This document shows positions 1 to 36,283 of a DNA stretch of 36,283 bases, one piece after another. This DNA comes from a virus: the IMG/VR virus record IMGVR_UViG_3300025128_000144, positions 1-36,283 of that record; one strand, written 5' to 3'. The notes under the pieces were generated by a model that saw only the letters and a list, made by a program, of their open reading frames with translations, ran no database searches and had not been told where the DNA came from. Positions within the stretch are counted from its first letter, which is position 1, and every line of letters starts with the position of its first letter. The position numbers and the translations under genes are program-made.

Positions 1-1
1 T

Positions 2-3000
2 AAGGCTTATTCTACATATTTCACAGGTGGTTCTGCCGCCGCTACAGAAAGGGCGGCTGCAAATCACAACTTTGTATTAGTTGACGCTACTCGTGTACAG
101 AACGCAGAAGAACTAGGTACGATACTGAGTGCGGCTATCAATACCTATCCGGGTACAGACCCGCTAAAGGCTATAGGTGGTACGTTCATGCCTTCTATGC
201 AAAGTGCTCATGGACAAGACCGCTATGGCTGGGTTGACCTAACAATATCAGCCGGTACCAATCATAATGGTACAACTGCCGATGCAACTATCACTGCTGC
301 TAGTGATTCAAGAATAGCCACTTTACCTAGTTATGGCTGGTTAAGGTTTAGCGACGGCTCTAATAGTTACTTTGCACCTTATCATTCTTTGAATAAAAGT
401 AGCCGTGTATTCACATTAGGTAGAAATCCGCTTCTTCAAAATAATGGAAGCGGTACTTACAACGTAATTACTACTAACCCAGTTAATCCTATCAATGCTA
501 CCGAAATATTACCGGCAAATATGGTACCCGCTGTGGCAAATCCTGATTTTAAAATGTATGTCTGGACTAAGGCAGGAGTGAGAATAGGTCATACTTCAGG
601 TGTAACGAATAACCAATACTCTGCGGTTCACTTTAGTGGATTACACGACGCTGTAGATAGAACCAGACCCACAGGCGCAGTTGGCTGGAACGGTTTACCT
701 TATGCTAAGATAAACGCATATAGTTACCTAGGTGATGCAGATGCCCGTGTATCTGGCTTGGGCTCATGGCACCCATTCCTTGGATTTAGTCCGTATGGAG
801 CGGCTGAGTCTTGTATATCTTCAAAGCAACCTGTTAATTCAGATGAGGCTGCGGTTACATTCAATAAAGGCGAACACTGTATTAACGGCTTGTCTTCAAG
901 GCACATAGTTGTAGTAACTCATGAAAGTGAGTTGCCACTTATTGCTAAGGCGGACAGGCATGGTATATTCTGCTCAGGTGACTGGATGTACGCTGGTGCA
1001 CTATCCGCAGGAAGCGCTACTGGACTTTCACTAGGTACAACTGCTTGGGATGTAAATAAGGTTCATAATAAATCAAGATATGTAGGGCCCGCTACTGCTG
1101 GACCTCATGTAGAAGCACAAGTTCACAGTGATTACAAGCCTCCAATTGGCGCAAATGCAGGTAACAGTTATGATGACTATCCTGATACTGCTGCTTTGGC
1201 AGCAGTAGTAGGTGGAGAGCACCAATGGCACGCTACTTTCACTAGTGGTAAAATGGTCAGGATGGATTCCTGCCTTTATCCAACAGGAGATTTGTTTTGG
1301 GATGAAAGTGTAATGAAAAATTCCAACTTCCATGATGACTTCGATGCTACTTATGGCGTAGGAAACGCTGTCGAATGTATAGGTATAGGTGGACTTGATG
1401 ACTACTTAGCACCTAATACTGGAAGAACTTATGAAAATGCAAATGATGGGTTATTCGCATTCTATCACAATCGCTCTGCTGCTCGTAATTTCCTTCCTGA
1501 GCACGTAGTTTGGAAGAGGATGGACGGAGGTAGTTTAACTATGCCTGCTGTAAATGCCAGAGGACTAGGTATGATTCCTTGGACTAAAAGGGCACTTATG
1601 GCCAATAAATCACTATCTTCTGGAGACAGAGTGTACGGGGCAGCAGGCTCTATGTGGTCTATGACCGGAGAGAAAATATTAGGAAACGTCAGATTCTCCT
1701 TTGAGACTACTAACTCAGCAATGTTCCCGATAATACAGGCCCAAGAACTAGCCCATCCTCAATTGGCAGAACAAAATAACGCAGAAATCAAAGAATATGC
1801 GTTACTAGTACCTAATGAAGAAGAACAATTTAAGTCCATAAAGGTCATTGACGATACTGGGCAAATTCATTTGATAAAGGGAGGCTCTCCTCTTGGTACT
1901 GTCATAAGAGAGTTTGGTCATGTTGACGACGATGCTAGAGATGCTGCAGGGATGGCCCCTTCTATAGCAGGTCAAGGTGATGCCCCTAATCTAAAGATTA
2001 GATTACCTAATTCTGACGAAATACCGGGTAATGTCATAGTTAGGTCTGGATTTGACCGTTTACAGGCATACCAAAGCGAAACTATGGGTAGTGGTGGAAT
2101 GACGCCTTTGCATGGGGCAAATAACGAAAGTAAGCATTCTTCTTACGCCAAGGATTTATTCCAAGATACTTATCCCGGTCCTTTCAATTGGCCAAGTTGG
2201 GAGAACAAGGGTTGGGAACACATAAGCCAAGATGGAATAGATGTATATGCAAAGTATGCCGCTGGCGTAGGAGGGGACAGGCTCAAATTCCCTGCATCTA
2301 CTAACGAAGGATTCAATGACCATTCTTTGAATGCACCTCTTGAGACCAATTACGAAATGCATGATAGAACTCTATATTTCCATATTACTGAAATGGGGAC
2401 TACAGGTACTAACGGTACCGTCTCTTCGTCGATTTCGTCAAAGAGTAATAATGCAGGGACTAAAGCAGACCCTGCTACAATTACAATAAATGGTTTGGCA
2501 GAAGGGAACCAAATAGTCACCAATCATTTCTTTTTACACAGTGAAGATTACTTAACCGAAGTAGCAGGGTCTGCACCCACTGCTGCCAGAAGGTTCGCTA
2601 GGATTTATGATGCGAATACAGGAAGGGGAGGAATCTTTAGTTATACGGGAATGACTGGTATGAGATTTGACGGAGTAGTATATACTCCCGAATTAAAAGC
2701 CATGCTAGACAACATGGATAGTTTATTCCTAGGTGTACTTTCGGTTAGCCCTTCTTACTTCATACCAGCGGGTACTACTAGGCACTTTGCTTCTCGTAGA
2801 CTAAGAGACCATAGTGAATACAGTGGTGCAAGTCCAGATATGAAGAAAGTAGACTGGTTTGGTATGTACGGTGCTGCTAAACCAAGCGGTAGTGGAAGTT
2901 TTGCTAATCCTTCTATACCATATCAATACCTAACTGCTCCTAAGATGACACCTATGCCTATACCAAGAATGGGCCATCATTATGTCACACCTACTATGGC

Positions 3001-6000
3001 ACTTCTTCCCGGACACTATGCTCACCCAGCATATCAGCGTATATTTGACTTAAATACTGCCTGTAGAGCCTCAAGTCACGCAGAAGTAAATACTAGTCTA
3101 ATAGGTGCAATGCAGTCTAAGCGAGAAAACACTGCAGAAACTGTAGCAGCAACAGGAACTAATTATTCATTAAAGGACTACCATAATCCACTAATTTGGT
3201 TCTCTACTCCTTCTGCTCCATTTGCTCCTTCCGATATACATGGAGGGGCATTTACCTTAATGACAGAAACTAAATTGAAATACGAAGGCTATGGAGTTGC
3301 CGCTGGACTTTCTAAGAATGCAGAAGGAGGCCATTCTATCGTATTAGAAGCAGCGTCTTCCTATACTATGAACAATCATTTCCCAGACCCTATGGAAGTC
3401 GGAGCCTATCAGATTATTATACAGCCTAATCTGTACAAAGACCAGTTAATTGGAAGCCATGAAAATGCATTATCTGCTACTGCAGCGCCTTCGGAAGCGA
3501 CTACTGGAAGCACCAAGGTTCTTGAATTAACTGGCCAGCAAGTAAATACTGTCATTGCAATAGAGCAAAATGCATCTGCATACGGAGGCTATACGCTTAT
3601 TCTAGCAGAGGCGACTATGGCTGATGTCAGAGGTTGCGAAATCATCATTAATGAACTAATGTTAGATGTTGACCCTGACCCCGGAAGTCAATTTACTAAC
3701 TTACCTCCGTTAGCACTATACAACCCACTAGGAGTGCAGGAAACTACTTCTCCTCAGTTTAGTCGACGTAGTTTGCCTTACAGACCGGGTATGTTCAGTA
3801 GTAGTACTCCGGGTTATACATTGACCACTCCTTGGTGGAGCCAGACGCATAGTTATGGAATAGATACAGGTCCAGTTATGCATAACAAGGATGGTGGCAC
3901 TTCGACATTTGGACTAACTATCAGTACTGCTGGCTCGTCATACACCGGTGCTTCTGGCTTAGCCACTACATCCACAAATGGACTTGGGACCGGTATGACA
4001 GTTACAATAACCGTGGGCGGTAGCGGAGAAGTTACTTCTGTCGTAGTAGTCAATGCAGGTAGCGGTTATAGAATTGGTGAGATAGTCAGTATTACTCAAA
4101 GTTCTAACACTACTGCTCGCCTAACAGTGAGTAGAATTAACTCCACTGGATGGAGACATCTGGAATGGACTAAGCCCGATAATTATTATGAGTTCTGTCG
4201 AGCAGGTTTTGGAGCGATTGGCGCACAATTAACACTTGCGGGTTACCCTACTCATTTCCTTGATATTTATGAAGAGCATAAGCGCAGAAGAAGCCTTAAC
4301 CCAGTCTGTCAAATCAAAGAAGTAAGTTCCGGTAGTGGTACAATTACAGTGGATGACAATACAATGTTCCCTATGATACCGTATTATGGAGAGAAACTAG
4401 AGATTACTAGTAGCACAGGTATACGCTATACAGCAACCTATACTGGTAGAAAAGGCGGTCTGACCAAGCCTTCTGACGGAACAAGTCGTACTGCTACTTT
4501 AGGCCAACATGTACAGTTTACTGGAGTTACAGCAGATGCTAAGTTCTGGACCTATGCTGTCGCAGGCACACACGTTAGGTTAACTAGACCTTACGACACT
4601 AACCCTGCACAGTCAGTTTACACAGATTCACTTACCAGTATAACTACCCGTATATTACCTCAAATTTACAACGGTACAAGAGATACGAACAGTTTACATT
4701 TACCAGACGCTTTCCTTTGTATGTGGCACCCTAATTTAGGGCGACCATTTACTTGGTACAGTGATGCGGCTGATGGCGGTACTCGTGCGGCCTATGCAGG
4801 TGCTGGTGCTGCAGATGCTCCTCTTGATGCTAAGGGCTACAACCATGTACCTGAGTACTTTGAGACCATTCATTATCATGACTTTAACTACGTAGCGAGT
4901 AAAGGTCCATTTGCACTATCTATGAAAGCAGTAGTTCCTGCTCATTATGCTTCCTTTACTGGAGTAAATGGAGAAATAAATCTACAAAATGCAAGCAACC
5001 TCTTGTCTTCAGGCTCTCTTGTGGATAATGGTTCAGGGTATGCTAAGCAAACTACTGGAGGAATTGTTGTAGATACAACTGACCCACAATTGACATTACA
5101 GGTCGGTATGGATATTTACAAAAATAATGGAGAGAAAATTGGTAAGATTGCTGCGTTTACAGAAACATACGCAGCAGGTACTGCTAATCATGCTACGTTT
5201 ACAGTAATCAGTCATGGAACAGGTACACTAGTAGCACTCGCAGATGATGACGAGATATGTTACAAGAGGGTTGACCCTGCCAACCTATACACTGCTGCAG
5301 AAATAGACAGTGCAGTAGATATGAACCCAATCACTGGTAGTAATCAGTACATAAAGGGACTAGTTGCTCAAGGAGGAAGCAGTGGTAGTGCTAGACATCA
5401 TTACATCAATTTCTGGCCCGGAGGCTCAAGAGGAGGACCGGCTGTTAGTAGACTTGAGTCATATGGGCACTCTCTTATCGGATGGGGCGGAGACGCTTAT
5501 GGCTTAGAATGTGGTTCATTCGATGATAGTACAGGGGTAAGGGAAAGGACATATGCTGAAATTAACAGCGCTACTCCTTCGTTTTCAAGAAACTATTGTT
5601 TCGGATATAGGTTTGGAATTAGACAAGCCTACAACCGTCCACAATGGTCTCCTTATGTCAGAGGATGGCAAGAAGTCGCTAACGGACAGGCGTTACTGGG
5701 CTATTATCACGGACCACTTGTACAGCAAGAAGCAGGTACATGGAACTGGGTAGGAGTTACTAGCGGACAGAGTGACGGTGCAGTATCTACAGAAGTAATA
5801 GGTGTATTAGAAAGAATTACTCAGGTTAGTAGTTTACTCAACCAAGACCAGATTGGGCGTCAAGTCAGATATAGCGATGGTCGCCGGATGACTCGCTCTT
5901 TCGGATGTCCCGTGCGCACTTTACGTAATGCCAGTGCGGTAAGGAGACAATATCCTAATGATGTGGCTGGAAAGAGCATAGTCGACATGGCAGAGGCTCA

Positions 6001-8197
6001 TCGCTACTATATGGTCGATTGGTGGGGTAACACTCGTGGTGAAGATGTCAGGCGTTTCCCTGTAAGAGGATTCGGAGTCCGCCCATCTTGGGACCCTACT
6101 GATGCTTACAAGGATACAAACTATGCTCATCTTCCTAGTACCAATTTACTTTTCGGAGGAGATGGAACTGATTTACACAGCGGTAATGACAACAGTGTAA
6201 ATGATGCCCAAGTAACCAAAACAGATTGGTTTAATCCAGCCAGTATGTTGAGAGTAGGGGATAGAGGAGACGGTAGAGGCTGTAGATGGCCTACTGTCTT
6301 TAATGAAAGTTTACTAATGAGTATAGACGAAAAGCACGACGCTACTGGTCTAGTTTTATCGAAGAGCACTGCAGAGCCTACAATCGGACAGGGCCTCATA
6401 AGACCCACCAATAATGTTCTTTCGGACGGAGAGATAGAAAGAGGAATTAGTGATAGAGTAGACTTGAACGACGACACTGGTTTACTAAGAATAAGTGCTT
6501 CTGTAGGAGAAAATACAGAGAGTATAACTGCGGATGTTAACTTGGCAGAGCCGATTTCAAGAGACGACATCAGAATAGGACTAGACGTAGACACTCTAGC
6601 CGAATTAAATGACGGAGTGAGTAGAGAATACATCATTATGTCTACAGAGGCGCACAGTTTACATACAGACACAGAAGTTGGTCAAAGAACAAATATTAGA
6701 GGGGCACATGACGTTGGTAGTCGTACTTTGAAAGACCTTGATATGACTTCGCTTACTTTCGCCAGTAACCCTACCGTAGGTGTCATCAGGCATTCAAATG
6801 CGCACGCTTTCTGGGCACTAGGTGGCTCTTATTACCTAACTTGGGCCCGAAATGCAGGTATACTGGATACAAAGGGTTGGGGTCAGCCTAAGTTACCTTC
6901 CAGTGGCCTTGTATTGTGGTTGAGAGCAGATGCGCTTAGTTTAGATAACGGAGCCGCAGTTACTGAATGGAGAGACGAATCGGGCGAGGGTCATGTTTTC
7001 ACACAAGGTACTGCTTCTGCACAGCCTAGTTACGTGGCTTCGGATTCTGATTGGAACAATAAGCCCTACATTGCTTTCGATGGTGATGATAAACTTGAAT
7101 TGGCATATACATCTACTCTCAATACAAATCAGTTTACTTTGTTTGTGGTATCTACGGTAGATAGTGATGATAATACTCATCATACTATAATTGAAAATAC
7201 TGGTGCTGGCGGACACGCTAACAAAGGTTTCGTATTCAGAGCCGTTACTACCAGTAACGCTGGTAACAACGATATGTATCAGATGAGGACAGGGACGGGC
7301 GGCTCTCCTTCATTGAGCGTTCAGAATACGGCTACCAATAGCCTTGTTCCTAACACTCCTGCTATCAGTTCATTCGTATTGTCAGGTGGTGACGGAGCAG
7401 GAGCAACTGCCTCTAAGAAACTATACCATAATGGTATAATTTCTCCAGTGACAGGAACATATGCAGGGACCCTGAGTGCCGCCTATCATAAATCACCTGA
7501 TGATGATTATGATATTGGTCATGAATCCGCCTACCAACTGTCTGGTCAATTAGGCGAAATTATACAATACAACAGAGCACTAACCGATGCAGAAAGAGAG
7601 ATGGTCGAGAGTTATTTGTCTCAGAAATATAACATAGCGCCTACTACTAACAATAACTCTTACCGTTCCACTCATCCAAATCACACATTAGATAATAATT
7701 TGACGAGTCCCGGAGACCCAATTGTACAAAATATTAACGTCACTAGGAGTTCTATAAACTTGATATACAGACCAGTGCAGGTACTTGATAGTAAGCACTC
7801 TTTGATGTTTAGAGGTAACTCAATAGTAGCACAAGGACCACAATCTGGTAATAATTATTTCAAAGCAACTGCTGGTGGTAAATACGGCTTGTTTTATAGT
7901 TCGTCTATTAACAGTCCTGTTTTCGCAATGTATCCTTCACATAGCACTACCGTACCTGTAAGTCAAGGTCCAAAGATACCGGGAGTTGATGTAGCAGGTT
8001 ATAGTAAGACTGACATAACTAATCCAGTTGCTCATATGGTCATGACTGCCAATACACTACAGCATTTCCGTGCAGATGCTAGTCGTAAATCAATAGACGA
8101 CGAAGGTAATTTCGCTGTACAGCCGAGGTTTAGTCAAACTCTACACCCTAAGGGTAACGATAATCTTACTAGGTTTAATGATGGGGACTATAGTTGA
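2..8197 (+). CDS. Giant virion structural protein, probably tail or fibre (5'-partial)
   Basis: The frame is open from base 2, so the gene starts left of the window; the ATG at 188 is internal, because 62 codons without a stop precede it. About 2,730 codons are visible. The protein is rich in Gly, Ser, Thr, Asn and Tyr, with no signal peptide or membrane segment, typical of beta-rich tail proteins. Around 3900-4140 there are glycine-rich repeats of the NAGSGY type. Around 6895-7640 there is a LamG/concanavalin-like domain, opening with GLVLWLRAD and closing with AEREMVESYLSQKYN, a family that often binds glycans. I infer a tail, fibre or adhesin component that may contact the host surface. 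The next gene follows after 9 bases with a GGTGAT ribosome site, so the tail genes are probably co-transcribed. A structural role is likely; the exact position in the virion is not determined. Confidence 0.75.
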   Translation, partial: KAYSTYFTGGSAAATERAAANHNFVLVDATRVQNAEELGTILSAAINTYPGTDPLKAIGGTFMPSMQSAHGQDRYGWVDLTISAGTNHNGTTADATITAASDSRIATLPSYGWLRFSDGSNSYFAPYHSLNKSSRVFTLGRNPLLQNNGSGTYNVITTNPVNPINATEILPANMVPAVANPDFKMYVWTKAGVRIGHTSGVTNNQYSAVHFSGLHDAVDRTRPTGAVGWNGLPYAKINAYSYLGDADARVSGLGSWHPFLGFSPYGAAESCISSKQPVNSDEAAVTFNKGEHCINGLSSRHIVVVTHESELPLIAKADRHGIFCSGDWMYAGALSAGSATGLSLGTTAWDVNKVHNKSRYVGPATAGPHVEAQVHSDYKPPIGANAGNSYDDYPDTAALAAVVGGEHQWHATFTSGKMVRMDSCLYPTGDLFWDESVMKNSNFHDDFDATYGVGNAVECIGIGGLDDYLAPNTGRTYENANDGLFAFYHNRSAARNFLPEHVVWKRMDGGSLTMPAVNARGLGMIPWTKRALMANKSLSSGDRVYGAAGSMWSMTGEKILGNVRFSFETTNSAMFPIIQAQELAHPQLAEQNNAEIKEYALLVPNEEEQFKSIKVIDDTGQIHLIKGGSPLGTVIREFGHVDDDARDAAGMAPSIAGQGDAPNLKIRLPNSDEIPGNVIVRSGFDRLQAYQSETMGSGGMTPLHGANNESKHSSYAKDLFQDTYPGPFNWPSWENKGWEHISQDGIDVYAKYAAGVGGDRLKFPASTNEGFNDHSLNAPLETNYEMHDRTLYFHITEMGTTGTNGTVSSSISSKSNNAGTKADPATITINGLAEGNQIVTNHFFLHSEDYLTEVAGSAPTAARRFARIYDANTGRGGIFSYTGMTGMRFDGVVYTPELKAMLDNMDSLFLGVLSVSPSYFIPAGTTRHFASRRLRDHSEYSGASPDMKKVDWFGMYGAAKPSGSGSFANPSIPYQYLTAPKMTPMPIPRMGHHYVTPTMALLPGHYAHPAYQRIFDLNTACRASSHAEVNTSLIGAMQSKRENTAETVAATGTNYSLKDYHNPLIWFSTPSAPFAPSDIHGGAFTLMTETKLKYEGYGVAAGLSKNAEGGHSIVLEAASSYTMNNHFPDPMEVGAYQIIIQPNLYKDQLIGSHENALSATAAPSEATTGSTKVLELTGQQVNTVIAIEQNASAYGGYTLILAEATMADVRGCEIIINELMLDVDPDPGSQFTNLPPLALYNPLGVQETTSPQFSRRSLPYRPGMFSSSTPGYTLTTPWWSQTHSYGIDTGPVMHNKDGGTSTFGLTISTAGSSYTGASGLATTSTNGLGTGMTVTITVGGSGEVTSVVVVNAGSGYRIGEIVSITQSSNTTARLTVSRINSTGWRHLEWTKPDNYYEFCRAGFGAIGAQLTLAGYPTHFLDIYEEHKRRRSLNPVCQIKEVSSGSGTITVDDNTMFPMIPYYGEKLEITSSTGIRYTATYTGRKGGLTKPSDGTSRTATLGQHVQFTGVTADAKFWTYAVAGTHVRLTRPYDTNPAQSVYTDSLTSITTRILPQIYNGTRDTNSLHLPDAFLCMWHPNLGRPFTWYSDAADGGTRAAYAGAGAADAPLDAKGYNHVPEYFETIHYHDFNYVASKGPFALSMKAVVPAHYASFTGVNGEINLQNASNLLSSGSLVDNGSGYAKQTTGGIVVDTTDPQLTLQVGMDIYKNNGEKIGKIAAFTETYAAGTANHATFTVISHGTGTLVALADDDEICYKRVDPANLYTAAEIDSAVDMNPITGSNQYIKGLVAQGGSSGSARHHYINFWPGGSRGGPAVSRLESYGHSLIGWGGDAYGLECGSFDDSTGVRERTYAEINSATPSFSRNYCFGYRFGIRQAYNRPQWSPYVRGWQEVANGQALLGYYHGPLVQQEAGTWNWVGVTSGQSDGAVSTEVIGVLERITQVSSLLNQDQIGRQVRYSDGRRMTRSFGCPVRTLRNASAVRRQYPNDVAGKSIVDMAEAHRYYMVDWWGNTRGEDVRRFPVRGFGVRPSWDPTDAYKDTNYAHLPSTNLLFGGDGTDLHSGNDNSVNDAQVTKTDWFNPASMLRVGDRGDGRGCRWPTVFNESLLMSIDEKHDATGLVLSKSTAEPTIGQGLIRPTNNVLSDGEIERGISDRVDLNDDTGLLRISASVGENTESITADVNLAEPISRDDIRIGLDVDTLAELNDGVSREYIIMSTEAHSLHTDTEVGQRTNIRGAHDVGSRTLKDLDMTSLTFASNPTVGVIRHSNAHAFWALGGSYYLTWARNAGILDTKGWGQPKLPSSGLVLWLRADALSLDNGAAVTEWRDESGEGHVFTQGTASAQPSYVASDSDWNNKPYIAFDGDDKLELAYTSTLNTNQFTLFVVSTVDSDDNTHHTIIENTGAGGHANKGFVFRAVTTSNAGNNDMYQMRTGTGGSPSLSVQNTATNSLVPNTPAISSFVLSGGDGAGATASKKLYHNGIISPVTGTYAGTLSAAYHKSPDDDYDIGHESAYQLSGQLGEIIQYNRALTDAEREMVESYLSQKYNIAPTTNNNSYRSTHPNHTLDNNLTSPGDPIVQNINVTRSSINLIYRPVQVLDSKHSLMFRGNSIVAQGPQSGNNYFKATAGGKYGLFYSSSINSPVFAMYPSHSTTVPVSQGPKIPGVDVAGYSKTDITNPVAHMVMTANTLQHFRADASRKSIDDEGNFAVQPRFSQTLHPKGNDNLTRFNDGDYS

Positions 8198-8206
8198 GGT
8201 GATTAA

Positions 8207-10417
8207 ATGGCATTAGGTAAGAATACGACCACTGGTAGATTTGACGGGGCAACTACTAACATACAGAATAACTTTGCCGCTCCTAGATTTGTAGATAACG
8301 CAGTTAGACACGCAGTGTATAGTAAGCAAACTACAGGCTTTTCTGTATCGTCACCAGTTAGTGATGACTTTATGACAACTCATGAAAGAAAGTATAAACT
8401 AATTGAAGAAGAAGATACAGTTAGGTTGTTCCATAACCCCACTGATTCTCATAATTTCCAAGGCCCAATCTTTAATCATTCAAATCAAATGAATGCAAAG
8501 TCTCCTTCAATAGGTAATGCTAGTGCACTACCCCCTTTGCTAATTGATGCAAACGACCACAGGAATAGGCTCTCACCTGACAGTTTACATAATTCTGAAT
8601 TCTTTATTAATTCAGGGTCAATGAGCACATACCATAACGTCGATACTGGAGATAAGCAGACTGACCCCGAAGCCTTAGGTAGTTCTGGATATACAGGTGT
8701 AGGTACTTCCTTCCTCCTCGCTAATATGAAAGGTAAGTCATTATCTGACATTGGATTTACTAATAAGGTTGTCCAGATTGGGCAGAACATAGGCGTCGGT
8801 CTGCGTTCAAGCGACCTTGCAATGCGTGTCGTAGTGGCTAACCCAAGTAGCCTCAATTCTTTCCTGACTAAGGAGCACAGTAATACCTTCATAGCACAAG
8901 ATTTCTACGGAGTAGATGCTATCTCTGCACTGAGGTTTATCTCTAAACACGATGGCTATAGTGCTAGAACTGACCAGTATAGTAACGTACAGTACGTTAG
9001 TCAAAATAGATACAATAAGTCTCATTATATTACAGAGAACAGAACCAGAGGTTACCTTGAAAATCAGACCAATAGTATCTACAATAGGGCCATAGTAAGG
9101 GGTAAGGCTAGGTCTAACAATGATGAAAATGTAGTGCAACTTGATGATTTTGGTCACCAAGATAAGGTAGGTAGTATAAATGAAATTCCCGGCGGATTAT
9201 CTGCTCCTACTGCAATTACTAAGAAAAGTGCGAAAAAGATTGGACAGAGAGCACTTAGTATGGCAAGAAAAGCGACAGACGGTATCATAGTAGAGGGCGT
9301 TCAATCATCTTCCCACATGCATCCCGGTGACGCCTTAACTTACGATTCTTTATCGAATACTTACAAGCAGATAATTGTATCTAGTAAACACGATATGATT
9401 AATAAAACCAGTGACTTATCAATTAATGGAGTAGAGGCCTCTTTAGAAGATATTATTCAGAAATTCCAAGAAGTAGACATTAGCGGTAACTATGAGGCCA
9501 ATATGGATAGAAACAGGCAAATTACAGTAGAAGAGTTTTCCACCTCTTTCGGATTTAAGGTCATTAGTAAATTGAAGATTTCTGAAAGAATAGAGGAAAA
9601 TACAGCAGTCGGTACAACCATAGGTGCAGGTGGCAAAAACATAATTCGTGGTAATAGACTGTACCGTTCTAGCGGTAATTTTGTAAATAATGGCTCAGGT
9701 TACGCTATTGATTACGCACCCTCTGCTCCAGTTGTTGGTCATAAAGTTAAGATTTTGAGCGCAGGTACTGGTTATAGTAACGCTGCTCCAGCAAATACTG
9801 CTACTAACTTTATTACAGGTGCTGAATACGATACTAGCACTAACATAGTGGAGCACGTCGCTACTAGCGGGATAAATGTAGGTAAGCCTATTTCAGGCAC
9901 TAATATACCCAGTAGCACAGTTGTAGAGTCTATAACCGACACTACTCACTTTGTGTTAAGTAAAACCCCAACTGGTGCAGTTTCTGGAGGAACAATCACT
10001 GTAGGAGCAGGTAGTGGACTTAGACTGACTACTACGACAGCAGGTGGTAAAATAACCAGCGCAGTCGTACATACTGCCGGTAGTAATTATGCACTTAACG
10101 ATGTCATTAAAGTAGACGGGGGTAATGGAGATGCTAGGGTAATCATAACAAGTGCAATTGTTATAGATGACGGTACTGGTAGTGCGGGTAGTGCTTTAGC
10201 AGCAGGTACCAAAGTTTACCTAAATAACGGCAGTTTACTAGGTACAGTAGCCGAAAGCACTACTACTAGCATTACGTTTGACGACGGCCTCTATAATAAA
10301 TTAATCAATAATAACTCGCTACTAGTAGCGGCTACTAATGATATTCCTGAAAAATCAAATCAAAGATATAAAATTGGTTCGGGACTGAGTAAATATTTAA
10401 CGAATAGGAGAGGATGA
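8207..10417 (+). CDS. Virion/tail protein with possible baseplate-hub-like segment
   Basis: This 736-residue protein starts at an ATG preceded by GAGGTGAT, 9 bases after the giant structural gene. Most of it is not recognisable. Residues about 341-405 (IGQRALSMARKA, then HPGDALTYD and a stretch ending TSDLSI) resemble the pattern of phage baseplate-hub or late-control-D proteins, in which a helix is followed by a G.p.l.pGd turn and beta strands. That is a pattern judgement, not a search result. The C-terminal third is glycine-rich beta repeat (NNGSGYA, SAGTGYS, TAGSNYA) and shares modules with the giant protein upstream. The next gene starts 2 bases after its stop. A tail or baseplate structural role is the best reading; a specific name would be unsafe. 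Confidence 0.65.
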   Translation: MALGKNTTTGRFDGATTNIQNNFAAPRFVDNAVRHAVYSKQTTGFSVSSPVSDDFMTTHERKYKLIEEEDTVRLFHNPTDSHNFQGPIFNHSNQMNAKSPSIGNASALPPLLIDANDHRNRLSPDSLHNSEFFINSGSMSTYHNVDTGDKQTDPEALGSSGYTGVGTSFLLANMKGKSLSDIGFTNKVVQIGQNIGVGLRSSDLAMRVVVANPSSLNSFLTKEHSNTFIAQDFYGVDAISALRFISKHDGYSARTDQYSNVQYVSQNRYNKSHYITENRTRGYLENQTNSIYNRAIVRGKARSNNDENVVQLDDFGHQDKVGSINEIPGGLSAPTAITKKSAKKIGQRALSMARKATDGIIVEGVQSSSHMHPGDALTYDSLSNTYKQIIVSSKHDMINKTSDLSINGVEASLEDIIQKFQEVDISGNYEANMDRNRQITVEEFSTSFGFKVISKLKISERIEENTAVGTTIGAGGKNIIRGNRLYRSSGNFVNNGSGYAIDYAPSAPVVGHKVKILSAGTGYSNAAPANTATNFITGAEYDTSTNIVEHVATSGINVGKPISGTNIPSSTVVESITDTTHFVLSKTPTGAVSGGTITVGAGSGLRLTTTTAGGKITSAVVHTAGSNYALNDVIKVDGGNGDARVIITSAIVIDDGTGSAGSALAAGTKVYLNNGSLLGTVAESTTTSITFDDGLYNKLINNNSLLVAATNDIPEKSNQRYKIGSGLSKYLTNRRG

Positions 10418-10418
10418 T

Positions 10419-10775
10419 GTGGGATTATTAAACGAAGGAACTAGATTTATGATAGATACGCTGAAAGAAAGAATAAACCAAGTTGTATTCGGATTTGACG
10501 GTACTATGGAAACTCCAGAAGATGGTGGGGTTGGAAGGCCAGCAGTCATCCTAACACCGACGGTCACTGTCATCGACGACAACACCTTGTTAGTAGAAGC
10601 CATCTTACCACTAACTACTACCTTTAGTAAACCACTAAGAGAAGTTGTACTTCGTTACCAAAGCCCAACTGATGCTACTGACACCACTGATTTGTTTAGG
10701 TATACTTACCAATCGATTACCAAAACAGTAAACAATGAGATACGGTTGTCTGTAACTGTAGAGGTGACAGCATGA
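10419..10775 (+). CDS. Small tail-associated protein
   Basis: A 118-residue product beginning at GTG; the two nearby ATGs at 10414 and 10417 are in other frames. The ribosome site GGAGAGGA lies immediately upstream, inside the end of the 736-residue gene. The N-terminus is helical (RFMIDTLKERINQVVFG); the rest is beta-rich, with segments LREVVLRYQ, LFRYTYQSITKT and IRLSVTVEV. The order E-x-x-L, then L-F-R, then K-T, then alternating hydrophobics recalls small virion proteins that join fibres to the tail, but the similarity is weak. It overlaps the next tail gene by four bases (ATGA), so the two are translationally coupled. A virion function is inferred from context. Confidence 0.6.
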   Translation: MGLLNEGTRFMIDTLKERINQVVFGFDGTMETPEDGGVGRPAVILTPTVTVIDDNTLLVEAILPLTTTFSKPLREVVLRYQSPTDATDTTDLFRYTYQSITKTVNNEIRLSVTVEVTA

Positions 10776-11995
10776 CCAACCCAATGTCAGGCCACACCGC
10801 AGGTACTGGTTTCAGTGCAGATGCACAGGGTCTCAAAGACGGAGATGGCTTAACTAGTCCAAGCCTGACTAATATCTATGAAGGAATCCATGGTAATGGA
10901 ATTATGAGATTAGCAGCAGGTGCTACTGGCGATGCTTTGCGAAATAGCATAATTAGTAGTACATCAGGCTTTGTAGAAGAAGGCCCTACTGGTACTTCTT
11001 ATGTCAAAGTTTCAGGAGGCTTTTGTAAATTGGACGGAACTTTGTATAAGTTTGCAGGAGGAAACGGGAATAGTGTAGAAGTACGAATCGGTACCGATAC
11101 TAATTTCTCCGGGTCCTTACCAAGTCCCCCTTCTTCCGTTAGTGATGTATTTGTAGTAATTTATCTCGCTGCTGGTCTTAATGGCACTCATAAGCACGTA
11201 ATGTACGAAATGGGCACTCCTGTAGCACCTAGTGCCGGTACTCCTCTAGTACCAAATGTATTCTTATCTAAGCCCACCTCACTCGGTACCGACAGTACTA
11301 ATCACCAGACTACTGTTCTGGCCATAATTAGGTATACGTTGGCCGCTGGTCAAGCGAATATATCAGCAGCAATCAACGCATCGGGTATCGTACATGATAG
11401 AAGAACTATCCTAGATGCACATACGCCTCTTTATCTCGCTCCTATGACCAAAGGTGCAATTGGTGGCATAGCAGACGGCGATAACATAGACAGTGCTAGT
11501 GTAATGGATACTAGGCATACCAGTCCAGAAAACGGTGATTTATCAGGCAGTACCTTTGGAGCAATATGGCAAACTCATAACGAAGGTAATTACGTCGGCC
11601 ATAGTGCTTCGGATAATAATCACGCCATATTACTATACGGTGCTCCTAGGAAACTAGATGGCGTTGCTGTACATGACACTCATAGATTAGGACCTAACCA
11701 AGTTGTCGAATTAACACACAGTCCTTCTTCAGTCGCCTTTACATTCGACCAAGGTAACATCTTTCTCGTCAGAACAGACAGTGGTGCGGTAACATTGACA
11801 CCCAGTGGTACCTTCCCTCATGGGCATATAGTTAGAGTCAGAAATCATGCAAAAACTGGTAGCAATGACGTCACCTTTGACGACGCTGAGGTTAATGGTA
11901 CAGATTCGGCAACTAACCGTACTATAGCGAGAGGCAAATATTCAGAATTCGTATACGACGGAACTGCGTGGCAAGTCTTATTTGAGCAGGCTTGA
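10772..11995 (+). CDS. Tail-fibre-like virion protein
   Basis: A 407-residue protein whose ATG overlaps the stop of the preceding gene. It has low Lys content and is rich in Gly, Ser, Thr and Asn. The N-terminal 110 residues look like a fibre head (SPSLTNIYEGIHGNG, YVKVSGGFCKLDGTLY). A central beta-rich part has histidines (NGTHKHVMYEMG), and the last 90 residues form a compact beta domain (VELTHSPSSVAFTFDQGNIF to YDGTAWQVLFEQA). That C-terminal layout, with alternating hydrophobics, a GKYSEF segment and a terminal YDGTAW, is common in phage fibre C-termini. Its place after the giant tail genes fits a short fibre or receptor-binding role. No catalytic residues were recognised. Confidence 0.65.
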   Translation: MTNPMSGHTAGTGFSADAQGLKDGDGLTSPSLTNIYEGIHGNGIMRLAAGATGDALRNSIISSTSGFVEEGPTGTSYVKVSGGFCKLDGTLYKFAGGNGNSVEVRIGTDTNFSGSLPSPPSSVSDVFVVIYLAAGLNGTHKHVMYEMGTPVAPSAGTPLVPNVFLSKPTSLGTDSTNHQTTVLAIIRYTLAAGQANISAAINASGIVHDRRTILDAHTPLYLAPMTKGAIGGIADGDNIDSASVMDTRHTSPENGDLSGSTFGAIWQTHNEGNYVGHSASDNNHAILLYGAPRKLDGVAVHDTHRLGPNQVVELTHSPSSVAFTFDQGNIFLVRTDSGAVTLTPSGTFPHGHIVRVRNHAKTGSNDVTFDDAEVNGTDSATNRTIARGKYSEFVYDGTAWQVLFEQA

Positions 11996-11999
11996 TACT

Positions 12000-12251
12000 A
12001 TGGGCAGACTCATCGATATGATGAAGCAGAAATGCGAAGAGTGCAGGCGTGTAGCCTTACCTCGTTCTATCTCTGGTCGTTACTTATCAGGCGAGCCCGT
12101 GGTTATACACGAGTGTTCGTTCTGCGGATACTTGCGTCAACATAGTCAACTCGGTTTACATGGATTGCGTAAGCAAAAGTCCAGTAATGTCACTAGGTCT
12201 AGTCAAGGTAGACTTAGTCGCTATCTCAGGCAAATGGCTAAGAAGTTGTAG
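12000..12251 (+). CDS. Small zinc-ribbon protein
   Basis: The protein has about 83 residues and two CxxC knuckles, CEEC and CSFC, about 30 residues apart, which probably bind one zinc. The C-terminus is basic (LRKQKSSNVTRSSQGRLSRYLRQMAKKL) and could contact nucleic acid. I chose the ATG at 12000; a TTG at 11982, overlapping the fibre gene, is also in frame and would add six residues. It is the last plus-strand gene of the virion module, and its 3' end overlaps the convergent minus-strand membrane-protein gene by 14 bases. The function is unknown. It belongs to the set of small CxxC proteins scattered through this window. Confidence 0.6.
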   Translation: MGRLIDMMKQKCEECRRVALPRSISGRYLSGEPVVIHECSFCGYLRQHSQLGLHGLRKQKSSNVTRSSQGRLSRYLRQMAKKL

Positions 12252-12483
12252 TTTGCCTTTTTAATTTCCAATTCTTGTAAGATAATCCTTCCAAGACTAC
12301 GCCAGTCAAAGCACCAATTACTAGTTCATTTTCAATACCTAGTGCTAGTATTACGCATAGTAGAAAGGTGCCCCACATCCAGTGGTGTATATGGAATCGC
12401 TTAGTCAGTAAACTAGGCGAATACGGAGTGACCCACTTGGCCACTACGTATCCGCCAATCAACGCTAGGCTGTAGTTTATCAT
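12238..12483 (-). CDS. Small membrane protein with HxHHW motif
   Basis: An 81-residue protein with hydrophobic segments at about residues 5-17 and 39-64, separated by a basic loop containing HIHHWMWG, and a basic tail (YKNWKLKRQ). This suggests two or three membrane passes. The histidine cluster at the edge of the second segment could bind a metal. It is the last gene of the minus-strand block, three bases after the stop of a 41-residue gene, and it runs into the virion module tail to tail. A small membrane protein at the end of a viral transcription unit could be a holin-like lysis factor or a membrane remodeller, but nothing proves that. Its start ATG has only a weak GAAGAG ribosome site. 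Confidence 0.6.
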   Translation of the reverse strand: MINYSLALIGGYVVAKWVTPYSPSLLTKRFHIHHWMWGTFLLCVILALGIENELVIGALTGVVLEGLSYKNWKLKRQTTTS

Positions 12484-12486
12484 GCG

Positions 12487-12612
12487 TTACTCTTCTTCGG
12501 ACGCCGACTTGCGACGACGTGGGACTATCTTCTTGACATTACTCATTAAGTCCACGACTGCTGTCGAGACGGCGACTGAAGCGATTAATAATTTATTTAT
12601 ACCTTTAGTCAT
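12487..12612 (-). CDS. 41-residue putative membrane protein
   Basis: Reading the gap between the thermosome and the 81-residue membrane protein gives a 41-residue product, MTKGINKLL at the start and RRRKSASEEE at the end. Residues 7-23 are weakly hydrophobic, followed by a strongly basic KKIVPRRRK stretch and an acidic end. This looks like one membrane anchor or amphipathic helix with a charged cytoplasmic tail. The ATG at 12612 lies 13 bases after the thermosome stop, and a GTG one codon upstream is an alternative. The stop is three bases from the next start. The tight packing supports a real gene; the short length leaves doubt. It may work with the neighbouring membrane protein. Confidence 0.45.
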   Translation of the reverse strand: MTKGINKLLIASVAVSTAVVDLMSNVKKIVPRRRKSASEEE

Positions 12613-12625
12613 CACATCACGTCAT

Positions 12626-14122
12626 TCATTCGGTGCGCTTCCCGATGATGTCATCGATTCGTAGTATACTAATAGTGACTTCGCTTGCAGACTGTACTGC
12701 TTGCCTGACGAGTTCTAGTGGTTCCCATACATCGTTATCTGACATAGAGCAACTACCTCCGGTCTCGATGTCTGGGCCTGCATCTACCTTTCCATTCTGA
12801 TGTTCGTTACGGAGAGTCAGTACAGTATCTAGTGGGTCATGACCCGCATTCTCTGCTATGGCTGCAGGTATAGACTCAAGTGCGTCGGCAAAGGCGTCGA
12901 TTGCCATTTGCTCACGGCCACCGGCCTCTGCTGCACGAGAGCGTAGGTGTAGCGCTGCATTAAGGTACGATGCTCCGCCTCCGGGTACAACATTACCGTT
13001 GTTGTAGGCTAGGCAAACTACACCCAGTGCGTCTTCAAATCCACGCTCGGTTTCATCCAGTGTCTGCTTAGTAGCACCTCTTAGGATAAGAGTAGTTACT
13101 TCTCCAGCACCTTCGACAACAATATACTTCATGTCACCTATTGTTTTACACTCTACCTCAGCATCTACTGCTTCATTAAGGTCTTCTGGCGTATGTGCTA
13201 CTGTAGCATTGAGTAGTTTACATAGAGCAGTCAAACTACTCTCAGGTATCCTATGTGCTACAGAAATACCTTGCTTCGTTAATGTAGCAGCAACTACCTC
13301 ATTAACGCTGTCTCTGACAAATACAGTTCCGCCTTCTGGTAAAAGAGAAGCGATTTGCTGTGCTTTTTCGACCCAATCATCTCTACTAGATTGTCTCTTA
13401 TACTGCTGATATTCCGCAGCAGAGCCTAGTGAAAGTTGTACGTTATCGTCACTTTTATCTGCACTCAGGCCTGTATTAATCAACAGTGCTTTCGGTGTAG
13501 GCTTATCTGGCATTGCAGGGAGCATGAACTCTTTATGCAGAACTACTCCACTGAAACAAGATGAATCATCTAGTGCTCCACCGGGTTGACACATGACACG
13601 TATTCGCTCAAATTCACCCTTTGCATTTTCTACTGCTTTGACACATAGTTCACTGACATGTTCCATTGAAGACTCAAGTGCCTTTCCTGTAATCGATGTC
13701 TGTGCTACATGCTGTAGGTGATTTTTAGATGGTGTCTTTAGTGTATCAAGGTGTTCAGTTGCCCACTTACTGGCTTTACGATAACCTCTACAAATGACAT
13801 TTGCGTGCAGACCTTTGTTGAATAATAGTTCACTATTACCTAACAGTTCACCTGCTAACACCACTGTACTTGTCGTTCCGTCATAACATACGCTTTCTTG
13901 CGTATTCGCTGCTTCTACTACCATCTTCGCCGCCGGATGACTGATGTCTAATTCTTGTAGAATTGTTGCCCCATCATTGGTGACGATGACGTTACCGCCA
14001 CCATCTACCATCATCTTATCCATACCCATAGGACCAAGTGTGGTCTTGACGGTATTTACTATTCGCTTCGCTGCTCTGATGTTGTGCACTTGTGCACTCA
14101 TATTGCTTTCATTGTCTTGCAT
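12626..14122 (-). CDS. Group II chaperonin (thermosome subunit)
   Basis: The 498-residue protein has the ATPase signatures of archaeal thermosomes and CCT: NDGATIL at 49-55, DGTT at 81-84, an RGA..QTLDETERG-type stretch at 348-361 and PGGGASY at 380-386. The apical domain keeps the region corresponding to the helical protrusion that closes the cavity (about 216-260). Thermosome subunits usually have about 540-550 residues, so this one is trimmed, mainly at both ends. In the normally invariant GDGTT motif the first glycine is tyrosine (Tyr80). It would fold proteins by ATP-driven cage closure, perhaps virion or replication proteins. Its start overlaps the preceding zinc-protein gene; Met8 is an alternative start. 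Thermosome genes are reported in magroviruses, which supports the assignment. Confidence 0.95.
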   Translation of the reverse strand: MQDNESNMSAQVHNIRAAKRIVNTVKTTLGPMGMDKMMVDGGGNVIVTNDGATILQELDISHPAAKMVVEAANTQESVCYDGTTSTVVLAGELLGNSELLFNKGLHANVICRGYRKASKWATEHLDTLKTPSKNHLQHVAQTSITGKALESSMEHVSELCVKAVENAKGEFERIRVMCQPGGALDDSSCFSGVVLHKEFMLPAMPDKPTPKALLINTGLSADKSDDNVQLSLGSAAEYQQYKRQSSRDDWVEKAQQIASLLPEGGTVFVRDSVNEVVAATLTKQGISVAHRIPESSLTALCKLLNATVAHTPEDLNEAVDAEVECKTIGDMKYIVVEGAGEVTTLILRGATKQTLDETERGFEDALGVVCLAYNNGNVVPGGGASYLNAALHLRSRAAEAGGREQMAIDAFADALESIPAAIAENAGHDPLDTVLTLRNEHQNGKVDAGPDIETGGSCSMSDNDVWEPLELVRQAVQSASEVTISILRIDDIIGKRTE

Positions 14123-14244
14123 TTATTTTCCCTCTCTTCATAATATTTTTCCACTATGGAATCTAAACAGGACGTACATACTTTGCGCCTGCCACAATGT
14201 ATACCGTCCCAATCGGTCTTATGGCAAAAATCACATGTTGACAT
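14098..14244 (-). CDS. Small CxxC zinc protein
   Basis: A 48-residue product starting MSTCDFCHKTDWDG. It has a CDFC knuckle followed by HCGRRKVCTSC, giving four to five Cys/His ligands for one or two zincs, then a charged helix (SIVEKYYEERENK). The ATG at 14244 shares one base with the TAA stop of the exonuclease gene (TAATG) and has GAGGTGG upstream. The longer in-frame extension to 14328 is probably not translated, because it lies inside the exonuclease gene. The 3' end overlaps the thermosome start by 25 bases. The function is unknown; it resembles the small proteins at 14830 and 17117 in the order of its cysteine pairs. Confidence 0.6.
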   Translation of the reverse strand: MSTCDFCHKTDWDGIHCGRRKVCTSCLDSIVEKYYEERENKCKTMKAI

Positions 14245-14852
14245 TACCAATCCACCTCGTATTCTTTGACTTCGCCTGACGCTCTGCAACGTGCTTTTAC
14301 GAAGCCTTCGTCTACCCCGTGCCGCCATAGTTCATAAACTAATTGCGAATCTTTGAGGCAATACTCAGCAACCTTACTGTGATTGCCCTTTCTCCATTCT
14401 ATTGGTGCATCATGACTATTCATGAGTTTACCCTTATTCAGCGTATGTAGACATGCGTCCGATAAAGGCACTGCGTGTCCCACTATACGCTTCAGTAGAG
14501 CAGAAGTATCGAATACTTGCTCTGTAGATTTATGCATAATGTCCCCTGCTGTCCAGCAGTCAAGTGCATCTCTGAGAATTGGTAAATCGAAGTTCTTTAG
14601 ATTATGCCCTAGTACAAGCCCGCCTTCTGCAACGTGCTTCGCTAAGTCTTCTCCTAATGTCTTAGGGTGCAATGGCTTTACAACAGTACCTTCTGGTAAG
14701 TATTTACTGACATTTTCATTGGAGTAAACTACACTATTGTCTCCATCCCAAGTAGCAACTACTGTTGGTTCAAAGAGGTGACTTTGCCCCCATCCTCCAA
14801 TTTCGTGTGAGTAATTGGCAGTTTCTATATCAAGCGCTAACATTTTCTTCAT
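14244..14852 (-). CDS. DEDDy-type 3'-5' exonuclease
   Basis: The 202-residue product carries the three motifs of the DnaQ/RNase H-like exonuclease fold: LALDIETAN (Exo I, Asp8 and Glu10), LGHNLKNFDLPIL (Exo II, Asn84 and Asp89) and YCLKD (Exo III, Tyr164 and Asp168). These residues bind two metals and remove nucleotides from 3' ends. The family is close to the exonuclease domains of family B polymerases, but here it stands alone. The ATG at 14852 is preceded by GGAGG at 7 bases; the in-frame extension to 14897 overlaps a zinc-protein gene and is unlikely. It may add proofreading, process recombination ends or degrade host nucleic acid. The gene is coupled to the next one through TAATG. Confidence 0.85.
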   Translation of the reverse strand: MKKMLALDIETANYSHEIGGWGQSHLFEPTVVATWDGDNSVVYSNENVSKYLPEGTVVKPLHPKTLGEDLAKHVAEGGLVLGHNLKNFDLPILRDALDCWTAGDIMHKSTEQVFDTSALLKRIVGHAVPLSDACLHTLNKGKLMNSHDAPIEWRKGNHSKVAEYCLKDSQLVYELWRHGVDEGFVKARCRASGEVKEYEVDW

Positions 14853-14994
14853 GATAATCCTCCAAACACATTTTACACCAATCGCATACACATACACGGT
14901 TCCTGTTATGCATGCCTATATAGTAGCCACCTATTTCATTTCCTATTTCTGTTTTACAAAATACACATTCGTCAGGTAAAGTCAACTTAAGCAC
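14830..14994 (-). CDS. 54-residue zinc-ribbon protein
   Basis: This short gene lies between the P-loop ATPase and the exonuclease. The predicted product has a CVFCKTEIGNEIGG knuckle followed about 25 residues later by CVCDWCKMC, so at least four cysteines can bind zinc. The best start is GTG at 14994, which has GGTGG five bases upstream; a TTG at 14985 is also possible. It overlaps the ATPase gene by 8 bases and the exonuclease by 23, like the rest of this operon. Its CxFCxxEIG opening is similar to CEFCEREIG in the protein at 17117, so the two are likely paralogues. The function is unknown. Confidence 0.55.
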   Translation of the reverse strand: MLKLTLPDECVFCKTEIGNEIGGYYIGMHNRNRVCVCDWCKMCLEDYHEENVSA

Positions 14995-16408
14995 TTTGAC
15001 CACCCTTATCTCTATGGTCTGGCCTTAGTCTACAATAGACTCTAACGCCTTCTCTCGTTTCTTCAAATATTTTCGCTCCGTAATCCTTGTACTTAGAGTT
15101 TATACTACTCTTACTGTTAAGATTGGCCAGTTTACCGAACAAAGTCATTACATCAGATTTCTTAGCCCAACCCATACCTCTTCTATCATCGAAGTCGAAT
15201 AGTTCAGATTTTCTATAAGCGTCTTTCCAGAATGATTCTAGTGCTTTCTTCTCTTTGTTACCGGAGCCCACTTTGACTTCGGATTCTAGCCAGTGGATTA
15301 AGTTCTGATATAAATCATAAAGAACTTCTTTAGCCATATCTATGTGGTCTCCTCTCACTACCCATGTCTTCTCTATCATAGCCATATGATGTGCTAGGAC
15401 AGTCGTGTAGTTCTGAAGACCCATGATAAAGGAAGCACAGACACCTTGTTTAAGCGGGTCCATGTTCTCAATCAAAGAATAATACTCATCAATGGCTGCT
15501 ACTAACGCAGGTCTGTACGATTCGTCTATTGTGAAGAGTCCTTTCATAATTGTCTTAACAATTACATTCTGGTCTTCTCTTGTCATCTCTTCCCACTCTA
15601 AATTAGACATCTGAGTTAGGCTCAGAGTTCTGTCGTGAAGTCTCTTTTTCAAATCACGGAAATGGTCTACGACTTCATCGAAGGAGACCTTGAACTCAGG
15701 GTCGTTATGAACAGCCCCTGCTAGTTCGTGTGCCACTGCCCTCTTCATCTCAAGAGTCCAGTTTCGCCAATAGGTCAAGACACGTTGGAAAATACCTTTG
15801 TCCAATACGTGTTCTTTGATACCCTTCGGTGGATAAGTAGTAATCCATAGGGATACCTCTGATTCAATTTCAAAAGTCTCACGAGCCATGTGCTTAACCA
15901 ACATGTTACGACCAGTACCTGCCGAGTTTAGTGCAGACTGTAAGAACAATGTAGTATTCTCATTATGCTGACCAGTCTTTAGAAGCACAGAGCCCTCGTC
16001 GAAGTTTAGTCCTTTACGGCCTGCAAGTATACCTTCTCTGACCATCATCCCATGAGGAGGGTCGTCTGGGTCGGGTACTAGTGTACCGACCAAAGCAGCA
16101 TCGTTCCCAGAGTTATAGTCAACTGAACTTAGACCTGAGTCCTTGAGTACTTGCTCAATCACTTGGTATGCCGCTGATTTACCTGTCCTCGTATCCTGTA
16201 TCCAAAAGATACTGACACGGGGGTCAAGGTTACTACCACCCACAGGGATGCGGACATAAGGTATGGCCGCTTGACCCTGTATGAAAAAGAAGGACAGTAG
16301 TCCCGGTATTTCGTTATTTCTTGACACCTGATTAAAATGTTCTAGGTAACCCTTTAGTATTGGGTATTTATGTACGCATTCGTAGTTATCTGCTCTGTGT
16401 TCCATCAT
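14987..16408 (-). CDS. P-loop ATPase, candidate replicative helicase
   Basis: A 473-residue protein with a degenerate Walker A (QDTRTGKS where GxxxxGKS is usual) near residue 71 and a good Walker B (GLNFDEGSVLL) near 133. A conserved-looking arginine segment (GIFQRVLTYWRNW) follows and could hold the arginine finger. The helical C-terminal half ends in YCRLRP. The layout resembles DUF3987-type and other phage or plasmid ATPases found beside primases. I infer a role in DNA unwinding or loading, because it sits in the replication operon and no MCM is visible. The ATG at 16408 has GAGGG seven bases upstream; Met2 is an alternative. Its start overlaps the XPF-like nuclease gene by 23 bases. A packaging or partition ATPase is the main alternative. 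Confidence 0.6.
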   Translation of the reverse strand: MMEHRADNYECVHKYPILKGYLEHFNQVSRNNEIPGLLSFFFIQGQAAIPYVRIPVGGSNLDPRVSIFWIQDTRTGKSAAYQVIEQVLKDSGLSSVDYNSGNDAALVGTLVPDPDDPPHGMMVREGILAGRKGLNFDEGSVLLKTGQHNENTTLFLQSALNSAGTGRNMLVKHMARETFEIESEVSLWITTYPPKGIKEHVLDKGIFQRVLTYWRNWTLEMKRAVAHELAGAVHNDPEFKVSFDEVVDHFRDLKKRLHDRTLSLTQMSNLEWEEMTREDQNVIVKTIMKGLFTIDESYRPALVAAIDEYYSLIENMDPLKQGVCASFIMGLQNYTTVLAHHMAMIEKTWVVRGDHIDMAKEVLYDLYQNLIHWLESEVKVGSGNKEKKALESFWKDAYRKSELFDFDDRRGMGWAKKSDVMTLFGKLANLNSKSSINSKYKDYGAKIFEETREGVRVYCRLRPDHRDKGGQSA

Positions 16409-17120
16409 TGTTTATCCCTCTCTTATTGTATGTTTTTTGGACTTTGACTGGTTCTTCTGAAGTAAGGACATTTAGCAACCTTTGTCTCAAGGTAGTCCCC
16501 ATGCCCTTGACTTGCTTTAGTGAATCTGGGAAAAGCATCTCTTCGATAGAGCCACATTTCTCCAGTAATTTATCTACTAAGTCGGGACCGAATCCCGGAA
16601 TAGTTACAAGCATATCTGCACGCACGTCGTTAGTGCTTACTCTGGTGACACTACGTGCCCCATGCCTACTTGCAGGCTTATGTGATTTGGAATGTAATTT
16701 TGTAATGAACATGGCTGCTTCAGAGTGGTCCTTCGCTCTATAGATGTGACAATCAAAGTCAGCCATAATTCTAGCGAATGTACCAAGTAGTTCGTTCATG
16801 ACCTTTGAATAGGAAACTTTCCGACCTTGCTTCTTACCCATTGCTACATACTTAGCAAGGTCACCGTGTACTACCAAGAATACTCTATCGCAATTTGCAT
16901 CTAGGTTTTCTAACTGGCGCATGAGATGACCACTATGACTAGATTGGAATAAATCACTTAGGCTCTTACACTCTACGTGACCTGCACCTACTTTGTAATC
17001 ACCCATCCCTTGTAAGTGCTCTTTCCTTACAGCGAAGCCCTGTCTCTCTGACATACGGACTACTGCATCATGAAGAGAGCCTCTTTCGTTAGTATCGATG
17101 ATAAGCGGTGGAGTGCTCAT
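16386..17120 (-). CDS. XPF/ERCC4-family nuclease with C-terminal HhH domain
   Basis: The 244-residue product has an ERCC4 nuclease domain: IIDTNERG at 7-14, MGDYKVG at 39-45 and VECKSLSDL at 49-57. The family's ERK catalytic triplet reads ECK (Glu50, Cys51, Lys52), keeping the acidic residue and lysine. Residues about 169-218 contain two helix-hairpin-helix elements (IPGFGPDLVDKLL and VKGMGTTLRQRLL) that bind DNA. There is no helicase domain, as in the short crenarchaeal XPF and bacteriophage forms. Such nucleases cut branched or 3'-flap DNA, and archaeal ones work with PCNA. The start at 17120 is set by AGGAGG upstream and an ATGA overlap with the zinc-protein gene. Confidence 0.88.
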   Translation of the reverse strand: MSTPPLIIDTNERGSLHDAVVRMSERQGFAVRKEHLQGMGDYKVGAGHVECKSLSDLFQSSHSGHLMRQLENLDANCDRVFLVVHGDLAKYVAMGKKQGRKVSYSKVMNELLGTFARIMADFDCHIYRAKDHSEAAMFITKLHSKSHKPASRHGARSVTRVSTNDVRADMLVTIPGFGPDLVDKLLEKCGSIEEMLFPDSLKQVKGMGTTLRQRLLNVLTSEEPVKVQKTYNKRGINNDGTQSR

Positions 17121-17395
17121 TTTACTTCCTCCTTCTCTTGGTAAGCCTTTGCCTTCTTCTTGGTATGCATAGGGCACATTGTTTTTCCCTCTTCGGACCA
17201 CCTTTTACATCTTCTAAAAGGAGCCATGGGTGTACCACGACCGACTTCTGCCGCACACCTATATTCGTTAGGAGGAGCATTTGCTAGGCACTTGCAGCAA
17301 ATATTCATTTTGTATTTCCTTTTACTATTACTTGTTTTTCCAATTTCCCTTTCGCAAAATTCGCATCGCTGAGATAACGTGTGAGTGTAGGTCAT
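17117..17395 (-). CDS. Small cysteine-rich zinc protein
   Basis: A 92-residue basic protein with CEFCEREIG, then ICCKC, then single cysteines in YRCAAE, RRCKRW and MCPMHTKKK. This gives eight or nine Cys/His residues, enough for two zinc sites. The last part, C-x(n)-C-x(8)-CPMH, resembles small zinc knuckles of nucleic-acid-binding proteins. GGAGGTGA precedes the ATG at 17395, and the stop overlaps the XPF-like nuclease start (ATGA). The direct coupling suggests the two proteins are made together, but the partner role is speculative. No named family was recognised. Confidence 0.65.
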   Translation of the reverse strand: MTYTHTLSQRCEFCEREIGKTSNSKRKYKMNICCKCLANAPPNEYRCAAEVGRGTPMAPFRRCKRWSEEGKTMCPMHTKKKAKAYQEKEEVK

Positions 17396-17399
17396 GACT

Positions 17400-17525
17400 T
17401 CACCTCCAGATTAATTTGAGGAGGAAATGAAGCGGTAATAGTAATAATAAAAGTGGAGGCAATACTATTATGCAGAACACTGCGTATGCTAATTCTATCC
17501 AACTAGACCGACTCCTTTTTTCCAT
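17400..17525 (-). CDS. 41-residue single-pass membrane protein
   Basis: Reading the gap between the primase stop and the next gene gives MEKRSRSSWIELAYAV, followed by about 22 uninterrupted hydrophobic residues with five to six leucines in a row, and a terminal KLIWR. A positively charged N-terminus, one membrane helix and a short basic end are clear. The ATG overlaps the last 23 bases of the primase gene, and the stop sits inside the GGAGGTGA ribosome site of the next gene, so the frame fills the gap exactly. The function is unknown; it could anchor replication proteins to the membrane or act in lysis. At this length, chance cannot be excluded, but the long hydrophobic stretch argues for a gene. 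Confidence 0.5.
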   Translation of the reverse strand: MEKRSRSSWIELAYAVFCIIVLPPLLLLLLPLHFLLKLIWR

Positions 17526-18630
17526 TCTGCCCCTCTCCAAGTATCGCTCCTGATTTATCCCAGTATCGACACTTACCTAGGCAGAGGCCTTTTGACCATA
17601 ACATTTTGCATGTCTGAGGATACTCTGTACCAACAATCGTACCAACTTGATAACGAGTCACACCTTCATCAAAGTCAGCCCACTCTAGGCTTTTTATGAA
17701 CGACACTATCACCTCAGTGTGCTTGTTGATGTCTTCTTGAGTGACTCGCTCTACATTAGTAAAGTTACGAAGTCGTTTAGATAGGTACTTGACAAGTTGT
17801 ACACGAGCATCGTGACTAGGATTGCCACCAACTTGACATGCTGCTGAGTTGAGGCAGGGGAGAATGATTACGCCATCCATAGACATGGTAGGTAAATCAA
17901 TAGGAGTAGTATTTGGATTGAAAATCTGAACTCTCTCAGAAGGCTTCCTGACATTCAGAGGGAGGCCAGTGCTCCCGTATGATATAACGCCATTTTTGGC
18001 ATCGGCTGCCTTTTCTAAGATATGCTCTATACCTCTTTCCATATCATTAGTAGTCAGTGGTATGCTCCAAAAACCACGCTTGGCGTTATAGGAATTAGGA
18101 ATACGAATCATACCACTTGTATCAAAAGGAACAGCAGGGTCTGAGCAGAATAAATCTAGTTCATGAACCCAGTCATTTACCTGCTGCATACCTGCTTCTT
18201 TGATGGCAGATAAATGAGGACCGCTACCCGGAGTGTATGTTTTATCCAAGGTGACCCACACATGGAAGCCACCACCGCTATACCATACTGCATGGGATAT
18301 GTCGTCCTCCAGTAGATGGTAATGTAACTTCAAAGTTTGTGCCAGTGGGGTCTCTATATCTACATCTGGTCTGTTCCTATCTCTGAAGTTCTTAGGGTCA
18401 AAGTCCATAACGAAGTGCCTAATGATAGGAGTCATGAGGTCGACCCTCTTATTATGAGGCTGCTGAGTCCCTCTATATCCATAAACAGTCATGAAGGCAT
18501 TAGATACACCATTCTTACCCGCCCAGTAGTTTTCTAAATCTTGACTGTTACGTACTATCTTTCTGAACCCTTTACCTTTCTCTGTAGAGAGTTCCATTAC
18601 CTCTCTTGGGAAATCAAAGGTAATCTTCAT
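17503..18630 (-). CDS. Archaeo-eukaryotic primase with PriL-like C-terminus
   Basis: The protein has 375 residues from the ATG at 18630, which has GAGGAG eight bases upstream; a GTG nine bases earlier is in frame. Residue numbers here are from that GTG. The catalytic PriS-like part shows FVMDFDP (Asp79, Asp81), SGGGFHVWV (121-129, with His126) and DTSGMIRIPNS (Asp173, Arg179), the three AEP motifs. The C-terminal third has PCL (Cys262), a helix HDARVQLVKYL and later TCKMLWSKGLCLGKC (Cys344, 353, 357), matching the layout of the iron-sulphur domain of the large primase subunit PriL. It therefore seems to join PriS and PriL functions in one chain to make primers for PolB. It is coupled to an unknown 84-residue gene upstream. 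Confidence 0.88.
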   Translation of the reverse strand: MKITFDFPREVMELSTEKGKGFRKIVRNSQDLENYWAGKNGVSNAFMTVYGYRGTQQPHNKRVDLMTPIIRHFVMDFDPKNFRDRNRPDVDIETPLAQTLKLHYHLLEDDISHAVWYSGGGFHVWVTLDKTYTPGSGPHLSAIKEAGMQQVNDWVHELDLFCSDPAVPFDTSGMIRIPNSYNAKRGFWSIPLTTNDMERGIEHILEKAADAKNGVISYGSTGLPLNVRKPSERVQIFNPNTTPIDLPTMSMDGVIILPCLNSAACQVGGNPSHDARVQLVKYLSKRLRNFTNVERVTQEDINKHTEVIVSFIKSLEWADFDEGVTRYQVGTIVGTEYPQTCKMLWSKGLCLGKCRYWDKSGAILGEGQNGKKESV

Positions 18631-18635
18631 TCTAC

Positions 18636-18890
18636 TCACTCCTCGTACTTCTCTAGTATGTTATTCAATGAATCTATAATTTCCTTGACATCGTAAAGTG
18701 AAGAACTACTCAAAGTAATGAACATAGGACCAACAGGCCCCTCTTCCTCTCCAAATTCAAATAAACTTTTCTGAATAGCCACAGTATAATCAGTGTTCTG
18801 GCCTATATGACCAAAGTTTACATGAACAGGTCTGCCTACTAACCTAGACATCAGTGATTCAATCACAGTAGATAGCATTCCTTTATTCAT
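18636..18890 (-). CDS. Conserved-position hypothetical protein
   Basis: An 84-residue acidic protein (MNKGMLSTVIESLMSR to NNILEKYEE). An amphipathic N-terminal helix, a middle beta-like part (PVHVNFGHIG, MFITLSSSSL) and a C-terminal helix can be seen. There is no zinc motif, membrane segment or known catalytic signature. The ATG has GGTGATAAGAA upstream and overlaps the Cas4-like gene stop (ATGA); its own stop lies in the leader of the primase. Its place between nuclease and primase suggests a replication accessory role, for example a primase partner, but that is only context. Confidence 0.6.
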   Translation of the reverse strand: MNKGMLSTVIESLMSRLVGRPVHVNFGHIGQNTDYTVAIQKSLFEFGEEEGPVGPMFITLSSSSLYDVKEIIDSLNNILEKYEE

Positions 18891-19891
18891 TTCTTATCAC
18901 CTTCGTAGTTATCTTTGTATTCTTGGGGGTCATCACTACCATCCCAACTTGGACAGATGCTCTTGAATGAGCACCATGCGCACTTACCCTGACTAGGCTT
19001 AGTAGGGAAGTTCTCTGTAATATGAGCAATGATTAATGCTTCTTTCATACGATTAATCTTCTTAGAATAAGTAGTCCAGTTCCTACCAGTAGCCGCCTCG
19101 TAAGTTATGTTATCGATAGAGCGTTGGTCATTACCATACTTATTGACAGGGTCTACTGTGACCAGACTACCTGCCGGATACACCCATCCCCAGTGACTAA
19201 CGTCTTGTAAGTCGTGATTCGCAATCTTCAAGAGAAACTTATAGTATGCCATTTCTGTACGCATAGACTGTACTTTGAAAGAAGAGTCTTTCCATTCATC
19301 TTCCATGGGCTTTTTGGTTTGCATCCATTTGCCTGTCTTTAATTCCATGATGGCTACCTTGCCCTCTTCTGTCCTAAATCCTCGGTCAATGGAACCAGCA
19401 TAGTGTATAGGCACTGTCACGGTCTCACCATTGAATTCAATCTCTTCTTCAACGAAAGCGTGTACTTCTTCTTCATTCATAATCGGTAAGTAGTTTTCTT
19501 TACCAGCACCCAGTAACCTTTCCAAATCAGTAGTTAATCTACTACGGACAACTTCCTCTTCACCTAGGTTGTACTCTACATCAGGAAGAACAGATAGTGA
19601 TACTGCTAAATCCAGTGCCTCTTCCTTCTTACCTTCTTGCATTAAGTTGTGTAACTTGTCCAGTTTAGAGACTGCGTTGATGTAATACTCTTCTATAGCA
19701 TTGTGCACATTGATACCCTTTGTCATTGCGTCCGTCTTAGGCTCTGGTAATCTATGTATACGCTTGTATTCATACTGCTTAGGGCAGAAGTCAAAGTCTG
19801 ATGTTAGGCTTGTCTTAGTCATACGGAGCATCTTCTTATGTCCCGGCTTCCACTCGTAAGTGGACTTAGCATATGCTGCAAAGTTTACCAT
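18887..19891 (-). CDS. Cas4/RecB-like PD-(D/E)XK nuclease with Fe-S cysteines
   Basis: A 334-residue protein with the Cas4/AddB-type layout. One cysteine near the N-terminus (FCPKQYEYKR, Cys36) and three near the C-terminus (CAWCSFKSICP, Cys304, 307, 313) would hold a 4Fe-4S cluster. His63, Asp169 (SIDRG), Glu183 and Lys185 (MELKTG) and Gln208 with Tyr216 make up the RecB-family nuclease centre. Such enzymes trim or unwind DNA ends. There is no CRISPR array or cas1/cas2 here, so it is a replication or recombination nuclease rather than part of an adaptive immune system. The ATG at 19891 lies in a TGATG overlap with the MazG-like gene and has GGTGATG upstream; a GTG at 19894 is the alternative. 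Confidence 0.87.
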   Translation of the reverse strand: MVNFAAYAKSTYEWKPGHKKMLRMTKTSLTSDFDFCPKQYEYKRIHRLPEPKTDAMTKGINVHNAIEEYYINAVSKLDKLHNLMQEGKKEEALDLAVSLSVLPDVEYNLGEEEVVRSRLTTDLERLLGAGKENYLPIMNEEEVHAFVEEEIEFNGETVTVPIHYAGSIDRGFRTEEGKVAIMELKTGKWMQTKKPMEDEWKDSSFKVQSMRTEMAYYKFLLKIANHDLQDVSHWGWVYPAGSLVTVDPVNKYGNDQRSIDNITYEAATGRNWTTYSKKINRMKEALIIAHITENFPTKPSQGKCAWCSFKSICPSWDGSDDPQEYKDNYEGDKK

Positions 19892-20154
19892 CACTCATCA
19901 CCTGCACTTAGGTCAAAGAACTCATCCAAGGTAGTCTGACGATTACCAAACATACTTTCTTCGTTCTCTACTCTCTTTGTTATTTCTAACAACCTTTCAA
20001 TATAAACTGCGGCGTCCATTAGTTCTTCTTGTAAATGAACTAACCAATCTGTTTTAGTTAGGTCAGTCCTTTCCATAGTAACGCCGTATTTCTTTTTACC
20101 AACTTCTGCTCTCTTCTTTATTTTATTGCATACTTTATCTTCTAATCTACTCAT
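19891..20154 (-). CDS. MazG-like protein with C-terminal PIP box
   Basis: An 87-residue protein. Residues 11-60 fit the all-alpha MazG-like/dNTP pyrophosphohydrolase pattern of phages (KRAEVGKKKYG, then DWLVHLQEELMDAAVYIERLL), with Glu43, Glu44 and Asp47 as likely magnesium ligands. The usual second acidic cluster is not obvious, so activity is uncertain. Near the end is QTTLDEFF (73-80), an exact match to the PCNA-interacting consensus QxxLxxFF, on a flexible tail after NEESMFGNR. I infer that it can dock on the viral clamp. The ATG at 20154 is preceded by GGTGATAGAG; upstream TTG and GTG codons are in frame. It lies directly after PolB, with 5 bases between the polymerase stop and this start. 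Confidence 0.7.
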   Translation of the reverse strand: MSRLEDKVCNKIKKRAEVGKKKYGVTMERTDLTKTDWLVHLQEELMDAAVYIERLLEITKRVENEESMFGNRQTTLDEFFDLSAGDE

Positions 20155-20159
20155 CTCTA

Positions 20160-22541
20160 TCACCAATATGTTTTGGGCCTTGCTGACCCTGTTGCGAAAT
20201 CAAGGTTCCAATTCAGGGCCTTGAAAATACTCTTGACTTTGGACTTGACTAATTTGTCAACCATCGTCTCGTAATCTAATTCATAATCTTCTAAATCTTC
20301 AGCGCCTCTAAATGCTACTATATCAGCGTCAGGTTGTCCATGTGGGCAGGTACTTACATACACCCAGTTCACGCTATCTCCTTCTTTGAAATAATCTGAC
20401 TTATCTTTAGCAATATACTCATTGTAATACCTAGCACCTTTGACTCCGGGAACCCCGGCATTAGGCGCATAAGAAGAGAGGGCTTTCTGTACTCTTGTCG
20501 TACCTGCTATCTCTTCTATAGAAACTTCTCCTCGTTTGATTCGCTTAGATAACGGCCTAACCATGTCTGTGACTTCTTGCTCACTGGCACCTTTGCATAC
20601 CGCTTGTAATACGTCATTCTCTAAGTTCTTAGAAATGGGAGCAAGCGTGCTGATTTTACCAAAGCGTGCCGACTTGACTTTATCCTTATCTTCAGGAGGC
20701 CAAGAGCATATGCCGTAGTAGAGATTCTTACCCGCTACTAACCAGTAAGGCATGTATGCTTCAAACTCTACAATTAGATGACTCGCTTGATGTTCTCGCT
20801 GAACAGTCTCTGTGAGATGTTTGGCGAGAGCAGGTGCTTCGTCAAATGGCACACTTACGAATGCCGAATCCGTATGTCCGTACAGGGCTTCGTAACCTTG
20901 TTCTCCAGACTCTTCCATTAGGAATTTGATTGCCTCTCTGCCACAAGCAGTGATAGCACTAGCGATGTCGAAATCACACCAGCCCCAATACTCACTCGCT
21001 GCCATACCATACAGTGATGCCATGACACGTTTGGTAGCAAGTTGCATGGTATTCCAACCAGCCCTCTCTATGGAGGTCTCTGCTTTTTTCATCTTGCTCT
21101 TGTATTCATCACGTAATTCAAACATCTCGGTTACTATACGTGGAAGCAATCCCTTTTCGGACTGGTCCCAGCATGTACCATCAGGTAGTTCTCTTACATT
21201 CTCCTCATCTTTACGCTCGCTAGGGACCTGTGTCTCCCATGAAAGATTATGGCTGAGGATTAGGCTGGGATACAGTCCCTTGTAATCAACACAGGCCACA
21301 CCTTCGTATCGACCCGGAGTAGGAGGAGGAATGAATGCACCTTCGTATTCACGCTTCGCCTGCTTTGTTTTAGTAGGCGCTTTCCAGTGCGTCCTTCTAC
21401 CTAACAGGCCTCTTGCAAACCTAGTGACATTATGACATGAAGAAAATTTAACGCCGCATAGGCGCTGTAGTGAAAAGAAGAAGTTGAGGACGTGATTTTC
21501 TTCGTCCACTTTCTTCAATAAGACTGTATCTTGCATACAGTAATCGACGTAATCATCAAATCTTTCAGTCCATCCAGTATATACGTCCATCTCAAACTTA
21601 CCACCGTAACCTAGTGTTTCAGTGATAGTCTGTAGTTTTAAGTTCTTCAACTGAGGCTGACCGCTATCTTTCCATACACGCTCAAACCCACTACCGCTTC
21701 TCAGCGGGGCGGCTGTATCAAAGCATAGTCTACCGATAATAGGTTGCGCTACGTAATCATAGCCTCTTGAACCAGCCTTATTGGGAGGCCTCAATACTCT
21801 CCCTAGAGGACTTAGTTTCCTAAAGTTAGGAAGCCTCTTGACAAGGTGAGGAAGGTCTGCCCACATTATAGCGTGAGCAACGAATACATCAGGATTGCAT
21901 TCTTCAAGGTAGTCGATGAAGGCTTGGTGCATATCTGCTTCCGAACCATATTCGTATCTCTCATAGGTAAAGTCTACAGTTACATCGTTGACTTCGTAGT
22001 CAACAGTGATTACTTCTTGTCCCTTACCCATGTCATAGTAGTTATTCGGATTACCCTTTCTCCAACAGAACGCAACGTGTCGATTGTTGTAGTTATCGAC
22101 AACTGCCATAACTGTAGTCTGACCTGAATTAGGGCACCATTCTAAATCAAAGTGCCATACACGAGGCTTCCACTCAGGCATCTCCTCTACTTCGTCTATC
22201 AGATATCTATCTGCTAGACTGTAGTCCCCTTCCCATGTATCTACGTAATTATGACGTAGTTCTCTACACATCTCTCTGATGTCCGACGAGCGATAGCCAT
22301 ACACCTTGACTAGTTCTTCTCCTGTGCGTAGTGCCTCTGCCTTATCGAACCAATCGATTTCAGAGCCGGGGAACCTATTCAATACTCGTGTAATCTTACG
22401 AACAGGAGTAGATGCCTTGACCCAAAAGTATGGGCGGAAATCGTCAACATACTCTTCAATCAGATTACCTTCTGCATCACGCCACCTCTTGTAGATGTGG
22501 TCAGGCCCCTCAGGGTCTGGTCGAAAGGTATCGATTATCAT
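20160..22541 (-). CDS. polB: Family B DNA polymerase
   Basis: A 793-residue polymerase with a proofreading domain: FDLEW (Exo I, Asp132 and Glu134), the Exo II region AHAIMWADLPHL (Asp229) and YCMQD (Exo III, Tyr334 and Asp338). It then has YEGAFIPPPTPGRY, the polymerase motif A DYKGLYPSLI (Asp419), motif B KRVMASLYG (504-512), motif C YGHTDS (554-559) and a GKNLYYG segment. Motif C is usually YGDTDS; the first aspartate is histidine and the second, the essential metal ligand, is kept. Exo II lacks the usual asparagine. The length suits archaeal viral PolB. It would copy the viral genome with the primase, clamp and loader encoded nearby. GGAGG and an ATGA overlap define the start. Confidence 0.97.
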   Translation of the reverse strand: MIIDTFRPDPEGPDHIYKRWRDAEGNLIEEYVDDFRPYFWVKASTPVRKITRVLNRFPGSEIDWFDKAEALRTGEELVKVYGYRSSDIREMCRELRHNYVDTWEGDYSLADRYLIDEVEEMPEWKPRVWHFDLEWCPNSGQTTVMAVVDNYNNRHVAFCWRKGNPNNYYDMGKGQEVITVDYEVNDVTVDFTYERYEYGSEADMHQAFIDYLEECNPDVFVAHAIMWADLPHLVKRLPNFRKLSPLGRVLRPPNKAGSRGYDYVAQPIIGRLCFDTAAPLRSGSGFERVWKDSGQPQLKNLKLQTITETLGYGGKFEMDVYTGWTERFDDYVDYCMQDTVLLKKVDEENHVLNFFFSLQRLCGVKFSSCHNVTRFARGLLGRRTHWKAPTKTKQAKREYEGAFIPPPTPGRYEGVACVDYKGLYPSLILSHNLSWETQVPSERKDEENVRELPDGTCWDQSEKGLLPRIVTEMFELRDEYKSKMKKAETSIERAGWNTMQLATKRVMASLYGMAASEYWGWCDFDIASAITACGREAIKFLMEESGEQGYEALYGHTDSAFVSVPFDEAPALAKHLTETVQREHQASHLIVEFEAYMPYWLVAGKNLYYGICSWPPEDKDKVKSARFGKISTLAPISKNLENDVLQAVCKGASEQEVTDMVRPLSKRIKRGEVSIEEIAGTTRVQKALSSYAPNAGVPGVKGARYYNEYIAKDKSDYFKEGDSVNWVYVSTCPHGQPDADIVAFRGAEDLEDYELDYETMVDKLVKSKVKSIFKALNWNLDFATGSARPKTYW

Positions 22542-22714
22542 ACATTTTCCTCCTTAAAATCTCTAGTAAATCTTGATACACCATTACCGCTGCATTCTTT
22601 ACAAGCATACCCACCACGATAGTTTTCTGAATATTGCTTATAACCGAATCCTTGAAAGACACCTCCACACTTAATACAAGTGTAGTAACTATCTCCTCTA
22701 TGGTTTTTTGACAT
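22538..22714 (-). CDS. Small zinc-ribbon protein upstream of polB
   Basis: The 58-residue product (MSKNHRGDSYYTCIKCGG onward) has CIKC and CKEC pairs 22 residues apart, a typical one-zinc ribbon, with aromatic and basic residues between them. The ATG at 22714 has GAGGAAT upstream and sits three bases after the stop of another zinc-ribbon gene, while its own stop overlaps the polB start (ATGA). An in-frame extension to 22762 would overlap the neighbour and is rejected. Its function is unknown; the coupling makes it a candidate polymerase accessory. Confidence 0.65.
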   Translation of the reverse strand: MSKNHRGDSYYTCIKCGGVFQGFGYKQYSENYRGGYACKECSGNGVSRFTRDFKEENV

Positions 22715-22716
22715 AT

Positions 22717-22905
22717 CTATTCCTCTTCGTGTATCTGTACATAAGTTACATCGGCACCGCACGATGAGCAGTGTAGTGTAGCCACTATACCGTCACCCTC
22801 GTAGCCGTAGTCCTCTGGGTCATAGTCACAGCCCCAGATTAATTTACCACCGCATAGCCAACAGATGTCTCTTCTTTGGTGGTTGACATGTATGTAATTA
22901 GCCAT
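22717..22905 (-). CDS. Small zinc-ribbon protein
   Basis: A 62-residue acidic protein with CWLCGGKLIWGCD and CSSCGADV pairs; four or five cysteines can bind zinc. The CxxCGG and CxxCG forms are like rubredoxin-type knuckles. The ATG at 22905 lies two bases after the PCNA gene stop, with GAGGAGGA upstream inside the PCNA gene, and the next zinc-ribbon gene follows directly. No specific function can be given; it sits in the clamp-polymerase operon. Confidence 0.65.
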   Translation of the reverse strand: MANYIHVNHQRRDICWLCGGKLIWGCDYDPEDYGYEGDGIVATLHCSSCGADVTYVQIHEEE

Positions 22906-22907
22906 AT

Positions 22908-23669
22908 TCAGTCCTCCTCGTACTCTTGGTCAATGACAACCATCAGGAAATTAATATCAGGTTGCTCAAGAACCAATACTGTTTCATCACCCGTGTATAA
23001 GTTGAAATCTCCCTTTGGAAGATTAGTAAGTAACTCAGGTAACCAGTTGTCAAATGCCGAGCGAGCAGATACCTCAGGTGCATCTACATTAGTCAAAGCA
23101 GACTTAACGAACATCTTACCCTTTTGTGAATTACCTCCTCGTATGATGAACTCAGAACTACTAGGGTCGAACTCAGTCTTACAAGCGTATTTGCTACCGA
23201 GTACTTTACTAAAACTCGACGCAGGTTTGAGGGCTTCGCCTGATACTACAGCATGATAATTTAGAGATTGGTTAGACCAAGTGCTCCACATATTACCGAC
23301 CGATTGTTCTATCAGTCTTTCAATCAAACTAACTTTATCTTGTGACTGAATGTAACTAGAGGTAGGTAACTGTAGACTAGACTTACCGCATGAAGCATGT
23401 AGAGTACCCGTCTTCCTTACCTGATTGACTTTGACTTCGCTACCCTTAGCAGCGTTGACGAAGGCCTTCAGTTTAGTTAAGTCACTAACATATACGTTAC
23501 CTGACTGTGCGGTTCCACAGTCCATTTCCCGCTTGATATAGTGAGTAGTCTTACCTACTGCGGCAGTGATTTTACCATCACCTACCTTTATCATAATGTC
23601 CGTCAAATCCTTTCCTAAACTAGTCAGGAAGTTCTTGAGGTTTTCAGGACTTATTGTAAATTCTGCCAT
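22908..23669 (-). CDS. pcn: PCNA-like DNA sliding clamp
   Basis: The 253-residue product has the length and strand pattern of archaeal PCNA: FTISPENLKNFLTSLGK at the start, DIMIKVGDGKITAAVG, a middle domain connector, and a C-terminal LVLEQPDINFLMVVIDQEYEED that matches the usual acidic end. The sequence is divergent, so the call also relies on the RFC, RPA-like and PolB neighbours. It would form a ring on DNA and hold PolB and other clients through PIP boxes; a fitting PIP box occurs in the MazG-like protein of the same operon. The ATG at 23669 has AGGTGAT upstream; the in-frame extension to 23765 lies in the structured leader and is rejected. It may have its own promoter. Confidence 0.83.
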   Translation of the reverse strand: MAEFTISPENLKNFLTSLGKDLTDIMIKVGDGKITAAVGKTTHYIKREMDCGTAQSGNVYVSDLTKLKAFVNAAKGSEVKVNQVRKTGTLHASCGKSSLQLPTSSYIQSQDKVSLIERLIEQSVGNMWSTWSNQSLNYHAVVSGEALKPASSFSKVLGSKYACKTEFDPSSSEFIIRGGNSQKGKMFVKSALTNVDAPEVSARSAFDNWLPELLTNLPKGDFNLYTGDETVLVLEQPDINFLMVVIDQEYEED

Positions 23670-23804
23670 AATATCACCTAAGACAAATAGTAATGGGGAG
23701 AGTGCGCTAGGAGGAATGCCTAGCAGTAGCGGCGTAGTCGAAACAAACAAAGACAAACAATGCACTCTATTACTCTACCAAAACCCATTACTGTATATTG
23801 AATA
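23670..23804 (-). promoter_or_regulatory. Structured intergenic leader with possible promoter before PCNA
   Basis: This 135-base gap is the second-largest gap in the minus-strand block. Nested inverted repeats are visible: TAATGGG (23691-23697) with CCCATTA (23784-23790), AGAGTGC (23699-23705) with GCACTCT (23762-23768), and an inner hairpin GCTAGG (23706-23711) with CCTAGC (23719-23724) around a 7-base loop. A TATA-like TTCAATATAC lies on the minus strand near 23795-23804, which would place a start site around 23772, so the transcript leader could fold. The function could be a promoter with leader structure, a processing site, or a terminator of the upstream ATPase gene. No known riboswitch was recognised. 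Confidence 0.45.
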
Positions 23805-24851
23805 TCAGAGCACCCCGTCTCTCAGTTCGGACAGACCATACCATTCGGCTGGCTCTCCTTTCTTAGTTACGAAGTATGTTCTCTCTTGACCCTTGAGGTC
23901 AGAGTTAGTCTTCTGTTTGAAGAAGTCTACATGATACCTAGTCTCCCCAGTCAAAGACCCATCGTTGTTACGGGTGGCCTTTGCATGGCACCATAGGATT
24001 TGGAATACATCGTTGGTAGCATTCTTCTCCCATGCGAATTTCCAGCCGTCGAATCCGACCTTCCCTTCTTTGTCCTCTTTGAGGTGAGTTTCCCAAAATA
24101 TGTCAACCCCTAGGCTGTTGAGTTTCTGACAGATAGCAGTCAGTTGCTTGAATCTAGTGGAGCGTATGTTCCAGTTCCATCCAATCTCTTGGTTTAGTTT
24201 AGCAGCAGACGCTTCAATGGCATCCTTTGCATCCATTTCCAAATCATAAATCTTCATGTTATTGATACAGACACTATCGAATTGGTCTACCGCAGTCACC
24301 AGTAGTGTCTTTAGTAGAGGCTTATCAAAACCTTCTTCGTGTTGTCTAGTAGCATACTCTATTGCGAATCTACCGACATCCATAATCTTCTGATAGGTGT
24401 CGATGTAATTGTAAGCAGTCCTGTCTTGCATCTGCATGACCCATGGACTAAAGATACGTATCCTTGGGTCACCGTTGTAATGAGCCTGCTTACAGGCCAT
24501 TGCCCCGTTATCGAAATCAATCGCCCATAGTTGCTCGTCGTTAGTATAGCGATGCATATGTCCGTCCATTACGATACCAGTTTTACCAGTGCCTTCATGA
24601 CCAACTACACCTGCAAAGATGTGAGATGGTTTAATTGAAGATGGCTTCCCTTGAGCAGCCAGTTCCTCAGCAATGTGAGGGAACTTGCTGACAAAGTCAG
24701 TGGAAGATACCTTGGTCTCTACCTTGGTCTCTATTTCGTTTCCGTTACCGTCGAAGTCATCTGCACGGATATCCGGCTCTTCAGGAGGCCTGTCCTTCTC
24801 TTGTGCCTCTTGGGCTTCGTGAGCGTCTGCTATTGCTCCCCAGCCACTCAT
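23805..24851 (-). CDS. RecA-like P-loop ATPase (AAA_24/Sak4-like)
   Basis: A 348-residue protein with an acidic, disordered N-terminus (1-55), Walker A GHEGTGKTG (84-92), an IDFDNG segment (111-116), a Walker B-like LLVTAVDQFDS (183-193) and a sensor-like IFWETHLKED (251-260). The layout matches short RecA/RadA-superfamily ATPases of phages that act with single-strand-binding proteins in recombination. It is encoded directly after the RPA-like gene, with a TGATG overlap, which fits work on single-stranded DNA. The ATG at 24851 has GGAGGTGATGAG upstream; a GTG one codon earlier is possible. A RadB-like or helicase-loader role is the alternative. Confidence 0.72.
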   Translation of the reverse strand: MSGWGAIADAHEAQEAQEKDRPPEEPDIRADDFDGNGNEIETKVETKVSSTDFVSKFPHIAEELAAQGKPSSIKPSHIFAGVVGHEGTGKTGIVMDGHMHRYTNDEQLWAIDFDNGAMACKQAHYNGDPRIRIFSPWVMQMQDRTAYNYIDTYQKIMDVGRFAIEYATRQHEEGFDKPLLKTLLVTAVDQFDSVCINNMKIYDLEMDAKDAIEASAAKLNQEIGWNWNIRSTRFKQLTAICQKLNSLGVDIFWETHLKEDKEGKVGFDGWKFAWEKNATNDVFQILWCHAKATRNNDGSLTGETRYHVDFFKQKTNSDLKGQERTYFVTKKGEPAEWYGLSELRDGVL

Positions 24852-26143
24852 CACTCATCACCTCCGAATTGACTAAGGTTGGTGCTGCCGCCAGTTGCTG
24901 CAGGTCTTGCAGTTCTTGGAGGCACATAGATACCAAGTGCAGTTATGCTAGGCAGTGTGTCGTCCTTGTAAGGGCGCATCTTCAGTCTACCAAAGATGAT
25001 AACTTGAGTGCGCTGCGCATATGGTTTCCATTCACCATCGGTATCTTGGAAATCGAAAGGATGCTGTTCATCAAACATACCGCCGGGAATCCACACAGTT
25101 ACCTCTGAGTGAGGGCTGTCTCTTCCGTTACGAGATTGTAATGATAGACTAGTGATGCTCATTCTGAAAGAGCGTCCTGTCGCATCGTATTCGCTGTTCA
25201 TTGGTTCTTTGTTGAGGCGACTAACATATCCCTTCGTAATGATAGTAGGGTTAAGTGTTATCCCACTAGGTAGTTTTATCTTCTTATCAGCATGTGCTTC
25301 TGAAAGTTCAGCAAGGTCTACTACTGCGTCATGCATTTGGTCATTGACAAGTAGTCTCTGTGGCTGTAATTCACTACGCATGTTTTCAGGTAAGAATGAA
25401 TCAGTATATTCCACAGTTTCGTGGAAGTTACGATTAGTATACAGAGTGTCACGTCCTGCTTGACTAGGAGGTATCGCCTGTATCTTACAAGGTTCATGGA
25501 AGTTATATTGTGCTTCCATAGATTTGTTAGAAAGATTAACTCTCCACAAAGCAATGTCGTTGTTATTTTCTTCCGAACCTAGGAAGTATAGTGTGCGACT
25601 GACACTAGTAGGAGCCATAGGCTTTCCTACCGATGCACTAGCAGCGTTTGTATTCAGGAGACAAAGAATCATGTCACCGTGTTCAAAGGCAAACCAAGGT
25701 AGGTTACTGCCGTCCACTTTCTCTTGTGTCGCTTCACCATTGACATGCCATACTCCTTCTTTAGCAGTAACGACGCCGATTAGTTTCTCTTCGATTGCTC
25801 TGTTAGAGTTATTCTTAAACATATTAATCGCTGTCTCTCTGGCATTAGTTCTGTTGTCTCGTGTAGAATCTTCGATACCTACTAGCATACCGACATAGGT
25901 AGTGGTTTGCCTTCCAGATGACTGCGAGCCACCAAGGTTTCTAGTTTCTATCACGAACATTTCTGACCATTCGATAAGAAGATACTTGTCTTCGGTTAAC
26001 GCATCGTCTACCGAAAACTCTTCTTTTAACCAAGCGTTGAATTCATTCGCTGCTTCGCCTATCTTTTTACCAGTTCTATCCGCATATCCCTTAAGTCGTT
26101 CAAGAACTTCTTCCGGGTATTTTCCATTCGTTTCATCTTCCAT
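24851..26143 (-). CDS. Probable single-stranded DNA-binding protein (RPA-like)
   Basis: The 430-residue protein has an N-terminal helical segment (1-50), a first beta-rich domain (TYVGMLVGIEDSTRDNRTNA, VVTAKEGVWHV) and a second one (RSFRMSITSLSLQSRNG, SEVTVWIPGG, TQVIIFGRLKMRP, ITALGIYVPP) with OB-fold spacing, and a short disordered tail ending QFGGDE. That order and the tail resemble archaeal RPA and other SSB proteins. No zinc finger is seen. It would coat single-stranded DNA for the replisome and the RecA-like ATPase next door. GGAGAGATAA precedes its ATG. The operon context (RFC upstream, RecA-like downstream) is as important as the sequence for this call. Confidence 0.6.
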   Translation of the reverse strand: MEDETNGKYPEEVLERLKGYADRTGKKIGEAANEFNAWLKEEFSVDDALTEDKYLLIEWSEMFVIETRNLGGSQSSGRQTTTYVGMLVGIEDSTRDNRTNARETAINMFKNNSNRAIEEKLIGVVTAKEGVWHVNGEATQEKVDGSNLPWFAFEHGDMILCLLNTNAASASVGKPMAPTSVSRTLYFLGSEENNNDIALWRVNLSNKSMEAQYNFHEPCKIQAIPPSQAGRDTLYTNRNFHETVEYTDSFLPENMRSELQPQRLLVNDQMHDAVVDLAELSEAHADKKIKLPSGITLNPTIITKGYVSRLNKEPMNSEYDATGRSFRMSITSLSLQSRNGRDSPHSEVTVWIPGGMFDEQHPFDFQDTDGEWKPYAQRTQVIIFGRLKMRPYKDDTLPSITALGIYVPPRTARPAATGGSTNLSQFGGDE

Positions 26144-26145
26144 AT

Positions 26146-27078
26146 TTATCTCTCCATATTTTTCTTTAGTTTTGCTACAAAGTACTCAACAAATGCCAAG
26201 TCATCATCAGGCCACTGCGTGGACAGAATGACGAACTCGCCATAAGTGAGCATGAAATTGTGCCAATCATCTTCGCTCTCCATGAGAGGTTTGGCACGTT
26301 GTCTAAGGCCTTTGAGCATGCCTATTCGACTATAACCGCTTTCTAATGAGTTGACCAGAAGGGCGGTAACCTTCGGGAAATCAGAGCCTAAGAGATTCAT
26401 AGCCGCTCTGTTGAGTGCTCTGGTATCTCTCTTTAATCGGTCAATCAAAGCGTCTTCTTTGTTAGGGAGACCCTCTAATGTATCGATGGCGCTTCTCAAA
26501 CTACCATTACATAGTTTGATGAGCGTCTCTACATCAATGCACCATTGTGACGGCCTTCCTTCGTCATGGATAATCTGACATAATCTATCAGCAGCACTGT
26601 CATCAGCGGCGATAGGCTTGAATTCAAAAGTAAGGCACCTGTCTCTAATTGCAGGGTTGATGGGGCTTATGTCATTCGCTGCTAATATGAATATAGTAGT
26701 ACTATGACTATCCTCTATAATCTGCTTAAGTGCTTTCTGAGCAGGGGCTGTGAAACTATCTGCTTCATCTAGGAATATGATACGGCGACTAACACCGAGT
26801 GCCTTTTGTTTACTGATACGCTTAAGTTCCCTAACATAGTCTATGCCTCTATCATCACTAGCATTAGTAATGATGAAGTTCATAGGGTCAAAGAAATCTC
26901 CTAGCATATCTCTAGCAAGAGCATTGGCTGCACTTGTCTTACCTACACCGGGAGGCCCTACAAAGAGTAAATTACTAGGGCAGTTGTCGATAGTCCATTC
27001 AGATGATGCTTCGACAAAATCTTCACATCCTATCAAATCCCCAATTGTATTGGGTCTGTACTTTTCTCTCCAATTCAT
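26146..27078 (-). CDS. rfcS: Replication factor C small subunit (clamp loader)
   Basis: From the ATG at 27078 the protein has 310 residues: WREKYRP at 3-9, Walker A GPPGVGKTS (41-49), Walker B IFLDEAD (101-107), sensor 1 ILAAND (131-136) and the inter-subunit arginine motif RDRC (145-148), where SRC is usual. The C-terminal helical collar follows. Archaeal small subunits have about 320 residues, so this is near full length. It would load the viral PCNA on primed DNA, either as a homo-oligomer or with a host large subunit, since no large subunit is seen here. A GTG at 27090 is also in frame, but the TATA box at 27111-27119 would start the transcript near 27089, favouring the ATG. Confidence 0.95.
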   Translation of the reverse strand: MNWREKYRPNTIGDLIGCEDFVEASSEWTIDNCPSNLLFVGPPGVGKTSAANALARDMLGDFFDPMNFIITNASDDRGIDYVRELKRISKQKALGVSRRIIFLDEADSFTAPAQKALKQIIEDSHSTTIFILAANDISPINPAIRDRCLTFEFKPIAADDSAADRLCQIIHDEGRPSQWCIDVETLIKLCNGSLRSAIDTLEGLPNKEDALIDRLKRDTRALNRAAMNLLGSDFPKVTALLVNSLESGYSRIGMLKGLRQRAKPLMESEDDWHNFMLTYGEFVILSTQWPDDDLAFVEYFVAKLKKNMER

Positions 27079-27102
27079 TTCGACCAGCACCCTGAAATAT
27101 TA

Positions 27103-27124
27103 TTTGGAGATTTATAAGGGGTTG
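27103..27124 (-). promoter_or_regulatory. Archaeal TATA promoter before rfcS (shared 22-bp element)
   Basis: The minus strand reads CCCCTTATAAATCTCC in the 49-base gap before rfcS. The TATA box (27111-27119) lies about 26 bases from a predicted start near 27089, leaving a leader of about 11 bases before the ATG. All 22 bases recur at 33388-33409, upstream of the other minus-strand block. An archaeal TBP/TFB promoter is the simplest reading. Confidence 0.75.
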
Positions 27125-27127
27125 CTC

Positions 27128-28582
27128 TCAGTGAGCCATTTCTATCAAATCTGTCAGTTGACAAACTTCCCCATAACCAGCATTGTCATCTATGTATTCT
27201 AGTGTAATTTTCTTAGCAGTCATGTCAGTAATACTGAACTCATTTATCTCAGCCATGACTACAACTGCGTATTCATCTACAGGTAACCAGTTGTTACCTA
27301 CAAGCACACCTTGACTCGCTAACCTCTGTCGTATATGTTGAGCCATACCAACAGGTAACTGCTGCTCACCTACGACGTAGGTCTCATACCCATCCATAGA
27401 TGCCAGCCTTACGTGTGTCTCAAATCCTTCGTCCTTCATTATATCAGTAACAAGTAGGTGGACATGGAATGCATCTTTGAGTAATACCCATCCGCCTTCT
27501 CCACCTATACTGAAAGGGCCAGACAGCGTGAGCCTCAGCCTTTCATTATCTTCTAGCGTCTCAAGTAAATGACTGACGTCTTCGTTAGCACTCACAGGTA
27601 CACCTGTCTTAATAGGACAAGTAAGTTCTAACTTACTTAGATAAGAGGCCCGCTCTCTATACTTGAGTTTGTATATATCCCAGTCATCTCCTATTGCCAT
27701 CACGTCAGTGATACACTTCACCTGATTAATGTCAGCCTCTACTTCAAATATCGCTTCAGAGGATGTGTAAGGAACCTGACTAACCTTACCTATTATCTGC
27801 TTATCACGGTTGTAGAGTATACCCTTGAACTTACCTTTAGGGAACTCAGTTACGTGTAGGTATCTACGAGGAGCACCTATGACTTCTGCATAGATATCAG
27901 AGGGGGCAATGAGTTTATCCCATGCTCTATAGATAGGGCCCTTGAAAGCCTGTCCGGGTTGCATAGTCCTCACCTCTATCTCTACTCTCTCATCAGCAAA
28001 TAACTTACCAGCAATCTCAGCAGGGTGCCTAGTCTCAAGCATTCGCCTGACAGATTGTAGGCTCTGCCTATTCGCAGAGAGGTATGAAATCAATTGCAGG
28101 AATCTATCTACAGGTATAGGTGGTCGCTCATCCAATGCTCGTGACCAAAACAACAGTGCTTCTTTCTCATGCATTTTGCTGGCAATCTTAAGGAAGCCCT
28201 CGTCTTTTATCCTAGTCATCAGATGTAACGCTTGCTTGACAGTCATGCCCTCTCCACCATACTCCGGTGACTCTAGTGCTAGTAAAGGTACGATTGGCTT
28301 ACCTGCCAATACCTCGTCCCATACCAGAGGAGAGATGGATAGTTTCTTACACATGTCATCTCTTATCTCTCTGACACTACTGAACTGCCTTTGGTATCTT
28401 GAATACTTGGGGAAGAATATATCGATGAGGTTTTGTAAATCATCCTGACCATCGTCCATCATCTGTTTAATGACAGTCAGTGCCTCTTCCCAATACAGAG
28501 ACCTGTTCTCAGAATCAGTCATGTAATTCCTATACATTTCCCTGAGTTTCTCAGAGATGATTGCGGCCTCTGCTAGTAACAT
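27128..28582 (-). CDS. DNA ligase-like protein lacking the catalytic lysine
   Basis: The 484-residue protein follows the layout of archaeal ATP-dependent DNA ligases: a helical N-terminal DNA-binding part (TVKQALHLMTRIKDEGF, 114-130), a linker (QPGQAFKGP), a nucleotidyltransferase-like part with YRERASYL (308-315, like motif IIIa) and GEGGWVLLKD (361-370, like motif IV), and a C-terminal OB-like domain (EYAVVVMAEINEF). At motif I, where ligases have ExKxDG, it reads YAEVIGAPRRYLHV (231-244), with Ile235 in place of the adenylated lysine. I infer descent from a ligase that has lost normal catalysis and may act as a DNA-binding scaffold. The start at 28582 shares one base with the HNH gene stop (TAATG). 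The alignment was done by eye. Confidence 0.5.
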   Translation of the reverse strand: MLLAEAAIISEKLREMYRNYMTDSENRSLYWEEALTVIKQMMDDGQDDLQNLIDIFFPKYSRYQRQFSSVREIRDDMCKKLSISPLVWDEVLAGKPIVPLLALESPEYGGEGMTVKQALHLMTRIKDEGFLKIASKMHEKEALLFWSRALDERPPIPVDRFLQLISYLSANRQSLQSVRRMLETRHPAEIAGKLFADERVEIEVRTMQPGQAFKGPIYRAWDKLIAPSDIYAEVIGAPRRYLHVTEFPKGKFKGILYNRDKQIIGKVSQVPYTSSEAIFEVEADINQVKCITDVMAIGDDWDIYKLKYRERASYLSKLELTCPIKTGVPVSANEDVSHLLETLEDNERLRLTLSGPFSIGGEGGWVLLKDAFHVHLLVTDIMKDEGFETHVRLASMDGYETYVVGEQQLPVGMAQHIRQRLASQGVLVGNNWLPVDEYAVVVMAEINEFSITDMTAKKITLEYIDDNAGYGEVCQLTDLIEMAH

Positions 28583-29544
28583 TATGCGTTCACTACTCCA
28601 TCCCATTTGTCGCTTTTGCTCATATTGTCTGCCGCCCATAGCGGTTGTAAATTGTTTAACGCCCAACACTTCTTGAAGTCGGGGTGTTCTGTTGAATCAT
28701 AGTTAAATGATGCAACTGGTCTTATGTGGTCTATGTGCCACTCATCCATGTTGCCCCATGAGTAGCCATTCTCTTCTGTGAATTGTGATTCAAGGTGTTC
28801 CTTTAATTCATACTTATTATAACCCACTAACGAGAAGGTTTGATTTGTTTTCTTGATACCCCTATGTTTTAGAGCCTGCCTCAATCTACCTCTCATTCTT
28901 TGAGTAATCTGTTGCATTGTTTGATTAAACCATGAATTAGGGTCTTTCCTTTGTTCGTTTTGCCACCTTAGTTTTCTTGCCTGATGTTTAGGTTGAGAGT
29001 TCTCATGTTTGGTTCGGCATTTTCTACTACAGAACTTTGTATGAGCATGGTAAGTAAGTTTAGTTTCCCCACAAATAATACAAGTTATTTCTTTCATATT
29101 TTCAAGAGTCGACTCTCTCAAACTTTTCAATAAATTGTCTTTGTATTGTCGTCTATTGACCTCACTACAAGTATCACTACAAAACTTACGCCTTGTGCCT
29201 CGCTGAGTAAAGGTAGTATTGCATATAGGACAAGTGCATTCGACAAGAGTTACTAAGTTCCACTCTGGGTCTTCTGCTTTATTTTTCGCTCTTGCCTTTC
29301 TTGCGCTAATTCTTGCCGCTTCTTTTCTTTCAGGCTTTTGACCATATTCTTTTGACCAATTCTGTTTATTCTTCTTACGACAATCATCACTACAAAAGCC
29401 TCCGACTGTCTGCGACTCATGTTTTGTAAATTGCTTACCACAACATCTACACTCAATCGGAGTATGTAGACGCTTGATGTGTCTTTTCAAATCCCAGTTA
29501 TCCTTAAACTCCGCATTACAAACCACGCATTCTTTAGTCGCCAT
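28582..29544 (-). CDS. HNH endonuclease with N-terminal zinc fingers
   Basis: A 320-residue basic protein. It starts with a C2H2-type finger (CVVCNAEFKDNWDLKRHIKRLH, written here as two cysteines and two histidines), followed by three more cysteine-rich knuckles (CRCCGKQF to FCSDDC; CPICNTTF to FCSDTC; CIICGETK to FCSRKC). The C-terminal HNH domain has WHIDHIRPVASF (269-280) and CWALNNLQPLWAADNMSKSDKW. This is the layout of phage free-standing homing endonucleases, which cut DNA at long sites. Its A+T content looks higher than that of the neighbours, fitting a later arrival. It sits between a PC4-like gene (11-base overlap) and the ligase-like gene, inside no other gene. Confidence 0.9.
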   Translation of the reverse strand: MATKECVVCNAEFKDNWDLKRHIKRLHTPIECRCCGKQFTKHESQTVGGFCSDDCRKKNKQNWSKEYGQKPERKEAARISARKARAKNKAEDPEWNLVTLVECTCPICNTTFTQRGTRRKFCSDTCSEVNRRQYKDNLLKSLRESTLENMKEITCIICGETKLTYHAHTKFCSRKCRTKHENSQPKHQARKLRWQNEQRKDPNSWFNQTMQQITQRMRGRLRQALKHRGIKKTNQTFSLVGYNKYELKEHLESQFTEENGYSWGNMDEWHIDHIRPVASFNYDSTEHPDFKKCWALNNLQPLWAADNMSKSDKWDGVVNA

Positions 29545-29806
29545 CTGTTTCCCTCAGTTCTGAGAGGGCATGTTGAATTGCTTTGGCTAGTGAACTAGCA
29601 TCCTCAAGGTTCAGCCGCACGCCCTCTCTCGTGTAGCCTTCTCCCTTGGGATGTTCGATTGTTTTCCTAACTCTGATGTCTATTACCGCAGGCGACTTAC
29701 CCTTGGGCTCTACTATGCTCATGACTACTTCCGACTTACCTCTCCACTTAACGGAGGTGCAAGGGACACGCCACTTGATGGTCTGTTCAAATCCTCTAGT
29801 ACTCAC
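29534..29806 (-). CDS. Possible PC4/p15-like single-strand DNA-binding protein
   Basis: The 90-residue product contains VIDIRVRKTIEHPKGEGY, then TREGVRLNLEDASSLAKAI and a final helix. The order IDIR, a turn with a basic loop, T-x-x-G-x-x-L and a helix is like the PC4/p15 transcription coactivator fold, which binds single-stranded DNA as a dimer. The first 28 residues are basic and unlike the family. The GTG start at 29806 is the only one that fills the gap from the previous gene; Met29 at 29722 is an alternative. The match is suggestive, so transcription or replication support is a guess. Confidence 0.4.
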   Translation of the reverse strand: MSTRGFEQTIKWRVPCTSVKWRGKSEVVMSIVEPKGKSPAVIDIRVRKTIEHPKGEGYTREGVRLNLEDASSLAKAIQHALSELRETDGD

Positions 29807-29810
29807 GTAC

Positions 29811-30107
29811 TCACAGCCCTAGGTGTGTCAGTTTGTAGTCTGGCTTGTCCTGAGTCACTACTATCACTGCGAGACCTTCGGCCATCTGTTCGATTGTCCA
29901 TCGTGTCAGTTCTTTCTCTGACATCTTTCCACGATGATGTTCGTCATCGCATGCCATACACCAGTCTTCAGAAGTCTTGGCTAGTAACTCATGGGAATAC
30001 ATAGGCTTCCCGCAATTTTCACAAGGGGCACTTGGACTTGACTTATCTACAACTAGTGCTCTAAGTATCACTCCGTCTACAGGAACCATTGCTATCCGCA
30101 TAGTCAT
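29811..30107 (-). CDS. Small zinc-ribbon protein
   Basis: A 98-residue protein with a beta-rich N-terminus (MRIAMVPVDGVILRALVVD), a CENCGKPMYSHE knuckle and a CMACDDEHHRG knuckle 16 residues later (four Cys and extra His), then a helix and a strand-rich end (GLAVIVVTQDKPDYKL). The ATG overlaps the stop of the upstream gene (ATGA). No family was recognised. It is one of four adjacent cysteine-pair proteins in this part of the operon. Confidence 0.6.
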   Translation of the reverse strand: MTMRIAMVPVDGVILRALVVDKSSPSAPCENCGKPMYSHELLAKTSEDWCMACDDEHHRGKMSEKELTRWTIEQMAEGLAVIVVTQDKPDYKLTHLGL

Positions 30108-30379
30108 TCCTCCTCTTCAGCACAGTCCTCTTTACACTGTGTGCCACAGAAAGTCTGTCCCTTTTTGGGTATGAAAATCTTGACTTGAGGTACTCCGTTA
30201 TGCTCAGCACCTTCGGTGCATCCATCGTATTCGCACTCTATGTACCGCTTGTCATTAGAGGCAGCCCAGCCATCTTCCGACTTGGTATACTTGATACCAT
30301 CGCTAGTGTATGATTCGCCGACTTCATAATCTCTTAACACCTGTACCTTGGTACGGAATGTCATTGTAAATTCTTCCAT
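30104..30379 (-). CDS. Small cysteine-containing protein
   Basis: The 91-residue product begins MEEFTMTFRTKVQVLRDYEVG. A beta-rich first half is followed by IECEYDGC and FCGTQCKEDC, so four or five cysteines could bind zinc, and an acidic end (AEEEE). I chose the ATG at 30379, which has GGAGG seven bases upstream; the ATG at 30385 overlaps the upstream stop but sits too close to that GGAGG. The stop overlaps the next gene (ATGA). Function unknown. Confidence 0.6.
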   Translation of the reverse strand: MEEFTMTFRTKVQVLRDYEVGESYTSDGIKYTKSEDGWAASNDKRYIECEYDGCTEGAEHNGVPQVKIFIPKKGQTFCGTQCKEDCAEEEE

Positions 30380-30381
30380 CT

Positions 30382-30657
30382 TCATTCCTCCTTTTCCAAC
30401 CAAGCCTGTCTCCTAGAGTACAGTGCTGGCTCCCACTCATCACGCAAGTCGTCCTCTGTGTAATGTCTCGTAACTCTCTCTACCCATTGGATTCGCCTTC
30501 CGGCCTCGTCATAATCATCATGTAAACCTTGCTTGCATTCTTCTGCAATTCGCCGAGCCACTCTCCATTCACTTCCTTGTAAGAAGTGGATGTCTGTATC
30601 TCGGTGCTCATCGTCACCCCATACTACTCTGTATTCTATTTCTTTCTTCCAAGTCAT
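30382..30657 (-). CDS. Hypothetical protein
   Basis: A 91-residue, highly charged protein (MTWKKEIEYRVVWGDDEHRD onward) rich in Glu, Arg and Trp. It has a beta strand, then helices (EWRVARRIAEECKQGL) and a charged tail (SRRQAWLEKEE). The ATG at 30657 has GGAGG seven bases upstream; a second ATG at 30663 is in frame. The GGAGGAATGAxxATG layout repeats exactly in front of the next gene, so both starts are chosen by the same logic. No known family was recognised. Confidence 0.55.
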   Translation of the reverse strand: MTWKKEIEYRVVWGDDEHRDTDIHFLQGSEWRVARRIAEECKQGLHDDYDEAGRRIQWVERVTRHYTEDDLRDEWEPALYSRRQAWLEKEE

Positions 30658-30659
30658 AT

Positions 30660-30833
30660 TCATTCCTCCTCTAATACTGGCATGGTCTCAGGCATCTGTA
30701 CTTCAAACCTAGTACCAAAGTCACTGATGATAGGTAGGTAATTAGGGTTAGTGATACCTTCCATAAGAAGTAGTTCCCAAGCCTTGACTTTAACTACCTC
30801 TTTGAGTTTGTTCTTGAACTCTGTCGGCGTCAT
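30660..30833 (-). CDS. 57-residue hypothetical protein
   Basis: Reading the 166-base gap between two larger genes gives MTPTEFKNKLKEVVKVKAWE at the start and MPVLEEE at the end. It is predicted to be mostly a basic amphipathic helix followed by an extended part with prolines. The ATG overlaps the stop of the zinc-ribbon gene upstream (ATGA), and the stop codon lies in the GGAGGAATGA that serves as ribosome site for the next gene. That fit on both sides makes a real gene likely. No function can be proposed. Confidence 0.6.
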   Translation of the reverse strand: MTPTEFKNKLKEVVKVKAWELLLMEGITNPNYLPIISDFGTRFEVQMPETMPVLEEE

Positions 30834-31525
30834 TCTTCCTCACCTACATCTCTAAATGTAACTACGTTGCCTCTAACATGAGGTGGCAGGAGGCTTCCTG
30901 AGAATGGACAAAAGGTGCCGAGGATTATTACCTCAGGATTCTTTTCATCCATCTTCTGTATAACTTCCATGCGACTCAGTATAGTGAAGTTGGCTACTCC
31001 GTTAGAGTAAGTGGACATCAAGTCATCACCAGCAATCAGTCCGTAGTCGTAGGGTTCCATAGGAACCTTGGTATCGCAGACAGGACACTGTATAATAACG
31101 CACCACTGCTCTACTTCTTCAACCTCACCTGTAGGTAGTTTCATCTCATGCTGACCATCGAATTGCCAGACAGCCTCCTCTAAAGGAAATGCCACTAGTG
31201 GTGTTTCGCATTTAGAACAAGGCCACTTCTGCGCTGACTCTTGTCTGAGCATCATCTCTTGCATATGTTTCTCTTGGGGAGAAAGGTGTGATACATCAAC
31301 TAAACTTACTTCGTCTTCATCGACTGTCCAACCTATGCTCTCTACTAACACACGCATCCTTACACGGGCTTGTGCCCCAATAGGCGTGTTCTCTTGTTGT
31401 ACCAACTTGAGTTCTGTCTCCCCTTCTCTTACATAGGTTAGTCCCAGTCCTGCTGGTTCCCACATACCTCCGGGTCGTAGTTTCTCAAGTATCTGCTTCG
31501 CTTCATTTTCAGGATTGTGTTCCAT
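30830..31525 (-). CDS. Zinc-ribbon-containing hypothetical protein
   Basis: A 231-residue acidic protein. Residues 1-95 are mixed alpha/beta (KLVQQENTPIGAQARVRMRVLVESIGW). CSKC near 103 and CPVC near 148 form a split zinc ribbon with a beta segment between them. The end has VIILGTFCPFSGSLLPPHVRG. No catalytic signature was recognised. The ATG overlaps the upstream gene by 17 bases and has a GAGGGAGA-type ribosome site. It belongs to the operon led by the DUF932-like gene. Confidence 0.6.
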   Translation of the reverse strand: MEHNPENEAKQILEKLRPGGMWEPAGLGLTYVREGETELKLVQQENTPIGAQARVRMRVLVESIGWTVDEDEVSLVDVSHLSPQEKHMQEMMLRQESAQKWPCSKCETPLVAFPLEEAVWQFDGQHEMKLPTGEVEEVEQWCVIIQCPVCDTKVPMEPYDYGLIAGDDLMSTYSNGVANFTILSRMEVIQKMDEKNPEVIILGTFCPFSGSLLPPHVRGNVVTFRDVGEEE

Positions 31526-31832
31526 AATAATCTCCCTCTCTTTTTTCTTTCATCCAAACCAATGTATTACAACAGTGCACAGGCATCATCTTGGCGTGTT
31601 CAGTCAACAGTATGATAGTCTTGTGGGGCAAACTTTCCCCGCAACTAGGGCACTGCGACATGTAGTGCGACGCCTCTACCATCATAATGATTTCCTGCTC
31701 GTCCTCTCCTCCTGTTACTGACATAACATCCGAAGGGATGGGTATGGTGGAACCTACCAGAGGTATTTCCTCACCATTTGTTACCCAAATCCCTTCTTCG
31801 TTTATATCCACTGCCTCCATTACATCATTCAA
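31509..31832 (-). CDS. Small zinc-ribbon protein
   Basis: A 107-residue protein, acidic at first (MEAVDINEEGIWVTNGEEIP), then CPSCGES and HCCNTLVW, giving a CxxC plus HCC metal site. The TTG at 31832 is a fair start because GAGGTG sits five bases upstream and the codon overlaps the DUF932-like stop; the ATG at 31820 is the alternative. The function is unknown. Confidence 0.55.
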   Translation of the reverse strand: MNDVMEAVDINEEGIWVTNGEEIPLVGSTIPIPSDVMSVTGGEDEQEIIMMVEASHYMSQCPSCGESLPHKTIILLTEHAKMMPVHCCNTLVWMKEKREGDYYGTQS

Positions 31833-33325
31833 TAGAGCACCTCTGAGAACATCGGTACAGACTTTAGTTGCTCTTCTATAGAAGTTCCCTTCACTGACTT
31901 GGCAGTAATGTCACCTAGTACTTTATGGACAGTTTGTAGACGGTCAGTAACTGTGTTCATGTTCAGTGTAGAACCAGTAAGTACGTCCTTACCATCTGTC
32001 CAAGTAGGCTTGTGAGTAATGGCACCGGTCAAGATATTGTAGACATGGTAAAGAGAACCAGTGTCTTCGTTATTGACTGCGACCCATGATTCGCTAGGTT
32101 GTGTCCATCCTTGGCCCATAAGTCTCCACATATGACCACGGGTTAATGAGACTACATCTCCTGCATCGTCACGCTTAACTGTAGGTTTAGTAATCAATCC
32201 TTTTCTTTCACAGATAGTCATGAGTTTCTCAAAGGTATCTCTGCCTACTTTTACATCCTTCATGGATTCCGCTACTATGATTTCTTGAGCAGCCGCTTGG
32301 ATAACTTCTCCAATCTTCTCAGCCATGCTGTCGAAGTCAAAGTTACCTAGCACTCCATTGGTATGCTTTAGTTTGATTAGGTTCGCTCTGTCTCCCATAA
32401 CCATTCCATTAGTACATACAAGTCGCTCTGCAATTGCCTGTACTTTGAATGATGAGGAGCCATCGAGACTGTTGTAGATAGCGATACCAACACGATAGTC
32501 ACCGTTGTTAGTGAAACCACGCTTAGTCCAACTGTCACCTAGTCTCTCCTCTGCTTCATCCCAATTCACATTACTAGTAACGTCACAGAAACATGCTGCT
32601 TTCTTACCTTCATCCCAAGCCATGACTTGTGCTGACCATCCTTTCTCTGCGGCTAAGTCTAGCACTGGGCCGAACCCTTTACGGTATGGCATAGGGTAGT
32701 AAGAAGGACTGAATGTCCCTAGATAAGCACCTGCTGGTCGCTTGTCACTTTCATACTTAGGGTTGAATATGTGATAAGCAACTGGTGCTCCTTCAGGGCC
32801 ATTGACCCTTGCTACAGTAGCACCTTGCTCTGTCTCATCCTTAACAATAAATGCTGGTTGCCTAACAGGCTTGAAGTCCCAGTCATCTGTAATCTTAGGC
32901 TCTCTACCACCTGTCTTGAATACAGCGTCGAATGGCCCCTCTGCCGCATTAGCAACTACGCCGTCTACTGTGATAGTAGGTGCGTTCTCAGATGACCACA
33001 TAGGTACTTCATCATCAGTATCCTCAGCGAAGGTAGTGGGAATCTCTTCACCGTGTTCCAATGCCGATACAATACTTAGGTGCTCTTCAGTCACATGTAG
33101 TGGTGCCCATTCTCCTAACAATAGCGCCTTGATGTGGTTCGCTATAGCACTGTCATCAGGCCTGATGAGGGCCGCTACTCTACCCCCTTCTATTCGTTCT
33201 AGCCTAGCGACAATGAAACGAGTGAATCGCATACTCTTTACTCCTGATATGGAGGGGTATTCTATCGTTACATCTGCCGTCGTACTGTCTGTTATTTTTC
33301 CAATTATTATAATTTCTTCTTCCAT
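31829..33325 (-). CDS. DUF932-like protein
   Basis: A 498-residue protein. The segment IAIYNSLDGSSSFKVQAIAERLVCTNGMVMG, followed by LIKLKHTNG, matches the core of the DUF932 phage/plasmid family (a GSS-type strand, RVVC.N and I.HT); the motif is given in parts. An N-terminal beta domain (EIIIIGKITDSTTADVTIEYP) and an acidic linker precede it. The molecular role of the family is not established; members are common on mobile elements, often near recombination or replication genes. It is the first gene after the TATA promoter at 33388-33409, so it may be expressed early and strongly. GGAGAAC lies upstream of the ATG. Confidence 0.7.
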   Translation of the reverse strand: MEEEIIIIGKITDSTTADVTIEYPSISGVKSMRFTRFIVARLERIEGGRVAALIRPDDSAIANHIKALLLGEWAPLHVTEEHLSIVSALEHGEEIPTTFAEDTDDEVPMWSSENAPTITVDGVVANAAEGPFDAVFKTGGREPKITDDWDFKPVRQPAFIVKDETEQGATVARVNGPEGAPVAYHIFNPKYESDKRPAGAYLGTFSPSYYPMPYRKGFGPVLDLAAEKGWSAQVMAWDEGKKAACFCDVTSNVNWDEAEERLGDSWTKRGFTNNGDYRVGIAIYNSLDGSSSFKVQAIAERLVCTNGMVMGDRANLIKLKHTNGVLGNFDFDSMAEKIGEVIQAAAQEIIVAESMKDVKVGRDTFEKLMTICERKGLITKPTVKRDDAGDVVSLTRGHMWRLMGQGWTQPSESWVAVNNEDTGSLYHVYNILTGAITHKPTWTDGKDVLTGSTLNMNTVTDRLQTVHKVLGDITAKSVKGTSIEEQLKSVPMFSEVLY

Positions 33326-33387
33326 TTATTTCGTTCTCCTTTTTCCTATTTGTTTTGCTGGCTCCTCTCGAAGCAATGTTACTATTC

Positions 33388-33409
33388 TTTGGAGATTTAT
33401 AAGGGGTTG
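33388..33409 (-). promoter_or_regulatory. Archaeal TATA promoter, second copy of the 22-bp element
   Basis: It is identical over 22 bases to 27103-27124. The TATA box (33396-33404 on the minus strand) predicts a start near 33374 and a leader of about 49 bases before the DUF932-like ATG. It lies in the 153-base divergent gap that also holds the start of the plus-strand gene. Confidence 0.75.
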
Positions 33410-33448
33410 GTTTCAGTACAGCGTTTTTCAAATCAAAGACAGAGAAAG

Positions 33449-33457
33449 AAATAATAC
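33449..33457 (+). promoter_or_regulatory. TATA-like box for the lone plus-strand gene
   Basis: AAATAATAC is centred about 26 bases before the ATG at 33479, the usual TATA-to-start distance in archaea. There is no clear Shine-Dalgarno sequence, so the transcript may be leaderless. The box is weak and the call tentative. Confidence 0.3.
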
Positions 33458-33478
33458 TCGGCGTACCTTCGGGTATCT

Positions 33479-34309
33479 ATGAGCGGAGCGTTTGAGCAAG
33501 CATGGTCGCTTCTCAAGTCGTTCCAAGTTGCCGACGCTGATGAAGTCGTTGGACAAGGTAGGAATCAATTGGTACTTGGGCAAAAAGGTAGCCCTGATGT
33601 TACCAAGGTAGGAGGAGTAATGGGAGCCGGAGATATGTATCGATTAAACAGGCTCGCCGCAATGATGCCTCAAAGATTCGTATCCCAGCAACCTTTGTTA
33701 GAAACCATGCCTTTAACCGGTGATATACAAGGTTCGTTTAAACACACATTGCCCATCGTATCTACTCAAGAAAGAGGCGACCCTCTGAGAGGAGAGGCAG
33801 GAAGAAATCCTAACTTAAGTGAAGAGGAAGCGGAGTATATAGATTCAGTCAAAGGTAGAGAACTTGCAAGAGCAATGTATGGTATTCCCGGAGGAGCGTT
33901 ATTAGAAGGACTAGGTCTGTCTGATATCAAAGAGCCTAACTGGATGAGGACTAGAGACCAAAAAGGATTCCCCGTAGCCGATTTAACAAACGTACCTACC
34001 GATATAGGGCGGGCTAAGATAATGGACCCACAGTTCGCTGGTCCTACTAACTTACAAGAGAATCCTTTAGACACAGGCTTCCAACTCAGAGGAACGCCTA
34101 GGAAATTTGGAGAGCAATATAGCATACCGGCAGCAGATAGAGAAGAGTTCGCACGTAGAATAGATGCTCTCCCATTTGATAAGTTCGTTGACCCAATCTA
34201 CCAATCCTATGAGGACTTGTATCCAGAAAGCGCTAATGAACTATACGAAAGGTTATCTGCACAAGAGCATCTATTAAATGAAGAACTAGGGCATATTGGT
34301 GTTCAGTAA
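33479..34309 (+). CDS. Uncharacterised protein, divergently transcribed
   Basis: A 276-residue protein alone on the plus strand between two minus-strand blocks. The N-terminus has VGQGRNQLVLGQKGSPDVTK, which loosely resembles the glycine-rich loop and lysine strand of kinase-like N-lobes, but no HRD or DFG motif follows, so a kinase is unlikely. The middle is proline- and glycine-rich (IPGGALLEGLG, DPQFAGPTNLQE), and the C-terminus is helical and acidic (ESANELYERLSAQEHLLNEELG). No membrane segment or zinc site. Its codon use and residue mix resemble the virion module more than the replication block, so it may be a virion-associated or late protein. The 3' end overlaps a convergent gene by 24 bases. 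Confidence 0.65.
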   Translation: MSGAFEQAWSLLKSFQVADADEVVGQGRNQLVLGQKGSPDVTKVGGVMGAGDMYRLNRLAAMMPQRFVSQQPLLETMPLTGDIQGSFKHTLPIVSTQERGDPLRGEAGRNPNLSEEEAEYIDSVKGRELARAMYGIPGGALLEGLGLSDIKEPNWMRTRDQKGFPVADLTNVPTDIGRAKIMDPQFAGPTNLQENPLDTGFQLRGTPRKFGEQYSIPAADREEFARRIDALPFDKFVDPIYQSYEDLYPESANELYERLSAQEHLLNEELGHIGVQ

Positions 34310-34516
34310 AAAGACACAGGGAATCGGGTAGCCTCTCTTCTTAGAGGAGGCTGACTGTATCAGTATGGTTCTCTCCATCCCCTTTACCTCTAGTCCTCTG
34401 TCAAGTATCTCTAGCATATCTCTTACATCATTACCTTGGCTCGGTAAGAATTGTACACACATCTCTTCATTGATAGTATGCTGTACAATAGTACCTGTGT
34501 CTCCGAAGTCAATCAT
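34286..34516 (-). CDS. Hypothetical protein
   Basis: A 76-residue product (MIDFGDTGTIVQHTINEEM onward) with an N-terminal beta part, a helix (DVRDMLEILDRGLEV), a strand (RTILIQSA) and a short C-terminus. GAGGGTAAAG precedes the ATG, which overlaps the stop of the 113-residue gene (ATGA). The last 24 bases overlap the convergent plus-strand gene. Function unknown. Confidence 0.5.
   Translation of the reverse strand: MIDFGDTGTIVQHTINEEMCVQFLPSQGNDVRDMLEILDRGLEVKGMERTILIQSASSKKRGYPIPCVFLLNTNMP
34330..34352 (+). terminator. Possible hairpin after the lone plus-strand gene
   Basis: AGCCTC (34330-34335) can pair with GAGGCT (34347-34352), or CCTCT with AGAGG in a tighter form, about 20 bases after the plus-strand stop. 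It lies inside a minus-strand gene and lacks a long T tract, so a role in ending transcription is only possible. Confidence 0.2.
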
Positions 34517-34854
34517 AACTTTACCCTCTGCATGAATGTAGTCTGCCTCTTCTTAGTTGTCCTCTTACTAGGGTCATATTCCGGTGCCATTCGGTTGACG
34601 GTCTTCCATCCATTTTCCAGAAGTTTCTTCTTACTGATACAGCCTCGTATTCTATTAATGGGATATACATCAGTATGCATCCTATGTCCAGTCTGACTAA
34701 AGTACCTGATGTAAACCTTGACGACAAAGTGTCTCTTCTCAATCTCAAGTAAGTCAGGGTCTAGTTCCTCTAGCGCATAGTCCACTGCTTCTTGCAAAGC
34801 CTTGTGGTCTATCGCTTTCCTTCCTCCCCTACTTCTTTTCAGAGAGCCCACCAC
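34513..34854 (-). CDS. Basic hypothetical protein
   Basis: A 113-residue strongly basic protein, starting SLKRSRGGRKAID and ending TTKKRQTTFMQRVKL, with a helix (LQEAVDYALEEL) and beta strands (FVVKVYIRYF). It may bind nucleic acid, but no domain was recognised. The GTG start at 34854 overlaps the 31-residue membrane-protein gene by 16 bases and has no clear ribosome site, so the exact start is uncertain. Its stop is coupled to the next gene by ATGA. Confidence 0.55.
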   Translation of the reverse strand: MVGSLKRSRGGRKAIDHKALQEAVDYALEELDPDLLEIEKRHFVVKVYIRYFSQTGHRMHTDVYPINRIRGCISKKKLLENGWKTVNRMAPEYDPSKRTTKKRQTTFMQRVKL

Positions 34855-34934
34855 ACCACTGCTATTACCGTTGCCACGAAAAGAAACAGTGTCGCTACAA
34901 TTGACCAGATAGTTTCCCTATCTTCTTCTTTCAT
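34839..34934 (-). CDS. 31-residue single-pass membrane protein
   Basis: The gap between two genes encodes MKEEDRETIW followed by SIVATLFLFVATVIAVVWWAL. An acidic N-terminus and one clear membrane helix are visible. The ATG overlaps the stop of the winged-helix gene (ATGA), and the stop lies within the next gene. The coupling plus perfect hydrophobicity make it a likely gene despite its size. Function unknown. Confidence 0.5.
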   Translation of the reverse strand: MKEEDRETIWSIVATLFLFVATVIAVVWWAL

Positions 34935-35182
34935 ACCGTCTCCCCTGTAGTTAGTTTCCAAATACTAGGTTCTTCACCTATCCTATCGAATCTCTTCTCT
35001 TCATCGCAGCGTAATATATAATGGAATGTCCGATGACAGACAGAAGACAAGGATTTGATAGACTTACCTCTACTCTTAGCCAAGTCCAATACCCTTTCTC
35101 TAATCGAGTGGTAACCCAAAGCCTCATCTGCTTCCTGCAATACTTCTACAACAAGTTCCTTGAATCTATCCTTCGCATTCAT
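34931..35182 (-). CDS. Winged-helix DNA-binding protein
   Basis: An 83-residue protein with helices (FKELVVEVLQEADE, HSIRERVLDLAKSRG), a recognition-like helix (SLSSVCHRTFHYIL) and a wing (RFDRIGEEPSIWKL). The end pattern, F-x-x-x-G-x-x-x-W-x-L, is typical of HARE-HTH and related winged-helix domains. It could be a viral transcription regulator, or a DNA-binding partner of the SNF2 helicase, whose stop overlaps its ATG (ATGA). The fold call is by pattern only. Confidence 0.55.
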   Translation of the reverse strand: MNAKDRFKELVVEVLQEADEALGYHSIRERVLDLAKSRGKSIKSLSSVCHRTFHYILRCDEEKRFDRIGEEPSIWKLTTGETV

Positions 35183-36283
35183 ATTTCTTCAACCTCGTAC
35201 TTCCATCCTCTTTCCTGTTTGAGTTTCTTAACCAGTTCCTTCACGAGCCCCTTCCTCTGTTCTACATTACCACCATCGAGGACAGCCTTTACGACTTCTC
35301 TCTTGGCTTCAACTACTCGGTCAAAATGCTCATCAATTGTACCAGCACAAGATAGGTAGACAGCGTGTACATGTTGGCTCTCCTGCCCTATTCTATAGAC
35401 ACGGTCTTCCGCTTGCTCTTCGTCAGTAGGAACCCATTCACGTTCAATGAATAGAACAGTGTCTGCTTTGGTGAGAGTAATACCTTCCTTCGCAGCGATG
35501 GTATTACAGATGAGCACATCTAGTTGCCCGTCTTGGAAGTTCTCTACAATCTCTTGTCGCTTCTTGGAAGATACACTACCAGTAATAGTGTCTACTCTCA
35601 CATTTTGGTATTGTTTGACGGCATTAAGTTGGTCGACTATACCTTTGATTACATCACGATGATGAGCGAAAACCACGAGGGGCTTACCAGTCTGATGACT
35701 GTACTCTGCAATCCAATTGACTGCAAACGGTATCTTAGTCCTACCACAGATATGCCTGAGGTCATTGAGCATGTTGAGCATCATACCTTGAGGCAACGGT
35801 TCACCATTCAGATAGTGGTCATCTATTCTTCTCTCCCATTCTTCTTGTGCAATGTCGTAAGGACTACGTGCATCTTTAGGTAAGTAGACAGGTAAGAAGG
35901 TACGTGTCTTCGGCGGTAGTTCAGGTAACACTTCGCTCTTGAGCCTACGGATACATAAGTCACGGGTTCTCTCATTCAGTTCCTTGGTATTACTAGCACC
36001 ATCAAAGTCCCACCCGAAACCAGTATGCCAAGGGTCACAGTATCTTTGGGCGAAGTTCCAAAACGAAGGGAACTGGTCAGGCCTCATTAAGTTCAGAGCA
36101 TTGAAGAACTCCCTTGGCCTACTAGCAATAGCCGTGCCACTGAGAGCCAATACCTTTGGACATAGCGTAGCAAGTTCCAGTGTAGATACAGTACGCTTGA
36201 CTGGCTTGTTCTTACTACCTGAGTTCTTCAAGTAATGAACTTCATCTAACACCAAAAGTCTAGGAGCGATAGACATGAGTTCA
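35179..36283 (-). CDS. SNF2-family helicase (5'-partial)
   Basis: The frame stays open to the right edge, so the N-terminus with the Walker A motif is outside the window; the first ATG inside, at 36276, is internal. Counting from it, LLVLDEVHYLKN (7-18) is motif II, LALSGTA (43-49) motif III, IRRLKSEVLPELPPKTR (109-125) the SNF2-specific linker, VVFAHHRD (201-208) motif IV, NTIAAKEGITLTKAD (258-272) motif V and QAEDRVYRIGQ (288-298) motif VI. This is a superfamily 2 ATPase that moves on double-stranded DNA. SMARCAL1-like fork-remodelling and annealing enzymes are the closest kind by layout. It may unwind or remodel viral replication forks or remove host chromatin proteins. Confidence 0.95.
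   Translation of the reverse strand, partial: ELMSIAPRLLVLDEVHYLKNSGSKNKPVKRTVSTLELATLCPKVLALSGTAIASRPREFFNALNLMRPDQFPSFWNFAQRYCDPWHTGFGWDFDGASNTKELNERTRDLCIRRLKSEVLPELPPKTRTFLPVYLPKDARSPYDIAQEEWERRIDDHYLNGEPLPQGMMLNMLNDLRHICGRTKIPFAVNWIAEYSHQTGKPLVVFAHHRDVIKGIVDQLNAVKQYQNVRVDTITGSVSSKKRQEIVENFQDGQLDVLICNTIAAKEGITLTKADTVLFIEREWVPTDEEQAEDRVYRIGQESQHVHAVYLSCAGTIDEHFDRVVEAKREVVKAVLDGGNVEQRKGLVKELVKKLKQERGWKYEVEEI

Follow-up and report, generated by a model that had tools for sequence, protein, structure and literature searches.

DNA polymerase delta has accessory subunits, p12 and p66, that bear PIP boxes. Among archaeal proteins, the canonical box Q-x-x-h-x-x-a-a is common to PolB, RFC-L, FEN1 and RNase HII and to NreA, NucS and TIP. 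The small, non-core PCNA binders of archaea include TIP, a 64 aa inhibitor from the Thermococcales, and NreA, in which a Cys4 domain is accompanied by a C-terminal PIP box; the peptide KTTQSTLDSFFK has been co-crystallised with the PCNA of A. fulgidus (PMC4929162). The family B polymerases of haloviruses (Hafunaviridae) carry a PIP-like motif on their own C-terminus: those at our loci L303 and L304 end with QTGLAAFC and QTGLGAFV, respectively.

How does the replication locus of a marine archaeal virus compare with these systems? The window analysed here, 36,283 nucleotides of IMG/VR record IMGVR_UViG_3300025128_000144, belongs, as judged from its sequence, to a magrovirus (Magrovirales) with marine archaeal hosts. 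It contains the magrovirus arrangement of polB, clamp, RFC-S and primase together with a chaperonin (table 1; gene content and order for comparison in PMC10768690). Between polB and the gene for a RecB-like nuclease lies a minus-strand ORF of 87 codons that starts with ATG; its relatives likewise begin MSRIED or MSKIED. The protein ends ...NRQTTLDEFFDLSAGDE (fuller end ESMFGNRQTTLDEFFDLSAGDE). Its residues 73–80, QTTLDEFF, satisfy the archaeal PIP consensus, so that the exact PIP box of the original prediction is borne out, and they closely resemble the peptide bound by A. fulgidus PCNA (PMC4929162). The canonical motif is what the protein has in common with the archaeal PIP-box proteins. Unlike them, it is encoded by a viral gene and its core belongs to an uncharacterised phage family that does not figure among the known partners of PCNA.

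Table 1. Features of the window that bear on clamp docking.
Feature	Coordinates	Strand	Basis
Chaperonin	12626-14122		Sequence reading, without profile search
84-aa protein after RecB, internal PIP-like QKSLFEF	18636..18890	-	Motif scan, orthologues
RecB/Cas4-like PD-(D/E)XK nuclease, flanking the slot	18887..19891	-	Annotation search
87-aa protein: EExxD/H two-helix core, linker and PIP tail	19891..20154	-	ORF and relatives
PIP box Q73-T-T-L-D-E-F-F80	19915..19938	-	Consensus; match to Zn-PIP profile A7
Core, residues 1-60	19975..20154	-	Alignment A1; AlphaFold model, pLDDT 74.9
Family B DNA polymerase, no C-terminal PIP box	20160..22541	-	Annotation and motif scan
Sliding clamp (predicted PCNA fold), presumed docking partner	22908..23669	-	AlphaFold and Foldseek
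Clamp loader small subunit (RFC-like)	26146..27090	-	Annotation search

The presumed docking partner is encoded three genes upstream of the 87-aa gene. The clamp gene has no Pfam match of its own, but its product, as the original prediction supposed, is modelled with the fold of PCNA (pLDDT 92.8): the top Foldseek hit is Haloferax PCNA 3ifv (E 2e-12), and the top hits are archaeal PCNAs at about 1e-12. The tail may instead bind the PCNA of the host. In the AlphaFold model of the 87-aa protein, the tail forms a loop followed by a short helix (76–83), and the C-terminal end is the block of lowest pLDDT.

What kind of protein carries this tail? Alignment A1 of the core displays conserved R15, G19, K22, Y23, G24, W37, H40, E44, D47 and Y51, of which H40, E44 and D47 are invariant; E43, E44 and D47 lie where they had been placed beforehand. 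Two helices are predicted, at 3–23 and 34–69, and this hairpin may form a dimeric bundle. Homologues of the core were found at 61 loci in a first viral scan and in 194 phage records, and a second scan yielded 184 relatives; every PHROGs match is of unknown function. The core represents a family of small helical proteins that occurs in many phages and has an uncharacterised function.

The original prediction called the protein MazG-like, and the core does resemble MazG and the other all-alpha NTP-PPases (PF03819, PF01503) in being small and helical and in having an acidic EExxD. However, the MazG profile of Pfam matches none of 71 core relatives at E<1 (HMMER), and PF03819 is found in none of 15 magrovirus records while the control is positive in 13 of 14 genomes. 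An hhalign comparison of the core with an alignment of six phage MazG sequences returned a probability of 1%, and the predicted two-helix hairpin, a model of moderate confidence, has no fold match in the PDB. In the phage MazG alignment the metal site has two parts, EExxE on one helix and DxxGD on another; the core has only a single EExxD. Since profile, profile–profile and fold searches are all negative, we reject membership of the core in the MazG or all-alpha NTP-PPase families, although a distant kinship to MazG may exist.

Could the protein nevertheless be a clamp-docked nucleotide pyrophosphohydrolase, cleaning or limiting nucleotides at the fork? The invariant H40, E44 and D47 resemble metal-binding residues, and in phage MW202484 (L262) the gene immediately upstream of a core homologue bears the annotation ntP-ppase. 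Against these points stand the negative MazG comparisons and the missing second helix motif. Acidic motif aside, there is little support for such an enzyme, and we regard it as unlikely. Of the clamp-docked MazG-like protein, then, the PIP tail and a nearby clamp of predicted PCNA fold remain, while the MazG pyrophosphohydrolase finds no support. The other possibility raised at the outset, a clamp adaptor, fits the comparative sequence evidence better. In an incomplete collection of papers we found no report joining MazG with PCNA and a PIP box, and none on a PIP box, an archaeal virus and PCNA together; the magrovirus paper PMC10160649 mentions neither MazG nor PCNA.

How widely is the tail distributed? 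A survey that took in the 61 core relatives, the polB relatives and those of the second scan confined it to L063 and L124 (with the overlapping loci L139, L140, L153 and L154), the closest relatives of the window. Its conservation is a divided result: the motif is kept in the closest lineage, whereas nearly all other homologues have the same core and no Q-L-F-F tail, the pattern that the original prediction had named as speaking against it. None of eight cellular genome loci with a core homologue carries a PIP tail, and a search of the phage records with the tail peptide gave nothing meaningful. Since most core relatives are without it, the tail is not essential to the function of the core. 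The polB tree unites the window with L063 in one clade (support 100), and the tail has a single origin, in that lineage.

Could the tail, then, have arisen by chance or be a functionless relict? It occurs in two lineages only, and most homologues do without it. When the 37 proteins called in the window are shuffled, the expected number of Qxx[LIM]xx[FY][FYW] motifs is 0.33 over their full length and 0.026 within the final 25 residues, where one case is observed; the latter figure is the probability, over the whole proteome, of meeting a C-terminal motif of this kind by chance. L063, however, keeps QTTLDEF, without the second aromatic (QTTLDEFG). Five of the seven aligned motif codons differ between it and the window, all synonymously, with no non-synonymous difference, whereas the linker has diverged and, of the 58 core codons, 14 differ synonymously and 19 non-synonymously. 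A functionless tail is in our estimate very improbable.

A separate protein with PIP-like motifs occupies the same interval in related viruses. In 17 of 80 polB clusters, the polB–RecB interval encodes a Zn-knuckle protein of about 58–80 aa with one or two such motifs (for example MSKWKFWKKV...CCNCGG..RQTTLDEFFDMTPPSQKRLTDY). The profile of this Zn-PIP protein, A7, has a single match in the whole window, and this is the tail (19903-19944, E 0.003). The tail is present in one cluster and in the window, and tail and Zn-PIP protein occur together in none of the 80 clusters; this absence carries little weight, because the tail originated only once. QTTLDEFF itself is encoded in 18 IMG/VR stretches, 11 times on a Zn-knuckle protein and three times on a protein of the after-RecB type, these 14 being magrovirus-type. 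At the DNA level, the tail might descend from a Zn-PIP gene: its codons resemble those of L281, a similarity of limited weight since the amino acids are identical.

Does the polymerase carry a clamp-binding motif of its own? That of the window ends ...ARPKTYW. Its internal QKALSSY was rejected as a PIP box because related polymerases share the site, in the form Q-K-[AP/S]-L-x-x-Y, and because it lies inside the polymerase domain; this agrees with the earlier view that the polymerase has no comparably good motif. A C-terminal PIP box is found in none of 65 magrovirus polymerase clusters, most of which end PKxYW or similar, but in nine of 12 outgroup clusters (QTTLEEWW type); the Fisher p is about 1e-9 for clusters that are not independent of one another. 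The haloviral polymerases are related (about 23% identity), and the viruses of L303 and L304 top the phage-record matches. Unlike the magrovirus enzymes, these polymerases have the motif on their own C-terminus and not on small proteins in trans. These sequence comparisons suggest that the clamp contact has shifted from the polymerase to small proteins, although the magrovirus polymerase may touch the clamp via another surface.

The second PIP-like motif of the window, which the original prediction had overlooked, lies in the small protein encoded after RecB; from its sequence, this protein probably has an alpha-beta-beta-alpha fold. Here QKSLFEF occupies residues 40–46 (18753-18773). The motif is present in all 36 orthologues listed as found by blastp similarity and, by a manual count (L002, L088, L213 and L216 corrected by hand), in about 56 of the 65 polB clusters from magroviruses, leaving about nine without a PIP-like motif after RecB; this is the widest-spread PIP-like carrier among the relatives. 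In a 47-row alignment the Q is invariant, L is found in 46 rows and every row has F, Y or W at position 7. Possession of the motif was the criterion by which rows were picked; the alignment therefore tells us how little is conserved apart from the motif, and nothing of motif frequency.

Further PIP-like sequences were seen in the course of this survey. A winged-helix protein of the polB–RecB interval (L113:10425-11015 and L119:10425-10970) carries QTRLDDF or QTRLDEY close to the C-terminus; this PIP-like motif seems to be an independent one. The C-terminus EQRTIGEWLG occurs on a magrovirus protein encoded after the chaperonin gene and RQDILKIWFGEEE, likewise PIP-like, on a Zn protein (loci L128:17607-18119, L091, L115; L106:1198-1743). 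L280, L291 and L294 are viral proteins of no clear family (L294 is weakly HNH-like) that end in QTTLDEFF or nearly so, and HRTV-25 gp43, a 44-aa ORF near polB, ends QTGLGDFV. The product of 24851-26143 in the window, of unassigned family, has the C-terminus T-[SN]-L-[NS]-Q-F-G-G, possibly a degenerate clamp-binding tail; it is common to the window (TNLSQFGGDE), L063 (TSLNQFGGDGQ), L106 and L128. The QEYLDNY at the C-terminus of RecB was not counted: relatives keep it, but the window has QEYKDNY and the second aromatic is missing.

What might the 87-aa protein do? We think it rather probable that it is docked on the clamp and serves the viral replisome as an accessory or adaptor, that its tail arose once, and that the PIP-bearing small proteins provide clamp contacts in trans. 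A flexible linker would connect the phage-type two-helix core to the canonical archaeal PIP box, and through this box the protein would dock onto the virus's own PCNA-like clamp. The tail possibly took the place of the separate Zn-knuckle protein. Since magrovirus polymerases have no C-terminal PIP box, the small proteins encoded beside polB probably supply these contacts, through the after-RecB protein in most viruses and through the Zn-PIP protein or the tail in some. By analogy, p12 and p66 of polymerase delta are accessory proteins of a polymerase that bear PIP boxes.

The tail might also act as a clamp blocker, occupying host or viral PCNA and excluding other PIP proteins. TIP offers a precedent (PMC4929162), and a near-ideal PIP box on a small protein is what such an analogy would call for. 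The gene, however, adjoins the virus's own polymerase and clamp, and the occurrence of PIP-like motifs on several small proteins encoded nearby points to use and not to blockade, so that we judge a blocker quite unlikely.

We return to the clamp adaptor, which, if real, would give a first handle on a core family common to many bacterial and archaeal viruses. More tentatively, as a possibility to which we give rather less than even weight, the magrovirus polymerase may have lost its PIP box, docking having moved to several small neighbours that would join polymerase and clamp in trans: the after-RecB protein, the Zn-knuckle protein, the winged-helix protein or the tail of the phage-type core. 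Were this true, widespread marine archaeal viruses would tie their polymerase to the clamp via small adaptors and not via a polymerase tail, and the docking motif would ride on different proteins in different lineages.
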